Below are positions 1 to 64,000 of a DNA stretch of 64,000 nt, in pieces. Where the stretch lies: NCBI GenBank assembly GCA_012514035.1, contig JAAZBB010000072.1:1-64000 (forward strand), in the 5' to 3' direction. Source of the stretch: Lentisphaerota bacterium. GTDB lineage: Bacteria > Verrucomicrobiota > Kiritimatiellia > CAIQIC01 > Lenti-01. The position numbers and the translations under genes are program-made. The notes beneath the pieces are model-generated. The model searched no databases and was not told the DNA's origin. It was given only the letters and a program-made list of their open reading frames with translations. Positions within the stretch are counted from its first letter, which is position 1, and the number at the start of each line of letters is the position of its first letter.

Positions 1-185
1 CGGGTTTTGATGACCGCGAGGACTTCGGCGGCGCGGGTCAATTTCCCTTTCCAGTGGAAGGAACTCCGGACCGGCAGGCGCTGCACGCAGGCCGCGAGCC
101 GCTCCGTCAGCAATTGGTCCAGGATCCGCCGGGCGGTTCGGGTGTCGGGAAACGTGGTCAACACGAGGCAGGCTTCCGGTTTCAT
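1..185 (-). CDS. cutA: CutA-like divalent cation tolerance protein, truncated by window start (N-terminal part only)
   Basis: Minus-strand translation from ATG at 185: MKPEACLVLTTFPDTRTARRILDQLLTERLAACVQRLPVRSSFHWKGKLTRAAEVLAVIKT; CutA-like pattern. Not in ORF track because it runs off the edge. Confidence 0.8.
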   Translation of the reverse strand, partial: MKPEACLVLTTFPDTRTARRILDQLLTERLAACVQRLPVRSSFHWKGKLTRAAEVLAVIKT

Positions 186-410
186 GTTCCGGAGTATAGG
201 AGCCCGGGGATGACGGCGTATAGAAGAAAGCGCCGGACATGGGATTGGCGCCGGGGATTACAAATTGGATTGGGTCAATTCACTACGGGGCAATGGGATG
301 GCCAACAGCGAGTAAAACGATTTACTTATTTCCTTGTCATCCCGTCCCGGGCCCGCTAGGGTGCGCAGGCAAACCACACCCCAGCCCCTGAAACCGAACA
401 AGGAGTGGAT

Positions 411-1934
411 ATGCCGGATTTCTCCACCGTGTTGATGATCGTGGCCGTTGGAATGCTTGCGTGGGACTGCCTCGAGGTCGGCAAGAACGATGCGGCCAAC
501 CTGATCAACGGCGTCTTTGGCGCGCGCGTGATGACGCACCGGGCCGCCGTTTGGCTGGCGGGTCTCGCCGTCCTGGCCGGCGCGATGTTCTCCTCCCCCG
601 TCATAGAAACCGCTCGCACGGGCATCTTCGAACCCGGCCACCTCCAGCTTCACCAGGCCATGGTGGTCTACGTGTCGGTCTATATCGTGGACACGGCCCT
701 GCTCCACGCCTACTCCGCCTACGGCATGCCCGTCAGCACCACCGCCTCGCTCATCTTCGAACTCGTCGGCGCGGCCATCGGCGTCTCGCTCTCGCTGGGT
801 CTTGTCCACTGGGACAAGGTCGGTTCCGTCCTCAACGCCATTTTGGTTTCCGTGCTGCTGACGGGCATCGCGGGCTTCCTCGTCCAACGGGTGTTCCGCG
901 CGGCCATCCATGACGAGCACACCGACCATCTGCGGGTGCTGCTGCACGGCCCATGGATCGCCGGCCTCATGCTGACCTGGCTGTCGTGGTTCATGATCCT
1001 GAAAGGCATGAAAGCCGTGCCGTGTATTGTCACCTTCCGCGAACATTTCGTCGAGCGCCTCGGCATGGGCGGCTTCCTGCTGGTCGCCTGGGGCGCAATG
1101 ACCCTGCTGGTCCACATGTTGGTGACGATCTTCCAGGAACGGCTCACCCAACGGCTGTTCGGCATTCTGGCGATCCTCGGGATGCTGTGCCTGGCCTTTG
1201 CATTCGGACAAAACGACCTGGCCAACGGAGCTTCGCCTGGGCTGTCGGCCTTCTGGCTGTGGCGGCACGCCGACATCGGCACCGCGGAGGCCTCGAAAAT
1301 GTCCCTCCCGATCTGGCTGCTGGCGGTCTGCGGCGCGATGCTGGTGGCGGGCATGCTGACCCCGGCCGCCCAGCGCGTCACCCGCGCAGCCGTGAACACG
1401 GGCAGCCAATTCGACCATATCGCCCTCTATGCGCCGGGCTGGTGCCGAGCCATCGCCCGCCGGCTCCTGCGGTTCCGCTCCGCCGGCCCCGACCTCGCCC
1501 CGCCCCCCCAACGCACTGAGACCGGCAAGCGCGTGCACTTCGACCCGCTGCGCGCGGCGGTCATCATGTCGGTCAGCGCCAGCGTCATTGCGTTTGCCTC
1601 CAGCAATGGCTTTCCGGTTTCCACGACGTACGTGACCTTCGCGGCGGTGGTGGCCACCGGCATGGGCGATCGCACCATGTCACGCGGCGACGCCGATTTG
1701 AAGATCGGGCGCGCTCTCTGGGTGGTATTCAGTTGGTTCGTGGGCGGATTTCTGGCGTTGGTGGCAGCGGGTACCGTGGCCTGGGTCCTGCTGCGGACCG
1801 GTACCGCGGGCCTGATCCTGGCCCTGGGCGGCAATCTGGCGCTGCGGATTCTGGTGAAGCAGCGCGCCGACCGCCACGAACAGCGGTACCATCCCAAGAC
1901 CCCGCAGGAAATCGCGCTTGAAGCCAAGGGCTGA
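411..1934 (+). CDS. Inorganic phosphate transporter, Pit/PHO4 family
   Basis: ORF with two GKNDAANLINGVFGARV / FGQNDLANGASPG-type internal repeats and many TM segments, typical of PF01384. Confidence 0.88.
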   Translation: MPDFSTVLMIVAVGMLAWDCLEVGKNDAANLINGVFGARVMTHRAAVWLAGLAVLAGAMFSSPVIETARTGIFEPGHLQLHQAMVVYVSVYIVDTALLHAYSAYGMPVSTTASLIFELVGAAIGVSLSLGLVHWDKVGSVLNAILVSVLLTGIAGFLVQRVFRAAIHDEHTDHLRVLLHGPWIAGLMLTWLSWFMILKGMKAVPCIVTFREHFVERLGMGGFLLVAWGAMTLLVHMLVTIFQERLTQRLFGILAILGMLCLAFAFGQNDLANGASPGLSAFWLWRHADIGTAEASKMSLPIWLLAVCGAMLVAGMLTPAAQRVTRAAVNTGSQFDHIALYAPGWCRAIARRLLRFRSAGPDLAPPPQRTETGKRVHFDPLRAAVIMSVSASVIAFASSNGFPVSTTYVTFAAVVATGMGDRTMSRGDADLKIGRALWVVFSWFVGGFLALVAAGTVAWVLLRTGTAGLILALGGNLALRILVKQRADRHEQRYHPKTPQEIALEAKG

Positions 1935-2199
1935 TGCGGCCCCCTGACGAATGGAACCGCCGCTTGCGGAAACCTGCTTCATGCACGCCGGTTGTTCGCC
2001 ATTCACCCGCCGGCTGGATTTCGGCGCCGGATCGCCAATGCCTGCTTCCGTGTCCCGCCGCCCCCCGACATGCGGGCCCGGATACAGCCCAATTGCTTCT
2101 GCCAGCAATAACCGATGTCCCGACCAGAAAGACTATTATTAATTAAACATGAGATGATTGAATCCGCTTATTTTCTAGAATGTATAGCTTAATATGGAC

Positions 2200-2215
2200 A
2201 TGTTTAATTAAACAT
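2200..2215. promoter_or_regulatory. Perfect dyad ATGTTTAATTAAACAT in AT-rich intergenic island; half repeated at 2139-2150
   Basis: Direct reading; AT-rich island 2130-2222 in otherwise GC-rich DNA. Confidence 0.5.
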
Positions 2216-2437
2216 AGTTTCCTCCAGGAGCAAGAACGGTGGCAGGATTCGGCCAGGGCGCATCGGCGATACGGTGGGGTTCCGGACCTGGAGGAGCCAC
2301 CGCCGGGTTGCCCGCCTGGGAATCGGCGAGTATGCCAGAAACCGGGCGGGCCCTGCCCCTCCAGAACAGCCCTCTTTGGGAAGCAAAGTCCACTCCAGAC
2401 GTGTGCCCAATCGCTGGTGCGCTTGCGCCCCCCGCCC

Positions 2438-2605
2438 GGGCGCATCCCTGTTTCATTGACAACGATCGGCCAAATTTGGAGTGCGGCGGGAAGCGAGACT
2501 CGGCGAGCGCCACGCCGCCATGCACCTTGTCTCCGCACTCCTCAATAGCCGCCCATGGGAGAAGGCGGTTCGATTCCGGGCGATCAATGAAACGGGGATG
2601 CGCCC
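2438..2605. repeat. Inverted-repeat element with 22-bp arms and nested inner palindromes (REP/MITE-like candidate)
   Basis: Arm 2438-2459 GGGCGCATCCCTGTTTCATTGA vs 2584-2605 TCAATGAAACGGGGATGCGCCC (one G-U); inner pair 2478-2486 GGAGTGCGG / 2533-2541 CCGCACTCC; inner 483-488 GCGGCG / 513-518 CGCCGC. Confidence 0.65.
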
Positions 2606-2688
2606 CCCCAACCCGCCCTGCGAAAAACGGATTGAGCGATCAGTTGGATTTGAATATGGACATTGTCCTCAACCATCAGGAGGGCGGC

Positions 2689-3438
2689 ATGTATAGATCA
2701 TCAAGGAAATCATGGGCGTACTGGCTGTGGACGGTGGTCATCGGACTTGGGCTTTTGGCGCCGGTGGCCCGGAGCGCCGAAGATCCGTTGCAGGGGCAAC
2801 AACCGGTGCCCATGTTCGGAAACGAATTCCAGTTCATCCCCGGAGTCTGGGGCAGGTACCGACTGACAGGCAAAGAGGTACCGGCTGGCTCTCAGATGTA
2901 CTTTGCGGTACTGGAAAAAGTTCCCCAGTGCAAGGGTCAGGCCTTCTGGATTGAGGTCGAAGTCTATACGAACGGACACTCCGCGGTGGTGACGCGCCTG
3001 CTGGTACCGGATACCGGCGCGGGCCCCGGCGACGCGCACAAGGCCTATGTGCAGATCACGGGATACCGGCCATTTGAGGTGCCGCGGAAGTACCTGAGAG
3101 CTTATCCGAAACAACCCCAGAAGCAGGTGGGCCGGTTCCAGAAATACAACCTGGCTGGAGAACCGAAGGAATCGGCCCTGACATGGCGGGGCCGCCCGTT
3201 GAAGGTCACAACCGTGGAAGCGATTGATCCGCAGGGGCGGCCGGCCACGGCCACCATCAGCCGGGAGGCGCCACCGCTGTGCGTGGTAAAACTGGATTCA
3301 CCCGATACCCGAATGGAACTGCTGGATTGGGGCACCGGCGCGAAAAGCAAGCTCACCGGCAAGCCGGTGGGCCTATGGCGCTGGGTGTGGGGCGTGGCCT
3401 GGCAGGCGGCAAGGAGCAGCCAGTCTGTGCAGCCGTAG
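2689..3438 (+). CDS. Hypothetical secreted protein with signal peptide
   Basis: ATG at 2689 preceded by AGGAGGGCGGC; MYRSSRKSWAYWLWTVVIGLGLLAPVARSAED signal peptide. Confidence 0.75.
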   Translation: MYRSSRKSWAYWLWTVVIGLGLLAPVARSAEDPLQGQQPVPMFGNEFQFIPGVWGRYRLTGKEVPAGSQMYFAVLEKVPQCKGQAFWIEVEVYTNGHSAVVTRLLVPDTGAGPGDAHKAYVQITGYRPFEVPRKYLRAYPKQPQKQVGRFQKYNLAGEPKESALTWRGRPLKVTTVEAIDPQGRPATATISREAPPLCVVKLDSPDTRMELLDWGTGAKSKLTGKPVGLWRWVWGVAWQAARSSQSVQP

Positions 3439-3596
3439 ACTCCGCGCCCAAATGTGCGGCCGCTGACGCGGGCTTGCCCCGCAGGGCCAGCGCCCACCCG
3501 AACGGCCACTGCGGCAAACGCGGGCAAGTCTTCAGGCGATTAATCCGGCGCCCCGGGCCCATACCGTCAGACCAGAAACACCAGGCGCGGGTGCAT

Positions 3597-4784
3597 TCAG
3601 TTTGGTTCCTGGGCCGCTTCGGGAATGGGCGGCGGCTCTATCGCCGGTTCGGATTCCGGTTCGGAGCCTGTGTCCGAATCGGGCTCGGGGTCCGATTCGG
3701 AATCCGGTTCAGATTCCACTTTGGATTCGGACTCGGGACCGGATTCCGGATCGGGTGGACGGATCACGGCCGCCCGTTGCAGGGTCATGGATTCCACTTG
3801 ATATGTGGGAATCAGGAAAATCCGGCCATTGAATTTTCTGGCTGCCTGGGCGGCCAGGGCCTCTTGTTCCGGCGTCGCTTCCGGGACCGGCGTGACGTCG
3901 ATTTTCACGAACCGGCTGGCGGCATTGTTGGTATCGACGGCTCCGATTTCCAGCCGGTAGGCGGCGGCATCCGTCTCGGCGCGGCAAACCAGGACATCGG
4001 CGAAGGCGTCGGCCTCCTCCTCGCCGCTGGCCAGCTGGCGGTCAGCCCGCAGATTGCGCAGGGACCCGAAGAGGCGGTTGGCGGCGGCGGCATCCACTTC
4101 GCCCTCGCCGGAATCGACCGCCAGCGCGAAGGTCCCCTCTCCGGTTCGTTCGACGCCGTAGGACCCGTCGGCTCGTTCGATCTTCATCTTCCGGATGGCG
4201 TCGGGTTCCAGTTCCAGCAGCCGGCGATCCCACCACTGGCCCGAATCGGCCTGAACCAGGCCCAGGTCTTCCTTGATCAGGAGAACGGGGCCCTCATCCA
4301 CCCGCACATAGCGGCCGGGGGGCGGCCCCCACATTTGGTTCTCGCTCCTCTGCGGTTCGCGCAACCGGCCCAGATGTAAAATGGTCGTTCCGCCCGCATG
4401 TTCCAGGACAAGCTGCCGGGGCGCGGGATCGGAATCGCCGGTCAACCCGAATTCAGCCAGCTTGTCCGCACCCGGGTCGGCCACTTGCGGATTCCTGGCC
4501 TCATCGATTTCGCGGATCAACCGCTGGAGCCGATCGAAATCGGCCGGATAGCCGTCGAGGCCCTCCACGATCCAGATGCCTTCCGCCCGGACCAGGCGGG
4601 TGGTCGCCGTGCCATCGGTGATGGTGATCGCGCGGACGCTGTTCATCTCCACATCTGTGAGCAACGTTCCGGCCGCGGCCTCCTCTGCGCCGGCGGGCGC
4701 GGCGGAACGCCGCCCGGCCCCCCAGAGGGCGGCCATCAGCACCGCCAATACAATTGCCAAGCCCAGCAAGGTCTTTTTGGACAT
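3597..4784 (-). CDS. DUF4340 domain-containing protein with acidic Ser/Glu/Pro/Asp C-terminal tail
   Basis: N-terminal TM, position directly after GldG-like gene; tail PESGPESESKVESEPDSESDPEPDSDTGSEPESEP. Confidence 0.8.
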   Translation of the reverse strand: MSKKTLLGLAIVLAVLMAALWGAGRRSAAPAGAEEAAAGTLLTDVEMNSVRAITITDGTATTRLVRAEGIWIVEGLDGYPADFDRLQRLIREIDEARNPQVADPGADKLAEFGLTGDSDPAPRQLVLEHAGGTTILHLGRLREPQRSENQMWGPPPGRYVRVDEGPVLLIKEDLGLVQADSGQWWDRRLLELEPDAIRKMKIERADGSYGVERTGEGTFALAVDSGEGEVDAAAANRLFGSLRNLRADRQLASGEEEADAFADVLVCRAETDAAAYRLEIGAVDTNNAASRFVKIDVTPVPEATPEQEALAAQAARKFNGRIFLIPTYQVESMTLQRAAVIRPPDPESGPESESKVESEPDSESDPEPDSDTGSEPESEPAIEPPPIPEAAQEPN

Positions 4785-4802
4785 GATTCCACTCCCTTCT
4801 GA

Positions 4803-6692
4803 TCAAGCCACAGCCCGCCGCCGGCGGCGCCATCCATATCCGAGGCCGAATGCGGCGACCAGCACGGGCACCGCGGCCATGTTGAGAACCTTGAGCGAGA
4901 GCCCCAGCCGCTCGATGCTCCGGCGCAGGTTTTTCCGCACCTCCTTGAGCTGCCGCTGGGTTTCGAAGCGTTCCTGCCGGAATCGGTCGAGTTCCTGCTT
5001 CTGCGCGGCGCTCAACACCAACTGCTGGTCGGCGCTTTTGGCCGACTGCAATTCATTGAGCCGCTGCTGGGTTTGCATCAGCTTCTGCTGCAGCTTTTCC
5101 TCTTCCTCCTGCCAGCGTTCCTGGGCGGTGCGCTCGAGCGCCAGGACCCGCTCGAAGGGCCGGTCAAACCGCCCGCGGCTGCGCAGGCCGATCAAGGCCG
5201 GGTTGCCCGTCAACTGTTCGGCCAGGTTCAGCACGAAATTCAGGTTGTCGTTGAAGGGCTGGTACAGGGTCTGGCCGAAGAAATTGACGCGCCGCGCGGA
5301 GTAGTCATTGACGAGCAGATCGGCGTCGGCCACGAGGATCACGGCCGCCTCCTGTTCGGCCGCCTGGAGCCAGGCGTTCGTGGCTGCGGCCACCTCGTTG
5401 GTCTCGTCGGCGGCCGCGGGCGGTCCGTCGGGAAACGCGGTCGGGAAGCGGCCCGCCAGCCGTACGGCCAGCGCGGCACCGGCAGCGGGCAAGCCGCCGC
5501 GGGTGTTGAGAGCGGCCGGATTCCGGGCCTGGCAACTGTCCAGCGTCACCGCGCCGTCCGAGGCCACCACGAGGGAACTCATGGTCAATCCATCCGCCGG
5601 CGTGCCCGTGATCGTCCCGGCGAATGGCAGCATCAGGCTTTCCAGTGCCGCGGTGACGATGTCCTGGCGATCGAGGTTGAGGCCGCCGCGCAGCGAGAGC
5701 CAGGCCGGCAGGCGTTCCGCCCGGCCGTCGCCCAGATTGACCGGCGTGGCCGCGTCCAGATCCGCCACGACGCGCGCAACATCCACGGTGACGCCCCATG
5801 CGTTGGCCAGGCGATTGATGTCCGAGGACAATTGAGGCATGGCCATGGGGTCGTCCGGCGACTCTTCGCCGATGCACATGGGATCCACGAAGGCCACCAG
5901 CCGCCCGCCCTTGAGCACGTACTGGTCCAGCGCGAACAACGACTGCTCGCGGATATCCTGCGGATGGATCAGCAAGAGCGCATCCAGGTCGGCTGGAATC
6001 TCCGTGGCATCCAGGGGGACGGAAACGATTTCATACTGCTTCTTCAGTTCGCTGACGAACAGCCAGTCCTGCATGCCGGGCGCAACCGGCATGAACGGGG
6101 AGGCGGGGGGGGCCACGACCGGCAGGCCGCTCATGATGCCGAGGCGGGGCCGACGGTCGCGGGTGACTTCCTGCACCAGGCGCGCGACGAGATATTCCAT
6201 CTGGGGCTCTGCGGTGGGATCCAGGAACGGGATCGCGGCTTCGCGGGAGCCCGCCACGGCGACCAGCCCCAGGTACAGGTCCGGCTGCAGGCCGAGGCCG
6301 CCGGTTGCCTGCGGCACCAGGCCATAGCGCTGAGCCCATTCCTCGGCGTCGGAATCCGGCTGGGGATCGTGCGTCTCGAGCACGACGCGTCCGTTGCTGC
6401 GGTCGGCGACCTCCTGCAGGAAATCCAGCGTGCGCTGCACGTAGTTTTTCAATCCGATGGGCACGTTGGGATTGCCCTTCGAGAAAAAGAACTTCAGCGT
6501 GACGGGCCGCGGGGCGGCCCGGAGCATGTCGACCGTGCCCGGTGCCAGCGTGTAGAGCCGCTCGGCGGTCAGGTCCTTGCGCAGGCGGATGCCGGCGAAA
6601 AGGGCATTGACGACGATCAGGATGCCCAGCACCACCAGCGCGCCGGCCACCCCGGTGAACAGTTTCGAAGTCGTTTTCTTCATGCGGATCAC
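4803..6692 (-). CDS. GldG-family ABC-associated periplasmic/membrane protein
   Basis: N-term TM, DLTAERLYTLAPGTVDMLRAAPRPVTLKFFFSKGNP, C-term TM; adjacent to ABC permease and ATPase. Confidence 0.88.
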   Translation of the reverse strand: MIRMKKTTSKLFTGVAGALVVLGILIVVNALFAGIRLRKDLTAERLYTLAPGTVDMLRAAPRPVTLKFFFSKGNPNVPIGLKNYVQRTLDFLQEVADRSNGRVVLETHDPQPDSDAEEWAQRYGLVPQATGGLGLQPDLYLGLVAVAGSREAAIPFLDPTAEPQMEYLVARLVQEVTRDRRPRLGIMSGLPVVAPPASPFMPVAPGMQDWLFVSELKKQYEIVSVPLDATEIPADLDALLLIHPQDIREQSLFALDQYVLKGGRLVAFVDPMCIGEESPDDPMAMPQLSSDINRLANAWGVTVDVARVVADLDAATPVNLGDGRAERLPAWLSLRGGLNLDRQDIVTAALESLMLPFAGTITGTPADGLTMSSLVVASDGAVTLDSCQARNPAALNTRGGLPAAGAALAVRLAGRFPTAFPDGPPAAADETNEVAAATNAWLQAAEQEAAVILVADADLLVNDYSARRVNFFGQTLYQPFNDNLNFVLNLAEQLTGNPALIGLRSRGRFDRPFERVLALERTAQERWQEEEEKLQQKLMQTQQRLNELQSAKSADQQLVLSAAQKQELDRFRQERFETQRQLKEVRKNLRRSIERLGLSLKVLNMAAVPVLVAAFGLGYGWRRRRRAVA

Positions 6693-6722
6693 CTCTGGTT
6701 CAAATCGATGAAAACTTCCGGT

Positions 6723-7466
6723 TCAACGTCCCGTGCGGTTGCCCAGCACCAGGTGGGTCAGGAACAGCATGAATCCCGTCACGCTGGCGAAATAGACGAA
6801 GTCGCGCGCGTCCAGCACGCCCCGCTGCATGGCTTCGTAGTGCGGCATGAAGCTGAAGGCGGCCACGCCGTCCACCAGCCAGCCCGGGGCCCACTGGGAG
6901 AGCAAGTCCGTCACCGGCTGGAACCCCGCCAGGATCAGGAACAATCCCAGCACCACTGCGAGGATGAAGCTGATGACCTGGTTGCGCGTCAGGGCGGAGG
7001 TGAACATACCCACGGCCAGATAGGCGCCGGCCAGCAGGAAACTGGCTACATAGCCGGAAACAATCACGCCCCAGTCCGGCCGACCCAGCCATCCGGCCGT
7101 CAGCGGAATCGGAAACGTCAGCAGCAGCGCCAGGCCCAGAAACGCCCACGCGGCGGCCATTTTGCCGGCGATGGCCTGGGCGGGGGTGACGGACGTGGTG
7201 AAGAGCAGCTCGATCGTGCCCTGCCGGCGCTCCTCCGCCCACAGGCGCATCGCCACGGCCGGCACCAGAATCAGGTACAGCCACGGATGCCAGAAAAAGA
7301 AGCTGCGCAAGTCCGCCTGCCCGACCTCGTAGAAGCCGCTCACCGAGAACGTGAAGAATCCGGCCAGGACCAGGAAGATGACGATGAAGATATAGGCGAC
7401 GGGCGAATTGAAGTAGGCGCTCCATTCGCGCTTGGCGATCGCCCGGCCGTGGGAAAGCATGTCCAT
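6723..7466 (-). CDS. ABC-2/GldF-type permease
   Basis: Six-TM profile; FRIC-type context with ERRQGTIELLFTTSVTPAQAIAGKMAAAW. Confidence 0.88.
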   Translation of the reverse strand: MDMLSHGRAIAKREWSAYFNSPVAYIFIVIFLVLAGFFTFSVSGFYEVGQADLRSFFFWHPWLYLILVPAVAMRLWAEERRQGTIELLFTTSVTPAQAIAGKMAAAWAFLGLALLLTFPIPLTAGWLGRPDWGVIVSGYVASFLLAGAYLAVGMFTSALTRNQVISFILAVVLGLFLILAGFQPVTDLLSQWAPGWLVDGVAAFSFMPHYEAMQRGVLDARDFVYFASVTGFMLFLTHLVLGNRTGR

Positions 7467-7490
7467 GGGGTCTGCTCCTTTCGCTGGGGG

Positions 7491-8444
7491 CTATGCGGTT
7501 TTCCGGCCGACGTCGTCGGTGATGGTGATCTGGCGGAAGACGTCATCGAGCCGCCCTGGATCGGACCGCAGTTCGGTGACCAGCCAGCGCCGGGCGGAGG
7601 CGACTTCGATTGCGCGGACCGCCAGCGACTGCCGGTCTTTGGGCACCAGGCGGAGAACCTGTTTTTCGCTCCCGCTGGAAAGGGACACCACTTCGGCGAC
7701 GTCCGGAATCTCGGCGAAGGCCTGCAACGCTTCCGCGGCGGGGGCCACCACCTCGATGGTCAGCGTATTGTAGCCGCCCGCGCGCTTCTTCAGATCGCCC
7801 GGCCGGCTGTCTACCTGCAAACGGCCCTCGCTGATGATCATGACGCGCGAGCAAATGGCCTCGACTTCTTCGAGCACATGCGTGGACAGCACGATGATCT
7901 TGTTCTGCGCCATGCGTTCGATCATCTCGCGCACGACCTGCTTCTGGTTGGGATCGAGTCCTTCGGTGGGTTCATCGAGCAAGAGCACGGCCGGATCATG
8001 GATCAAGGTCTGGGCCAGGCACGTCCGCCGTCGATAGCCCTTCGACAGCGTTTCGATGGGCTGGTGGCGGACGGAGGAGAGCATGCACTTGTCGATGATG
8101 GCATCCGCCTGGCGGCGGCGGTCGGCGCCTGCAAAGCCGCGAATTTCGGCCAGAAAATTCAGGAAGGCCTCGACGGTCATCTCGTCGTAGAGCGGTGTGT
8201 TTTCCGGCATGTAGCCGATCTGTTTCTGGGCTGCGACCGGATCGGCAACCACGTCGATGCCGTTGACTTCCACCGCACCCGACGTCGGCGGCAGGTACCC
8301 CGCGATCATCCGGATCGTCGTCGTCTTCCCGGCGCCATTGGGTCCCAGAAACCCCAGCACCGTGCCTTTTTCCACGCGGAACGACACGTCGTTCACGGCC
8401 GTCCGCAAGCCGAATTTTTTGACCAGATGCTCCACCTTGATCAT
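7491..8444 (-). CDS. ABC transporter ATP-binding protein (GldA-like)
   Basis: Walker A GPNGAGKTTT, Q-loop/Signature LSKGYRRR, Walker B VLLLDEPTEGLD. Confidence 0.93.
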   Translation of the reverse strand: MIKVEHLVKKFGLRTAVNDVSFRVEKGTVLGFLGPNGAGKTTTIRMIAGYLPPTSGAVEVNGIDVVADPVAAQKQIGYMPENTPLYDEMTVEAFLNFLAEIRGFAGADRRRQADAIIDKCMLSSVRHQPIETLSKGYRRRTCLAQTLIHDPAVLLLDEPTEGLDPNQKQVVREMIERMAQNKIIVLSTHVLEEVEAICSRVMIISEGRLQVDSRPGDLKKRAGGYNTLTIEVVAPAAEALQAFAEIPDVAEVVSLSSGSEKQVLRLVPKDRQSLAVRAIEVASARRWLVTELRSDPGRLDDVFRQITITDDVGRKTA

Positions 8445-8713
8445 TGTTGCTTCCTTGTTGTTGGCCGGAGACCGACGGGCCCTCTGCGGCGATGAGACTC
8501 ATCCGGAGCAGACTGCATGCCAGCTGCGCCGGATCGGCCTGAAATCTGTTGCATTTCCCGGTCTTCCGCCAGCTTTTTGCCACATTCTGACGGCGCGACC
8601 GTCAGAGCCAGCGCCAAGGGCGACAAAAATTCCCAGCCCGCCTGCGACAAAATGTCCAAATACGCCCCCTGCTCCCCGCGGGCACATCTGCAAGCAGATA
8701 CGGAATATGCCCT

Positions 8714-9396
8714 ACCAGCCAGGCACCACTCATTCACGTTCCCGTGCATGAGGCACAACCCCCAGGAGTTCGTCTGATATGTCCAAGCTTTGGCAATACC
8801 TTGGCTGGTGTCCACGCCCCTTCCGGTTTCTGTTCCCCCACCGTTTGTACTGGTACCGCCCCAACACCTCCAGCGTGGGGCCAGAAGGGGTCGAGGTCAG
8901 GCTTTGCCCCGAAGTTCAGCGGCGTCACCGTCCCCGCCCGGCACGCATATTCCCACTGCGCCTCGGTGGGCGATCCAGGGCCGCCAGCCCCGTCTTCGCG
9001 CGCAATCTGCCCATGAACGAGTTCGACAGGTAGCCAACCGCGTAACTCGTCGCCCCGGTGCCATCCGAAAGAACAATAACCATATAGAGATCCGTTGGGC
9101 CGTTGGTCACGGCCGTTTAGACGTGATAGAAGACACCGCCCGCGCCACATCGACCGATTTGCTCCGGCCTCCGAACCCGGTGGGGGGAATCGCGGCGATG
9201 CCGGGCGGCGCCGAGGTGCTCCACCCCATTGTCATCAGGTTGGTCGTCCACTTTACCCGGTAGACCGTGGCATTGCTCACTTCGCCGAAGGTCATTTCCC
9301 CGCGGGGATCCATGGACTGGATTTGCACGTTTGGTGCCCAGGCCGCCCCGCCGCCATGCATGCCAGCGCCAGGATCGTTGCGATTCGTGTGCTCAT
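8714..9396 (-). pseudogene. Degraded SUMF1/formylglycine-generating-enzyme-type secreted protein
   Basis: Fragments in several minus frames in order: MSTRIATILALACMAA; PNVQIQSMDPRGEMTFGEVSNATVYRVKWTTNL; LYMVIVLSDGTGATSYAVGYLSNSFMGRLRAKTGLA; LPTEAQWEYACRAGT-like (SPTEAQWEYACRAGTVTPLNFG); NSWGLCLMHGNVNEWC. Confidence 0.82.
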
Positions 9397-9610
9397 GCGT
9401 CCTCTTTCGGGCGGGGCGACCTCCCACCGCAGGGGATTACAGCCCCGCGCCCGGCAGGCGCAATTTCTTATGTCCGGAGAAGGGACCACGGGCGTATTCC
9501 GGTTGGTTGCGACGGCGGGTTTCCCTGGCAGGATCCCATGCGCGGGACCGTTTGATGCGCCAGGCGCGGGCCGTGGACGCGTTCGGCCCCGCCTCTTTCT
9601 TCACCTGCCC

Positions 9611-11632
9611 TCAGGCGCTGAAAATGCGCCGCACGGCGGCGATCTGGCTGACATCCCCCATCAATAGCACCCGGTCGCCCACCTGCAATGGCCAGCTTCC
9701 ATCGGGATTCAACAAGATGTCCGAGCCGCGCTCGATGCTGACGACGGTCGCCCCCGTCGCTGTGCGCAATTGCAGTTGAGGGATGGACATTCCCACCACG
9801 GGGGAGTTGTAGGGCACCAGGACCGCGGTGACATCCCGATCGAGCAGGGCGCCGATCGTGGCGGGCATCGACGGCGATAGCGCGCTGGGCGCCTGCCGGG
9901 CAAACAGATCGCCCACTTCCCCCTGGGCCCGCGCATATACGCGCACCAGCATTTTCCAGCTCAGACCCGTGACCAGAGCCACTACCGCGACAAGGACAAC
10001 CATGACACGCGGGGAAGGCAGGAAGGCGGACCCCAGCAGGAAGGTGAGCAGGCCCATGCCCGCCACGCCGAGGAACAGAGTCAACGCGCCAACGAACGCC
10101 CGCAGCTGACGCGCCCACAAGGTGCGGTTGGTGGACGGCAGCGTCACCTCGGCCAGCATCATTCCCAGCGCCTGGATCTTGCGGAAGCTGGCCACGTAAA
10201 ACGGAAGCCCCAGCAGGAGGGTGGCCAGCCAAATCAATCCGCGCTGACCGTCCGGCCCGAACGGCAGCCGTGCCAATACACCCTCCTGCCTGGCAACCAC
10301 TCCTGCGGACAGGAACAACCCCGCGATGAAGGCGTTGTTGATGGCAACCGTCCAGAGCGAACGGCGAACCGCCCGGCGAATCGGGTTGTCGCGATTCTCT
10401 TCCCCCATCTGGTGGAGCCAGTGCGTATACACCCCGAGCGTCTGGACCACGCGCGTGGGCACGAGGAGGCGGGCACGGGCCGCCAGCCAGTCCGAGCACC
10501 GGATCAAATACGGGTTCACCACCACCGAGAGAACAGTCGCGCCCACCGCCACCTGATACACTTCCGGTCGCGTGGCATGCATCGCAAGTCCCAAGGCCGC
10601 GATGATCAAGGCGAACTCCGCGACCTGCCCCATGGCGATGCCGACGCGGAACGAGGTGCCCAGGCTGCCGCCCGTCAAGAAACAACCCAGGGTGCAGTTG
10701 ATCCATTTCCCCACGATGATAATGGCGGCGACGCCAATGATCGGTCCCGCGTGCTGCACCAGCAGCATCGGCTGGACCAACAGGCCGATGGCCACAAAAA
10801 ACACCGCCGTGAACATGTGCCGCAGCGGCGCCACCAGCATCTCCACGCGCCCGATCATCCCGGATTCGGCCGTGATCGCGCCAATCAGGAACGCGCCGAG
10901 AGCCAGACTGAGATGGAGCTCGACGGCGAGCAGAGAAACGCCGAACGCCAGCGCCAGCACGACGATGACAAGTAATTCGTCATTGCGATAGCGGACCACC
11001 CGCGTCAGAAGCCGCGGCACCAACAGCAGGCCGGTGATGATGACCGTGACGAGGAAGATGCCAAGAACCCCCATCCGGCCCAACACCGGACCGGCCTGGA
11101 GACTGCCGGTCGAAATAACGCCCGTAAGGATCGCGATCAGCCCGATCGCCAGCAGGTCCTCCACCAAGGTGGTGGCATAAACGATGTGGGCAAAAGACTC
11201 CTGCGACTTGTGAAGGTCCCGCAACAGCTTGGCCAGCACCGTGGTGGAGGAGTCGCAGATCACGGCGCCCAGGAAAAGGCTTTCGAGCGCGCCCCAGCCC
11301 AGCCAGATCCCGACGTGATAGCCCAGATAGAGCATCAGGACCACATCCAGCACAGCGATGATCAGCGCCTTGCGTCCGACCGCCCGCAAGCGGCGCAGAT
11401 GGAATTCCAGTCCCAGGGAAAACATCAGAAACAGGATACCCAGATCGGCCAGGGTCTGGATCGTCGTCTCGCTTTGCACAAACGAAAACGGGGGAGTGTG
11501 GGGACCGATCGCGATGCCCGCCAGAATATAGCCCAGCACTTTCGACTGGTCGAACATGTGGGCCAAAAAGGCCGCGATGCCCGCCGCGATCATCACAATC
11601 GCCAGGTCATGGAGGAGCGTCACCTCGTTCAT
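9611..11632 (-). CDS. Kef/CPA2-type cation:proton antiporter with C-terminal TrkA-C domain
   Basis: MNEVTLLHDLAIVMIAAGIAAFLAHMFDQSKVLGYILAGIAIGPHTPPF; C-term VLLPYNSPVVG..LQVGDRVLLMGD TrkA-C-like. Confidence 0.9.
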   Translation of the reverse strand: MNEVTLLHDLAIVMIAAGIAAFLAHMFDQSKVLGYILAGIAIGPHTPPFSFVQSETTIQTLADLGILFLMFSLGLEFHLRRLRAVGRKALIIAVLDVVLMLYLGYHVGIWLGWGALESLFLGAVICDSSTTVLAKLLRDLHKSQESFAHIVYATTLVEDLLAIGLIAILTGVISTGSLQAGPVLGRMGVLGIFLVTVIITGLLLVPRLLTRVVRYRNDELLVIVVLALAFGVSLLAVELHLSLALGAFLIGAITAESGMIGRVEMLVAPLRHMFTAVFFVAIGLLVQPMLLVQHAGPIIGVAAIIIVGKWINCTLGCFLTGGSLGTSFRVGIAMGQVAEFALIIAALGLAMHATRPEVYQVAVGATVLSVVVNPYLIRCSDWLAARARLLVPTRVVQTLGVYTHWLHQMGEENRDNPIRRAVRRSLWTVAINNAFIAGLFLSAGVVARQEGVLARLPFGPDGQRGLIWLATLLLGLPFYVASFRKIQALGMMLAEVTLPSTNRTLWARQLRAFVGALTLFLGVAGMGLLTFLLGSAFLPSPRVMVVLVAVVALVTGLSWKMLVRVYARAQGEVGDLFARQAPSALSPSMPATIGALLDRDVTAVLVPYNSPVVGMSIPQLQLRTATGATVVSIERGSDILLNPDGSWPLQVGDRVLLMGDVSQIAAVRRIFSA

Positions 11633-11869
11633 CGCACGGCACCGATGTTGTTCACAGGAGTATTGTTCATTTTCAACCGTTTTCTCGCAAGGCGATTTTC
11701 CATCTGTTTCGCGCCGGCTCGTGGCAACGGGAAGCGGCGGTCGTGCGCAGCGGCCTTTCCGGGAAACCCGCCCGGCTGATCCCGTCGCGGATCCGCGAAT
11801 CCGCCCGCGCTTGCCTTTGACAAGCCATCTGCCGTATAGGATGTTTCTGAAGTGCGCACATCCCTGCCC

Positions 11870-12760
11870 ATGGAGAATCTGGATACCTGCCTGGACCAGG
11901 TCCGGCGCCTGATGGCCGAAGTGTTGTCGGAAACCGTGCTCGGCCGGCTGGCGGACCATAGCCGTGCACTGACCGGCTCCGGCAAGATGCTGCGCGCCCG
12001 GCTCCTGCTGCGGATTGCGGCCGTCCGGAAAATTCCCCGCCCGGCGTGGTTGTCCGCCGCCGCGGCCGTGGAAATGATCCATGCCGCCAGCCTCCTGCAC
12101 GACGACGTGATTGATGGCGGCATCATCCGCCGGCATCTGCCCGCCTTCTGGAAGCAGCGCGGCATCGCCGGCGCCATCCTCGCGGGCGATCTCATGCTGT
12201 TCAAGGCGCTGGACCTGCTCGTGCGCGCGGAGGAAACCCGGCTCCTGGCCGAACTCATCCGCCACACCGGCACGCTCTGCGATGCCGAAGCGGAACAGGA
12301 ACTCCTCTCGCGCGGCGGCCGGACGGCCTGGGCGCAAATCCTGGACGTCAACCGGCGCAAGACCGGCTCGCTGTTCGCCTTTGCCGCCAGCGCCGCCGCC
12401 GGCGGGGATAAATCCCTGCATCGCGCGCTGCTGAAGGCCGGCTACGCCCTCGGAACCGCCTACCAGTTGGCGGATGATATCCTGGACGCCTCCGGTGCCG
12501 AAACCGCCGCCGGCAAGACGCTGGGCACCGATCGGGCCCGCCGCAAAAACACCGCGGCGAACCCGGCTCCCCCCAAGGCCGCCGCGCCGGCCCGCCATTG
12601 CCGCGAACTCCGGCGCGCCGCGCTGGCCGCCGTCCGGCGCTGGCCCGAGATCCATGCCACCCTGCAAGACTACTGCCGCCAGGATTTTGATCCGGTCGTC
12701 GAACCCATGCTGGCCGGACGGACAAACAAGCAAAAACACCGGAACGGAGGCCCCCCATGA
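11870..12760 (+). CDS. Polyprenyl (isoprenyl) diphosphate synthase family protein
   Basis: LLHDDVIDGG first Asp-rich motif and ADDILD second motif. Confidence 0.85.
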   Translation: MENLDTCLDQVRRLMAEVLSETVLGRLADHSRALTGSGKMLRARLLLRIAAVRKIPRPAWLSAAAAVEMIHAASLLHDDVIDGGIIRRHLPAFWKQRGIAGAILAGDLMLFKALDLLVRAEETRLLAELIRHTGTLCDAEAEQELLSRGGRTAWAQILDVNRRKTGSLFAFAASAAAGGDKSLHRALLKAGYALGTAYQLADDILDASGAETAAGKTLGTDRARRKNTAANPAPPKAAAPARHCRELRRAALAAVRRWPEIHATLQDYCRQDFDPVVEPMLAGRTNKQKHRNGGPP

Positions 12761-13251
12761 AGGCCGTTGTCGTGTACGAGTCGTTGTGGGGCAATACGGC
12801 GACGATTGCGCGAGCCATCGCCGCGGGCATCGGCCCGGATGCCCGGGCGCTGTCCACGGCGGAGGCCACCGCCGAAGCGCTCGTCGGGGTTGATCTGATC
12901 GTGGCGGGCTCGCCGCTCTTCGCCTTCCAGCTTCCCACGGACCGGATTCGCGACACCATTCGCAAGCGCGCGGGCTCGTTTCCCGCGCCGCCGGACCTGT
13001 CGCACCCCGCGCTGCGCACATGGCTGGCTGCCCTGCCCCGCGGAACAGGCTGCGGCGCGGCCTTTGAAACGCGCATGTGGTTCTCGCCCGGCGGCGCCAC
13101 CGGCGCCATTCTTCGGGAATTGAAGCGCGCCGGCTATCCGCCCGCCGCCCGCGGCCAGCGCTTCCGCGTCACCGGCATGTTCGGTCCCCTCAAGACCGGC
13201 GAACTCGAGCGCGCACGGGCCTGGGGCACCCAATTGGCGCGAACGACCTGA
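12757..13251 (+). CDS. Flavodoxin-domain protein
   Basis: MKAVVVYESLWGNTATIARAIAAGI FMN-binding signature; ATGA overlap with preceding gene. Confidence 0.8.
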   Translation: MKAVVVYESLWGNTATIARAIAAGIGPDARALSTAEATAEALVGVDLIVAGSPLFAFQLPTDRIRDTIRKRAGSFPAPPDLSHPALRTWLAALPRGTGCGAAFETRMWFSPGGATGAILRELKRAGYPPAARGQRFRVTGMFGPLKTGELERARAWGTQLARTT

Positions 13252-13260
13252 AGACCGGCA

Positions 13261-14729
13261 TGAGCGCCCGGGCCGAAACAAAACCGGGATGGCCGCGCAA
13301 AACGGCCCGCCGGGTCTTCGCCGGCATGCTCCTGGCGCTGGTCCCGGGCTGCGGATTGCATTTTTATTACGGCCCGGTCCAATGTCCGCCATCGGACCCC
13401 GGACTTTCCCCCATCGCGCGTGCCCTGTCCTACCTGGATGAAACACAGGTGAAAGAGGTGCTCCGCCCCCTGGCGGGCGGGGCGGATTTCCCCGGCAACT
13501 GGCCTCAACATGTCCTGATCAATTTTCCGGCGCGCATCCGCGCGCGCGATGTCAGCCCCTTCCTGCCGGCCTGCATTCATCACTCCCTCGCGCTGATTCA
13601 TGAAGAAACGCAGGCAGCCCTGGGCCTGCCGGGGCAATCGATCGACCGCGCGCGCGCGCTGCGGCAGGCCGCGGTGGAGTTCATGCGGCGGTTCGAAGTC
13701 CCGCCGGGATCGCCCCTGGCCGGGGCCTATGGATTCTGGTTGCGGGCGGAGGAATGCGCCGCTTGGCGCAAGCCATGGCTCGAGCGGCTGCGCGGCGACT
13801 GGCTGGCCAAACCGATGTTCTGGCTCTTCATGCACGGTCCGGCCATGCAAGGTCCGCTGGTGGCCCTCAACGTCCCCCAAATGCCGCCCGCATACGGCAT
13901 CCATCCGGATGCCGACGACACCGCGATGATTCATCTGGCGCTCCTGAACGCGCATCGGTTCGATGGCGGCGCGGAGCCGCGCCCACCGTTTTCCCTGCTG
14001 GCCGACTGGCGGGACACCGGACGGGAAGAACTCTTCTCAAGGCCGGACTGGCTGCCCGAAGCCAGCGGCGCTTTCCTGACCTGGTTCGGCGCCCCCGTCA
14101 ACGACGTGGATCTGGCGGTCAACGCCAATGTCCTTTACCTGCTGGCCCGCTGCGGGCGACGGGATGCACCGGGGGCGGCCGCAGCACAGGCGTTGATCTG
14201 CCAGGCGGTCCCGGCCTTCCTGGATGGCACCGCGCGGGACACCATCGAGGTGTACTATCCCAACCCGATGATGGCCTATCGCTGCATCGCGCGGGCGTTC
14301 CGCGCCGGGCCGGTGCCCGGCCTGGAACCGGCCGTGCGGCATATTGCCGACATGCTCCGGCAACGCGCCCGCGTCCGGAAGGACGGCACGGTCCATTGGA
14401 ACTTCGGCCAGCCGGCCTTGGACACGACTTGCGGAATTCTGATCCTGATCGATGCGCAACAACACCTGGATCTCGTGCCCGGTGCTGCCCGGTTCGTGCT
14501 GCAGAAACAGGATCCGCGCCGGGGCAACTGGCCGGAAGGCTATGCGTTCGGAGGGCGCAGCGGCCGGGGCCATCGCATCAACTGGGTTTCCGCGCCGTTC
14601 AGCACCGCCCTGGCCCTTGAAGCCTTGTGCCGCATCGTGCTGGCGGCCGAGGACATGCCCGATCCGGATTGGCGGAAGGTGGCGCAAAGCGCCCGGGCGG
14701 CCGGTCGCAGCCAAAACGGCCGCCGCTGA
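13261..14729 (+). CDS. Hypothetical secreted/lipoprotein-like protein
   Basis: MSARAETKPGW..RRVFAGMLLALVPGCGLHFYYG signal/lipobox-like; long ORF downstream of flavodoxin. Confidence 0.65.
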
Positions 14730-14742
14730 AGGCCCCGGCGAA

Positions 14743-15099
14743 TCAGAAGCTGACGCGCCAGCCGATGGACGCGCCGGCAACCTGCGCCGGATTTCCCGCC
14801 CCCGATGATTCCATGCCCAGCGGCGCGGTCACGGCTTGCAGGACAATGGGCGACTCTTCCGCCGCCCGGACGGCCCGGGCAATGGCCGCCTCGGTATCCG
14901 CCTGCGAGTAACGCTCCACATCGGCGCGCAGCGAGACCAGCGCATACACGACCACCACGGCCGCCAGCAGGCCCACCGTCACCGCCGCTCCCGTCGAATC
15001 GGCGCCCATCTCCGCGCGGGCCGGTGCCGCCGGCAGTCCGGCCCACACCAATGCCGCCACCAGTACCAAGGCCGTTCCGCTCCATCCCTTCCGTTTCAT
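14743..15099 (-). CDS. Small hypothetical exported/membrane protein
   Basis: MKRKGWSGTALVLVAALVWAGLPAAPARAEM signal peptide plus hydrophobic segment; follows mlaD-like gene. Confidence 0.65.
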   Translation of the reverse strand: MKRKGWSGTALVLVAALVWAGLPAAPARAEMGADSTGAAVTVGLLAAVVVVYALVSLRADVERYSQADTEAAIARAVRAAEESPIVLQAVTAPLGMESSGAGNPAQVAGASIGWRVSF

Positions 15100-15125
15100 G
15101 GCATGCCTCCGCTCCGGTCCCGTCC

Positions 15126-16007
15126 CTAGAAAATCCCGAAAAACACGCTGGTGAAGGTGGTGATGGGCGAAGTCTCCCGCATGTCGTCCACCGCCGCCCG
15201 GCCTTCGCGCAGCAAGGCCTTGAAATGCAGATAGAGTTCCTCGTCCGCCACCAGCTTGCCCAGCGTGCCTTCGCCGTTTGCGACCGCTTCGGTCATCTGG
15301 CGGAACGCCGCCAGGGTGGCGGTGAGATCTTCGTAGGCCTGGTTGTCTTCGGCCAGCAGCCGGCCCAGCGTGCCGTCCCCCCGGGCCAGCCGCTCGCTGA
15401 TGCCCTTCAGGTTCGCCGTGATCTGCTGGACGTCGCCATAAATCGCGTCATCCGTCATCAGCCGGCCCAGCGTGCCTTCGCCTTCGCCGAGACGCGTGAC
15501 GACCTTGCGGATTTGCGCCAGGGTGACCTGGATGTCTTCCAGGGCGTCGTCGCTCAGGGTCTGCTGGATCCGCTGGACGGTCTTCGCGGCCGTGGACATC
15601 AAATCCGGGGTTTCCGTGCCCCGGAGCTGCGCGTCCGGCGGCAGGCGGGGCGCCGCGGGATCGCCTTCGTAGATGTTGAGTACGTTGCCGCCGATGAGCG
15701 AGCCGCCCTGGATTTGGATGCGGTAGCCTTCGTGCAGTACCAGCGGCTGGTCGAGCCGGGCCTTGACCCGCACCTGGTGATCCTGCAGCCCGATCTCCTG
15801 GATCTTGCCGACCGGCACGCCGCGCACCATGACCGCATGCCCGACCGCCAGATCCTTCACAGAATCGAAAACGACCTCCAGCGGGTAATAGGTCCGGAAC
15901 AGCTTTTCTTCACTCAGTACGGTGGTCAGCGCCAGCAGCACGAGAATCATCGCAAAGGAGAAAATGCCGACGGCAACTTCCGTGATGATTTGTTTTTTGT
16001 TCTTCAT
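15126..16007 (-). CDS. mlaD: MCE/MlaD family protein
   Basis: MKNKKQIITEVAVGIFSFAMILVLLALTTVLSEEKLF TM + MCE domain VFDSVKDLAVGHAVMVRGVPVGKIQEIGL. Confidence 0.9.
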   Translation of the reverse strand: MKNKKQIITEVAVGIFSFAMILVLLALTTVLSEEKLFRTYYPLEVVFDSVKDLAVGHAVMVRGVPVGKIQEIGLQDHQVRVKARLDQPLVLHEGYRIQIQGGSLIGGNVLNIYEGDPAAPRLPPDAQLRGTETPDLMSTAAKTVQRIQQTLSDDALEDIQVTLAQIRKVVTRLGEGEGTLGRLMTDDAIYGDVQQITANLKGISERLARGDGTLGRLLAEDNQAYEDLTATLAAFRQMTEAVANGEGTLGKLVADEELYLHFKALLREGRAAVDDMRETSPITTFTSVFFGIF

Positions 16008-16768
16008 TTGGCAAAAGCCTGATGGACATCCTGCAGGGTGACGATGCCCTGCGCCCGGAGGAAGTTTCGCACGACCGGATGCGGCGATGCAATGAATTCT
16101 TCCGGCGGGGCGCACACCACGAACCGCCCCTCGTGGAGCATGGCCACGCGGCTGCCGATCTGCAGTGCGCTGTAGAGGTCATGCGTCACCACCACGCTGG
16201 TCACGCCCAGCCGCCGCCGGAGGTCGTCAATCAGCAGATCGATCTGCCGGGAGATCATCGGATCCAGGCCGGAGGTGGGTTCGTCGTAGAGGATGATTTC
16301 CGGCTGGGTCACGATGGCCCGGGCCAGCCCGACCCGCTTGCGCATGCCCCCGGAGATGTCGGCGGGCATGCGATCGCCCACGCCCTCCAGTCCGACCAGC
16401 CGGAGCATGTCGGCGGCGCGCTGGCGGATTTCGGCGTCCGGCAGGCGCGTCTTCTGCCGCAACGGCAGGCAGACGTTGTCCTCCACGTTCAGCCACTGCA
16501 GCAGCGCCGCCCCCTGGAACAGGACCCCGAACCGCGCCAGGATGCGTTCCAGCGGGCGGCCCGTCGCCTCACTGATGCAATCGTCCCCAACCCACACCCG
16601 GCCCTGTTCCGGCGTCAGCAGCCGCACCATGTGCCGGATGCTCACGCTCTTGCCGGCGCCGGAGAGGCCCACGATCACAAACGTCTCGCCGGCCTGGATC
16701 TCGCAGGACACGTCGTCCAGGACGAGCTTGTCGCCGAACCGCTTGGTCACGTGCTCGAAGCGGATCAT
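16004..16768 (-). CDS. mlaF: Mla-type ABC transporter ATP-binding protein
   Basis: MIRFEHVTKRFGDKLVLDDVSCEIQAGETFVIVGLSGAGKSVSIRHM; DISGGMRKRVGLARAI; ILYDEPTSGLDP. Confidence 0.93.
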   Translation of the reverse strand: MIRFEHVTKRFGDKLVLDDVSCEIQAGETFVIVGLSGAGKSVSIRHMVRLLTPEQGRVWVGDDCISEATGRPLERILARFGVLFQGAALLQWLNVEDNVCLPLRQKTRLPDAEIRQRAADMLRLVGLEGVGDRMPADISGGMRKRVGLARAIVTQPEIILYDEPTSGLDPMISRQIDLLIDDLRRRLGVTSVVVTHDLYSALQIGSRVAMLHEGRFVVCAPPEEFIASPHPVVRNFLRAQGIVTLQDVHQAFAK

Positions 16769-17577
16769 GAGTACCACAGCCTCGTCACGAAATAGCCCAG
16801 CGTCAGGATCAGCAGGAAGGAGACGATCACGCTGCGGCGGGTGGCGCGGCCGACGCCCACGGCCCCCTCCTGCGTGCGGAATCCCTGGTAGCACGACACC
16901 GAAACGATGATCAGCGCAAACACCACGGCCTTGACCAGCCCGACGTAGAAATCCTTGTTGTAGGTGAATTCGAACAGCCCGTCGTAGTAGGTTTCGGGCG
17001 CCACGCCCAGCATCGTGGCAGCCACGATCGCGCCGCCCAGCAGCCCGAGCACGTCCATGTAGATCGTCAGCAGGGGTGCCATCACCACCAGGCCCACCAG
17101 CCGCGGCATCATCAGGTAGCGCAGCGGCGAAACCCCCATCACGTCCAGCGCGGCGATTTCCTCGGAAACCGTCATCGTGCCCAGTTGCGCGGCGATGGCC
17201 GAACCCACGCTGGCGGCCAGGATCAGCCCCGTCATGAACGGGCTCATTTCCCGCAAAATGCCGTTGCACACCAGGGTGCTGACGTACCGCTCCTGCTTGA
17301 CCAGTTCCAGCCCGAGGCCCATCTGCACCGCGAGGATCATGCCGGTGAAAAGCCCCACCACCGTGACCACCCCCAGGCTCTTGATCCCCATGGTGTAAAG
17401 CTGCGTCACGACATTGGCGCGGTTGCGCGGCGTGAACGCCTGCGGCACGTAGGCCAGGGCCCCCAGCAGCATCAGCAGCGCCTGCCCCGTGCCCTGACAG
17501 GCGGCGATCACCCCGCGGCCCAGGGCGGCGACGGCGTTCACCGGGGGATCGTAGTATTGCTGTTCACGGGTGATCAT
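16765..17577 (-). CDS. mlaE: Mla-type ABC permease
   Basis: LFTGMILAVQMGLGLELVKQERYVSTLVCNGILREMSPFMTGLILAASVGSAIAAQLGTMTVSEEIAALDVMG typical MlaE. Confidence 0.95.
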   Translation of the reverse strand: MITREQQYYDPPVNAVAALGRGVIAACQGTGQALLMLLGALAYVPQAFTPRNRANVVTQLYTMGIKSLGVVTVVGLFTGMILAVQMGLGLELVKQERYVSTLVCNGILREMSPFMTGLILAASVGSAIAAQLGTMTVSEEIAALDVMGVSPLRYLMMPRLVGLVVMAPLLTIYMDVLGLLGGAIVAATMLGVAPETYYDGLFEFTYNKDFYVGLVKAVVFALIIVSVSCYQGFRTQEGAVGVGRATRRSVIVSFLLILTLGYFVTRLWYS

Positions 17578-19106
17578 GGCGGGGCCGGCGCCGCCGGCTG
17601 CAGGCGAATCCGCCCCAGCCACAGCAGGCGCACCTGACGATTTGTAGCCGTTCGGTCGTAGGCCAGCAAGCCTTTCAGCACCGACCAGCGCCGCGCGCCG
17701 TCGTCCGCAGTCCGCTCGTGACCCCACAGCGGGAAGAGCGAAAACGCGCGCGCGCCGCCGCGCCGGGTGTCGCGATACAGGCCCCACAGCACGTCCAGAT
17801 CGCTGTCCGCCCCGTTGACGCGATAATCCAGCACGGTCCACAGCGGGGCCCAGCTGCGCTCCACCGGCGGCGGATGGCCCGCCGGCCACAGATCCAGCAG
17901 GCGCAGGCGATAGGCGTCTTTTTCCAGATCGTAATTCCGCGAATACAGCGGCCACAGCTTCGTGCGGTTCGCTGTCACGCGCGCGGGGGTCGCCGGCTCG
18001 CTCTCCTGCGCCGGCGGCCGCCGGCGGCCCGCGGGGCGGGGATTCTCCGACTGCGTCACGTTGTGGTAGAACGGAATCAGGCTCCAGCGGTTTTGTTTCC
18101 GGAAGCCCCACTCGTTCTTCTCGTTGACGATCAGCGGCCAGAGCCAGAAGCGCCGTTCCAGCGCGCCGTCTTGCCGACGGCCGTAGAGCGGCCAGATCAC
18201 CAGCCGTTCGCGGAAGCCCGTCTCGCGCTGAAAAAACGGCCACGGGCAATACGTGCGCGTCATCTTTTCGCTGCGGATCTGCTGGATGAACGGCGGCAGG
18301 AACATCCAGCCCTTCTGGTTTTCCAGGTTGACGCGCCCGACCAGCGGGAACAGCACCCAGGCGGTGCCGTTGGCCTTCGGGTGCGTGTAGCGCGCGTGGG
18401 TCCAGAGCGGCCACAGCACCGCATGCTTCTCGTACTGGCGAACGTTTTTCGCCCAGACGTAGAACGGAAACACGCGGAATTTTTCCAGGTGCCGGTCGGG
18501 CGTTGTCGTCCGCGACCAGATCGGCCAGAGCACGTCCGTGGTCTGCACATCATGGATCCGGCTCTGCGCCCACAGCGGCCAGAGAAAAAAGCGAATGCGG
18601 TCCTGGACCAGGATGTTGCGGACTTCCCCGCCCAGCGGAAACAGCGCCGCGTAGGACGCGCCCTGCTCGTCGCGCCCGTGGAACCAGATCGGCAGCAGCC
18701 AGAAACGGTACTGCGATTCCGGATCCGTCCGGTCCTGGTCCAGGAACCACGAAATCAGCACCCGCCACGACTTCTGTTTTCCGAACGTGCTGCCCGCCGC
18801 CAGCGGCCACAGAACATCCCACGACTCCCGGTCCGCCGCCGGATTCCGCGCCCGCGTCCACAGCGGCCGCGGCGACGCCCGCAGGCTCAGCCCGTTCGTC
18901 CCCTCGGCCCGTTCCCAGAACGGACCGACCGCCCGGAAGCGCGCATTGCCGTCGCTGTCCGCCAGCCACGAGGCCACCGGCCCCCAGTCGCTCTCCACCA
19001 CCCGCGGCTCCACTGCCCCTTGCGCTCCGTCCGCCACCAGCAATGGAAAAAGAATGACGAAAAAAAGTTTTCCACACCGTGGAAAAAAACACCCCTTTTT
19101 TTCCAC
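17574..19106 (-). CDS. WPL(W/Y)-repeat exported protein of unknown function; start codon uncertain
   Basis: Coding ORF with about 17 degenerate (L/F)(W/F)PL(W/Y/F) motifs; ATGA overlap with mlaE; start placed at GTG 19106 tentatively, because no good ATG/RBS is seen. Confidence 0.7.
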   Translation of the reverse strand: MEKKGCFFPRCGKLFFVILFPLLVADGAQGAVEPRVVESDWGPVASWLADSDGNARFRAVGPFWERAEGTNGLSLRASPRPLWTRARNPAADRESWDVLWPLAAGSTFGKQKSWRVLISWFLDQDRTDPESQYRFWLLPIWFHGRDEQGASYAALFPLGGEVRNILVQDRIRFFLWPLWAQSRIHDVQTTDVLWPIWSRTTTPDRHLEKFRVFPFYVWAKNVRQYEKHAVLWPLWTHARYTHPKANGTAWVLFPLVGRVNLENQKGWMFLPPFIQQIRSEKMTRTYCPWPFFQRETGFRERLVIWPLYGRRQDGALERRFWLWPLIVNEKNEWGFRKQNRWSLIPFYHNVTQSENPRPAGRRRPPAQESEPATPARVTANRTKLWPLYSRNYDLEKDAYRLRLLDLWPAGHPPPVERSWAPLWTVLDYRVNGADSDLDVLWGLYRDTRRGGARAFSLFPLWGHERTADDGARRWSVLKGLLAYDRTATNRQVRLLWLGRIRLQPAAPAPP

Positions 19107-19170
19107 ACAATGGAAAAAATTTTCGCGGTTTTTCCACACAATGGAAAAAAAGTTTCCACAGTGTGGAAAA
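19068..19170. repeat. Array of four TTTTCCA-N5-TGGAAAA palindromes
   Basis: Units at 19068-19086, 19099-19117, 19130-19148, 19152-19170 (last imperfect). Confidence 0.85.
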
Positions 19171-19198
19171 CCGCTTCCGCCCCGCCCCGCCGGCGCGC

Positions 19199-20563
19199 TC
19201 ACAACAGCAGCCGGCCCTTCCCCGGCGACCCGACGAACTGCCCGTGGCGCACCATGATTTCACCGCGCACGGTGACGACTTCGGGCGCGCCGTGGACATC
19301 GATTCCTTCGTAGGGATTGTAGTCCGTGGCGATGCTCTGGGTTTGCCGGGAGAGGGTGCGCCGCGCGGCGGGATCCCACACCACCAGGTCGGCATCCGCC
19401 CCGGGGGCAATCGTCCCCTTGCGCGGCCACAGGCCGAAAATCTTCGCGGGATTTTCCGCCGCCGCCGCCACGAGGCGTTCGAGAGATATCTTCCCGCCGA
19501 CCACCCCCGCCGTGTAGGCCAGCGCCACGCGCTCCTCCACCCCGCCGATGCCGTTGGGAATCTTGGTGAAATCGCCGCGCCCGAGCTCTTTCTGGCCCTT
19601 AAAGTCGAACGGGCAGTGATCCGTGCCCAGGGTGTCGATGCGCCCGTCCGCCAGCGCGGCCCACAGCGCCGCCTGGTCGGACTTCTCGCGCAAGGGCGGC
19701 GAGAGCACCCATTTGGCGCCCTCGAAATTTGGCCGCTCCGCGCAGGTCTTGTCCAGCACGAGGTAATGGGTCATCGTTTCGAGGAACAGCTCGGAAATCC
19801 GGTCGCGGAAGCCGTCGGCCATGGTGAGGGCCGCGGCGCTGCTGACGTGCACGATGTAGGCCTTTGCGCCGGTGGCGGCCGCAAACGTCAGGAACCGGCA
19901 GACGCCTTCGGCTTCGACCAGGGGCGGCCGGCTCGGACCGTGCCATTCGGGCCCCGTTCGGCCCGCCGCCAGCAGTTTCTGCTGCAGCGCCGACACCAGT
20001 TCGGCGTTTTCGCAGTGCGCCATCACGATCAGGTCGCGGGCCGCCGCGAACTCCAGCACCCGGTACAAGTCCGTGTCGGACATCGCCAGGGTGGGCTTGT
20101 AGGCTAGATAGATCTTGACCGACCGCAGGCCCCTGGCCACGTAGGCCTCCAGTTGCCGGCGCGTGGTTTCATCGAACCGGGTCAGGGTCAGATGCCAGGC
20201 GTAGTCGCAGTGCGCCTGGCCGGCGGCCTGTTGGTCCCAGGCCGCCCAGGCCGCGTCGGGATCGGGCTCCAGGCCCGAACCGGCGAAATCCATCACGCAG
20301 GTCGTGCCGCCCAACAGCGCCGCGCGCGTGCAGGAATCATAGTCGGATTTCACCGTCACATTCTTCAGCGGCATGTAGGCGTGGACGTGCGGATCAATGA
20401 AGCCCGGGAACACCAGTTTGCCGGCCGCTTCGATCACCGTCGCGCCCGGCGGCGGGGCGATCTCCGGCGCCACGCGGGTAATCGACTCCCCCGCGCACCA
20501 GACATCCGCCGCCCGGCGGCCCGCGGCCGTGACCACTTCGCCCCCGCGGATCAACAGGCCCAT
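19199..20563 (-). CDS. Dihydropyrimidinase / D-hydantoinase family amidohydrolase
   Basis: GLLIRGGEVVTAAGRRAADVWCAGESI...VFPGFIDPHVHAYMPLKNVTVKSDYDSCTRAALLGGTTCVMDFAG; later GTDHCPFD. Confidence 0.9.
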   Translation of the reverse strand: MGLLIRGGEVVTAAGRRAADVWCAGESITRVAPEIAPPPGATVIEAAGKLVFPGFIDPHVHAYMPLKNVTVKSDYDSCTRAALLGGTTCVMDFAGSGLEPDPDAAWAAWDQQAAGQAHCDYAWHLTLTRFDETTRRQLEAYVARGLRSVKIYLAYKPTLAMSDTDLYRVLEFAAARDLIVMAHCENAELVSALQQKLLAAGRTGPEWHGPSRPPLVEAEGVCRFLTFAAATGAKAYIVHVSSAAALTMADGFRDRISELFLETMTHYLVLDKTCAERPNFEGAKWVLSPPLREKSDQAALWAALADGRIDTLGTDHCPFDFKGQKELGRGDFTKIPNGIGGVEERVALAYTAGVVGGKISLERLVAAAAENPAKIFGLWPRKGTIAPGADADLVVWDPAARRTLSRQTQSIATDYNPYEGIDVHGAPEVVTVRGEIMVRHGQFVGSPGKGRLLL

Positions 20564-20573
20564 CGGCGCGCTC

Positions 20574-20936
20574 CTATTTCTTCAGAATCTTGGCGATGCG
20601 GTTGCGCGCATCCACCTTCACCACCGTCGCCTTGAACTTCCGGGCCTCCGCATCTTCCATCGGCGCGTAGGCCAGCACGATGATGGTGTCGCCCAGCACC
20701 GCCAGCCGCGCCGCGGGCCCGTTGAGCATCATCTGTCCCGTGCCCCGCTTGCCGCGGATCACGTAGGTGATGAAGCGCTCGCCGTTGTTCAGATTCAGGA
20801 CCTGCACCTGCTCGCCGGCCAGCATGTCCGCCGCCTCCATCAGGTTCTCGTCGATGGCGATGCTCCCCTCGTAGTCGAGTTCGAGCCCCGTCACCGTCGC
20901 CCGGTGGATTTTCGATTTCAACATGATGCGCTGCAT
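20574..20936 (-). CDS. panD: Aspartate 1-decarboxylase
   Basis: [29 protein letters not shown] - classic PanD with Gly-Ser cleavage site. Confidence 0.96.
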
Positions 20937-20989
20937 CGTCGGTCCTTTCCTTTAAAAAAACGTACTGTATCCCGATCCCCGCCGCCACT

Positions 20990-21625
20990 TCAAGAGCCGA
21001 GAATGCGCGGCCGGCCCTCGGCATCGAAGCGCGGGGGAACAATCACCGGGGGATGAAGATAGATCGGCTGCCGTTCCTCGCTCGGCCCCCCGGCGAAGAA
21101 CAAGCGTCCCACCCACTCCGCCTGCGGGACGCGGCCGGGCTCAATCCAGTGCGCATCCGGCCACTCCCGGCCGCGCAACTCCGCCGGCAGCAGCCGCCAC
21201 GCCCCCGTCTGACGGAGGAGATGCAATGGCTCGCGCTCAAACCGCCCCGCCCAGATTTGTCCCCGCCGCGCGTCGCCCCACACGACCACCGACATCATTT
21301 CCGTTTTTTCCGCCAGAATCTCCGCCGCCAGCGCGGCGCCGCTGGAGACCGTCCACACCGACTTGTTTTGCGGCAGCGCCCACCCACAGGCCGCCGTGAG
21401 GCTCACCCGCAGACCTGTATAGGAACCCGGCCCCCGACCAACTGCGAAGGCACCAAGGGCCTCCCACCCCCAGCCCGCCCCGGACAGCAAAGCCCCCCCC
21501 GCATCGAAAAGCCCTTGGCTGCGACGCTGACGGGCATCCATCGGCACGGACGCCACCACACCGCCATCCTCAACAAGCGCCAGGCTGCCGGCGTCGGACG
21601 AGATTTCCACGGCCAGAACTTTCAT
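20990..21625 (-). CDS. tsaB: tRNA threonylcarbamoyladenosine biosynthesis protein TsaB
   Basis: MKVLAVEISSDAGSLALVEDG...VGRGPGSYTGLRVSLTAACG. Confidence 0.9.
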   Translation of the reverse strand: MKVLAVEISSDAGSLALVEDGGVVASVPMDARQRRSQGLFDAGGALLSGAGWGWEALGAFAVGRGPGSYTGLRVSLTAACGWALPQNKSVWTVSSGAALAAEILAEKTEMMSVVVWGDARRGQIWAGRFEREPLHLLRQTGAWRLLPAELRGREWPDAHWIEPGRVPQAEWVGRLFFAGGPSEERQPIYLHPPVIVPPRFDAEGRPRILGS

Positions 21626-21828
21626 GCCCTACACGTTGTCCGCTCCGGCCCTTCCTGTCAATGACCCAGAACACAACGTTTCCATGGGGCACATCCGCGA
21701 TTGGGAATACTACCCCAACGATGCAGGGGGCAATGGACGGGAGCACGCGCAGACGAGTACACCAAACGACTCCGGTTCGTCGTTCAGCGATCAGGCTGAA
21801 TTCTTGCACTTCATTGCCGAAACGTTTG

Positions 21829-21852
21829 TTTCAATGTTTATAAACATTGAAA
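21829..21852. promoter_or_regulatory. Perfect 24-bp dyad TTTCAATGTTTATAAACATTGAAA plus second half-related copy to 21880
   Basis: Direct reading; TTTATAAACATTGA at 21837-21850 repeated at 21864-21877. Confidence 0.55.
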
Positions 21853-21947
21853 TTATTCGAATATTTATAAACATTGATATACTTTTCTTATCCAAATGCC
21901 GTGCATCTGGTTACTTTGGCAGGGCTGGAAAATATTCCGGACTCGGG

Positions 21948-22508
21948 TCAGTCGGGCGGACGGGCGGCGGCAAGCTCGGGCCCAGCGAGTGCGGTGCGCC
22001 AGGCGGCGAGTTTGCGGGCATAGGTGCGGGAGGCATGGGCGGGGCTGGTGGAGGGCAGGCGGACCAGTTCAACGCCATTCAGAAGACGATTGCAACGGGG
22101 TGCCACATGCCGCCGGAACAAGTCCGCCGCGGAACTGCCGTTGAACGCGATCCGCTTCAAGCCCGGATGACGCCGCAGCAACGCGGGAATGTCGTTGGGG
22201 ATGAGTCGCCGGGGATGAATGTCGGAATCCAGACTGCCGGGACGATGCGCCGCATGAAGAACATCCCACAGCATGACTCCGCAGGCGGCCAGCCGACGCA
22301 ACCGAACGGCATAGGCCCATGACCGCCCCGCGCCGTACAGATCCCCCATGATCTGCCAGAAGCAATTCCGGGGATGGGCGTAGTACTGCCCCTGCCGGAT
22401 GGATTCCGCACTTGGCAATGTGCCCAGGATCAGTACCCGCGCGCGGCGGGGCTCTACGGGCGGGAAGCCCGTTGCCCAGGCTGGGGCCTTGGCCTTTGGC
22501 TGCTTCAT
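21948..22508 (-). CDS. DNA-deoxyinosine/hypoxanthine glycosylase (uracil-DNA glycosylase superfamily)
   Basis: [44 protein letters not shown] ... LPSTSPAHA. Confidence 0.85.
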
Positions 22509-22996
22509 GGATCTGTCCGCCGGGACACGAAGCGCAGGGCGACGGAATTGATGCAGTAGCGCAGACCGGTGGGGCGCGGCCCGTCGTCGAACACGTGGCC
22601 CAGATGGGCGTCACACCGCGTGCAAAGCACCTCGGTCCGCACCAGGCCGTGGCTGCGGTCCGGGCGCATCGTGAGGTGCTCGCGGGCTACCGGCTGGAAA
22701 AAGCTAGGCCAGCCCGTCCCGGAATCGAACTTGTGGTCCGACGAAAAGAGCGGCAGCCCGCAGCACACGCATTCATAGGTACCGGATTCGTGGTGGTCGT
22801 GGAACGGTCCCGAACAGGCCCGTTCGGTGCCCTGCTGGCGGGTGATGCGGTATTGCTCCGGGGTCAACCGGGCACGCCATTCGGCATCGGTCATGACCAG
22901 CTTGTCCATGGAAACGGCCTCCCTTTGTGCGGGCCCGGCCCCCGGCCCAGTGGTCCCGACAACCAGCAACCAGCTGATGACCAGTGCGTGCTTCAT
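22505..22996 (-). CDS. msrB: Peptide-methionine (R)-S-oxide reductase, exported
   Basis: [30 protein letters not shown]...[31 protein letters not shown]. Confidence 0.95.
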
Positions 22997-23075
22997 GCCG
23001 ATACCATACCCCATCGGCCCGGCCGGCGAAAGGTTGGCACTTGCGCCGTTGCGCGCTGCGTGGCAAATTGCCGTC

Positions 23076-23960
23076 ATGAACAGAGCCTGGACGGACTATT
23101 TCCAGCAGATTCCCAACCCGGGGGTGGGCGGACTGCTGGAGATTCTGGTCCTGTCGGTCATGTTTTACTACGCCATCCTGTTCTTCCGCGGCACCCGCGG
23201 CGCTCAGGTCCTGCTGGGATTCGTCACCGCCGTGGTGGCCATGCTGGTGGTGACGCGGATTTTCAACCTCGATACGCTGAACTGGCTGCTCCAGCAGATG
23301 TCGGTCTATCTGGTCGTCGCCTTTCTGGTGATCTTCCAGCCGGAAATCCGTCGCGCGCTGGCCGAGCTGGGCAAACAGCACGTCTTCGCCACCACCGAAC
23401 GCGAACGCGGGGTCCTGGACGAAATCCTCCAGGCGGTTTCCCGCCTGGCGGCCGACAAGATGGGAGCCCTGATCGCCATTGAACGTGAAATCGGGACCCG
23501 GGCGGTGCAGGAGACCGGTGTCCGGCTGGATGCCGCGGTCAGCGCCGAACTGCTCGCCACCATTTTCTATCCCCGGACGGAATTGCACGACGGCGGCGTG
23601 ATCATCGCAGGCGACCGCATCCGTGCCGCGGGCTGCGTCTATCCGCTGTCGAGCCGGGACATCGGCAAGACGGGCACCCGCCACCGGGCCGCCGTGGGCC
23701 TGTCGGAGGAAAGCGATGCGCTGGTGATCGTGGTGTCGGAGGAGACCGGGGCAATTTCCCTGGCCTACCGGGGCCGGCTGATCCGGGGCCTGGAAGAAGA
23801 ACGCCTGCGTCGCATTCTTTCTTCCGTGCTGCTGCGCAGCGCCAAGACCCAAAGCCGCTGGCAGCGGTTCCGGCGCAATCTCGACCTGTCTGCCGAAGGA
23901 CTGGCCCGCACGGATGACATGATGGAGCGTGAATTTGAAAATCCGCCGCCGAATCCTTGA
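23076..23960 (+). CDS. cdaA: Diadenylate cyclase (DAC domain, CdaA type)
   Basis: N-terminal TMs; [14 protein letters not shown] and [12 protein letters not shown] motifs. Confidence 0.95.
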
Positions 23961-24882
23961 TTTTCTCGCCACCCGCAATGGCCTGCGTCTGCTGGCGCTC
24001 GGCGCCGCGGTGGTGGTGTGGTATGCCATCCGCGCGGCGACCAGCAACGCCACGCTCATCACCGACATTCCCCTGACGATCCAGCCGCCGGCTGACTGGA
24101 GCGTGGTGGCTGGTTCCGCCAAAACCGTGGACGTGGCGTTTTTGGGAACCCGCAACGATCTGCGCTACCTGAACCGCGAAATGATCAAAGCCACGGTGGA
24201 TGCGCGCGTCCACGAGGACACCCGGCCGCTCACAGTCACCCTGAGCGCGGCGCACATCAATGCGCCCGGCAGCGCCCGCATCGATTTCATCCGTCCCGCT
24301 ACCATCACCTTCCGGTTGGACCGCCGGATCACCAAACAGGTGCCGGTCACTGTGGAAACCCAGAACCTGCTGCCCGACGGCTACGAAACCGAAAAGATGG
24401 TGGTAACGCCGGCAACCGTGGAACTGTCCGGGCCCGCCCAGATCCTGGATCAGATCGAATCCATTCGCACGGTGCCGGTGGATCTGGATGGCCGTATCCG
24501 GTCCATCAACAAGCGCCGCCTGCCGCTGGTGCCCGGCGAGAACTTCGCCGACGTGCGCATCGATCCGCCCGCCGTCACGCTGGACCTGACCATCGTCGAG
24601 CGGTCCGTCAGTCTTGTGTTCCCCGACCTGCCGATCATGGCGCTGCTGCCGCCGGGCCGCTCCGGACAGGCGGAGCTGGATCCGGAAGTGGCGACGCTCA
24701 CGGTCAAGGGCCGGCCGGAACTGATCAAAAACCTGTCCGCCGGGGATCTGCGGTTGTTCGTGGATGCCGGGGAGGCGTCCGGTCCGGGTCCGGATACCCT
24801 GCCAATCCGCGCCGTCCTGCCCAACGGGGTAACGCGGGTGCGCACCGAACCGGCCACCGCCACCGTTCGTTTGGAGGACTGA
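23929..24882 (+). CDS. cdaR: YbbR/CdaR-family protein
   Basis: GTG start overlapping cdaA; N-term TM, YbbR-like repeats. Confidence 0.82.
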   Translation: MNLKIRRRILDFLATRNGLRLLALGAAVVVWYAIRAATSNATLITDIPLTIQPPADWSVVAGSAKTVDVAFLGTRNDLRYLNREMIKATVDARVHEDTRPLTVTLSAAHINAPGSARIDFIRPATITFRLDRRITKQVPVTVETQNLLPDGYETEKMVVTPATVELSGPAQILDQIESIRTVPVDLDGRIRSINKRRLPLVPGENFADVRIDPPAVTLDLTIVERSVSLVFPDLPIMALLPPGRSGQAELDPEVATLTVKGRPELIKNLSAGDLRLFVDAGEASGPGPDTLPIRAVLPNGVTRVRTEPATATVRLED

Positions 24883-24884
24883 CG

Positions 24885-25487
24885 ATGCGCCGGGTGTTGA
24901 TCATCGCCGCCTGGCTGCTGCTGTTCGGGGAGCTCTGGAGCGGCGCCAGCGAGTCCGCCTGGCGGAGGATGGAGCTGCCACCCGAATCCGCCCGACTTGT
25001 GCGCCTGGCCGAAACCACCCGGGATCCCCGCGCCGCCGCCCGCCTCCATGCCGAAGCGATCCGCCTTTGTCCCTCCAACGGCCCCGCCCTGTACGGATTG
25101 GCGTACCTCATGCTCGCCCAGGACCGCCCGGCGGACGCGCTCAAGATCTTCCGGCGCCTCAACGCCCTCTTTCCCGGCGAGGCGGACATCGCTGCCGGCC
25201 TGGCCGCCGCCATTGTCCGCCTGCCCGGTCTACGACGGCCGCTGGCCCGCGAAGGCCTGGCCTGCGCGGAGCGAGCGGTTGCCCAGCAACCCGAATTCCC
25301 GGAAGCCTGGCATCTACTTTCCCTGCTCCGGCATTTCGACGGCGATTATTCCGGCGCCGCCGAAGCTGCCCGCCGGGCAATCCAATGCGATGCACAGAAC
25401 CCCTCCGATCCGGAAACCACCGCTCGCTATCAACAACAGGAGATCGCATGCACCGATGCTGTTTTGGCATTCTCGCCCTTGGACTGA
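24885..25487 (+). CDS. TPR-like repeat protein, exported
   Basis: MRRVLIIAAWLLLFGELWSGAS signal; ALYGLAYLMLAQDRPADALKIFRRLNALFP. Confidence 0.75.
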   Translation: MRRVLIIAAWLLLFGELWSGASESAWRRMELPPESARLVRLAETTRDPRAAARLHAEAIRLCPSNGPALYGLAYLMLAQDRPADALKIFRRLNALFPGEADIAAGLAAAIVRLPGLRRPLAREGLACAERAVAQQPEFPEAWHLLSLLRHFDGDYSGAAEAARRAIQCDAQNPSDPETTARYQQQEIACTDAVLAFSPLD

Positions 25488-26170
25488 TCGCCATTCCGGC
25501 CGCCGCCAGTGACGAACCCGCAGCGGCCGCGCCGCCGCCGGCCGCGTCCGAACCCGTCATCTACCGCGTCGGCGAAGAGCCACAGCCCGAGCCGTCCCCC
25601 GTACGGTGGGAAGGCTCCACGGCCATCCTGGGTTCGGTGAAACTGGACTCCGCGGCCAGGACCGTGATCGCCACCGGGTGGGTCAACCAGATCGCGGGTC
25701 CGATTGAAGTGCTGGCCTGCGGCCCCCAGGGCAAGGTCCATGAATCCGTTTTTGTTCTGACCCTCAATCCCCTTGATCTGCAGGCGGCGCTGCTGCTCGC
25801 CGGGCTCAAGGGCGGCGCCCCCATGCCCGCCCTGGGCGAGGGCCCGCCCCGGGGCACGCCCGTGGACATCCTCGTGGAGTGGACGGCCGCTGGGGAAACC
25901 CGGCGGGCCCGCGCCGAAGAGTTTGTCTGGAACATCGAGGAAAATGCTGTCCTGCCCGAAACGCCGTGGATCTTCACCGGCTCCGTCGTCAAGGACGGCG
26001 AGTTCAAGGCCCTGGTGGAAGAGTCCCTGGTGGTGACCTACTGGGATCCCTACGCAATCATCAACCTGCCGCTGCCCTGCGGGGCCAACGACGAAATCCT
26101 GCATGTCAACACCAACACCGTGCCCCCCTACCAAACGCCGGTGACCATGCACTTCACGCCCCGCGATTGA
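25448..26170 (+). CDS. YdjY-domain-containing exported protein
   Basis: MHRCCFGILALGLIAIPAAASDEPAAAAPP signal; WVNQIAGPIEVLACGPQGKVHESVFVLTLNPLDLQAALLLAGL. Confidence 0.78.
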   Translation: MHRCCFGILALGLIAIPAAASDEPAAAAPPPAASEPVIYRVGEEPQPEPSPVRWEGSTAILGSVKLDSAARTVIATGWVNQIAGPIEVLACGPQGKVHESVFVLTLNPLDLQAALLLAGLKGGAPMPALGEGPPRGTPVDILVEWTAAGETRRARAEEFVWNIEENAVLPETPWIFTGSVVKDGEFKALVEESLVVTYWDPYAIINLPLPCGANDEILHVNTNTVPPYQTPVTMHFTPRD

Positions 26171-26214
26171 GTGCGCCGCCGCCGCCCCCCCCTTTTCAGG
26201 CCCCCGTCAGGAAG

Positions 26215-27207
26215 CTACCAGTTCAGCACGCAGTTGGTCTGGTACGCCCCGCTGTTGATCTTGAGGTAGCGGGGCTGGATCATCGGCACCACGATCTGCT
26301 GCATGGCACTTTCGGCCCCGGCGGGAATGTTCACCGTCTTGCCACTCATGATGGCCGCCATGCTTTTTTCGCAGGGAATAATCCGAATGACCCGGGCCTC
26401 ATCGGTCAGGTTCCGGACCGAAAACCTCACCCAGAAATTATCATCCGGAAGCTTTTTGGTTTCGATGCTGTGGATTTCGATGTTTGCGGGCACTGCGGAC
26501 ACATCCGGCTGGGGTTGTTCTTCCGGCGGCGGGCGGCTGGCCGCGGCCATTTCCCGCTGATATTTCCAGGCGACGACGGGATCGTAGCCGTGCTCGCGCC
26601 GCAGTTCCTCCGGCAGGGAGGGAAACCACAGCTTGGTAACGCCCCCATCGTGATGGAACGTCAGGCCATCGGGTTCCACGCGGGTGATTTTGATGTTGCG
26701 AAAGATCTGGCCGTAGGTCGTCACCAGATCGTCGGCATCCGGCGGCGGATCCGGCTGCACCGGCATTTCCTTGCGGTATTTTTCATGCAAAGCGGGCGGA
26801 ATCACCGCAAAATAGACCGTGGCCAGACCGGTGTCGTGGCCGATGCGCAGCGTGTCCCGGCCGACCTCCTTGACCACGACATTCCGGTAAATCTCGCCGG
26901 AAAGCGTCGCCAGGTCCTGGGGCCCGGGCGGTTCTTCCTGTTCGCCGGCCAACCGGTCCGTAGCCACCGGAAGCTGCGACCGCGACTTGTAGTGTCCGCG
27001 CAGCTCGGGATGGATGTCCTTGAACAGCACGCGGGCGCTGCCGCCATCGTGCTCGATGAACAGACCATGGCGGTCGAAACTCTGCACCACGATGTTGCTG
27101 TAGGTCACCCCCGCCAGGGTCGTCAGGTCGTCCGCGCGCACCGGCCGGGACACGCTCGCGAGCAGGCACAGGAGAATGCCAACCAGGCAAAGATCTGGCT
27201 TGTTCAT
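26215..27207 (-). CDS. Hypothetical exported protein with three tandem ~55-aa repeats
   Basis: Signal peptide MNKPDLCLVGILLCLLASVSRPVRA; repeats DLTTLAGVTYSNIVV.., DLATLSGEIYRNVVV.., DLVTTYGQIFRNIKI.. Confidence 0.78.
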   Translation of the reverse strand: MNKPDLCLVGILLCLLASVSRPVRADDLTTLAGVTYSNIVVQSFDRHGLFIEHDGGSARVLFKDIHPELRGHYKSRSQLPVATDRLAGEQEEPPGPQDLATLSGEIYRNVVVKEVGRDTLRIGHDTGLATVYFAVIPPALHEKYRKEMPVQPDPPPDADDLVTTYGQIFRNIKITRVEPDGLTFHHDGGVTKLWFPSLPEELRREHGYDPVVAWKYQREMAAASRPPPEEQPQPDVSAVPANIEIHSIETKKLPDDNFWVRFSVRNLTDEARVIRIIPCEKSMAAIMSGKTVNIPAGAESAMQQIVVPMIQPRYLKINSGAYQTNCVLNW

Positions 27208-27283
27208 GAAAGTATCCTACGCCCCGGTGCGGATCGTGAAAAGCCCTCATTCCGGGCGGGGGGCAAATTCCCCGGCGGACTCC

Positions 27284-27883
27284 TCAGGCCCGGCGGACAC
27301 CAAGCCGGCCAATGGGAACCTGGGAAATATAGTAGCGTTCAAAATCGGTCTGTTCCTCCGGCGGCGGCCCCCAGGGGGCGATGGGCACAAAGCGCGGGTC
27401 CCGGGCGAAAATATCCACAAGCTGCCTAAAGTAGGGCTGGTGGTCTGTGGCCACGTGTATGGCGCCACCCGGCGCAAGGGTCCGGTGCAAGGCATCGAGA
27501 AAGAGGGCATTGAAAAGCCGGTGTCCCTCGTGCCGCGCCTTGGGCCAGGGATCGGGGAAAAAAATATAGTAGGTATCGACCGCGCCCGGGGGCAGCAGGT
27601 AGGCCACCGCGTAATAGGCTTCGACGCGCATCAGCCGGATGTTGTCCAGATCCAGCCGGCGGGCCCGGTTGTCGACGGCCCGGATGCGCCGCAGCATGCG
27701 GTCGATGCCCAGGAAGTTGGTTTGGGGATGTCGGGCCGCGTGCGCCAGCAGGAAGCGCCCCTTTCCGCAGCCCAGATCCACCTCAAGCCGCCGTTCCGGA
27801 TGCGCGAACCACTGCCGGACCGGCACAGGCCCGAGCCATTCCGTCTCCGTCGCGGGCCCCGCCCGCAGGCTGTGCGCAATCAT
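27284..27883 (-). CDS. trmB: tRNA (guanine-N7-)-methyltransferase
   Basis: VDLGCGKGRFLLAHAARHPQTNFLGIDRM...YYIFFPDPWPKARHEGHRLFN. Confidence 0.95.
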   Translation of the reverse strand: MIAHSLRAGPATETEWLGPVPVRQWFAHPERRLEVDLGCGKGRFLLAHAARHPQTNFLGIDRMLRRIRAVDNRARRLDLDNIRLMRVEAYYAVAYLLPPGAVDTYYIFFPDPWPKARHEGHRLFNALFLDALHRTLAPGGAIHVATDHQPYFRQLVDIFARDPRFVPIAPWGPPPEEQTDFERYYISQVPIGRLGVRRA

Positions 27884-27954
27884 GCCATGCCTCTGATCGG
27901 CGGCGGCGGCGCGCGGGGAACCGGACGGTGCCGCCGCCCCGGCGACCCCGGGCC

Positions 27955-28548
27955 TTACGGGGCGGATTCCGGCTTGAGTTCCGCCAGCGCCTTCAGGTCC
28001 AGGGCGTTGGCGGAGGCCGCCAGTTCATCGAACGAATCCAGGCCTGAGCCGGTCACCTTCACGCTGAACCGGCCGCCGACATATACTTCGATTTCGCCGG
28101 AGCCGTCGGTCCGGTCATAGGTTTCAAGGGATTTGAATCCCTGGCAGGTGGCCGTGCGTTCGAAGCCGCTGCGGGTTTCCTTGTCCACCTCGCTGTTGGT
28201 CCAGCCAAGCATGGCCATGGCGGCCAGCCCGCCCATTCCGCCGATGTCGGTGATTTCGATTTGGATGGATTTGTCGCCGCTTTCATAAACGCCGGTTGCC
28301 ACGACGGTGTTCATGCCGAACGCGCCTTGTTTTTCCGAACCGGCCTCCACCCGTTCGAAACCGGGCACGGCGGCCGGCAGGGCCTCTTTCAGGGCCTTGG
28401 GCGAGACCGTGGCCGGGGCATTCGTGGCCTGTTGCGACTGCGCCATGCCGCCGAGCGCCTGCATCATCGCGCCGAGATCCATCGTTTCCTGAGCCTGAAC
28501 CGCGCCGGCCACGCACGCCGCCAGCAAACCTGCCCATATCCTGTTCAT
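27955..28548 (-). CDS. Hypothetical exported protein
   Basis: MNRIWAGLLAACVAGAVQAQETMDLGAMMQALGGMAQ. Confidence 0.7.
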   Translation of the reverse strand: MNRIWAGLLAACVAGAVQAQETMDLGAMMQALGGMAQSQQATNAPATVSPKALKEALPAAVPGFERVEAGSEKQGAFGMNTVVATGVYESGDKSIQIEITDIGGMGGLAAMAMLGWTNSEVDKETRSGFERTATCQGFKSLETYDRTDGSGEIEVYVGGRFSVKVTGSGLDSFDELAASANALDLKALAELKPESAP

Positions 28549-28588
28549 CCTGTCCTCCGGGGTGTTGTGTTTACATTGGTCATCGACA

Positions 28589-29464
28589 TCAACCATACGT
28601 CATTGCCACGGGATTGCGCAACAGGCCGATGCCGTCGATTTCGCATTCGACCACGTCCCCGTCGTGCAGGACCACCGGCGGGCGGCGGGCGGACCCGATG
28701 CCGCCGGGCGTGCCGGTGGACACCACGTCGCCGGGCTCCAGCGTCATCACGCGGCTGAGGTCGGCCAGCACCATATCGAGGCGAAAGATCATCCGGGAGG
28801 TTTTCGAATCCTGAAGGACTTCGCCGTTCACGCGCTGGCGGATGCCCAGGGCATGCGGGCGGCGGACTTCCTCGCGCGTGACCAGCCATGGGCCCATGGG
28901 GGCGAAGCTGTCGGCGCTCTTGGCCAGGAACCACTGTCCGCGCGCCTTCTGCAGGTCGCGGTCGGTCACGTCGTTGAACACCGTGTAGCCGGCCACGCAA
29001 CTCAGGGCATCCCCCTCCTGGATGTCACGCGCACGCCGGCCGATCACCACGGCCAATTCGACTTCGGCATCCACGCGGTCCATGCCCGGCCGCAACCGGA
29101 TGGGATCCCCCGCCCCGCACAGCGCGCCGGGCGCCTTGGAGAAATAGACCGGGAATTCCGGCATCCGGGCATCGAATTCCCGGGCATGCTCGCGGTAATT
29201 CTTGCCGAGGCATACGATTTGACGCGGCCGGGCCACGGGCGGCCCCAGACGCACGCCCGCGGCCGGCATGGTTTTGGGCGGCTTCTCACGCAGGAGGCCT
29301 CGCAAACGTTCCAGGCCGCAGGTTCGCCAGAAGCGCGCATCGTAATCCTCAATGTCATAGGCCATGGCGCGCACATCCACGATGCGGGCGGGCTCCTTCC
29401 GGGTGGCCTCCAGCCAGATGCCCGGCCGTTCTCCGCCGGGCGTGCCGAACCGCACCAGTTTCAT
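28589..29464 (-). CDS. Fumarylacetoacetate hydrolase family protein
   Basis: IVCLGKNYREHAREFDARMPEFPVYFSKAPGALCGAGDPIRL...VDAEVELAVVIGRRARDI. Confidence 0.93.
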   Translation of the reverse strand: MKLVRFGTPGGERPGIWLEATRKEPARIVDVRAMAYDIEDYDARFWRTCGLERLRGLLREKPPKTMPAAGVRLGPPVARPRQIVCLGKNYREHAREFDARMPEFPVYFSKAPGALCGAGDPIRLRPGMDRVDAEVELAVVIGRRARDIQEGDALSCVAGYTVFNDVTDRDLQKARGQWFLAKSADSFAPMGPWLVTREEVRRPHALGIRQRVNGEVLQDSKTSRMIFRLDMVLADLSRVMTLEPGDVVSTGTPGGIGSARRPPVVLHDGDVVECEIDGIGLLRNPVAMTYG

Positions 29465-30453
29465 GACGAGGGCTTTCGCGGAACGAACACCTTGCGCACC
29501 GGGGCCGGGGGCAACCCGGCGTCCTTGCGGGTGGTCCCGAGGGTCGCCAGCACCTGGTCCGTGGTCTGGAAATGGCACTTGGCCGTCTCGAGCAGCACGG
29601 CCGGACCCCGCTTCTTCACGAGGTCGGCGGCAACGGCCTTGACCTTCTCCGAAGCGCCCTTGGGCAGCGCGGCACCGCAGTTTTCGCCCAGTTTGGCCAG
29701 CGCCGTCAGAAATGCGGCGCGTGCCAGGATGGAAGCAGCCGCGACGGCGACATCGCTTTCCGCCCGGGGCCGCTGTTCCAGCTTGATGCGGCGGCCCTTC
29801 TGCTGCAACGCGCGCTGGATCTGGCGGGCGGGGCCGAACTGGTCGCTCAGGGCCCGGGGGCAGTTCGGCACTTTTTCCAGCAGGTTCTCGATGGCGCGGG
29901 CATGCCCCCAGGCCAGGATACGGTTCACGCTGGTCATGGTGGCATGCAGCCGGTTGTAGGCCACCGGGCCGATGGTCACGACGGCAAACCGGTCGCCCAG
30001 CCGCGTCCGGATCTTGCGGGCGAGATCCTGCGCCGCCTTGTCGCTGGTGATGCTCTTGCTGTCGCGCACGTTCATCGCCTTGAGGTCGCGCGCGATGGCT
30101 TCGTCCACGTAGGCTGCGGCGATGACCAAGGGACCGAAAAAATCGCCCTTGCCGCTTTCGTCCACCCCCATGTGCGGGGCGTTTGCGCCGGGATCCAAAA
30201 CATCCTCGTAGCCCAGCCGCGCTTCCAGCAGCACCTGCGGTTCCAGGACAAAGGTGATCCAGTCGGCCGCCCCCTTGCCCTGTACGAGGCATTTGCCGCT
30301 TTTGTACAGCGCAATCTGGCAATCGGGCGCTTCGGCCGCCGCCACTGTATGTTCCACCCGCCGCGGCCGGTAGTTGCCCTCTTGCAGAATCCGCGCCGCC
30401 TGGTCCATCTGCGCCGGGGTCAGTTTGATCGTGTATGAAGTCTTTTCGGCCAT
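29461..30453 (-). CDS. rnhC: Ribonuclease HIII
   Basis: MGVDESGKGDFFGPLVIAAAYVDE; N-terminal TBP-like domain. Confidence 0.93.
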   Translation of the reverse strand: MAEKTSYTIKLTPAQMDQAARILQEGNYRPRRVEHTVAAAEAPDCQIALYKSGKCLVQGKGAADWITFVLEPQVLLEARLGYEDVLDPGANAPHMGVDESGKGDFFGPLVIAAAYVDEAIARDLKAMNVRDSKSITSDKAAQDLARKIRTRLGDRFAVVTIGPVAYNRLHATMTSVNRILAWGHARAIENLLEKVPNCPRALSDQFGPARQIQRALQQKGRRIKLEQRPRAESDVAVAAASILARAAFLTALAKLGENCGAALPKGASEKVKAVAADLVKKRGPAVLLETAKCHFQTTDQVLATLGTTRKDAGLPPAPVRKVFVPRKPSS

Positions 30454-30586
30454 TTGCTGAGCATCTTATCAGCCCCCCCCACTCTCTGGCAACCGTGCCG
30501 CCGTTGACATTCCCTTGCCCGGGGTCTACAGTGATCAGGAATTGATCGCCGGTGCGACCGGTTGACGCGGCGACGGAGAGCCCCAT

Positions 30587-30892
30587 ATGAAGACATTCAT
30601 ACCCTTTGCCTTCCTGGCCGCCGCCGCCCTGATGCTGGGCGGCTGCGCCGCCTTGGAAGGCCAGGACCTCAGCGACGAACTTGTCTCCAACGAAGGCGTG
30701 ACGGCCATCGCCAACAGCCGCCTCAACGACGACTTCATGACCGGCCGGGCCACCCTGAGCGTCACGGTTGTTGACGGTCTGGCCACCCTTTACGGCACGG
30801 TTCCGGACGAAGCCACCCGTCAGCGCGCCATCCAAATCCTGGAAAATTCCCCCGGGGTTTTCGAAGTCCTCGATCGCACCCGCCGGCGATAG
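30587..30892 (+). CDS. BON-domain lipoprotein
   Basis: LMLGGCAALEG lipobox; ANSRLNDDFMTGRATLSVTVVDGLATLYGTVPDEATRQRAIQI. Confidence 0.83.
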   Translation: MKTFIPFAFLAAAALMLGGCAALEGQDLSDELVSNEGVTAIANSRLNDDFMTGRATLSVTVVDGLATLYGTVPDEATRQRAIQILENSPGVFEVLDRTRRR

Positions 30893-30907
30893 GCTCGCGC
30901 CGGCCCC

Positions 30908-32113
30908 ATGGCTCCGCTCCCCGTCAATCGCATGGGCGCCATGCGGGGTGTGGCCGGCTGCTTCATTCTGTTGCTCGCATCCGTCCTGCTTGCCGGCTGT
31001 GCAACGACCAGCCGCCCCCGCCCGGAGGAGAGCCGGCGCACCTTGCGACCCATCCCCCGGGTTCCGGCCGGAGATTCGCGCCCGGACCGCGCGCTGGTCG
31101 GTGCGTTTTTTGCCGCCAACGGCATCCGGCTCGCGCCGGCACAGGCGGAAGAAATCGTTCCGCCGTCCGCCCGGGCCGGCCGCTTTGACCGCGCCGCCTT
31201 CCGCCGGGCCGCCCGGCAGCACAACCGCCTGCTGCTGCCGATTCAAGCCGATCCGGCCACCCTCTGGACCGAACTCGGCCGGAACACGCCCCTGTTGGTT
31301 CTGCTGCCGGCGAACTCCTCCCGCCATCCCGATGTCCGTCCCGGCATGCCCGTTGCCTGGGATCGCGGCGCGGGGACCATTGAACTGCTGGACGGCACCG
31401 GGAACATCCAGACCATAGCGGAAGATGTATTTTTCAGCCGAGGTGAATCCCTTGAGCATACCGCCCTCTGCCTGTTGCGGCCGGGCCAACTGCCTCGCCG
31501 CCAGCCTACCCGGGAGCAGCAACTTCTGCTGGCCGATTTCTGGTTCGACCGGGGCTTTTATCGCCGGGCCGCGGCCGCCTATGAAGCGCTCCATGACCAA
31601 GCGCTGCGGGACCGCGTGAATATCGACAGCCTTGTCGGCAGCGGGAACGTTTTGGTCCGTCAAGGCCGCCCGCAGCAAGCCATTCCCTTGTTCGATTCCG
31701 CCCTTACTTTGGATCCCGGCAATCCCCGGATCCTGAACAATCTGGCCTATGCCATGCATCAGGGCCACGGCAACCTGGCCGCGGCCTTGTCCCATGCCGA
31801 AAAGGCCACCGAACGGGCTCCGGGCAATCCGATCTACCTCGAAACCCTCGGCAGCCTCTACCTTGATCTGGGAGACGCTCCGGCTGCTGCCCATTGCTTC
31901 GAACAGGCCTGGGCCCGGGCGGCCGGGCATGCCCCCGAAGTTCAACTTCCCATCCTGGACCAGCTTGTTCGCGCCTGGCTAGCCGCCAACCGGAGGGATC
32001 TCGCCTGGCAGGTTGCGGAACACCGGCGCCGCTCTTTCCCCGGACATCCTTTTCCCAAAGACATCCAGCTCGCTTTCCCCGCTCTGAGAAATCCCCTCCC
32101 CAACCGCCGATAA
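30908..32113 (+). CDS. TPR lipoprotein with degenerate C39-peptidase-like N-terminal region (paralog 1)
   Basis: LLLASVLLAGCATTS lipobox; TPR at C-term; paralogous to 32377-33636. Confidence 0.72.
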   Translation: MAPLPVNRMGAMRGVAGCFILLLASVLLAGCATTSRPRPEESRRTLRPIPRVPAGDSRPDRALVGAFFAANGIRLAPAQAEEIVPPSARAGRFDRAAFRRAARQHNRLLLPIQADPATLWTELGRNTPLLVLLPANSSRHPDVRPGMPVAWDRGAGTIELLDGTGNIQTIAEDVFFSRGESLEHTALCLLRPGQLPRRQPTREQQLLLADFWFDRGFYRRAAAAYEALHDQALRDRVNIDSLVGSGNVLVRQGRPQQAIPLFDSALTLDPGNPRILNNLAYAMHQGHGNLAAALSHAEKATERAPGNPIYLETLGSLYLDLGDAPAAAHCFEQAWARAAGHAPEVQLPILDQLVRAWLAANRRDLAWQVAEHRRRSFPGHPFPKDIQLAFPALRNPLPNRR

Positions 32114-32376
32114 AACCGTATACGGCTGGCCAGGCATCTTCCCGCCATCCGCCCTTGCCGGACCAGGCATCGCGCTGCCATTTTGGCGACTGTATATCTG
32201 GTGAACAAGCCCTCCACCCAGAAAATTATCTGTATGTAATTTCCGGATAGATAATAAGATCGATGTTTTTGCAAACAGCATAATATTTGAATTATTAGGT
32301 ATTTGTTTGACTATTAAGTGATTTGTATTAGTATTATATTAAGAACGCAGAGGATTACCCGTATACCCGAAATCCC

Positions 32377-33636
32377 ATGTCCAAAAATATCTATATGAGC
32401 ACAAGGCAGGTTGGCCATGTGGTCGGAACATATTGGGCGACCGGTTGGACTTGGATGTTGACCGCGGGCCTGCTTCTGGCGACCGGGACGGGCTGTGCCA
32501 CCTGCCCATCCGCCCGCGATGATCCGAACCGATGGGCTTTACGAACGGTGCCACAGGTTTTCGACTCCGATCACCCCGCAGATGCCAGACTGATCGCGGC
32601 TTTCTTCGAGGCCCATGGCATCCGGTTGTCCGATGCGCAGGTAGCTGACATCGTGGATGCCCCAGACGCCCGGGACGGCCTTGATCGGAATGCCCTCCGT
32701 CAAGCGGCACTCCGACATGGCTACCGGTTGCTGGCCCTCCGGGCAACCCCGCGCTATCTCAAGGACCAACTGGCCGGCAACCGGACCCTGTTGGTGTGGT
32801 TGTCGCCGGACCCGTCGTCTGAGCGCCCCGCGGAGGCGGTGATCCCGCTGGCCTGGGACCAGGCGCAACGGCGCATGGAACTGCTGGATGGGCGCGGCCA
32901 GATCCGGTCCATGCCGGAAGATGAATTCTTCTCCCGCCACGAACCGCGCAAGCACGCAGCCCTCTGCCTGGTCAAAACCAAGGGCGTGCGGCGGTCCGAT
33001 CCGCCCCGGGAACAGCAGATGCTGCTCAGCGATTTCTGGAACCCGCCTGGCTCCGCGCCCCAGGCGCAGAATGGCCCGGCGCACGATCCGCCAGTGTACC
33101 AAAGCAATGACCTGCAATCCATCATGACCTGCGGTCGCGCCCTGTTCCGGCAACGCCGCTACCGGGACGCCATCGGGGTTTTTGAGGCCGGCCGGCACCT
33201 CGCCCCGGACAATCCCGAGGTCCTCACCCACCTGGCCCATGCTCTGCTCATGGGAAACGGCGGAGTCATGACCGCGTTGCGCCACGCCAACAAAGCCCAC
33301 CGGCTGGCCCCTCATGATCCCTTCGTCTTGGAAACCCTCGGCAGCATCAATCTGCAACTCGGCCTCCCGGAGGAAGCGGTCCGGTATTTCGAACTGGCCT
33401 GGGCACGCGCCCTGCGCCAATCGGCCGAGGTACAGGTAGTGATCATGGATCAGCTCGTGCGGGCCTGGCTCGCCGCCGACCGGCTGGATCATGCCCGCCA
33501 AGTCGCCGAGCAACGCTGTCGCACCTTCCCCGACTATCCCTTGCCGCGCGACATCCGTGTGCAACTTCCCGGCCTATATGGTGCCCGCCGAACCGCTCCG
33601 GTTGCTCTCCAGAAACAGTTGGCGGCAGCAGAATGA
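32377..33636 (+). CDS. TPR lipoprotein with degenerate C39-peptidase-like N-terminal region (paralog 2)
   Basis: LLLATGTGCATC; shares blocks with upstream gene (LIAAFFEAHGIRLSDAQ, EDEFFSRHE..ALCLV, EQQMLLSDFW, VLETLGSINLQLG, LDQLVRAWLAA-type). Confidence 0.72.
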   Translation: MSKNIYMSTRQVGHVVGTYWATGWTWMLTAGLLLATGTGCATCPSARDDPNRWALRTVPQVFDSDHPADARLIAAFFEAHGIRLSDAQVADIVDAPDARDGLDRNALRQAALRHGYRLLALRATPRYLKDQLAGNRTLLVWLSPDPSSERPAEAVIPLAWDQAQRRMELLDGRGQIRSMPEDEFFSRHEPRKHAALCLVKTKGVRRSDPPREQQMLLSDFWNPPGSAPQAQNGPAHDPPVYQSNDLQSIMTCGRALFRQRRYRDAIGVFEAGRHLAPDNPEVLTHLAHALLMGNGGVMTALRHANKAHRLAPHDPFVLETLGSINLQLGLPEEAVRYFELAWARALRQSAEVQVVIMDQLVRAWLAADRLDHARQVAEQRCRTFPDYPLPRDIRVQLPGLYGARRTAPVALQKQLAAAE

Positions 33637-33742
33637 TCATTCCCCGGCGCCAGCGGCCTTGCGCCGAAACAGGCGGCGGCACACATTGGGCCGCAAACGG
33701 AAAACGGCAATGGTAAATTTTGAGAAAATGACGAAAGGGGGG

Positions 33743-33770
33743 TTGACATCCATCCGAGGTCGATTATAGT
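33743..33770 (+). promoter_or_regulatory. Sigma70-like promoter TTGACA-16-TATAGT
   Basis: TTGACA 33743-33748, TATAGT 33765-33770. Confidence 0.7.
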
Positions 33771-33776
33771 TGATGC

Positions 33777-33949
33777 ACAAGTTGGGGATGGTGGTTCCCT
33801 TTGGATCTTTGCCAGATCGATTTTGGACATCTTGCTGCTAACCACGCAGCAAGCAGATGGGATTACGAGGGTCCCCCCATACCTCCCCCATCTGCATTCA
33901 TCCGTGCCAGGCTACCCCCCCCCGATAATGCCTGGCACGGACCTTTTTT
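33777..33949 (+). ncRNA. Candidate structured small RNA
   Basis: Promoter upstream, consecutive hairpins (804-818, 831-853, 854-894 of 33xxx), terminator 33901-33949; no supported ORF; both flanking genes converge on it. Confidence 0.7.
33901..33949 (+). terminator. Rho-independent terminator, 12-bp stem plus six-T tract
   Basis: TCCGTGCCAGGC / GCCTGGCACGGA followed by CCTTTTTT. Confidence 0.88.
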
Positions 33950-34008
33950 GCCCTGATGGACACAACGAATTCCCTCCCGGACGAGCCCCGGCTTCTCCGG
34001 CGATCGAA

Positions 34009-34914
34009 CTACAGCGCCGGCGGATATTCCCCCGCCGCGACCAGGGCTTGGATCGATGCCCGCACCCGGTCCCGGTCTTCACGGTACGTCACCCCAAACC
34101 AGCGCGCGCGGGTTTCCAGCACCTGGACCGTCCCCCGGCCGGAACGGATGAGGCCGTCCACCACGCCCGGAATGGTGAACTCCAGCTTCTGCGATGTCCC
34201 GCCCGGGCCGCGAAAGAATACGGCAAATGCGGTCTCCAATTCCCCAAACACCGATGGCATGAAGCCCCAGCAGTTCATGGATACCGGCTCGGTTCCGGTC
34301 AACGGCGTGGCCAGAGCCCCGTCTGGCTCATCCCACAGCGAACCGTCAGAACGGCGGCGAATATTGGTGTATTCCCGAATGCCCGTCAGGCGGCGATCCG
34401 CCCCGCATAAGCAAACCCCGCGGCTCACGCTGCCGTGCTCGGACAATGTCTGTCCAAGCTGAAACGCCACCATGCAATGGCCGGCAGGACCCGCCCCCGC
34501 CGTCAAATGCTCCGCCAGCGTGCGAAACGACGCCGCTCCATAAAAATCATCGGCATTGATGGCGGCAAACGGTCCGGACACCTCGTGCCGGCCGGCGCGA
34601 ATGGCATGGGCTGTGCCCCAGGGTTTTGTGCGACCTGCGGGCACCCTCCCGCCTGGGGGAACATCGGCCAGGTCCTGAAAGGCGTAGGCGCAGGAGATGC
34701 GCTTCTCCCATTTCGCGCCGACCATTTCCCGGAAAGTCTGTTCGATGTCGCGCCGGATCACGAAAACCACGCGCCCAAAGCCCGCGCGCAGGGCGTCGAA
34801 GATGGAATAATCCAGCACGATTTCGCCGGTCGGTCCCACCGGATCGATCTGCTTGAGTCCGCCATAACGACTGCCCATGCCGGCCGCCAGAATCATCAGA
34901 GTCGGTTTATCCAT
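34009..34914 (-). CDS. Nucleotidyltransferase (nucleotide-diphospho-sugar transferase fold)
   Basis: MDKPTLMILAAGMGSRYGGLKQIDPVGPTGEIVLDYSIFDALRAGF. Confidence 0.88.
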   Translation of the reverse strand: MDKPTLMILAAGMGSRYGGLKQIDPVGPTGEIVLDYSIFDALRAGFGRVVFVIRRDIEQTFREMVGAKWEKRISCAYAFQDLADVPPGGRVPAGRTKPWGTAHAIRAGRHEVSGPFAAINADDFYGAASFRTLAEHLTAGAGPAGHCMVAFQLGQTLSEHGSVSRGVCLCGADRRLTGIREYTNIRRRSDGSLWDEPDGALATPLTGTEPVSMNCWGFMPSVFGELETAFAVFFRGPGGTSQKLEFTIPGVVDGLIRSGRGTVQVLETRARWFGVTYREDRDRVRASIQALVAAGEYPPAL

Positions 34915-35062
34915 GCTTTTGAGTATATCCGGAGCCGTGCCGCGGGAAAATCTTTTCCTGTACCCGGATACGGCTCCGGGAACGGCCGTGGAACCATGAT
35001 GCCGCAGATGCCACTGCCGGAGGGATCCGCAAACCAACAGGCCAGTTGATGAACCGTTCGGG

Positions 35063-35863
35063 CTAAAACACTTCCGGCACGAAGTTTTGGGCCGAGAGCG
35101 GCGGGCGCACGTAACCCTTGCGCTTCTGCCGCGGCGGCAGCTCCATGGGTTTGGGAGTGAGGTCCTGATAGGGAATCTGCCGCAGTAGGTGGTGGATGCA
35201 GTTCAGGCGCGCCCGCTTCTTGCTGTCCGCGTTCACCACGTTCCAGCGCGCCTGCGGGATGTCGCAGACTTCGAACATGGCGTCCTTGGCCTTGGAATAG
35301 TCCACCCAGCGGGCGCGCGATTCCAAATCCATGGGGCTCAGCTTCCAGCGCTTGGTGGGATCTGCGATCCGCGCCCGGAAACGCCTCTCCTGCTCTTCGT
35401 CCGAGACTGAAAACCAGTACTTGATCAGGATGATCCCCGACCGCACGAGCATGCGCTCGAATTCCGGACAAGACCGCAGGAATTCGTCGTATTCGGCATC
35501 AGTGCAGAAACCCATCACGCGTTCGACGCCGGCGCGGTTGTACCAGCTGCGGTCAAACAGGACCATTTCGCCGGCGGCGGGCAGATGCGCCACATAGCGC
35601 TGGAAATACCACTGGGTTTTTTCCTTGTCGGTCGGTGTCCCCAACGCCACGACCCGGCAGATGCGGGGATTCAGTGATTCCGTGATGCGTTTGATCACCC
35701 CGCCCTTGCCGGCCGCGTCGCGCCCTTCGAAAATCACCACCACCCGCAGCCCCCTGGCCTTGATCCACTCCTGCAGTTTCACCAGCTCCACCTGCAGTTT
35801 GGCCAGTTCTTTTTTATATTTAAACCGCCATAATTTCTTCCCGGATTCCCGCGGTGTTTTCAT
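35063..35863 (-). CDS. ppk2: Polyphosphate kinase 2 family protein
   Basis: VVIFEGRDAAGKGGVIKRITESLNPRICRVVALGTPTDKEKTQWYFQRYVAHLPAAGEMVLFDRSWYNRAGVERVMGF. Confidence 0.96.
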   Translation of the reverse strand: MKTPRESGKKLWRFKYKKELAKLQVELVKLQEWIKARGLRVVVIFEGRDAAGKGGVIKRITESLNPRICRVVALGTPTDKEKTQWYFQRYVAHLPAAGEMVLFDRSWYNRAGVERVMGFCTDAEYDEFLRSCPEFERMLVRSGIILIKYWFSVSDEEQERRFRARIADPTKRWKLSPMDLESRARWVDYSKAKDAMFEVCDIPQARWNVVNADSKKRARLNCIHHLLRQIPYQDLTPKPMELPPRQKRKGYVRPPLSAQNFVPEVF

Positions 35864-35973
35864 GGGCTGCTCCTCCGTGTTGTCCGCCGACCCATCCAGC
35901 CTATGCCCGGGCCGCCCGGATGCCAAGTCCTGATTAGGCTTGCCCATGCATATCCCGATAGCGTGATGTCAAT

Positions 35974-35999
35974 ACTATAATATTTGCAAATATTATAGT
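35974..35999. promoter_or_regulatory. Perfect 26-bp dyad ACTATAATATTTGCAAATATTATAGT
   Basis: Direct reading; abuts minus-strand TTGACA (35972-35967), about 110 bp upstream of ppk2 start. Confidence 0.6.
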
Positions 36000-36052
36000 C
36001 CGCCCCCGGGATCAATTGCTCTTCGGCGGCGGGGCCAGGCCCGGGTCGGGAT

Positions 36053-38245
36053 TTATTCCACCGCGATCTGGATGTGATCGCCTAACCCCCGGTCCGTGCT
36101 GCACACGATCTGGTGCCGGCCACGCTCCAGGGGCCAAAACAACGGTTCCCCCGGACGCGAACGGCCCACCGGCCGGTCGTTGACAAACCAATAGAGCAGT
36201 TCTCCGGGCCGGTCGCTGGCACCGGTGAAGGCCAGGCGCTGTGCGGGCAGGTCCAGATCCGGCAGCCAGCGGAAGATGCTGTCGCGGGCCGGCGCCAGGA
36301 TCCGCACCGATTCCGCCGGCCCTTCCGGTTGAGGCGCCGCGCGCCGGGCCAGGAACGACGCCACCGGCGCAGGCCAGACATCTTCCGGCCCCGCGCGATG
36401 CACCGGGCAAACCTCGTGACGCGATATCCGGGCAATGGCCCAGTCCTCGATCCGGTGCCGGCAGTGCGATCCCGGAGCGCAGCCACTGGTTGCGCACAGC
36501 GCGCGTTTTTCAATGCCGGCCGGCCTGGCAAACCATGGCCCGACGTTGCCGGGATAGAGGCGGCGGAACAAATCCCACGCGACAGGAGTGGCCGCCTCGC
36601 GCCCGACCAGCCCCTCCGCCGAGGAGCCATCTGGATTTCCTACCCACACGCCGATCACGTATTCCGGATTCCAGGCCACAGTCCAGGCGTCGCGCAGGCC
36701 GGCCGATGTCCCGGTCTTCCAGGCCATGGGCGGCAGGCGCACGTCCGCTGCATGCCCGGTAGTATCCATTGTGCGCTCCTCGCCGGCGAGCATGTCGCTG
36801 ACCAGCCAGCAGGCCTCGGGGGAAAAGATGGGCTGCGTGGCCGGCCACGGGGCCGACTCCACGAACCGCGCCGGGGCCCAGCCTCCGCCGCGCGCGAGGC
36901 AGGCGTAGGCATTGGCCAAATCCAGCAGCCGGACCTCGGCATTGCCGAGCACGAGGCCGAGTCCGTAATGTTCCGGCGACCGGTCGATCGTCCCCAGCCC
37001 CAGCGAACGCAACACCGCGTGAAACCGCTCCTGCCCCACCCGTTTTTCAATTTCGATGGCGGGCAGGTTGAGCGACAGCACCAGGGCATCACGCACACTG
37101 ACGAGTCCGCGGTAATCCAACGAAAAATTGCGTGGATCAAGATCACGGAAGCGCGTCGGCACGTCCGGAATCACGGTGGCGGGGGTTACCAGCCCGCGGT
37201 CGATGGCCAGGGCATAGGCAAAGGGCTTGAGGGTCGAGCCCGCCGCGCGCCGCGCCGTCGCGCCGTTGACCTGCCCTGCGCGCCGCGCGTTGAAATAGTC
37301 GGGCGAGCCGGCCAGGGCGCGCACCGCGCCGGTCCGCACTTCCAGCAGCACCACCGCGCCACCCGCGGCGGCACTGGCGGCCGCATGCCGGCGCAGGACT
37401 TCTTCGGCGGCGCGCTGCAGGTCGCCATCGAGCGTGGTGCGCACCGTTGCATCCGCCGCCGCGCGCGCCGGCACCCCGACCCAATCGCAGAAATGCGGTG
37501 CCCGGAATGGGTACGGCACCGGGCGCACCTGCAGCGTCTGGGCCAGCGCCTCAGCCCGCTCGTCCGCGGTAATGGATCCGCAGGCCTCCATCCGGTCCAG
37601 CACATAGGCCTGGCGTTTCTTCGCCGCCGTGGGCCGGCGGTCGGGCCGCAGGCGCGACGGCGCTTGCGGAACCCCGGCCAACAGGGCCGCCTCGGCGAGG
37701 CTCAAGTGACCTGCACCTTTTCCGAAGTAGCGGCGTGCGGCGGCCTCGACGCCCACCAGGTTGCCGCCAAACGGCGCACGGTCGAGATACTGCGCCAGGA
37801 TTTCGCGCTTTTCCAGCCGCCGCTCCAACTGCAGTGCACGGAAGGCTTCGATGGCCTTGGTTGCCACGGTCCGCGGGCGGGGTTCCATCAGGCGAATCAC
37901 CTGCGTGGAGATCGTCGAAGCGCCCGACACGCGCCGCCCGCCGGCGAGATTTTGCACGGCGGCGCGAATCATCGCGACGGCGTCCACGCCCGGATGCGAC
38001 CAAAAGCGGCGGTCTTCCGCCGCCACGATCGCCTTCGTGATCCAGTGGTCCGGATCGGGCACATAGCCCGGCCGGCAATCGAACCCGCCCGTCGCCAATT
38101 TCACCCGCAGCGGCTCCCCGTGGCGGTCAGCGAGGACCACAGCGGATGGCAGGCGCGCGAGACTCTCCTCGGGAAAGGGCATCCACCGGACAGCCGCCAT
38201 TCCGGCCGCAACCAGAAAGACGACCGCCCACGCGGTCCGTTGCAT
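36053..38245 (-). CDS. pbpC: Penicillin-binding protein 1C
   Basis: Transglycosylase AAEDRRFWSHPGVD...SGASTISTQVIRL; transpeptidase GSTLKPFAYALAID; KTGTSAGLRDAW; C-terminal BiPBP-like region. Confidence 0.95.
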   Translation of the reverse strand: MQRTAWAVVFLVAAGMAAVRWMPFPEESLARLPSAVVLADRHGEPLRVKLATGGFDCRPGYVPDPDHWITKAIVAAEDRRFWSHPGVDAVAMIRAAVQNLAGGRRVSGASTISTQVIRLMEPRPRTVATKAIEAFRALQLERRLEKREILAQYLDRAPFGGNLVGVEAAARRYFGKGAGHLSLAEAALLAGVPQAPSRLRPDRRPTAAKKRQAYVLDRMEACGSITADERAEALAQTLQVRPVPYPFRAPHFCDWVGVPARAAADATVRTTLDGDLQRAAEEVLRRHAAASAAAGGAVVLLEVRTGAVRALAGSPDYFNARRAGQVNGATARRAAGSTLKPFAYALAIDRGLVTPATVIPDVPTRFRDLDPRNFSLDYRGLVSVRDALVLSLNLPAIEIEKRVGQERFHAVLRSLGLGTIDRSPEHYGLGLVLGNAEVRLLDLANAYACLARGGGWAPARFVESAPWPATQPIFSPEACWLVSDMLAGEERTMDTTGHAADVRLPPMAWKTGTSAGLRDAWTVAWNPEYVIGVWVGNPDGSSAEGLVGREAATPVAWDLFRRLYPGNVGPWFARPAGIEKRALCATSGCAPGSHCRHRIEDWAIARISRHEVCPVHRAGPEDVWPAPVASFLARRAAPQPEGPAESVRILAPARDSIFRWLPDLDLPAQRLAFTGASDRPGELLYWFVNDRPVGRSRPGEPLFWPLERGRHQIVCSTDRGLGDHIQIAVE

Positions 38246-38265
38246 CCAACCTGTCCGCCCGAATC

Positions 38266-41200
38266 TCACGGCACCACGCGCACGGTCCCGCCCGTTCCCA
38301 CGCCGCGGATTTCCGGTTCGTACATGCCCGAGACCACGACGGGCGGCCACGCGAAGGTACCGGGAGTCACCGCGCGGGCTGCATAATGGAATGATGTCCG
38401 GCCCTGGAACGGACCCGTGAAAATCAGCATCCGGTCGTCCCGCGCATCGCGATGCCGATCCGCTTCGGTCTCGTTCTTCAGCCAAGCCACCTGCTGCGAC
38501 GTCGCCAGATTCGGATTTTCGATTTCCCAACCCGCCGGCAGCAAATCCTCCACGACCATCTGGTCCAACAAGCGGTTGTGCGTATCCACCACGATGCGCA
38601 CGACGAACGGCGTGCCCTGCGACAGTTCGGCGGGATCCAGCGGCGTATTGTCCATGCTGACGATTTCGCGATGCACTTCGAGGTGTTCATTCTGTTCCGG
38701 CTCGGTTGCGGAGCCCACACCTTCATACTCTGCACAGAGATACAGATTGCCTGGCCCGGTGTTCATGACCGTCACGATTCCGGCCGCGCCGGGTTCCAGC
38801 GACCACGCCACTTCGTTGGTTGCGGTGAATCCGCGTTCCAAGCCGGGCAATTCCAACCGACCGGTGATGGGCGTTTCCTCGTCGGGCAGGTGCCGGGCCA
38901 TTTTGCCGAACGCGAGCAGGGCCAAGGCGTTGTCCTGCGTGTTGCCCCAGTGTCCGTCCCGCTGAGCGGCCCGCAGGAATTGAGCCAGCCGCGCCACGAT
39001 TTCGCTGCCCGGCTCGACTTCGAGCCAGGCGGAAAGCAGCAGGGCCGCATCGCGGATGTCGCTGTCGAGCAGGCGTCCCGGCACCCGCGGCCGCTTGACG
39101 GGCAGCGGCAGCGATTCGAGCAGCGGCAGCGCGCGCCGCGGTTCGCCGGCAAGCAGCAGGGCCGAGGCGGCATGGATGCGCGCCGCGTAGTTGAGTCGCG
39201 CGGTCTGCTCGCGCAAGCGCGCGTTCCAGCCGGCATCGGGCCGGCCCGCCAAGGCCAGCACGTGGCACATATATGCCCGCCGCTGCATGTCGAGCAGCCA
39301 GGCATCCCGGTCCGCATCGGTCGGGGCCGCCTGATCGAGGCTGGCGCGCAGCCAGCCCAGCGCAGCCTCAAGGCAGTCGGCGGGCACATCGTAGCCGGCG
39401 GCCTTGGCCTCCACGAGAAAATGCACGGCGTAGAGCGAAGCGTCTGCGTTCACCCCGCGCCAGAACGGCCACGGCGCAAAGCCGCCGTTTTCCTGTTGCA
39501 TCGCTGCGGTGCGCTGGATGGCCGCCGAGACAAGGCCCGCGGTATCGCCGATGGCGCGGCTTCCGGGCAGCAGGCGGCCGGCCCACTCGGGCGCATGCAG
39601 CAGCGGGAACGCCCCCGACACGGTTTGCTCGAGACAGCCGTAGGGATAATGCACGACATAATCCAGGGCGCGCCCGAGCTGCACCGATGGCAGCGACGAC
39701 AGCGTACCCGACATAGACACGGATTCCGGCAGCCAATCCGCCGGCGGTTCCAGCGTCGCGCTTTCCCCGGGCTTCAGCACGCTGCTGGTTGCCGCCACGC
39801 GGCTGCCCGCCGCCGGCCGCACGGCCAGCTCGATGGTCTCGCGGTACGAATTTTCGCCCGCCTCCGCCTCCAGCGTGCACAGTGCCTTGCCCGGCCCCGG
39901 CCCCGCCACAAGCGGAATCGCGACGTTTGTCGCACCGCCCGCGGGCAGCGAAATCCGGTGGTCCGCGATTTCCGCGCGCAGCGGCCCGCCGCAGACGGTG
40001 CGCAGCGTGGTCTCGAGCGGCGCCGCCCCTTCGTTGTAGAGCGTGACCGTCCCCTCGCTGCGATCGCCAATGGCCAAAAAGCGCGGCAAGGCGGGCTGGA
40101 CGATCAAATCGCGTTTCACTTTCACCGGTATGGAAGTTGAGCCCGTCTGCTCCGCGTTGTAGGCCACCGCCATCAGCCGCAGCTCGCCGTTGAATTCCGG
40201 CAGTTCCAGGGCAATCGCGGCCTGCCCGTTGGCATCCAGCGGCAGCGCGGCCCGCCACAGGGCGACGGGCTTGAACCGATTGGCCTTGATGGGATTGAGC
40301 CGGCGGCGCAACACATCTTCGCCATCGCCGCCGGGCGCGGGCACGGCTTCCATGTGGTCTTCGGTCACAGGCATCAGCTCGGCATACAAATCATACGCCG
40401 CCACGCCCAGGGCCCGCTGCGCTGAAAAGAGTTGCTCCGGGTCAGGCGTCTCAAACGCCGTCAGCATGCAGATGGCTTCATCCACGGCCATCACCGTCAC
40501 CGCGCCGCGAGCGGGCTGGCCCGCGGCGTCGCGCACGGTCACCGTGCCCGACAATTCCGCCTGCGGGCGTACCACGGCGGGCGCCTCGAACTCCACCCGC
40601 AGACGGGCCGCAGGCCGGTCCACCGGCAGCGCGATGGCGCCGATCGCCCGGTGTGCACTCCAAACCGGTTCCGCCACGGCCGGCCGGATCATCGTCAACG
40701 CGCAATAGGCGTTGGGCGCATAGCCGGCTTCAACGGGCACCTCCAGCTCCGCGGTGTTTTTCTCCAGTGTCACGAGCCGCGCTGCGCGCACTTCATCGGT
40801 TTCGATCGTCAACAGCGCGGGCCCCGCGAACGGGGCGCGCACCTGGAGGCGGGCCATGTCGCCGGCCATGTATGTTTCCCTGTCCCACGCCAATTCCACG
40901 CGGCCGGGCTTCTCGCGACTCCACGCCACCCACTCCGCATCCGCCGAACCGGCATGAAAGTCGATCCGCGTCGAAGATCCCGAAGCCGGATCCAGCGCCG
41001 TCAGCGTGTAGGCGCCCGCGGCATCGACAGCGAAGGCCCAATCGCGCGCCTCACCGCCGGCCGCCAGCGTGTCCTTGCGGATCTCGACGACCTGGCGTTC
41101 CGATTTCCACTCGTAGCGGCCGTGGGAATTGCGGCGCAGCACCGAATTCCAGGACACCCGCGACAGCGCCAGTACCAGGGGTTTGCCGTCGGCGACGGCC

Positions 41201-43668
41201 GTGCCGTCGGGTGCGATTTCAACCACGGCCACGCGCTGGGTGTCGCCAACGCGAACCGCCCCCTCCCAGGCGGGTTTCAGGCCGACGTAAAACGGATAGG
41301 GATCCAGCCGGCACCCGCCATAGGCCGTCACCGACCGGCCGCCGGTTTCCGTGACCGTGGCCTGCTGCACCACCTGCAGCGCCGCAGGCGGGCGCCACGC
41401 CCGTTGGCTTTGCACCTCGAATTCCGCATGTCCGTTTGCGTCCAGCGTCTTCGTGCCCAGATTACGGTAAACGGGACTGAAGTCTTTTTCGGCATCGCCG
41501 AACTGCCAGCCCGGCCAATTGGACGGGGCAAACGGCGCGGTCTTGAACGTGGCGGCGCCGGTGACCTTCAGTCCGCTCGCCGCGCGCCCAAACAGGTGAG
41601 CGGCCGTGACCCGGAAGCTGACCATGTCGCCCGCTTCGCCGCCTTCCGCGGCCGGGTGCACATCTACCCGGATTTGCGGCGGCACAAAATCCTCCAGCGC
41701 AACCGACGTCTGCCCCAGCACGGTGTGGGTACCCGGCATGGCCAGTTCCACGCCGTAGCGGCCGGTCGGCAAATAATCCGGCAGGACGACTTCCGCCTGG
41801 GCGGCGCCGAATTCATCGATTTCGACCGGCACATCACGGAACACCCGACCATCCGGCCGCCGTACCCGCAGCCGCGCGGGGAACGGTTCCGGGGCGCGAT
41901 GGCCGCCTTGGCGCGCGATGGCCTGCGCAAAAAGCGTCTCGCCGGGCCGGTAGACGCCGCGAGGGCTGAACACCGCCGCCTCGATCTGGTCGGCATCCAA
42001 ATACGGCAATCCGGAGAGTCCCTCGCCCTGGTCCACGTGCGTGCGCTCCAGATCCAGAACGGTCAGATCGCCATCGAGTTCGGCCAGGACGACGAACGGC
42101 TCGGTCCCCTCGCCCGGGTCCCACGCCAGGCGCGCCAGGCCGTCCGCCCCGGTTTTGCCGCGCGCCAGCACCTGGTTGTTGCGCGCATAGACGGTGACGG
42201 CCGCCCCGGCCGCCGGCGCGGCCGTCCGCAGCGAATTTACCCAGGCCAGCAGACCGCCGCGATATGTCCGCACCGCAAGGCCCAAATCCGTCACGACCAC
42301 CAACCGGCCTTCGCCGTCGGCATTTTCGCCGCTGACCTCGAGCCAGTAGGCGCCGCGCGGTTCGCCCTCGGCCAACGCGCGCAGATCGACGGCTCCGTTT
42401 ACGGGGGCGCCATCCTTCGACTCCGGCAGGTCATGGGTCTGGCTGCGTTCCGTTCCGGCCAAATCCGCCTTGAGCGTTTCACCATGATACCTGTCCAGCC
42501 TGCGCCGGGCCATTTCCACCAGATTGTTCGCGTAGACTGGACGCAGGCCCGCGCGAAAGTGCTTCAGGTTCACCGCCAGCACCGGCACCGACAGCTTGCC
42601 CTGCGGCGACAGATACCGCCCGGGCGAATCCACCCGCACGGCCGGCTTGGGCAGGGGAAACTGCACGGTGCGGGTGATGGCCTGGGGCAGGCTCGAACTG
42701 TTGGCGGCGGGAAACCCGGCCTTGAACGTCACCTCGTAGATCTGGCCCGGTTTGAAATCGCCCTTGAGCCGCAGGCCGGTCTCCCACCAGCGCTTGACAA
42801 CTTCTGCCGTGAATGAGACTTCCGGCTCAACCGCAATGTATTCCTTCAGGCCGTTCGGCTCCGGAAAGGCATTGAATTCCGCCCAGAGCTCCGGGGCTTC
42901 AAACGACGGCGACGATGCCTCGAGGTCGCGCAACTGCAGGTTGTGCTGCAATTCCAGCGAGCCCTGGCGCGGCTTATCCTCGGGCATGACGTCACCCGAG
43001 GCGGCCGGCAGACCGGGATCCAGCGCGTAGTCCAGGCGTTCCGCCAGCACCGGTTGTGTCTCCACCCACACCGCGCCGCTTCCGGTCGTGCCCAGCATCC
43101 AGTATTCCACCTGGTCCTGTCCCGGCGCCGACAGGCGGAAAAAGCGCGTAATCTGGCTGCGGTCCGGTTCCTCGTTGAATGTCAGCCGCAGCGTCAGTTC
43201 TCGATCCGGCGACACATCCACCTGCTCCACATTGCGCAGGCGCAGCACGCGCTCCACGGGACGTTCCGGTTTGGCGGCCGGCTCCCGGGCCGGAGGCGGT
43301 TCCGGCCGCGAGGTCCACTTCCATACCCCGTAGGCATTCACCAGCAGGAAGCCCAGGGCGAGCCAGAACCACCGGCCGCCCCCGGCCCGGATCGCCGCGG
43401 ACCCGGCCGCCGCTGCGGCCGCGGTGGCGACTTCGATCGCGGCTTCCGCAAACGTCTCCGGCGGATCCATCTCGGCGAGCACGTGTTCCACGGCTTCCAG
43501 GCCGATTTCACCCCCGGCGGTTTCCAGGCGCCGCACGGTTTCGCCGATCTGATCACGCAGTCCCGCGACGATTTCCCGGCGGACATCCGCCGGCTTGTGC
43601 CTCACCTGTTGTTCCACCGCGCGCAGGTATTCCTCCACCCGCCGTTCCGCCGCCGCGCTCCACTTCAT
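38266..43668 (-). CDS. Alpha-2-macroglobulin family protein with N-terminal HAAS-like region
   Basis: Thioester motif YPYGCLEQ (CLEQ codons at 39625-39636), MG domains; N-terminal AAERRVEEYLRAVEQQVRHKPADVRREIVAGLRDQI plus TM; ATGA overlap with PadR gene. Confidence 0.9.
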   Translation of the reverse strand: MKWSAAAERRVEEYLRAVEQQVRHKPADVRREIVAGLRDQIGETVRRLETAGGEIGLEAVEHVLAEMDPPETFAEAAIEVATAAAAAAGSAAIRAGGGRWFWLALGFLLVNAYGVWKWTSRPEPPPAREPAAKPERPVERVLRLRNVEQVDVSPDRELTLRLTFNEEPDRSQITRFFRLSAPGQDQVEYWMLGTTGSGAVWVETQPVLAERLDYALDPGLPAASGDVMPEDKPRQGSLELQHNLQLRDLEASSPSFEAPELWAEFNAFPEPNGLKEYIAVEPEVSFTAEVVKRWWETGLRLKGDFKPGQIYEVTFKAGFPAANSSSLPQAITRTVQFPLPKPAVRVDSPGRYLSPQGKLSVPVLAVNLKHFRAGLRPVYANNLVEMARRRLDRYHGETLKADLAGTERSQTHDLPESKDGAPVNGAVDLRALAEGEPRGAYWLEVSGENADGEGRLVVVTDLGLAVRTYRGGLLAWVNSLRTAAPAAGAAVTVYARNNQVLARGKTGADGLARLAWDPGEGTEPFVVLAELDGDLTVLDLERTHVDQGEGLSGLPYLDADQIEAAVFSPRGVYRPGETLFAQAIARQGGHRAPEPFPARLRVRRPDGRVFRDVPVEIDEFGAAQAEVVLPDYLPTGRYGVELAMPGTHTVLGQTSVALEDFVPPQIRVDVHPAAEGGEAGDMVSFRVTAAHLFGRAASGLKVTGAATFKTAPFAPSNWPGWQFGDAEKDFSPVYRNLGTKTLDANGHAEFEVQSQRAWRPPAALQVVQQATVTETGGRSVTAYGGCRLDPYPFYVGLKPAWEGAVRVGDTQRVAVVEIAPDGTAVADGKPLVLALSRVSWNSVLRRNSHGRYEWKSERQVVEIRKDTLAAGGEARDWAFAVDAAGAYTLTALDPASGSSTRIDFHAGSADAEWVAWSREKPGRVELAWDRETYMAGDMARLQVRAPFAGPALLTIETDEVRAARLVTLEKNTAELEVPVEAGYAPNAYCALTMIRPAVAEPVWSAHRAIGAIALPVDRPAARLRVEFEAPAVVRPQAELSGTVTVRDAAGQPARGAVTVMAVDEAICMLTAFETPDPEQLFSAQRALGVAAYDLYAELMPVTEDHMEAVPAPGGDGEDVLRRRLNPIKANRFKPVALWRAALPLDANGQAAIALELPEFNGELRLMAVAYNAEQTGSTSIPVKVKRDLIVQPALPRFLAIGDRSEGTVTLYNEGAAPLETTLRTVCGGPLRAEIADHRISLPAGGATNVAIPLVAGPGPGKALCTLEAEAGENSYRETIELAVRPAAGSRVAATSSVLKPGESATLEPPADWLPESVSMSGTLSSLPSVQLGRALDYVVHYPYGCLEQTVSGAFPLLHAPEWAGRLLPGSRAIGDTAGLVSAAIQRTAAMQQENGGFAPWPFWRGVNADASLYAVHFLVEAKAAGYDVPADCLEAALGWLRASLDQAAPTDADRDAWLLDMQRRAYMCHVLALAGRPDAGWNARLREQTARLNYAARIHAASALLLAGEPRRALPLLESLPLPVKRPRVPGRLLDSDIRDAALLLSAWLEVEPGSEIVARLAQFLRAAQRDGHWGNTQDNALALLAFGKMARHLPDEETPITGRLELPGLERGFTATNEVAWSLEPGAAGIVTVMNTGPGNLYLCAEYEGVGSATEPEQNEHLEVHREIVSMDNTPLDPAELSQGTPFVVRIVVDTHNRLLDQMVVEDLLPAGWEIENPNLATSQQVAWLKNETEADRHRDARDDRMLIFTGPFQGRTSFHYAARAVTPGTFAWPPVVVSGMYEPEIRGVGTGGTVRVVP

Positions 43669-44015
43669 GTCTGGGGTTCCCTCTCTGGTTTGCCGGACTT
43701 CAATTCGTTCAAGGCCTTCGTCAACATCGGCCAATAGGCGTTCATTTCCGCAAGACGCACCTTGCCGCGCGGCGTCAGGGCAAAATAGCGGCGCGGCGGG
43801 CCCGCGTCCGACGGCACGTCGCGCGATTTCAGGAAACCCTCCGCGCGCAGCCGCCCCAGGATCGGATAGACCGTGCTTTCCGAAACCGCCAGGTCTTCGA
43901 TGCGCTTGAGGGCCTGCACGATCTCGTAGCCGTAGCTTTCCCCGCGCCGCAGCACCAGCAGGACGCAGTACTCGAGCAGCCCTTTCCGCAACTGCGTGAT
44001 CCAGCCCTCGATCAT
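43665..44015 (-). CDS. PadR family transcriptional regulator
   Basis: QLRKGLLEYCVLLVLRRGESYGYEIVQALKRIEDLAVSESTVYPILGRLRAEGFLKS. Confidence 0.93.
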   Translation of the reverse strand: MIEGWITQLRKGLLEYCVLLVLRRGESYGYEIVQALKRIEDLAVSESTVYPILGRLRAEGFLKSRDVPSDAGPPRRYFALTPRGKVRLAEMNAYWPMLTKALNELKSGKPEREPQT

Positions 44016-44032
44016 CCGCTACTCCGCATCAT

Positions 44033-44053
44033 GTATTACGCAATGCATAATAC
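44033..44053. promoter_or_regulatory. Candidate PadR operator GTATTA-N9-TAATAC
   Basis: Inverted repeat ending 18 bp upstream of padR-like start. Confidence 0.45.
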
Positions 44054-44136
44054 CGGGGCGGATGTCAAGCCCGCTTGCCTCCTCGGATGTGTCCTGCTCG
44101 CCGCAGGGGAATCGCGGCTCGTTGCCCGCCCGCCGG

Positions 44137-44216
44137 TTTTCCACACCATGGAAAAAATCGGCGTTTTTTTCCACACAATGGAAAAATATTTCGCCGGTTT
44201 TCCACACAATGGAAAA
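44137..44216. repeat. Array of three TTTTCCA-N5-TGGAAAA palindromes
   Basis: Units 44137-44155, 44167-44185, 44198-44216. Confidence 0.85.
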
Positions 44217-44258
44217 CTTTTTTCCCGGAATCCCGGCGGCGATATTGCGCGGCGGGAA

Positions 44259-47200
44259 TTACGGCGGCGGCGGCGCGAACGGCGCGATGACGCGGTAGAA
44301 CCGGGTTGTCTCCGCCGCGTTGGTATCGGTCTGGGTGTTGGCCGGGCCAAGCACCACGGGACCCCACGTTGTCCAGGAAACGTTGCTGGCGCTCACGAGG
44401 TTCGACGCCCACTGCGTCCAGTAGGTCACGTTGCTTTCGCTGGCCCACCAGATCGTAGCCGTGCTGGGCGCGGAATAGACGATGTTGGTGATCCGGAACG
44501 TGCTGGGGTCCGGGCCGTTCTGGAAGACGGCAACCTCGTAGTCCTCCACTTCGCCATCCGTTGCGAAGCCGGTGGGCCCGAGGCCCCGGTAGCTGCAGAA
44601 GCGCACCCGGCCGAACGTGGTTCCCAGTTGAGCCGCTTGCGGCGTCGCAAATACCACGTCGTTGGTGCCCGGCACCAGGGCTTGATCCGCCACGACCTGC
44701 TCGCTGGCATCCCAACTGCCGTTCTGGTCGAAATCGATCCAGATGTTGAGGAACCCGTTGGTGGAGGCGGTAGCCACGATTGTCTTGGTTTCGCCCTGCA
44801 CGGCCTTGGCCAGCGTGACGACCAGATCCTCGTCATCCACGTTGGCGTTGTCATCGCCCAGCGCCTGGGCATCCGGCTGCCCATCGGGTTCGTCGTCGGG
44901 CGCGATTCCCAGGTAGTAGGCCGAGGGCATGCGGTGCCGCGCGCCGTCGTTGGCGAGCAATGTGGGATACCTCGGATCGGGGGCGTCGCCGAAGTCGAGG
45001 ACCTCGAGCCGCACTTCATAATCCTCCACCTCGCCATCCGTTTCCGCGCCCATGAACATGGGGGCCACCAGTACCGGTGGGTAGGTGGTGAAGCGCCAGC
45101 GCGAATGGGGGCCGCCGGACATGGTGGCGGGATATGCCGGAATTGAAAGCGGCAGGACGTTCAGGCCCGGTATGAGCGGTTGGTTGAAGAACGCCTGTTC
45201 GCCCGGATCGATCCAGGTGCCATTGGCGTTGAAATCGATCCATGCATTGAGGAAGCCCGGCACGGAAGCGATTACCTGCACCTGTGCGACCGAGCCGGCG
45301 ATCAGGAGCGGTGGAATGATCACGCCGTCCTCGTCGTCAATTCCCATCGGTGGATTGTTGTCGTCGCCGTCGGCATTGAGCGTCGGCTGGCCATTGGGTT
45401 CAAGGTCAACCCAATTGCCCAGGAAGACGCCGGGCTGGACGGCATGGCGCGCGCCGTTGTTGGCGAGGAGGGTCGGATAGCCGAGGGCCGTCATGCTGTC
45501 CCAGGCATCGCCGAAATCGAGAAGTTGCACCTCTTCCTGGATCGCAACCTCATAATCCTCCACTTCGCCGTCCGGGGCCTGGCCGGTGACGGCCAACCCG
45601 ACTTGCTGGGTGGTGTACCGGAAGCGCATGAAGGTATTTCCCACGATGGCGTTGCCGGGAATGACAAAGGCGAAGGTGTTCGTACCCGCCACCACGTTAT
45701 TGGTGGCGAAGATGTTCTCGCCCACATCCGTCCAATCGCCGTCAGCGTTGAAATCGATCCAGACGGAAAGGAAGCCGGCGGCCGAACAGATCACGTCGAA
45801 GGTGGCCGACCCGCCCATGTAGAGAGGCGAAGTGAAGTTGACGCCGTCCTCGTCATCGGCATTGTTGTTGTCATCTCCGGTGGCGGTGGCATCGGGCTGG
45901 CCGTCGCTTTCGGCGTCCACAAGGCTGCCCATGAAGACGCCGGGCACAACGCTGTGGCGGGCGCCGTTGTTGGCCAGCAGGGTTGGATAGCCAACGATGC
46001 CGGGGCTGTCCGGCGCATCGCCAAAATCCAGTTCACCCTCGATCCCGGTGACGGCCAAGGCCAGGTCCATGGAATTCTCGATCACTTGGGCATATTCATG
46101 CCCGTTGCCATAATGCAGATCGACCCAGACCTGGCGGTCGGGATCGAACCAGACCGCATCGTCTTGCCAACGCTCCTCGATCGGGCAGCTCTTCCAGCCC
46201 ATCGCGGCAGGTTCCTGAGACAAGATGTCCTGATAGCGGACGGCGAGCCAGTAGATGGTGCCTTTGGTCTGCACGAAGGCCACGTCGGCGGGGAAAGTGA
46301 AATCATATTGGAAAACCTGGGTATCCCCGGGGAAAACCCACAAATTCTGCGCGGGGTCGAACCACCACTCGGGAGCGCCGACGGCGATCCGGCCGGCGGC
46401 ATAAGAGAAAGGCGGCACATCCCGCGCCCACAGCAACTCGCCGGGATGGCTGTACAGATTTTCCGGGCCGGCCGGCACATCGCTGTAGATTTCCAAAGTG
46501 AAGGCCAGGCTGTTGAGCCCTTCCGACGGCAAAAGATCCTGATAGAACGAGGTCCAGATGTGCAGATCGGTGATGGGGCCGGTGAGCGTGCAGCGAAAAT
46601 CATTCGCCAGCATTTTCTCGACCAGGCTCACATCCACGCCATTGGAGGTCAGGTCGGGCGGTTGCAACCATTTGACGGGCGCGATGGGGATGATGTAGTC
46701 CTCCACTTCGCCGTCAAAGGCCGGTCCCCGATCGGTCAAGCCCTGCACTGTGCTCAAGCGGCAGCGGACAAAGGTCGAGTTCGTGGCGGTGATCGCGCCG
46801 GGCGTGAAGGGATACCACTGCGTGCCGTTGAATGCTCCGTTGTCCACGACGACCTGTTCGCCGGCATTCGTCCAATTGCCATCGCCGTTGAGATCGATCC
46901 ACATGTTGAAATAGGCGGTGACCCCGGCCGGGACGCTGGCGACCACCTGGACCCGGTTCTGCACGCCAGAGAACAATGCCGTCGGGAAGGAAACGCCGTC
47001 CTCGTCGTCCAGGCCGGTCGGCGGATTGTTGTCGTCGCCGAGCGCTTGCGCATCGGGCTGGCCATCCGCCTCGGCGTCGACGAGGGCACCCAGACAGAGC
47101 CCCGAACCAAGCATGTGCTGGGCGCCGTTGTTGGCCAGCAGGGTGGGATAGCCCAGGGCCGCCACGCTATCCGGCGCGTCGCCGCAGTCATACTCCTCGC

Positions 47201-47786
47201 CCGCCTGGATTTCGACGCGGTAGTCCTCGACCTCACCGTTGACGGCGAGGCCATCATAGCCCAAGGGTACCTGGTCGGTGGTGAAGCGGAACCGGGCGTA
47301 GCTGGGCCCGACGCTGGCCGTGCCCGGCACCGTTATTGGATAGTTGAACGTGCCGGCCCCGGGGGCATTGGCAACGAGAATCGCATCTTCCGCCTGAGAC
47401 CACGAGTTGTCGGCGCCGAAATCCAGCCAGCCGTACAGCCAACCCGCCGTTGAGGTCGTGATCTGGATGATGGCGGTTTGCCCGGCGACAAGCGGGGTCA
47501 TGAAAATGACCCCATCCTCGTCATCCGGCCCGGCCGGAGGATTCAGATCGTCGCCGTCGGCATTGCCGGTCGGTTGGCCGTCGGGTTCGACATCGACGCT
47601 GGCACCCAGATAGGCCCCCGTCACCACGGGATGCCGCGCGCCGTTATTGAGGAGCAAGGTGGGATAAAGGATCGCCGAGACCCCGTCCGGCGCGTCGCCA
47701 AAGTCGAGAGATTGTGCCGCTCCCGGCTGAATCCCCAACAAACCCGCACCCACCCAGAAAACTGCAACCGTCAGCTTCGTTTTCAT
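44259..47786 (-). CDS. Large secreted protein with tandem GEVED-type domains
   Basis: Signal peptide MKTKLTVAVFWVGAGLLGIQPGAAQS; five repeats LDFGDAPD..YPTLLANNGARH..DGQP..DDEDGV..GEVEDYEV. Confidence 0.92.
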   Translation of the reverse strand: MKTKLTVAVFWVGAGLLGIQPGAAQSLDFGDAPDGVSAILYPTLLLNNGARHPVVTGAYLGASVDVEPDGQPTGNADGDDLNPPAGPDDEDGVIFMTPLVAGQTAIIQITTSTAGWLYGWLDFGADNSWSQAEDAILVANAPGAGTFNYPITVPGTASVGPSYARFRFTTDQVPLGYDGLAVNGEVEDYRVEIQAGEEYDCGDAPDSVAALGYPTLLANNGAQHMLGSGLCLGALVDAEADGQPDAQALGDDNNPPTGLDDEDGVSFPTALFSGVQNRVQVVASVPAGVTAYFNMWIDLNGDGNWTNAGEQVVVDNGAFNGTQWYPFTPGAITATNSTFVRCRLSTVQGLTDRGPAFDGEVEDYIIPIAPVKWLQPPDLTSNGVDVSLVEKMLANDFRCTLTGPITDLHIWTSFYQDLLPSEGLNSLAFTLEIYSDVPAGPENLYSHPGELLWARDVPPFSYAAGRIAVGAPEWWFDPAQNLWVFPGDTQVFQYDFTFPADVAFVQTKGTIYWLAVRYQDILSQEPAAMGWKSCPIEERWQDDAVWFDPDRQVWVDLHYGNGHEYAQVIENSMDLALAVTGIEGELDFGDAPDSPGIVGYPTLLANNGARHSVVPGVFMGSLVDAESDGQPDATATGDDNNNADDEDGVNFTSPLYMGGSATFDVICSAAGFLSVWIDFNADGDWTDVGENIFATNNVVAGTNTFAFVIPGNAIVGNTFMRFRYTTQQVGLAVTGQAPDGEVEDYEVAIQEEVQLLDFGDAWDSMTALGYPTLLANNGARHAVQPGVFLGNWVDLEPNGQPTLNADGDDNNPPMGIDDEDGVIIPPLLIAGSVAQVQVIASVPGFLNAWIDFNANGTWIDPGEQAFFNQPLIPGLNVLPLSIPAYPATMSGGPHSRWRFTTYPPVLVAPMFMGAETDGEVEDYEVRLEVLDFGDAPDPRYPTLLANDGARHRMPSAYYLGIAPDDEPDGQPDAQALGDDNANVDDEDLVVTLAKAVQGETKTIVATASTNGFLNIWIDFDQNGSWDASEQVVADQALVPGTNDVVFATPQAAQLGTTFGRVRFCSYRGLGPTGFATDGEVEDYEVAVFQNGPDPSTFRITNIVYSAPSTATIWWASESNVTYWTQWASNLVSASNVSWTTWGPVVLGPANTQTDTNAAETTRFYRVIAPFAPPPP

Positions 47787-48044
47787 GCCGACCTCTCCCT
47801 ATGTTCGCCACGCTGAAGGCGTCTTACCCCGGCCCGCCAGACGCGCGCCTGGGCACATCCGGGGAACCACGTCTCCCACCACGCCTACAGCGTAAATACC
47901 CCCACACAGATCTGTCAATGCATAGAATGTTAGATTTGCGTTTGGACGCCCCCCCTCATCCCTTGAAGCTCTGAAAGCCCCCCCCTTCCACTCGCATGGT
48001 GGATAACCAGATAAGTCGGGCAAACCGCCGGTGGGGGACCTGGG

Positions 48045-49301
48045 TCAGGGGGGCAGCAGGATGCCGATGACGGCGCCGGTCAGAAGCGTGGCGAGGGTGC
48101 CGGCCGCCATCGCCTTTAAACCCAGCGAGGCGATGGTGCCTTTATGCTCGGGACACAGGGCCGTCAAGGTGCCGGCCAGGATGCCGATGCTGCTGAAATT
48201 GGCGAAGCCGCACAAGGCGTAGATGGTGATCAAGCGGCTGTGGAAGGAGAGCATCTCCGCCGGCTGCCGGGCCAAGGCCACATAGGCGACGAATTCGTTG
48301 AAGACTGTTTTGAGCGCCATGAGTTCGCCGGCGGCCCGGGCCTCGGCCCACGGCACGCCCACCAGCCACATCGCCGGGGCCATGATCCATCCGAACATCC
48401 GCTCCAGCGACAGCGGCGTTTCGAGCGGCAGCAGTCCCAGCGCCTTGTTGACCAGCGCGACCACCGCAATGATGGCCACGAGCATGATGGCGACATTGAC
48501 CATCACCTTGGCGCCGTCGTTCGCCCCGACAAGCAGCGCATCCACCACCCCGTGGGTTTCGGCCTTCAGGTCGGGGATTTCCAGGTCCACCTCCCCTGGC
48601 TCGGCCGGGACCATCAGCCGGGACACCATCACCGCCGCGGGGGCACTGATGATCGACGCTACAACCAGATGTCCCAGCACGATCCCCGGCAGGACGGGCT
48701 CGAGCATGGTGGCATAAACGATCATCAGCGATCCGGAGATCGTTGTCATGCCGGCGGTCATCGTGCACATCAGCCCGGCCCGGCCCAGTTGGCCGACATA
48801 GGGCTTGATCAGCAGCGGGGCATCGCTCTGCCCCATGAACACATTGGCGGCGACCACGACGCCCTCGGCCCCGCCGAGGCCCATGGTGCGCCGCAACAGG
48901 TGCGCAAAGGCGCCGACGATCTTCTGCATGATGCCGAAGTGGAACAGCACTGCGCTCAGCGCCCCCACCACGATCAGCATCAGCAGCGGCCCGAAGAAAA
49001 ACAGCGCGGGGGCCGAGGAAAAGCCCTCCTTCAGCGCAAAGGGCGCCTCACCGCCGGTCAGGTAGCCGAACACGAAGGCCCCGCCCTCGTGACTGGCGCG
49101 CTCGATGGCGCGCACGACCCGGTTCAACTGTGCCAGCGCCTGCTGGAACACCGGCACCTTGACCATGAGCCAAGCGATGGCGAACTGCAGGCCCAAGCCC
49201 CACGCGACCACCTTCCACTCCACCCGCCGCCGGTTTTCACTCCAGAGCCAGCTTAGCGCCACCAGCACCGCTATGCCTAGCAATCCGCGCATGATCCACA
49301 T
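48045..49301 (-). CDS. nupC: Concentrative nucleoside transporter, NupC family
   Basis: WKVVAWGLGLQFAIAWLMVKVPVF...GQSDAPLLIKPYV...CGFANFSSIGILAG. Confidence 0.93.
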   Translation of the reverse strand: MWIMRGLLGIAVLVALSWLWSENRRRVEWKVVAWGLGLQFAIAWLMVKVPVFQQALAQLNRVVRAIERASHEGGAFVFGYLTGGEAPFALKEGFSSAPALFFFGPLLMLIVVGALSAVLFHFGIMQKIVGAFAHLLRRTMGLGGAEGVVVAANVFMGQSDAPLLIKPYVGQLGRAGLMCTMTAGMTTISGSLMIVYATMLEPVLPGIVLGHLVVASIISAPAAVMVSRLMVPAEPGEVDLEIPDLKAETHGVVDALLVGANDGAKVMVNVAIMLVAIIAVVALVNKALGLLPLETPLSLERMFGWIMAPAMWLVGVPWAEARAAGELMALKTVFNEFVAYVALARQPAEMLSFHSRLITIYALCGFANFSSIGILAGTLTALCPEHKGTIASLGLKAMAAGTLATLLTGAVIGILLPP

Positions 49302-49694
49302 GATTTCACTCCCAGCTCATGAACATTGCCCGCATCCTATCCCCGCCGCTGCCACGTGCCAATGCCGGAATCCTGCGGCCAACCATCACCTGTCAGGGCC
49401 GCACGGTCCATCATTCCGGCAGTCCCTCTGCCGTGCTTTGCGTCTCCGGATCCGCCCGGGGATATTGCCGCAGAAGAGGCCTCGGCAAACGACAAGATCA
49501 GGTTGATGTCCGCTGCGCTGGCAAAGAAGCTGCCGGAGGCGGAAAGACCAAGGAAAGCCGGGACGATGGGGCGACTGCGTTGTTTCCCCGAAGCCCCGTC
49601 GCATCATCGGGGTTAACATTGCGGTTTCCCGGATTTGTCGGTAGTTTCCATGGGTAACAAACCACTCATAGCCTCCCATCAACGGAATCCAGAC

Positions 49695-50525
49695 ATGCAA
49701 GTCATTTTGAAAAAAATCAGGAATCGGCTTTCCCGGACTTTCCGGCGGTGGCTGGTTGGGCTCCGTCTGCAACCGCCGACCCTTGAAGACTACGAGGACC
49801 AGGTTTTGCAACGGGTCGTAAGCCCGGGCGACATCTGCTACGATGTGGGTGCCAATATCGGCAACACCGCCAAACGACTGGCGAGATTGGCCGGCCCGCG
49901 AGGTTGCGTCGTCGCCTTCGAACCCGTTTGGCCCACCTATGAAACCATGTGCCGACGTTTGTGCTGGCCCGGCTGGCGCAAAGCCCCCGTCATTCCGATC
50001 GCCGCCGGGCTGTCGGATGCCGAAGGCACTTTTCCCCTGCACGTGCCAAATGGAAATTTCTTTCGAAGTTCCCTGGCCGACAGCCAGAAATGGTCGCGCG
50101 CCCAGTCCGAGGCCCGCATCGAATCCTTCGAGTGCCGCCTGCTGACCCTGGACGGGTTTCTTCGCATGTCCAGGTTTCCGCAGCCGGCCCTGATCAAGAT
50201 CGACGTCGAAGGAGCGGAGCTGCTGGTTCTGCGGGGAGCTCGGGAGTTCTTTGAGGCGGGACACCGTCCGCTCCTGTTTCTCGAGCTGCTCGCGGCCTGG
50301 CAGCAGGCCTTCCACTACGCGCCGTGGGACCTGCTTTCCCTTTTATCGGACTGGGGCTATCGTTTCCTGTTCATTTGCCCTACGGGCTTGGTCGAACACC
50401 ACCCCAGCCCGACCCAGCCGGTTCCACCTGAATTTGCACAGGGGGTCAATGTTCTGGCCTATAGCCTCCCCCAGCATTCCCAGATCATGACCCGCTTGAC
50501 GGCATTGCGCATGAATCCCGCCTGA
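49695..50525 (+). CDS. FkbM family methyltransferase (start could be 49635)
   Basis: ICYDVGANIGNTAKRLARLAGPRGCVVAFEPVWPTYE...LIKIDVEGAELLVLRGA. Confidence 0.88.
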   Translation: MQVILKKIRNRLSRTFRRWLVGLRLQPPTLEDYEDQVLQRVVSPGDICYDVGANIGNTAKRLARLAGPRGCVVAFEPVWPTYETMCRRLCWPGWRKAPVIPIAAGLSDAEGTFPLHVPNGNFFRSSLADSQKWSRAQSEARIESFECRLLTLDGFLRMSRFPQPALIKIDVEGAELLVLRGAREFFEAGHRPLLFLELLAAWQQAFHYAPWDLLSLLSDWGYRFLFICPTGLVEHHPSPTQPVPPEFAQGVNVLAYSLPQHSQIMTRLTALRMNPA

Positions 50526-50784
50526 TCCACCAATCCCCCTCCGCCGCCGCATGACAACTGAAAAATCCGCAATTTCCACATGGAACCGGACGAGCGCGCC
50601 CTGGGGCACGATGCCGACCCCCGGCATGGCGGCATTCCCCCGCCCCAACGAGGTACAGGGCACATGCGCATGACCTCAGGCACCGCCGGATACGCCCCCA
50701 TTCGCGGGACGCACATCCCCCCGGTCGCCCCGCCTCCGGTTGCGCGACCGGGACAAACAGCCATCCAACGGCGGGCCTGAACCC

Positions 50785-51975
50785 ATGCGCATTCTCCTCG
50801 CCAACAAGTTTCATTATCCCCGCGGCGGCGACTGCATCCATGCGCTGGACCTGGAGCGGCTGTTGAAGGACCAAGGCCACGAGGTCGCTTTCTTTGCCAT
50901 GGATTTTCCTCTCAACGAGCCTTCCGAATGGCACCGGCATTTCCCTTCGGAGATCGCCTTCACTCCCCGGGCCCCCTGGAAGATGCTCAAGGCCTGCGTG
51001 CGGCCGGTATACGCCCCCGAAGTGCGCCGCAAATTCAACGGCCTGCTGGATGAATTCCGGCCCGCGGTCGTGCATTTGCACAACATCCATACCCAGCTCT
51101 CCCCCGTCATCGCGCAGACCGCCAAGGAACGCGGGCTGCGCGTGGTCTGGACGCTGCACGATTACAAGCTTCTTTGCCCGCGTTACGACTGTCTCCGGGA
51201 TGGCAAACCCTGCGAACTGTGCCTGGGCGGCGACAAGCGGTTCGTCCTGCGCCATGCCTGCCTCAAAGGCAGCCGGCTGGCCAGCGCCGTAGCCTTCCTT
51301 GAAGCCCGCAAGTGGAACCGCGTGAAACTGAGCACATGGACGGACGCGTTCCTTTGTCCCAGTCATTTCATGAAAGCCAAGATGGCGGCGGGGGGATTTC
51401 CTCCGGACAAGCTCCACGTGCTCCACCATTTTATCGACGAAAACAAACTGGCGGGAACCCGCCTTCCCGCCCTGGACTACTATTGCTACGCGGGCCGTCT
51501 CTCGGCGGAAAAAGGAATCCGGACGCTGTTGCAGGTGGCCGGCACGCTGCCATATCCGCTGAAAGTCCTCGGGACGGGCCCGCTGGAGCCCGAGCTGCGG
51601 CGGCAGCACGCCGGCGCTGCCCAGATTGAATTCCTCGGCCACCGGCCATGGGAGGACGTCCGCACGATTCTGGGCCAGGCCCGTTTTTCCGTCGTGCCAT
51701 CGGAATGCTACGAAGTTCTGGGACTGGCGGCCATGGAATCCCTGTGTCTGGGAGTGCCGGTGCTGGGCGCCCGCATCGGAGGCATTCCGGAACTCATCCG
51801 GGACGCAGCCGCCGGCGCCACGTTCGCGCCGGGCAATGCGCGCGAGCTCGCCGGCCAGATCCAGGCCATGTGGACCCGTGGCCGTCCGATGCTGCCGGTG
51901 GAGGAATACGCCGCCAGGTTTTCCGCCTCGCATTACTTGAAAACGCTGCTCCCGCTCTATGAAGGACGCCGATGA
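50785..51975 (+). CDS. Glycosyltransferase, GT4-like
   Basis: MRILLANKFHYPRGGDCIHALDLERLLKDQGHEVAFFAM...SECYEVLGLAAMESLCLGVPVLGARIGGIPELI. Confidence 0.9.
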   Translation: MRILLANKFHYPRGGDCIHALDLERLLKDQGHEVAFFAMDFPLNEPSEWHRHFPSEIAFTPRAPWKMLKACVRPVYAPEVRRKFNGLLDEFRPAVVHLHNIHTQLSPVIAQTAKERGLRVVWTLHDYKLLCPRYDCLRDGKPCELCLGGDKRFVLRHACLKGSRLASAVAFLEARKWNRVKLSTWTDAFLCPSHFMKAKMAAGGFPPDKLHVLHHFIDENKLAGTRLPALDYYCYAGRLSAEKGIRTLLQVAGTLPYPLKVLGTGPLEPELRRQHAGAAQIEFLGHRPWEDVRTILGQARFSVVPSECYEVLGLAAMESLCLGVPVLGARIGGIPELIRDAAAGATFAPGNARELAGQIQAMWTRGRPMLPVEEYAARFSASHYLKTLLPLYEGRR

Positions 51976-53126
51976 AGATCCTCGTTTCCAACGAATTCTA
52001 TGAGCTGTTTCGGGGCGACAAGGACTTCATCATTCCGCGTCTAATTGCCCAAAAGCTCGGCCATCAGGTTGTCATCCTGTGTCCGACCAAGCTGTCCCTG
52101 TCCGACGAACACGCCGGATTCCAGTTTGCCAGGGAAATCTTCGTGGAGCGGCTGGGGCTGGGCCCCGCCGCCGTGAGATTCCATCGGCCGCTGCGCCTGA
52201 TCCGTCAAACCCACAACAAGCGCATGCCCTTCCTGCTGCCGCTGCCGTCGTATCTCGTCCAGTTGTGGCGCATCCGGCCGGATTGCATCGTGGAATCCAT
52301 CTACACGACCCTGACGCCCCGTTCCTTCCTGAACTGGATGTATTGCGCTTTGTTCCGCAAGCCGCGCGTACTGCTTGACGCCGGCGACGAAGGCCGCAAT
52401 CGCCGGATTCTGCCTTTGGAGCGACGCGCCATCCGGTCGGCCCGGAAAATCTTCACCTACAGTCCCGGCGGGGTCCGGCGCATTGCCGAGAAATACGATC
52501 TTCACGATCCGGATAAGTTCTTCATTCATCTCAAACTGCTCGATACAGCCCGATTCCATTACGAGCCGGCCCACACACGCCCGGAATTCACGGTCGGTTA
52601 CGTGGGCCGATTCATCCGCGCCAAGGGCTTTGACCGTTTCCTCGAATTAGCCCGGAATTACCATGATCCCGGCGTGCGATTCCGGGCGGTTGGCCCCAAC
52701 GAAGAGGGGTATGACATGCCCGCCGCGGTGGAGCATTCGGATTACGTGGACAATGCCCGCCTGGCTGAAATCTATTCCGCAATCGACCTGCTGGTGGTGC
52801 CGGACATGCGCCGGTTCCTGGGTTACTTCACCGTGATGCAGGAGGCCTTGATGTGCGGCGCCGAGGTCGCTGCCGGCTGCCACGACCGGTCCTTTTTCCC
52901 CAAGTCCGAGGGAGTCTTTTTCTTCGATCCCGACCGGCCCGGCGACCTGGTCGCGCACATCTGCCGCCGGGCACGGCAGACGCGGGAGGAAAAAATCGCC
53001 GTTCGGCAGGCCCTCGCCGAGGAATACCGGCGCGCCACCGAAGAATCCGGATTCTGGCCCGAACTGGAGAAAGCGATCACCGGCCAGGGCGGCAACGGCC
53101 TCTGCGGCCGCAGCGAATCCCCGTGA
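51972..53126 (+). CDS. Glycosyltransferase
   Basis: ATGA overlap with previous GT; YVGRFIRAKGFDRFLELA; C-terminal Rossmann-like region. Confidence 0.78.
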   Translation: MKILVSNEFYELFRGDKDFIIPRLIAQKLGHQVVILCPTKLSLSDEHAGFQFAREIFVERLGLGPAAVRFHRPLRLIRQTHNKRMPFLLPLPSYLVQLWRIRPDCIVESIYTTLTPRSFLNWMYCALFRKPRVLLDAGDEGRNRRILPLERRAIRSARKIFTYSPGGVRRIAEKYDLHDPDKFFIHLKLLDTARFHYEPAHTRPEFTVGYVGRFIRAKGFDRFLELARNYHDPGVRFRAVGPNEEGYDMPAAVEHSDYVDNARLAEIYSAIDLLVVPDMRRFLGYFTVMQEALMCGAEVAAGCHDRSFFPKSEGVFFFDPDRPGDLVAHICRRARQTREEKIAVRQALAEEYRRATEESGFWPELEKAITGQGGNGLCGRSESP

Positions 53127-54214
53127 GCCGCAAGATCTACATTTATCCCACGCACAAGCCCGGGCCCTACCTGCCGGAGGATTACCTCCAGTCCTTCCAC
53201 GACGCCTTCCGGGCGCATCCCGGGGTGCGGCTGGTGAACCGCGGCGGCCGCCTCGGCGTGGCCAGCCTCTTTCTGAACCTGGACGCCCGCGTCTTCATCA
53301 TTCACTGGGTGGACTTGATCGTTTTCAAGAAGTTCGGGCGGCTTCAGTTTCTGGTCTTTCTCGCCGGGATCTGGACGCTCATTGGCCTGAGAAAGCAGAT
53401 CGTGTGGGTCTTGCACAACCGGCAGGCGCATAACGGCCCGCACCCCTGGGTGGATTTCGCAATGAGCCTCATGGCCAAACACGCCCATCTGGTTCTCACT
53501 CATTCCGAGGCCGGCGTTGCGTTCTTTCGGGAGCAATACGGCGCCTGCGACGGCGATAAGGTATTTCACTTGCCGCTGCCGGCCTACCGCGCCGAAATCG
53601 TCCCGGCCGCTGCCTCCCAATGGGATTATGTGATCTGGGGCTCGATCACCCCCCGGAAAAGAGTGGCGGAATTCCTGGAATACGCGACGCAAGAGCCATT
53701 TTTCCGGGACAAGCGGATTCTGGTTTGCGGCATCTGTCTGGACCCGGCCTATGCCCGGCGGATCGCTTGTCTGGCGAAAGGACCCATCGAATTCATCCAG
53801 AAATTCCTCGCACGGGAAGAACTGGATGGCTATCTGGCGCGCAGCACCTGCATCCTGTTCACCTACAGCCCCGCGTCGGTCCTCAGTTCCGTAGCCCTGG
53901 TCTACAGCCTGAATTTCAATAAACCGATCATCGGACCGGCCATCGGAAATTTCCTGGATCTGAAAGGCGTGGTGCAGTGCTACCGGACTTTCGCAGAGCT
54001 TCCCGGACTGGACATTGCACAGCCGCCGGACACCGCGCTCATCCAGCGCTATCTGGCTGAAAACACCTGGGCCCGCTTCCCGCAGAAGCTACTGGATCGC
54101 CTGGAGTCCGGCGGCAGGTCCGGACCGATTCTCAGGCCCGGGGAGCGGCTGACCGGCCGGCCACCACGCGGCCCAGGAGATCGTTCAGCACGAGGCCGTT
54201 CACCTCGTAGCTGA
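53123..54214 (+). CDS. Glycosyltransferase-like protein (GTG start)
   Basis: GTGA overlap with previous gene; IVWVLHNRQAHNGPH; IWGSITPRKRVAEFLEYA. Confidence 0.72.
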   Translation: MSRKIYIYPTHKPGPYLPEDYLQSFHDAFRAHPGVRLVNRGGRLGVASLFLNLDARVFIIHWVDLIVFKKFGRLQFLVFLAGIWTLIGLRKQIVWVLHNRQAHNGPHPWVDFAMSLMAKHAHLVLTHSEAGVAFFREQYGACDGDKVFHLPLPAYRAEIVPAAASQWDYVIWGSITPRKRVAEFLEYATQEPFFRDKRILVCGICLDPAYARRIACLAKGPIEFIQKFLAREELDGYLARSTCILFTYSPASVLSSVALVYSLNFNKPIIGPAIGNFLDLKGVVQCYRTFAELPGLDIAQPPDTALIQRYLAENTWARFPQKLLDRLESGGRSGPILRPGERLTGRPPRGPGDRSARGRSPRS

Positions 54215-55400
54215 AATGCCGCCTGGCCACCTCCCGGCCGGCGGCGCCGATCACCGGCAGTCGCGCGCGGTCCTTCAGGCATTGCCGCAGGGTGTTCTGG
54301 ATGTCTGCCACGCTGGTGGATGGAACGATCAGGGCATTGACCCCGTCGGTCAGGTATCGCGGCACATCCCCGACGCGGGAGGTGACCGTGGCGCGTCCGG
54401 AGGCGAGGCATTCGGACAGTTTGGTAGACAGGCCGGAGCGGCTGCGCTGGTTGTCCGCGCGAACGCACAGCAGGACGTCTGCCTGGTCGATTTCCCGGCG
54501 CAGTTCATCAAGCGGCACGCTCTCGGAGAAATGAACGCAGTCCTGGAGTCCGAATTCCTGCCGCAACCGGAGCAGCTCCGGCATCAGCAGCCCCTGCTGC
54601 ACATCGCCAAACACCTGGAACTCAAAAGCGAAACCTTCGGCGCGCAGTCCGCCCATGGCCACCAGGATCTCCTTGAGGACGTACGTGCCGTAGAGGGAAC
54701 CGGCATAGAAGAAACGGAGCCGGCCCTCGGGCGGCCGGGGCGGGCAGTGCCATTGGTCCAGGTTCACGATCGTGGGCACGAGCGTCAGGTTTCGGGCGCC
54801 CAGGGCGGCGAATTTCTCCTGCAGATAGGTGCAAATTACCACCACGGCATCCGCGCGGCGCACGAGCAGGCGATCCGCCAGGCGGTCGTCCAGCCCGGTG
54901 AAAATCCGCTGCTGCCAAGCCAGGGTTGCTCCGGCACACAAGGCCACATGCTCGTCTTCATAGCTCAAAACCGTCGGAATGCCGGCAAGGCGCGCCAGCA
55001 CCATCAGCGGCAGCATGTCATGGAAGGACAATTCATTCAGCCACAGCACATCCACATGGCGTCGTTCGCGCCACAGGCGGGCCGCCAGCCGGGCCGTTGT
55101 CCGCACTTTCATCCATCCGGAGCGCACTCCCCAGGTCCGGGTGGTGGTGCCCTCAATGATTTCATAGTCTGCCCCCTCCACCTGTCCGCGAACCGCCAGC
55201 ATCTCCGGCGGAAATTGCCCCATGATATGCTTGCTCCAAATCCGCACGGCATGGCCCTGGCGGACCAGGCAGCCGGCCAGGGTTTTCAACCGGCTGGTAT
55301 GGCCGCCCCCTTCCGGCAGGTCCGCAATGGTGGCGATCAGGATGCGCACCGGCCGCAGCGGGGCCGGTGTTCCGGTCCCTTCTCGGGAATCCCGTTGCAC
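54132..55400 (-). CDS. Glycosyltransferase, GT4-like
   Basis: VRILIATIADLPEGGGHTSRLKTLAGCLVRQGHAVRIWSK...STKLSECLASGRATVTSRVGDVPRYL; exact start among nearby ATGs uncertain. Confidence 0.85.
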   Translation of the reverse strand: MQRDSREGTGTPAPLRPVRILIATIADLPEGGGHTSRLKTLAGCLVRQGHAVRIWSKHIMGQFPPEMLAVRGQVEGADYEIIEGTTTRTWGVRSGWMKVRTTARLAARLWRERRHVDVLWLNELSFHDMLPLMVLARLAGIPTVLSYEDEHVALCAGATLAWQQRIFTGLDDRLADRLLVRRADAVVVICTYLQEKFAALGARNLTLVPTIVNLDQWHCPPRPPEGRLRFFYAGSLYGTYVLKEILVAMGGLRAEGFAFEFQVFGDVQQGLLMPELLRLRQEFGLQDCVHFSESVPLDELRREIDQADVLLCVRADNQRSRSGLSTKLSECLASGRATVTSRVGDVPRYLTDGVNALIVPSTSVADIQNTLRQCLKDRARLPVIGAAGREVARRHFSYEVNGLVLNDLLGRVVAGRSAAPRA

Positions 55401-55420
55401 TGACATGGCCGGCCGGCCGC

Positions 55421-56731
55421 TCATGGCTGCCCCGCCCGGCTTTTCAATTCCTTCAAACCGTACAGGAATCCAGCCAGCCGGTTCGGACGGGCGCGGCCGG
55501 TCCCGGCTGGCAGGACAAAGTCCGCGGTCCCATCCAACGCCGCCAGAATCGCATCATTCGGCACGAGCCGGTCCGGCAGGGTTGCCGGCCGGCTCCGATA
55601 GGAATCCACATCGCGCCGGACCAGCGGGACATCGCCCAGATACTTCTCCAATTCCGCCGGACCGGCAAAGACTCGTCCCGCCTTCCGATCCATAACCGTG
55701 TCGGCAATGTTGCCGCTGTCGGGATTGGTCACGAGCATGGCGTTCGTCAGCAGACACTCTTGGAGAACGTAACTGTAGGTCTCGGGACAGAGGGACCACA
55801 GGAAAACGATGTCAATATCCGCGAGGCGCAGCGCCCGGATCATGGCATCGGGCCCGTCCTGGACGACCGATACGGGGATGTTCCGGATTCCCGGAACCGG
55901 ATCCCGGACCCAGCCCAGATGCAGGAAATCATACGGCCATTTTTCGGCGGCGGCGCGGGCGGCCAGGCGGCGGAAGACCTCCCAGCCTTTATGTCGACCG
56001 GCGGCGCCAAGGAAGGCCAGGCGGATCGCCGCGGCCGGCGGCCGGGGTGAATAGACATTCGGACGGCTCCCGGCCGTCTGCAAATGCGGAATAATCTCCA
56101 CGCGGTCCTCGAAATCCGGAAACGTGCCCAGCCAAACGTGGCGGGCAGCCCGCGAGGGCGCCACCACTTGCAGCCGCTCCCTGACGGATTCCAATACCGC
56201 CCGGATGCGGCGGTGATGGTCCGGAGTCCAGCTGACACAGCCAGTGCATTTGGCCGCCGACGGCGGTTCCCGGCCGCAGAACTGTTCGCCGTTGCGCAGC
56301 AGGCTGGATTTCGGACACACCGTGGCATAATCGTGCAGAAACAAGCGAACCGGGAGGGGCATCTGGCACAGAAATCGCCGAACGCGGTCCAGGTTCAGGT
56401 TCCGCAAGTTGTGAAGTTGAATCTCCACGGGCCGCTTGCCCGCCCGCCCCCAGGCGACGATCAGGTTTTCTAGCGCTATTTCGTCATAGAATCCCGCCAC
56501 GGCCCCGTCGACCGTCACGCCCCAGTAACCGGACAGATGGCGGTCCAGCCAGCGGCTGCGGCGGGTGGTAAAGGGAAACAGGCAGACCGCTGAAAATCCC
56601 CCCTTGTCCAGCAGCTGCGTCTCCTCGCGCATGTAGCGCTCCAGCCCCCCCAGCGCACGGCGGTAATCGGCATAGGTGAGGAGCAGCACGTACCGGTCAT
56701 GCCGCATCCTTTGGATGAGCGACCTAGGCAT
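55421..56731 (-). CDS. Glycosyltransferase-like protein
   Basis: YVLLLTYADYRRALGGLERYMREETQLLDKGGFSAVCLFPF; cysteine cluster CPKSSLLRNGEQFCG..AAKCTGCVSW. Confidence 0.75.
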   Translation of the reverse strand: MPRSLIQRMRHDRYVLLLTYADYRRALGGLERYMREETQLLDKGGFSAVCLFPFTTRRSRWLDRHLSGYWGVTVDGAVAGFYDEIALENLIVAWGRAGKRPVEIQLHNLRNLNLDRVRRFLCQMPLPVRLFLHDYATVCPKSSLLRNGEQFCGREPPSAAKCTGCVSWTPDHHRRIRAVLESVRERLQVVAPSRAARHVWLGTFPDFEDRVEIIPHLQTAGSRPNVYSPRPPAAAIRLAFLGAAGRHKGWEVFRRLAARAAAEKWPYDFLHLGWVRDPVPGIRNIPVSVVQDGPDAMIRALRLADIDIVFLWSLCPETYSYVLQECLLTNAMLVTNPDSGNIADTVMDRKAGRVFAGPAELEKYLGDVPLVRRDVDSYRSRPATLPDRLVPNDAILAALDGTADFVLPAGTGRARPNRLAGFLYGLKELKSRAGQP

Positions 56732-58391
56732 CGGATGGCACGGGCTCCGATCCAGCGCGGGCCGCCGGCGCCTTCGGAATGTCCATGTCCCAGGCCCGCC
56801 CAATCAGCATCCACAAGGGAAAGGCCACCACGGCGATGGTGGCGGTGGGCACAATGACCGTCGTGAACGCAAGGAAAATCACGCAACAACTCAAGCTCAG
56901 CAACAAGCCGGTGAGGGGATATTGCAGCGGCAGGCGGGAAGACCGGTGGAAAAGTTTCACCGCTACCCAGGCCAGGAAGGAATAATATGTGGCTGCGCCC
57001 AGCCAGCCGAACTCGCCCATCAACGTGAAAAAATCCGAGGTCGGCGTGCCCAGAATGGATCCGCCGGAACCGCTGCCAGTGTTCCGATGGATCAGTTCTG
57101 CGCGCCGCAACGCCATCATTTCCGGAATGATGTACCGCCGGGCCAGGGGCGCCTTGGCTGCCGTCGCCTGGCTCGAACCGAACCGGCCCGGCCCGGCTCC
57201 CAGCAGGGGATATGGCACCAGATGGGGGAAATCCGCCGTGACCGCGTAAAAGATATCGCCTTTGGGCGTGTCCTGCGCGCGCATCAAGAGACGGCCGATT
57301 TCCCCCGCCCCAATGGTCATGCGCATGTAGATGCCGGCGAAGACCATGATGATGGCGCCTCCCAGCACCAGGCTGGTCCGGAGCCGAAGGGGGAAATGAG
57401 GATGAAACAGGAAGGGCAGCGCCGCCAGCGGGAACAACAGCAAGGCATGCTTGGTATCCGTCATGAATATCAGGTTGTAGCTGGCGATGATCAGGCATAG
57501 GACGACCGCCCAGCGCTTCCGTCGGGAGGCCAGATGACCGACGCTGACCCACCAGCCGGCAATCAGAAGCAGCGCAAACACGCATAGATAGCCGACGATA
57601 TGGGCACTGCCGAATCCCTCAGGGCCGAACACACCGCCGCTGTGATCGGGGTGGTACTTTGGCCACGGCCCCTTTTGCCACAATACGTTATAGAAGAACT
57701 GCATGGTGGCATACAGGATGTAAATCCACTCCCACCGGAGAAGCTGGTGTTCATTTTCAAACGTACAGGTCAAGCGGCAGAAGTACCAGAGAATATAGGA
57801 CTTCAGCATGATGAGCGTGACCTGCATGGAGGTAAAAGCCGATGGCTTGCCATTCACGTACCAGCTCAATGCGGCAATCAGACAGAAGGCCGCCGGGAAA
57901 ATCGTGGCCCCATCCAGCTTGCGCCGCTGGATCCAGTTCATGACGATCACGGCAATAAACGGCAGGAAGAACAATTCATCGACGAATCCCGGCAGGGGCA
58001 GGCCCAGGAGGCCCAGCAGCCGGTTGCCGGGCATCAGCATGAAGTAGAACATCATGAAGGCCAGCAGCCCCCGGGGCCGGTCCAGCAGCAGCACCCCCGC
58101 GCTGAACACAATCACCAGAAAGGCCCAGCTCAAGGGGGGCGGAATGCCGAACAGACCCGCGATGAAGAACATCACCGTCAGGCCGATCGCAAAACCCGCC
58201 ACGGCCAACCACCCTATCCACCGATAGACCGGGAACTGGTAGGACGTTTTCCGAAGGGCCGGCGCCTTTACCGCTGCCATGCTGCTGTCCATGAATCCGG
58301 CGGGCACTATGCCGTCCCCCCCGGCAAAAGACAAACCGTTTTCCACCCTGGCCCATCCCGGCACGCGGGAAACACGGTCCGGTTCAGGCAA
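56724..58391 (-). CDS. O-antigen ligase/Wzy-like polymerase
   Basis: Multi-TM protein, PPL..LLGAGPGRFG..; within glycosyltransferase locus. Confidence 0.78.
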   Translation of the reverse strand: MPEPDRVSRVPGWARVENGLSFAGGDGIVPAGFMDSSMAAVKAPALRKTSYQFPVYRWIGWLAVAGFAIGLTVMFFIAGLFGIPPPLSWAFLVIVFSAGVLLLDRPRGLLAFMMFYFMLMPGNRLLGLLGLPLPGFVDELFFLPFIAVIVMNWIQRRKLDGATIFPAAFCLIAALSWYVNGKPSAFTSMQVTLIMLKSYILWYFCRLTCTFENEHQLLRWEWIYILYATMQFFYNVLWQKGPWPKYHPDHSGGVFGPEGFGSAHIVGYLCVFALLLIAGWWVSVGHLASRRKRWAVVLCLIIASYNLIFMTDTKHALLLFPLAALPFLFHPHFPLRLRTSLVLGGAIIMVFAGIYMRMTIGAGEIGRLLMRAQDTPKGDIFYAVTADFPHLVPYPLLGAGPGRFGSSQATAAKAPLARRYIIPEMMALRRAELIHRNTGSGSGGSILGTPTSDFFTLMGEFGWLGAATYYSFLAWVAVKLFHRSSRLPLQYPLTGLLLSLSCCVIFLAFTTVIVPTATIAVVAFPLWMLIGRAWDMDIPKAPAARAGSEPVPSDA

Positions 58392-59337
58392 AGGAGGACA
58401 AGGAAAACGGGCACACCGCCAGAAGCGGTTCCAGATTCAATTGCGCCGGCACCCAGTCCTTCCGGCAAGCCCACAGTTCTTCCGGGGGGGTCGCTTCTCT
58501 CACCTGGAAAGGCCGAACGCCTGGCTTGCCGATGGAGGCGTAGAAATCGCGGAACTTGAAATCCCATCCGGGAATTGATGGTCCAAATTCCACCCACACG
58601 GCCGGGATGCCATAGGCTTCGGCAACGATCAACCCGTGCAGCGAGGATGACACGATCAAATCGCAACTGGTGATCTCATCGATGACCCGGCGCCAATCCT
58701 CGTATCCGCGCACGGCAATGGACTTCATTGCCGACCCGGCCGCCAGCCGTCGGAGCGCGGGGGGGATTTTTTCCACGTCCGAATAATGCGGGACCAGACC
58801 GATCCGCCAATGGCCGCAGGGAACCGGTTGATAAAACCGCGGCAGAAGCAGCGCAGGATCGCCATAGACGGCCGGACAGTCCGCCCCCTGCCGAAGGAGC
58901 CAATCCCGGGTCAGCGGACCCCGGACCGCCAAGATCCGGCGCGGGCGCGCAAGCAGTTCCAAGCCCTGGCAATCATTGATCAGACCGGCGCCCCAGACGA
59001 CGGTAGCCGTCAGGGGCCATGACGCAATCGTGCTGCCGATACACATGTAGTTCTCCCGGCCGGCCAAGCGCAATAGCCAGCTGCCGAGAAAGGGAACCAC
59101 CCGCTTGCCGGTCGCCGCCTCCAGGAAAAAGATGTTGAGGTCATCCCCCCAATTCTGACGATTCCGTGTTCCGCAGGTCTGCATCGGAAGACAGCCATCC
59201 GGCTTTCGGAAACACGCCGCCAGGCCCGCCAGTTCGCGGGGAATCCGGCCCAGTTCGAACTTAACCAGCCGGGCAATCCGCCAGGCGGCGCGGCCAGCCG
59301 GTGTCCGGCATAGCCGGTCTTTCAGGCGAGCTTTCAT
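58384..59337 (-). CDS. Polysaccharide pyruvyl transferase family protein
   Basis: NWGDDLNIFFLEAATGKRVV...RGPLTRDWLLRQG...VYGDPALLLPRFY. Confidence 0.88.
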   Translation of the reverse strand: MKARLKDRLCRTPAGRAAWRIARLVKFELGRIPRELAGLAACFRKPDGCLPMQTCGTRNRQNWGDDLNIFFLEAATGKRVVPFLGSWLLRLAGRENYMCIGSTIASWPLTATVVWGAGLINDCQGLELLARPRRILAVRGPLTRDWLLRQGADCPAVYGDPALLLPRFYQPVPCGHWRIGLVPHYSDVEKIPPALRRLAAGSAMKSIAVRGYEDWRRVIDEITSCDLIVSSSLHGLIVAEAYGIPAVWVEFGPSIPGWDFKFRDFYASIGKPGVRPFQVREATPPEELWACRKDWVPAQLNLEPLLAVCPFSLSSFA

Positions 59338-60866
59338 GCCCCCAGTCCGTCAGGTTTGAACATTCTCCGCGTCATCCGGACCAGCCCCTGCCGCTCGGTG
59401 GACCTCAGTCCACCGAGCCAGGCGCTGCCGGCCGCCCAGACCGCGGTCCAGGCCGCTGAAACGATCCAGGACCCAGGCCCGAAATGTTGAATCGCACCGG
59501 CGCCGGCGGCCGCCAGCAGCAGCACCACCGCCGCAGGCACCAGTACCGCCCGGGCATACGTGTAAACAGGGATATGCGCTTTCCCGCAAAAATAAAGGAT
59601 GCGCCAACCCAAGGCAGCCAGGTTGACGGCCGCCCGCAGGGCGAGAACCCAGGCAGGACTGGCACCCAGGCGCAACGCGGCATAGGCCAGGGGCAGATTG
59701 CTCAACAGCAGCAGACTGACCACGATCTGGTAGAATCGGATGTTCCCGAAGGCCTGCGCGGACATCCAAAGCGGGCCGGCCAAGGCATCCGTGAGAGCCG
59801 AGACCATGATCAACTGCAGAAAGACCGGGGCATATGGCGGCACCGTGCCCAACCAGGCCTGCAGTACGGGCCGGGCATGGAGGGCGATGGGCAGGGCAAT
59901 CAACAGCAACAGGTAAAAGGAGAATTTGGAGGCCCGGAAAACCAGCGGGAGAAAATGCTCGCGCTCGTCGCGGGCACATAGCTGGACGATCTGGGGATTG
60001 AATGCCGTTTGGAAATTGACCACTAATTGATATACAGCCGTGCTCACCTGGCTGGCGATCCCCATGGCCGCGTTCACCGCCACGCCGCAAAACAGATTGA
60101 TCAACAGGTTGAGGCCTTGCACGTTGCCCATGTTGGCCAGATTGCCCAGCAAACTCCACCCGGAGAATCCGAGAATGGCCCGCAGGAGGGCGCCGTCCTT
60201 CTCCGGGCGGTACCGGGTCGTTTCACACTGCCACCGGCAGTACGCATAATAGACGGCCCAAACCACAGCCGTGACACCGAAGATCAACAGGGCATAGAGG
60301 ACCAGGGCATCTCCCGCCGCGAGCAACAGCGCATAGGCCACCCCCAGGCGCAGGCCCGCCTCGACCAGGCTGGTGTAAGCGTAGAAGGACATGCGCTCGT
60401 ACGCGAGGATGGTGGCGTTGTAGGGCACCCGGACAATCCCGACCACAGTCGTGAGGATGGACAGCTGGTAAACCCAGTTCGCCGCCTCCAGGCGGCCGGC
60501 CGGAATCACCATTTTCGTTTTCAGGAACCACAGGCCTGCCGTTTCCGCCAGCAGAACCACCAGGAACGCCACCCCGAAATGCGCGGAAAGACTGGCGCTG
60601 AACACCCGCGCCATCTGTTGGAAATTGCGGCGTCCCAGTTCAAAATTCAGAAAACGCTGGGTGGCGCTCGACAGGGCAACGTTCAGGAAGGTAAACAGCA
60701 CCACCAGCCCGCCGACCACGCTATAGATGCCGTAATCCTCCACCCCCAGCGCATTCAGGACGATACGCGAAGTGAACAGGGTCACCAGCATGGTGATCCC
60801 CGTGCGGAAATAGAGCAGGAGCGTGTTGCGGGCGATCCGGCGGTTGTTCTCGGACGGCGTGCTCAT
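59334..60866 (-). CDS. Oligosaccharide flippase (Wzx-like)
   Basis: NTLLLYFRTGITMLVTLFTSRIVLNALGVEDYGIYSVVGGLVVLFTFLN; multi-TM. Confidence 0.88.
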   Translation of the reverse strand: MSTPSENNRRIARNTLLLYFRTGITMLVTLFTSRIVLNALGVEDYGIYSVVGGLVVLFTFLNVALSSATQRFLNFELGRRNFQQMARVFSASLSAHFGVAFLVVLLAETAGLWFLKTKMVIPAGRLEAANWVYQLSILTTVVGIVRVPYNATILAYERMSFYAYTSLVEAGLRLGVAYALLLAAGDALVLYALLIFGVTAVVWAVYYAYCRWQCETTRYRPEKDGALLRAILGFSGWSLLGNLANMGNVQGLNLLINLFCGVAVNAAMGIASQVSTAVYQLVVNFQTAFNPQIVQLCARDEREHFLPLVFRASKFSFYLLLLIALPIALHARPVLQAWLGTVPPYAPVFLQLIMVSALTDALAGPLWMSAQAFGNIRFYQIVVSLLLLSNLPLAYAALRLGASPAWVLALRAAVNLAALGWRILYFCGKAHIPVYTYARAVLVPAAVVLLLAAAGAGAIQHFGPGSWIVSAAWTAVWAAGSAWLGGLRSTERQGLVRMTRRMFKPDGLGA

Positions 60867-62293
60867 GGGTGCGGACGGGCTTCCACATGCCCCGCCCAGC
60901 CCCGGGGCGCGCGGGCGGGAGGAAAGGGCGGATCGAAGTCGGGCCAAGCCGGGGCCTCCGCGCAGATCCGCCAGCGCATCTCGTCGCAGGCATGGCGCAG
61001 CAGCGGGATCTTGGCGGCGTCGAAGCCGAGCAGGCGGGCGCCGAGGAAATCCCCGACGGCCGGATTGCGGACAGCAAAGACGGCTCCGGTCAGGAGCGGG
61101 TCAGGCGCCAGCGGCCCCTCGCCCTGGCCGGCGACGATCGCGTCCACGATGGAGATTTCCTCGCGCCGGGGCGTTTCCTGCATCCGCCCCTGCCGGTCGG
61201 CATAGAGCAAGGCCCGGTTCAGGTCGAGGCAGGTGCGCCAGATGGTGTCGTTCCCATGCCAGCTCCCCTCGATCTGGGCAGTGGAATCGCGGCGCCGCCG
61301 CTGCACCATCTGCCGCCACGCCACCCGCTCGAACAGCCGGTACAGCCGCGGGCAACCCCGCAAATGGCCGTTGGCGAAATCCAGCAGATGCTCCGCCAGC
61401 GACAGCTTCCAATGGGCATGGGCGTAATCATCGCCCGTCCCGCGGTCCGCCGCGCCCTTGCGATGGTGCGGCAGGAATTCCTTGTTGCCGTTGATCCCGA
61501 TCAGGTTTTTCAGGCAGCAGGTGATACCCGTTTTTTTATGCGCCTTGAGCTTGGGCACGTTCACGACCAGATCGGCCTCCAGAATCTCGCGGGCGATCAA
61601 ATAGCGGTGCCGCCCCGGCCGGTGATGGGGCCGCATTTTCCGCGGATCGTAGACCGTCACCCGGAATTTCTTCCAGTCCCTGGAGATCGGCTCCAGCAAG
61701 CTGTCCGGTCCCAGATCAACCAGAACATAGTGCGGCGCAGGCCGCAATTCCTCGACCACGCGCTTGAGGCCGCCGTTGTCCCGCATCACTGTCCGGCGGA
61801 AGTCTTCGACCGCCAGGGGCAGACCGCGCTCCTGGAATTCCCTGATGACCGCGCGCAATCCGCCGAAATCCAAAAGCTGCCGGAAATCGCATCCCTGCAA
61901 TGGAGCGTCGCCCAGCACGACTTGAGAGGGTTGGGTCAAGAATACATATTCCAGCACCGCTCGCAGCACGGACGGGTGGGTGATCATGCAATCCATGCCC
62001 CCTGCCCCCTCGTTGCGATGCAGCACCCAGTTGGGCTTGACCACGATTCGGCCGCCCGGCTTCACCAGATCGCCCAGCGGATTCCATTGCGGCGTGCCGA
62101 AGCGTCCCGCATCCAGCCCCAGGTCCCGCAGCGCGCCGCGCACAAGGGCGAATACTGGATTGGGGACGGAGCCAACGGGCAGGTCCGGAAATTCCGGAAA
62201 ACCCTCGTCCGGAGCAAACGGTGCGGCCCCGAGCAGAGGATATACGGCCGGCCCGTTCAGCCGGCGCAGCCCCCATGCCGCGGAATGGATCAT
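60863..62293 (-). CDS. DUF362 domain-containing protein
   Basis: GGRIVVKPNWVLHRNEGAGGMDCMITHPSVLRAVLEYV...VVNVPKLKAHKKTGITCCLKNLIGINGNKEFLPHHRKG. Confidence 0.85.
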   Translation of the reverse strand: MIHSAAWGLRRLNGPAVYPLLGAAPFAPDEGFPEFPDLPVGSVPNPVFALVRGALRDLGLDAGRFGTPQWNPLGDLVKPGGRIVVKPNWVLHRNEGAGGMDCMITHPSVLRAVLEYVFLTQPSQVVLGDAPLQGCDFRQLLDFGGLRAVIREFQERGLPLAVEDFRRTVMRDNGGLKRVVEELRPAPHYVLVDLGPDSLLEPISRDWKKFRVTVYDPRKMRPHHRPGRHRYLIAREILEADLVVNVPKLKAHKKTGITCCLKNLIGINGNKEFLPHHRKGAADRGTGDDYAHAHWKLSLAEHLLDFANGHLRGCPRLYRLFERVAWRQMVQRRRRDSTAQIEGSWHGNDTIWRTCLDLNRALLYADRQGRMQETPRREEISIVDAIVAGQGEGPLAPDPLLTGAVFAVRNPAVGDFLGARLLGFDAAKIPLLRHACDEMRWRICAEAPAWPDFDPPFPPARAPRGWAGHVEARPHP

Positions 62294-62344
62294 CGTCTCC
62301 AAAGCCTGTCCTTTGACACCTGACATCTGGCTTCTGACCTCTGA

Positions 62345-63085
62345 CTACCGCATCCAAGCATACTGCAAGGCCGACAGGATAAAAAGCGCGGCGGTTTCGA
62401 CGCGCAGGACGATCGGGCCGAACGTGACGGGCTGTACGCCGGCGGAGAGCATCGCCTCGACCTCGGCGGGGCTGAAATCGCCTTCAGGGCCGATGAACAT
62501 GGCCACCTGCGGGCAGTTTTCGTTGCGCAGACGGCCGAAGAGTTCCGGCAGGGGCACGGCGTCCGCCTGCAGAGCGCCAAAACAGGCCGCTCCCGGAACG
62601 CCCGCCAGGGCGGCCAGAATCTCCGGCAGTGTCCGCGCCGGCAAGATGCGCGGCAGCCACGGATTCCCGCTCTGCTTGCAGGCGGAGAGCGCGATGGCCT
62701 GCCATCGCGCTGCTTTCCGGCCGGCATCGCCGGGCCGGATCTGGACCACCGCATGATCGGTCTGCAGCGGCCAGATGTCATGCACCCCCAGTTCGACGGC
62801 CTTCTGGATCAACCAATCCATCTGCTGTTCGCGAACCAGGGCCTGGATCAAAATCCGGCGCGGAACGAATGGCGCCACCGCAAGGCGCGACAGGATCCGG
62901 ATGGTCGTCCGGCTTTTGTGAGGCGCCACCACCTCGGCCTCGCCTGCGGTCCCTTTCCCGTCCAAGACACCGATGCGGTCGCCCGTCCGGGCGCGCCGCA
63001 CGGCGGCCAGGTGTTTCGATTCGGCCTCGTCCAGTTCCACCGGGCCGTCGCGCCACCGTTCGGCCGGCAAATAGCATCGAATCAT
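62345..63085 (-). CDS. rsmE: 16S rRNA (uracil(1498)-N(3))-methyltransferase
   Basis: LIQKAVELGVHDIWPLQTDHAVV...ACKQSGNPWLPRI...MFIGPEGDFSPAEVEA. Confidence 0.94.
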   Translation of the reverse strand: MIRCYLPAERWRDGPVELDEAESKHLAAVRRARTGDRIGVLDGKGTAGEAEVVAPHKSRTTIRILSRLAVAPFVPRRILIQALVREQQMDWLIQKAVELGVHDIWPLQTDHAVVQIRPGDAGRKAARWQAIALSACKQSGNPWLPRILPARTLPEILAALAGVPGAACFGALQADAVPLPELFGRLRNENCPQVAMFIGPEGDFSPAEVEAMLSAGVQPVTFGPIVLRVETAALFILSALQYAWMR

Positions 63086-63111
63086 GGAACCATTCCTCCG
63101 GAAAACGACAG

Positions 63112-63139
63112 CGGCACGTTCGCGTCCGCGAACGTGCCG
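63112..63139. terminator. 13-bp perfect stem hairpin between porin-like gene and rsmE (possible minus-strand terminator)
   Basis: CGGCACGTTCGCG-TC-CGCGAACGTGCCG; minus-strand downstream sequence CTGTCGTTTTCC has only a weak U run. Confidence 0.5.
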
Positions 63140-63179
63140 TGCGCCTGGCCGGTCTTCATCCCGACCGTCTCGGCACTTC

Positions 63180-63821
63180 CTAGAACAGGAATTTCGCGCC
63201 GAGGCGAAGATAGGCGCCGCGGAACGAGGTGTCACGCGTGGACCGGCCGGCGTACTCCGTGTCGGCCTTCATGACGTCGGTTTGATAGCCGATGCCGCCG
63301 AGCACATAGAGGTTTTCCCCCACCATGTACTCGTAATCGGCGCCGATGTTCCACAACAGGGCGTTGTCAATGTCCACGTCCTGTCGGCGCTGCACGCCTT
63401 CCTCGGAATTGAAGACGCTGACGCTGGAGTCCACGAACACGTACTGCAGACCGGTCTCGACCACCAGGTTCCAGTTGTCCCAGTCGATCACATTGAAGCA
63501 CACCGAGGCTCCGAGGGGGATCAGGAGCGCATCGCCGTCGTAGTCCTGCAGCGCGCGGTATTTGTAGGCGTTGGATCCGTCATCCACCTGCCACTGGGCC
63601 AGGCCCAGGCTGACCCCCACGCCCCACGGAAAGCTGAACCATTCCCGATAGGAAACGACTGCGCCGAACGCGTTTTCGAACAGATCGAAATCCCCGTCGC
63701 CGGGGAACCAGTACTGGCCCTGCACGGTCAATTCGCCGGGATCCTCGCTGATCATGCCGCCGAATGCCGCCCCCGCGCCCACCAGGGCCGCGCACACCAT
63801 CAAAATTGCCTTCTTCATCAT
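63180..63821 (-). CDS. Outer-membrane beta-barrel protein (hypothetical)
   Basis: Signal peptide MMKKAILMVCAALVGAGAAFGG; alternating strands ending GAYLRLGAKFLF with C-terminal F. Confidence 0.82.
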   Translation of the reverse strand: MMKKAILMVCAALVGAGAAFGGMISEDPGELTVQGQYWFPGDGDFDLFENAFGAVVSYREWFSFPWGVGVSLGLAQWQVDDGSNAYKYRALQDYDGDALLIPLGASVCFNVIDWDNWNLVVETGLQYVFVDSSVSVFNSEEGVQRRQDVDIDNALLWNIGADYEYMVGENLYVLGGIGYQTDVMKADTEYAGRSTRDTSFRGAYLRLGAKFLF

Positions 63822-63905
63822 TTACCCTCTCTCCTTTGCAGGTTTCGGAACGCAGGAAATCTACCCCATCCGGCCCGGTCTTGTAAAGTGCGCGGAAGAA
63901 GACGG

Positions 63906-64000
63906 CTACCGGACGGTTCCGACGCGGATCTTGAGGTCCTGGCGCCGTTCGAGGCGCTCCTTGGCGCCGTCCTTGATCCAGAGGATGCGGTCGGAGGTGG
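63906..64000 (-). CDS. C-terminal fragment, probably ABC transporter ATPase (runs off window)
   Basis: Minus-strand TSDRILWIKDGAKERLERRQDLKIRVGTVR-stop resembles C-terminus of LolD/MacB-type ATPases. Confidence 0.5.
   Translation of the reverse strand, partial: TSDRILWIKDGAKERLERRQDLKIRVGTVR

Follow-up and report, generated by a model that had tools for sequence, protein, structure and literature searches.

A predicted small RNA family with two C-rich loops, confined to one family of Kiritimatiellae

The window analyzed here, that is, the whole stretch of 64,000 nucleotides, contains between two genes a short region for which an earlier note had proposed a free-standing, structured small RNA (sRNA). 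The question raised by this locus is whether such a gene exists and, if so, how its product might act. Judging from comparison with related genomes, the locus is a real, single-copy, independently transcribed, non-coding sRNA gene, transcription itself being deduced from the promoter, the terminator and covariation, and it is the predicted founding example of a new sRNA family confined to one family of Kiritimatiellae.

Promoter, fold and covariation of the locus

The predicted gene (Table 1) lies between a TPR lipoprotein gene upstream and a convergent nucleotidyltransferase-like gene downstream, and its product would be approximately 172-173 nt long, with the start placed according to the -10 box. 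The promoter matches the consensus in 11 of 12 positions (TTGACA at 33743-33748, TATAGT at 33765-33770), is the only sigma-70-like site within 3 kb, and is preceded by an A/T-rich stretch (approximately 33714-33735), with A/T-rich DNA also found there in the relatives. At 12 of the 15 other loci, TTGACA-16/17-TATxxT is present at the same place; the promoter is more divergent in loci L036 and L037 and is truncated by a contig end in L024. The promoter, the stems of H2, H3 and the terminator, and the T6 run are located where the earlier note had placed them, and its coordinates agree with the sequence. No reading frame stays open across all members of the family, and the folding energy of the predicted transcript is -68.7 kcal/mol, compared with -49.7 kcal/mol for dinucleotide shuffles, none of 200 of which was as low.

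Table 1. Predicted elements of the sRNA locus, in window coordinates
Feature	Position	Strand	Basis or remark
Promoter TTGACA-16 nt-TATAGT	33743..33770	+	sequence check; conserved in relatives
sRNA gene, predicted transcript	33777..33949	+	covariance model matches in family; fold z -4.8; covariation
H1, 5' hairpin GGGGAU/GUUCCC	33784..33799	+	folds of 5' domains
boxA-like element GAUCUUU	33804..33810	+	motif in 13/16 5' domains
H2, CUUGCUGC-UAACCAC-GCAGCAAG	33831..33853	+	100% of cells paired
H3, outer stem CAGAUGGG/CCCAUCUG, inner stem GAGG/CCUC	33854..33894	+	pairing and covariation
C6 in H3 loop, proposed target-pairing site 1	33873..33878	+	kept in all members
Intrinsic terminator UCCGUGCCAGGC/GCCUGGCACGGA + U6	33901..33949	+	all cells paired
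C9 in terminator loop, proposed target-pairing site 2	33915..33923	+	kept in all members

In the core of the RNA, which consists of H2, H3 and the terminator, 98.7% of the alignment cells are paired, compared with 89.1% for shuffled and no more than 39% for slid controls, and 16 of the 33 pairs show two-sided changes as against 6.3 in shuffles; none of 500 shuffles reaches either value, in a model-based alignment that is fitted to the structure and hence favours pairing. An unfitted MAFFT alignment (A1, with the 14 closer members only and the full-length structure) yields a covariation score of 0.154 versus 0.093, above every shuffle. The counts for helix 1 are partly spoiled by misalignment, and those for the 5' helix in alignment A2 take in bases of the L035-L037 promoters; for this reason, covariation is claimed for the core alone.

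Two-sided changes are distributed over all three core hairpins: 4 of the 8 pairs of H2 (stems 33831-33838/33846-33853), 8 of the 13 pairs of H3 and 4 of the 12 pairs of the terminator (33901-33912/33930-33941, followed by T6). Fourteen members have the H2 loop UAA[C/A]CAC, and the remaining two, which are the most divergent, have UUCG or UACG. In H3, the outer stem (33854-33861/33887-33894) is paired in 100% of the cells and the inner stem in 91.3%; the inner stem is the most telling, with GAGG/CCUC, GGAG/CUCC and GGUGA/UCACC swapped among members. The terminator was missed by a simple terminator scan because its 17-nt loop exceeds the 8-nt limit of that scan.

The 5' domain and its boxA-like element

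Upstream of the core lies an accessory 5' domain, present in most members, which includes the conserved hairpin H1 that the earlier note had overlooked and the sequence of which changes among members. L037 has a different hairpin in this place and L036 has none. The hairpin GATCT/AGATC (33804-33818) proposed in the earlier note is present in the window and is not conserved: the relatives keep UCUUU and have lost the partner strand. No other 5-mer of the otherwise drifting 5' region is shared as widely as this UCUUU, which belongs to a boxA-like element, with the family consensus G[ACU]UCUUU, the frequency of which (Table 1) far exceeds that in shuffles (mean 0.25, maximum 3), in a comparison that ignores shared ancestry. 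The element is located 23-30 nt upstream of H2 and is often followed by GAAA, with variable flanks.

This element resembles the boxA of rRNA leaders, the binding site of NusB-NusE. The rRNA leader of the same genome contains GCTCTTTGGAAAA and those of three other family genomes contain GCTCTTT or GTTCTTT, such family leaders continuing with GGAAAA or TGAAAA, so that the sRNA motif matches the rrn leader boxA of its own lineage, in the core only. The sRNA copy differs from the leader boxA in that it is situated in a short RNA that ends at an intrinsic terminator and has variable flanks. In L020 (G000:C56), the 16S rRNA leader shows a clear boxA, TTTTTGCTCTTTGGAAAATGG, approximately 190 nt before the mature 16S rRNA, and three further genomes of the family have kept it.

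Of all parts of the sRNA, the boxA-like leader is the most unusual. By analogy with rRNA leaders, this putative element may, in most members, recruit NusB-NusE while the RNA is being transcribed. An sRNA with a leader of this kind would be connected to the Nus complex in a new way; a published genome survey of boxA left non-coding RNAs unconsidered (PMC5725501). An extended and rather speculative reading is that the sRNA has a complete leader of the rRNA type (A/T-rich upstream DNA, consensus promoter and Nus-loading boxA), such that its level would follow ribosome synthesis and its C-loops would damp G-rich messages without Hfq. We regard this as a doubtful possibility; if true, translation control would be coupled to ribosome production through the sRNA.

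The 5' domain is missing in L036 and replaced in L037, which indicates that the boxA-like element is not required by every member. In L036 (genome G008), a promoter-like TTGCAC-17-TATGAT directly precedes H2 and the predicted RNA is only about 119 nt long, suggesting that the core without the 5' domain may suffice. In most members, 7 bp could form between AUCGGGG near the 5' end (GUUGGGG in the window, 33781-33787) and CCCCGAU of the terminator loop (33920-33926). This pairing, a possible long-range contact or self-occlusion, is barely stronger for the real combinations than across species (-12.1 versus -11.4 kcal/mol) and is absent in three members.

C-rich loops and the predicted mode of action

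Two of the three core hairpins carry a run of C in the loop in each of the 16 members, C6-C11 in H3 and C7-C10 in the terminator. The probability that the C6 run of H3 is unpaired is 0.75 in the window, 0.93-1.00 in 14 others and 0.52 in L036; for the C9 run of the terminator loop, it is 0.98 in the window and 0.87-1.00 in the relatives. The earlier note had pointed out the anti-Shine-Dalgarno core CCUCC, and a role of this motif as the acting element is not supported: most of it is paired within H3's inner stem, and relatives have CUCC or UCAC instead. CCUCC does occur in the 16S rRNA tail of the family, whereas the sRNA loops are plain C-runs.

This layout is that of 6C/B11 (ncRv13660c, RF01066) of Actinobacteria, which has six C in loop 2 and nine in loop 3, the latter being the terminator and binding targets, and which acts by pairing of the C-runs with mRNA (PMC12395582). 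Both RNAs are highly structured, with two C-rich loops that hold six C in one hairpin and approximately nine in the terminator; two stem-loops, each with at least six C in the loop, as in 6C, are found in all 16 members. Two further systems act in a related manner. The sX13 RNA of Xanthomonas is Hfq-independent and its C-rich loops act on G-rich target motifs (PMC3771888); it is likewise structured, with three stem-loops, C-rich loops and G-rich targets, and differs in that two of its loops carry 4C motifs as opposed to the longer C-runs here and in that its host has Hfq. The two RNAs have no Rfam match in common. GsrN of Caulobacteraceae, which BLAST places in a single family, uses a C-rich loop to pair with katG at a G-tract (PMC5869019). 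The restriction to one family is shared with the sRNA described here, and the C-rich loop is the most conserved part of GsrN; in contrast to our case, this loop is at the 5' side rather than in the terminator, and GsrN is regulated by sigma-EcfG.

No match to Hfq was detected in any of the 17 family genomes and the control genomes were positive; for these draft MAGs, the absence of Hfq is strongly indicated, not absolute. The family does not show the Hfq dependence of the enterobacterial type. Its own promoter and terminator and its independence of neighbouring genes are as in trans-acting base-pairing sRNAs in general.

Action in trans through the C-loops is the favoured reading, as all 16 members have the C-runs, mostly unpaired, Hfq was not found, and 6C/B11, sX13 and GsrN act in this way; with the layout of B11 and with sX13 and GsrN pairing through C-rich loops, pairing appears to be the best mechanism. 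Under this model, a near-consensus promoter would start the RNA of about 173 nt, H3 and the terminator would expose the C-runs, and these would base-pair with G-rich mRNA stretches directly and without Hfq, resulting in a translation block or altered stability. By this analogy, the sRNA probably silences messages by C-run/G-run pairing, as the unrelated 6C does in relatives of the tuberculosis bacterium.

The earlier suggestion that such an RNA acts in trans through its C-rich loops is thus plausible and preferred, whereas a preference for start sites was not seen. By pairing energy, the C-loops match gene starts in the window no better than coding control windows, and of 20 sampled genomic runs of G8 or longer, none falls in the 60 nt before a called start; both tests depend on crude gene calls. 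The strongest C-loop pairing among the gene starts of the window is at 58307-58325 (minus strand), where GGGGGGG precedes a predicted GTG start by a few bases. The respective gene (56724-58307, minus strand), which has no Pfam match and adjoins polysaccharide genes, is a single weak candidate target.

The C-runs could instead be conserved for a protein or for structure. In particular, the RNA might bind or titrate a protein, with the C-loops sequestering a C-run-binding protein or the boxA-like leader sequestering NusB-NusE. The retention of the C-rich loops and the boxA-like element while other sequence drifts, and the lack of enrichment of start-site targets, are compatible with this scenario; however, the C-runs vary in length (by the ranges given above) with stems and position conserved, a pattern at least equally suited to pairing, and the experimentally studied RNAs of such layout pair with mRNA. 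We consider protein titration improbable. The joint reading, namely, a free-standing, family-restricted sRNA with C-rich loops that pair with G-rich mRNAs without Hfq, is in our estimate reasonably likely.

Distribution, neighbourhood and family identity

Of 57 genomes sampled in a DNA search, 15 contained homologues; one of these is the window's own, and all 15 belong to its family. The first covariance model, built from 14 of these homologues, identified one full-length copy in 16 of the 17 family genomes, two divergent copies scoring approximately 63-66 bits, and no further copies among 348 genomes of the class. With a second model, 394 genomes of the phylum yielded the known copies and one false match only; the large searches used stricter filters, such that very diverged relatives could be missed. 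Weak matches in G017 (E 0.053) and G494 (E 9.6e-4) were rejected, with C-rich loops missing and stems broken. The sole family genome without a match is G015 (family f1; 97% complete, 5% contamination), which could reflect loss or an assembly gap. No copy was found in a plasmid collection, and the exact terminator pattern has no match in virus contigs. Among named genomes, exact terminator matches come from MAGs that bear the labels Kiritimatiellae, Verrucomicrobia(-ota), Spartobacteria and Lentisphaerae and from one uncultured or unclassified bacterium.

Several close relatives have this TPR lipoprotein gene upstream on the same strand, and the 5' domain resembles an rRNA leader, which might suggest that the element belongs to a neighbouring gene as its leader, attenuator or 3' UTR product. 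This is very unlikely given the conserved promoter of the element itself and its strong terminator, followed in the window by a convergent gene. Both flanking genes are common mainly to close relatives, whereas the sRNA is kept in other genera with different neighbours; this loss of synteny further weakens a role in cis and implies that the sRNA is free-standing and independent of its neighbours. Conservation in 16 of 17 genomes, covariation above shuffled and slid controls, the kept promoter and the loss of synteny together bear out the earlier proposal of a free-standing, structured RNA with its own promoter and terminator.

An Rfam scan at gathering and permissive thresholds yielded no family at cut-off and chance matches only, in agreement with the earlier view that the RNA is not tmRNA, SRP RNA, RNase P RNA or 6S RNA, all of which are ruled out by the lack of a match. 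The sRNA of L029 scores 23.5 bits (E 0.56) with FsrA of Bacillus (RF02273), a C-rich RNA; identity with FsrA was rejected, the score being far below the cut-off of 80 and almost certainly due to base composition. Near the sRNA of G014, a long GC-rich hairpin (L035, 877-952) weakly matches an Rfam microRNA model, surely by chance.

We also considered a highly diverged true member of the 6C family, related by common descent or transfer. The C-rich loops occur in the same order, the terminator is similar, and the best match of the 6C model in the 17 family genomes is the sRNA of G008; nevertheless, at 25.9 bits (E 0.31), this match is expected from the shared architecture, none exceeds the 47-bit cut-off, and in the window's own genome the Rfam matches with E up to 10 do not include the sRNA, the only 6C match being elsewhere (contig C39). 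Moreover, 6C belongs to Actinobacteria whereas all confident matches to our models are inside one Kiritimatiellae family in another phylum, and no relatives linking the two were found; the 6C model has 75 positions compared with about 173 nt here; and the present sRNA has, in addition, H2 and the promoter-proximal domain with the boxA-like element. Membership in 6C is thus highly improbable, and the two-C-loop plan seems to have been reached independently of 6C/B11. The recurrence of this plan, without detectable Hfq, supports GC-strong loop pairing as a recurrent form of chaperone-free regulation. Few sRNAs have been catalogued in the PVC group, with 8 in a survey (PMC9029176), and our search of the literature yielded no work on sRNAs in Kiritimatiellae. 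The alternative of a conserved structure that is not transcribed or has no regulatory role is hardly credible, considering that a promoter and an intrinsic terminator flank the covarying hairpins in nearly every member.

Upstream of the sRNA, two adjacent genes on the plus strand (30908-32113 and 32377-33636) encode TPR-containing lipoprotein-like proteins of similar layout, which are probable tandem paralogues; a putative C39-like peptidase domain is discernible by eye in the N-terminal halves of both.

Follow-up and report, generated by a model that had tools for sequence, protein, structure and literature searches.

Multi-operator arrays occupied by helically phased dimers are built of palindromic sites, separated by an integral number of helical turns, and hold a conserved position upstream of a gene. 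Noc sites and matS are dispersed palindromes, each bound by one dimeric protein and distributed with a regional bias; such sites are not known to form phased arrays. A further point of comparison is provided by extragenic repeats. REP sequences are defined as palindromes that bear a tag, GTAG or CGTC, on one end (PMC3733652). BIMEs are bound by IHF and gyrase, and links with chromosome organisation and with termination have been described for them (PMC2817692). The GTAG repeats reported from Opitutus terrae are a different element from the one described below.

The arrays considered here were noticed in a 64,000-nucleotide stretch of DNA, referred to as the window, from a genome of the class Kiritimatiellia. 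Like multi-operator arrays, they consist of palindromes at integral-turn spacing and keep their place upstream of a gene, pheS; they differ by the hundreds of sites present genome-wide, by their frequent location at 3' ends or convergent junctions and by neighbors devoid of a common function. With Noc sites and matS they share dispersed palindromes, the bound protein being putative in the present case, but they are organized in phased arrays. The resemblance to REP/BIME elements lies in extragenic palindromes, numbering tens to hundreds per genome and grouped in regularly spaced clusters. The arrays are nevertheless distinguished from these by AT-rich outer arms, an invariant recognition sequence, a helical 22/31 spacing and conservation at pheS, and neither the GTAG/CGTC tag nor a tie to Y1 transposases was found.

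Structure of the arrays

The first array under study comprises three perfect 19-bp palindromes of the form TTTTCCA-N5-TGGAAAA: unit 1 at 44137..44155 (TTTTCCACACCATGGAAAA, core CACCA), unit 2 at 44167..44185 (core CACAA) and unit 3 at 44198..44216 (core CACAA), to which no strand is assigned. All three match 14 of the 14 fixed bases, and the starts, cores and spacing of 30 and 31 bp proposed in the sequence-only reading were confirmed. The intervening spacers, on the plus strand, are the 11-nt AAATCGGCGTT (44156..44166), as placed by an alignment of 35 arrays of the host genome, and the 12-nt ATATTTCGCCGG (44186..44197), which is near the spacer A-N-TTTT-C-G-S-S-G-T derived as a consensus from genomes of the family. 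The second array, correctly announced 25 kb away with the same motif, extends over 19068..19170 (plus strand) and contains four units at 19068, 19099, 19130 and 19152, spaced by 31, 31 and 22 bp, the last one with a single mismatch. Third-order Markov shuffles of the window yielded 0 perfect units and 0.3 units at up to two mismatches, so that the chance expectation is about zero.

The 44137 array lies between two minus-strand genes. The gene ending beside it (44259..47786) encodes five GEVED domains and a DUF7901; its stop had been properly located at 44259, but the distance to the array is 42 nt instead of the 43 nt announced, since the stop codon ends at that position. On the other side, a PadR-family regulator gene (43665..44015) starts, as claimed, at 44015, 121 nt from the array. 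The 19068 array is likewise surrounded by minus-strand genes, a 479-aa gene without Pfam family on the left (17574..19013) and an amidohydrolase gene on the right (19199..20563).

The host genome (G000) is available as a 2.78 Mb assembly of 86 contigs. In 631 kb of it, made up of the window and 40 further stretches, most of which were chosen around arrays, 43 arrays of at least two units were found, all of them intergenic. Their units are spaced by 22 (31 times), 30 (40 times) or 31 bp (46 times), with three exceptions, which corresponds to 2 and 3 helical turns. At 112 loci from many other genomes the spacing is 21-22 or 29-33 bp, and values of 23-28 bp are entirely missing among hundreds of unit pairs, though the search pattern permitted them. 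Absence of the spacing from other copies had been named as grounds for abandoning the functional reading; upon comparison, those copies were found to keep it.

Most host arrays display the directional order S-30-C-31-C-22-S, where C stands for a CACAA-core unit and S for a symmetric one, TTTTCCAC-NNN-GTGGAAAA, the three central bases of which are found in both orientations. At fixed array positions these centers read ACC or GGT, and ACT or AGT, as if the palindromes had been flipped by template switching. In the alignment of 35 host arrays, conservation stops abruptly at the outer units, and invariance is equal for CCA...TGG and for the A/T tracts. The 12-nt spacer pattern given above is common to genomes of the host family, even those with differing cores, and spacers resemble one another more than shuffled spacers do; those of other families are seemingly unrelated. 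The cores are specific to lineages (ATCAT, AGCCT, CGCTA, CACAA and others) and the spacing is the same throughout. The arms and spacing are therefore held while the center drifts. A two-fold symmetric, invariant site and an integral-turn spacing between sites, both of which characterize phased operator arrays, are thus present. Short heptamer-like intergenic repeats (TTGGATATTGAATATTGAAT, TCAGGGTTCGGGGTTC) are often observed beside the arrays and also at the 19068-locus junctions of the relatives G005 and G006; some of them sit in gaps missing from a relative.

Distribution and conserved positions

Of 289 class genomes, 51 contain pairs of strict units; pairs with the relaxed core TTCCA-N5-TGGAA were detected in 49 of 131, with up to 749 per genome. 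Array-bearing genomes were found in families f1-f4, f8, f10, f11, f13, f15, f18, f20 and f21, and array-free ones include G008, G027 and families f12, f22, f33 and f38. Outside the class, relaxed-core pairs occurred in a single one of 263 genomes from the other classes of the phylum, and the reversed control pattern gave zero matches. The records containing array pairs are labelled Kiritimatiellae, Verrucomicrobia, Lentisphaerae and similar. The arrays are therefore nearly restricted to the class Kiritimatiellia, where they are widespread. A viral origin was rejected, as a pair was present in one of 2.9 million viral contigs. No paper linking Kiritimatiellota or Kiritimatiellae with such repeats, and no published description of the phased palindrome arrays, was found in the open library searched.

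No perfect unit lies within a gene body in the host genome or in its same-genus relative G001. Among 209 arrays placed in these two genomes and in named relatives, 142 are in tandem, 38 in convergent and 29 in divergent junctions, compared to 428, 88 and 176, respectively, for gaps of 80 nt or more that lack an array. Convergent junctions are thus enriched and divergent ones depleted (odds ratio of convergent versus divergent 2.6, P = 0.0007). Within tandem pairs, 101 of the 142 arrays are closer to the stop of the first gene than to the start of the second, these distances being approximate because genes were called with a simple model of our own in which arrays were masked. The uniform genomic context suggested by the two arrays of the window is consequently general in part: tandem junctions hold most arrays, but arrays are also retained directly upstream of pheS and other genes. 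No Pfam family is enriched among 79 flanking proteins, and the genes adjoining the largest arrays are housekeeping or of unknown function. A polarity relative to replication strands was also considered: array orientation tracks GC skew for 27 of 32 arrays on four contigs of G001. It was discarded, as the relation is not observed in the host genome and arrays were too few in G009 and G011.

Conservation of array positions was examined on 101 gene pairs adjacent in both the host genome and G001 (median protein identity 77%). An array is present in G001 at 8 of 12 junctions carrying one in the host, versus 1 of 89 array-free junctions; when restricted to gaps of at least 80 nt, the proportions are 7/11 and 1/17 (P = 0.002). 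Orientation differs at some orthologous junctions. At two junctions the host has 180-208 bp with an array, while the corresponding genes of G001 show a 1-4 bp overlap, and arrays are therefore gained or lost besides being kept. In every one of the seven genomes of the genus, the junction of the 19068 array contains units, 1 to 5 in number and with differing cores. One genome of the same genus, G006, has lost nearly all its arrays (6 relaxed pairs) and keeps units at the 19068 locus and at pheS; it offers a handy contrast in the search for the putative binding protein.

Clustering of the genes adjacent to arrays in all genomes returned, as the top cluster, a 338-residue protein with an array 5-20 nt upstream in five genomes, which is PheS, the alpha subunit of phenylalanyl-tRNA synthetase. 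The upstream regions of pheS were then compared in 30 genomes, the loci being located by tblastn. Of the 24 array-bearing genomes, 20 have phased units in the 250 nt preceding pheS, the nearest unit 0-50 nt from the start codon, versus none of the 6 array-free genomes (G008, G027, G028, G030, G031 and G037, with G008, G027 and G030 classified by counts of the strict pattern alone). The base rate is 3.6% of G001 genes with an array within 150 nt upstream. Such a conserved position relative to a gene is again a property of phased operator arrays. The 20 genomes are related and therefore not independent; they belong to seven families (f1, f2, f3, f4, f10, f11 and f13), and the pair located, by its coordinates, about 70 nt upstream of pheS in G041 adds an eighth. 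In f11 and f13 conservation is limited to the inner core TTCCA-N5-TGGAA, with other outer letters. As the families have different cores, the pheS arrays are unlikely to have been inherited as a frozen sequence. Identical spacing in divergent genomes, positions kept within the genus and deep conservation at pheS support the initial argument for function rather than chance, and do so more strongly than the window by itself allowed.

Interpretation of the arrays

As the arrays are class-wide and kept before pheS in seven families, they most likely mark the place of assembly of a putative DNA-binding protein. Our preferred explanation, to which we give somewhat better than even chances, is that they are duplex DNA recognition sites for a putative dimeric protein and serve as intergenic boundary or regulatory elements. 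Each 19-bp palindrome, with its core TTCCA-N5-TGGAA, would bind one dimer, and the spacing of two or three turns would bring adjacent dimers onto one face of the helix, where they could touch. The intergenic gap may then contain a nucleoprotein patch, made up of some 2-9 dimers; such patches would overlap the promoter or leader region at pheS and would mark gene or operon ends elsewhere. Three observations count against this site model. The spacers and the fixed unit order (S-30-C-31-C-22-S) that host arrays have in common resemble the outcome of copying a composite element; the flanking genes have no common function; and no phased array precedes pheS in the array-rich genomes G011, G014 and G017, or in G007.

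The chief competing explanation, which we regard as rather unlikely, is that the arrays are selfish extragenic palindromes akin to REP/BIME elements, which a transposase multiplies and the genome tolerates between genes without host function. It would account for short, clustered, high-copy extragenic palindromes, for copies within a genome that share cores, order and partly spacers, for the two array junctions that are empty in G001, for variable orientation at some orthologous junctions and for the depletion of divergent junctions. The selfish dispersal that it implies is disfavored, however, by the retention of the pheS array through seven or eight families, and the helical phasing, which stays strict in lineages whose spacers are unrelated, also speaks against it. 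The consensus of 35 arrays carries no GTAG/CGTC tag. Multiplication by a RAYT was specifically rejected: the number of Y1 transposase genes is uncorrelated with the number of arrays, G010 has arrays and no Y1 match, and among the Y1 loci sampled neither the 1.5-kb flanks in G009 and G012 nor the 6 kb around two Y1 genes of the host contained a unit.

Action as RNA, in the form of 3' or leader hairpins that end or pause transcription or stabilize mRNA, appears improbable. Folding of single-stranded array RNA is much stronger than that of shuffled sequences (z of -4 to -8) and arrays are found near stop codons with enrichment at convergent junctions; tandem palindromes, however, fold whatever their function, and a phasing of 22/31 bp is left unexplained by RNA. 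Compensation was looked for in units that adjoin a perfect unit and have one or two mismatches in their arms. The host genome gave 0 compensated, 8 wobble and 31 uncompensated mismatches, and its relatives 1, 9 and 66, respectively. As arm mismatches are uncompensated and integral-turn spacing is a property of DNA, these sequence comparisons favor recognition of the units as duplex DNA rather than RNA. Between families the outer letters change symmetrically, which is expected under both readings. The arrays have no match in Rfam. A role in transcription read-through had been hinted at from the two loci, and it found no support: array-bearing 3' ends keep ordinary terminator-like sites when length is controlled. 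Replacement of terminators by arrays was dismissed on the same basis, as an apparent depletion in G001 (0/47 versus 53/284) was gone after an equal length was masked in the controls. At the 44137 array itself, the minus (sense) strand has no terminator-like site, that is, no G+C-rich hairpin followed by a T run, and the antisense strand alone scores.

A mode of action that needs no dedicated protein and relies on A-tract curvature or cruciform extrusion is very doubtful. The palindromes are AT-rich, and their A/T tracts recur every three turns in a genome of 65% G+C, but the CCA...TGG letters equal these tracts in invariance, and the A and T tracts inside a unit are not whole turns apart. The idea that the units are DnaA boxes (TTTTCCACA) titrating or positioning DnaA is scarcely credible, for despite 163 occurrences of TTTTCCACA versus 1 of TTATCCACA in the examined parts of the host genome, the cores ATCAT and AGCCT of other lineages give no DnaA box under the same grammar, no TTATCCACA-like site being kept across lineages, and the dnaA locus has no such site.

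Returning to duplex recognition sites, a broader proposal can be put forward tentatively, as one that we would not yet expect to prevail. A single putative protein recognizing TTCCA-N5-TGGAA, with a preference for the central letters that drifts from lineage to lineage, would form a class-wide chromosome-marking system. It would assemble on phased arrays in dozens to hundreds of intergenic gaps, with an ancestral control of pheS and a set of sites rebuilt in each genome. The arrays may also be of a mixed nature, being functional sites with surplus copies that spread. The strict class-wide grammar points to a putative global DNA-binding protein in a poorly cultured class, and the pheS array supplies a defined probe of 60-100 bp for fishing it out. 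Conserved places combined with fast turnover also make these arrays a test case for distinguishing functional site arrays from selfish extragenic repeats.

Genes neighboring the 44137 array

Counterparts of the 44137 array are unevenly distributed in the genus. G001 has a two-unit array upstream of PadR, and G003-G006 have none there. The GEVED orthologues of G001 and G004 possess units 3' of the gene despite its different location, the one unit of G001 being at a place separate from the PadR array; G003 and G005 have neither PadR-upstream nor GEVED-3' units. The gene immediately after PadR (38266-43734) encodes a large bacterial alpha-2-macroglobulin that has a HAAS domain close to the N terminus; behind it comes a penicillin-binding protein 1C-like gene (36053-38530). 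The sequence ATGTATTACGCAATGCATAATACC (44031-44054), a short distance upstream of the PadR start, is conserved among six genomes of the genus (G000, G001 and G003-G006), the surrounding region being otherwise diverged among them, and is likely to represent the putative PadR operator.
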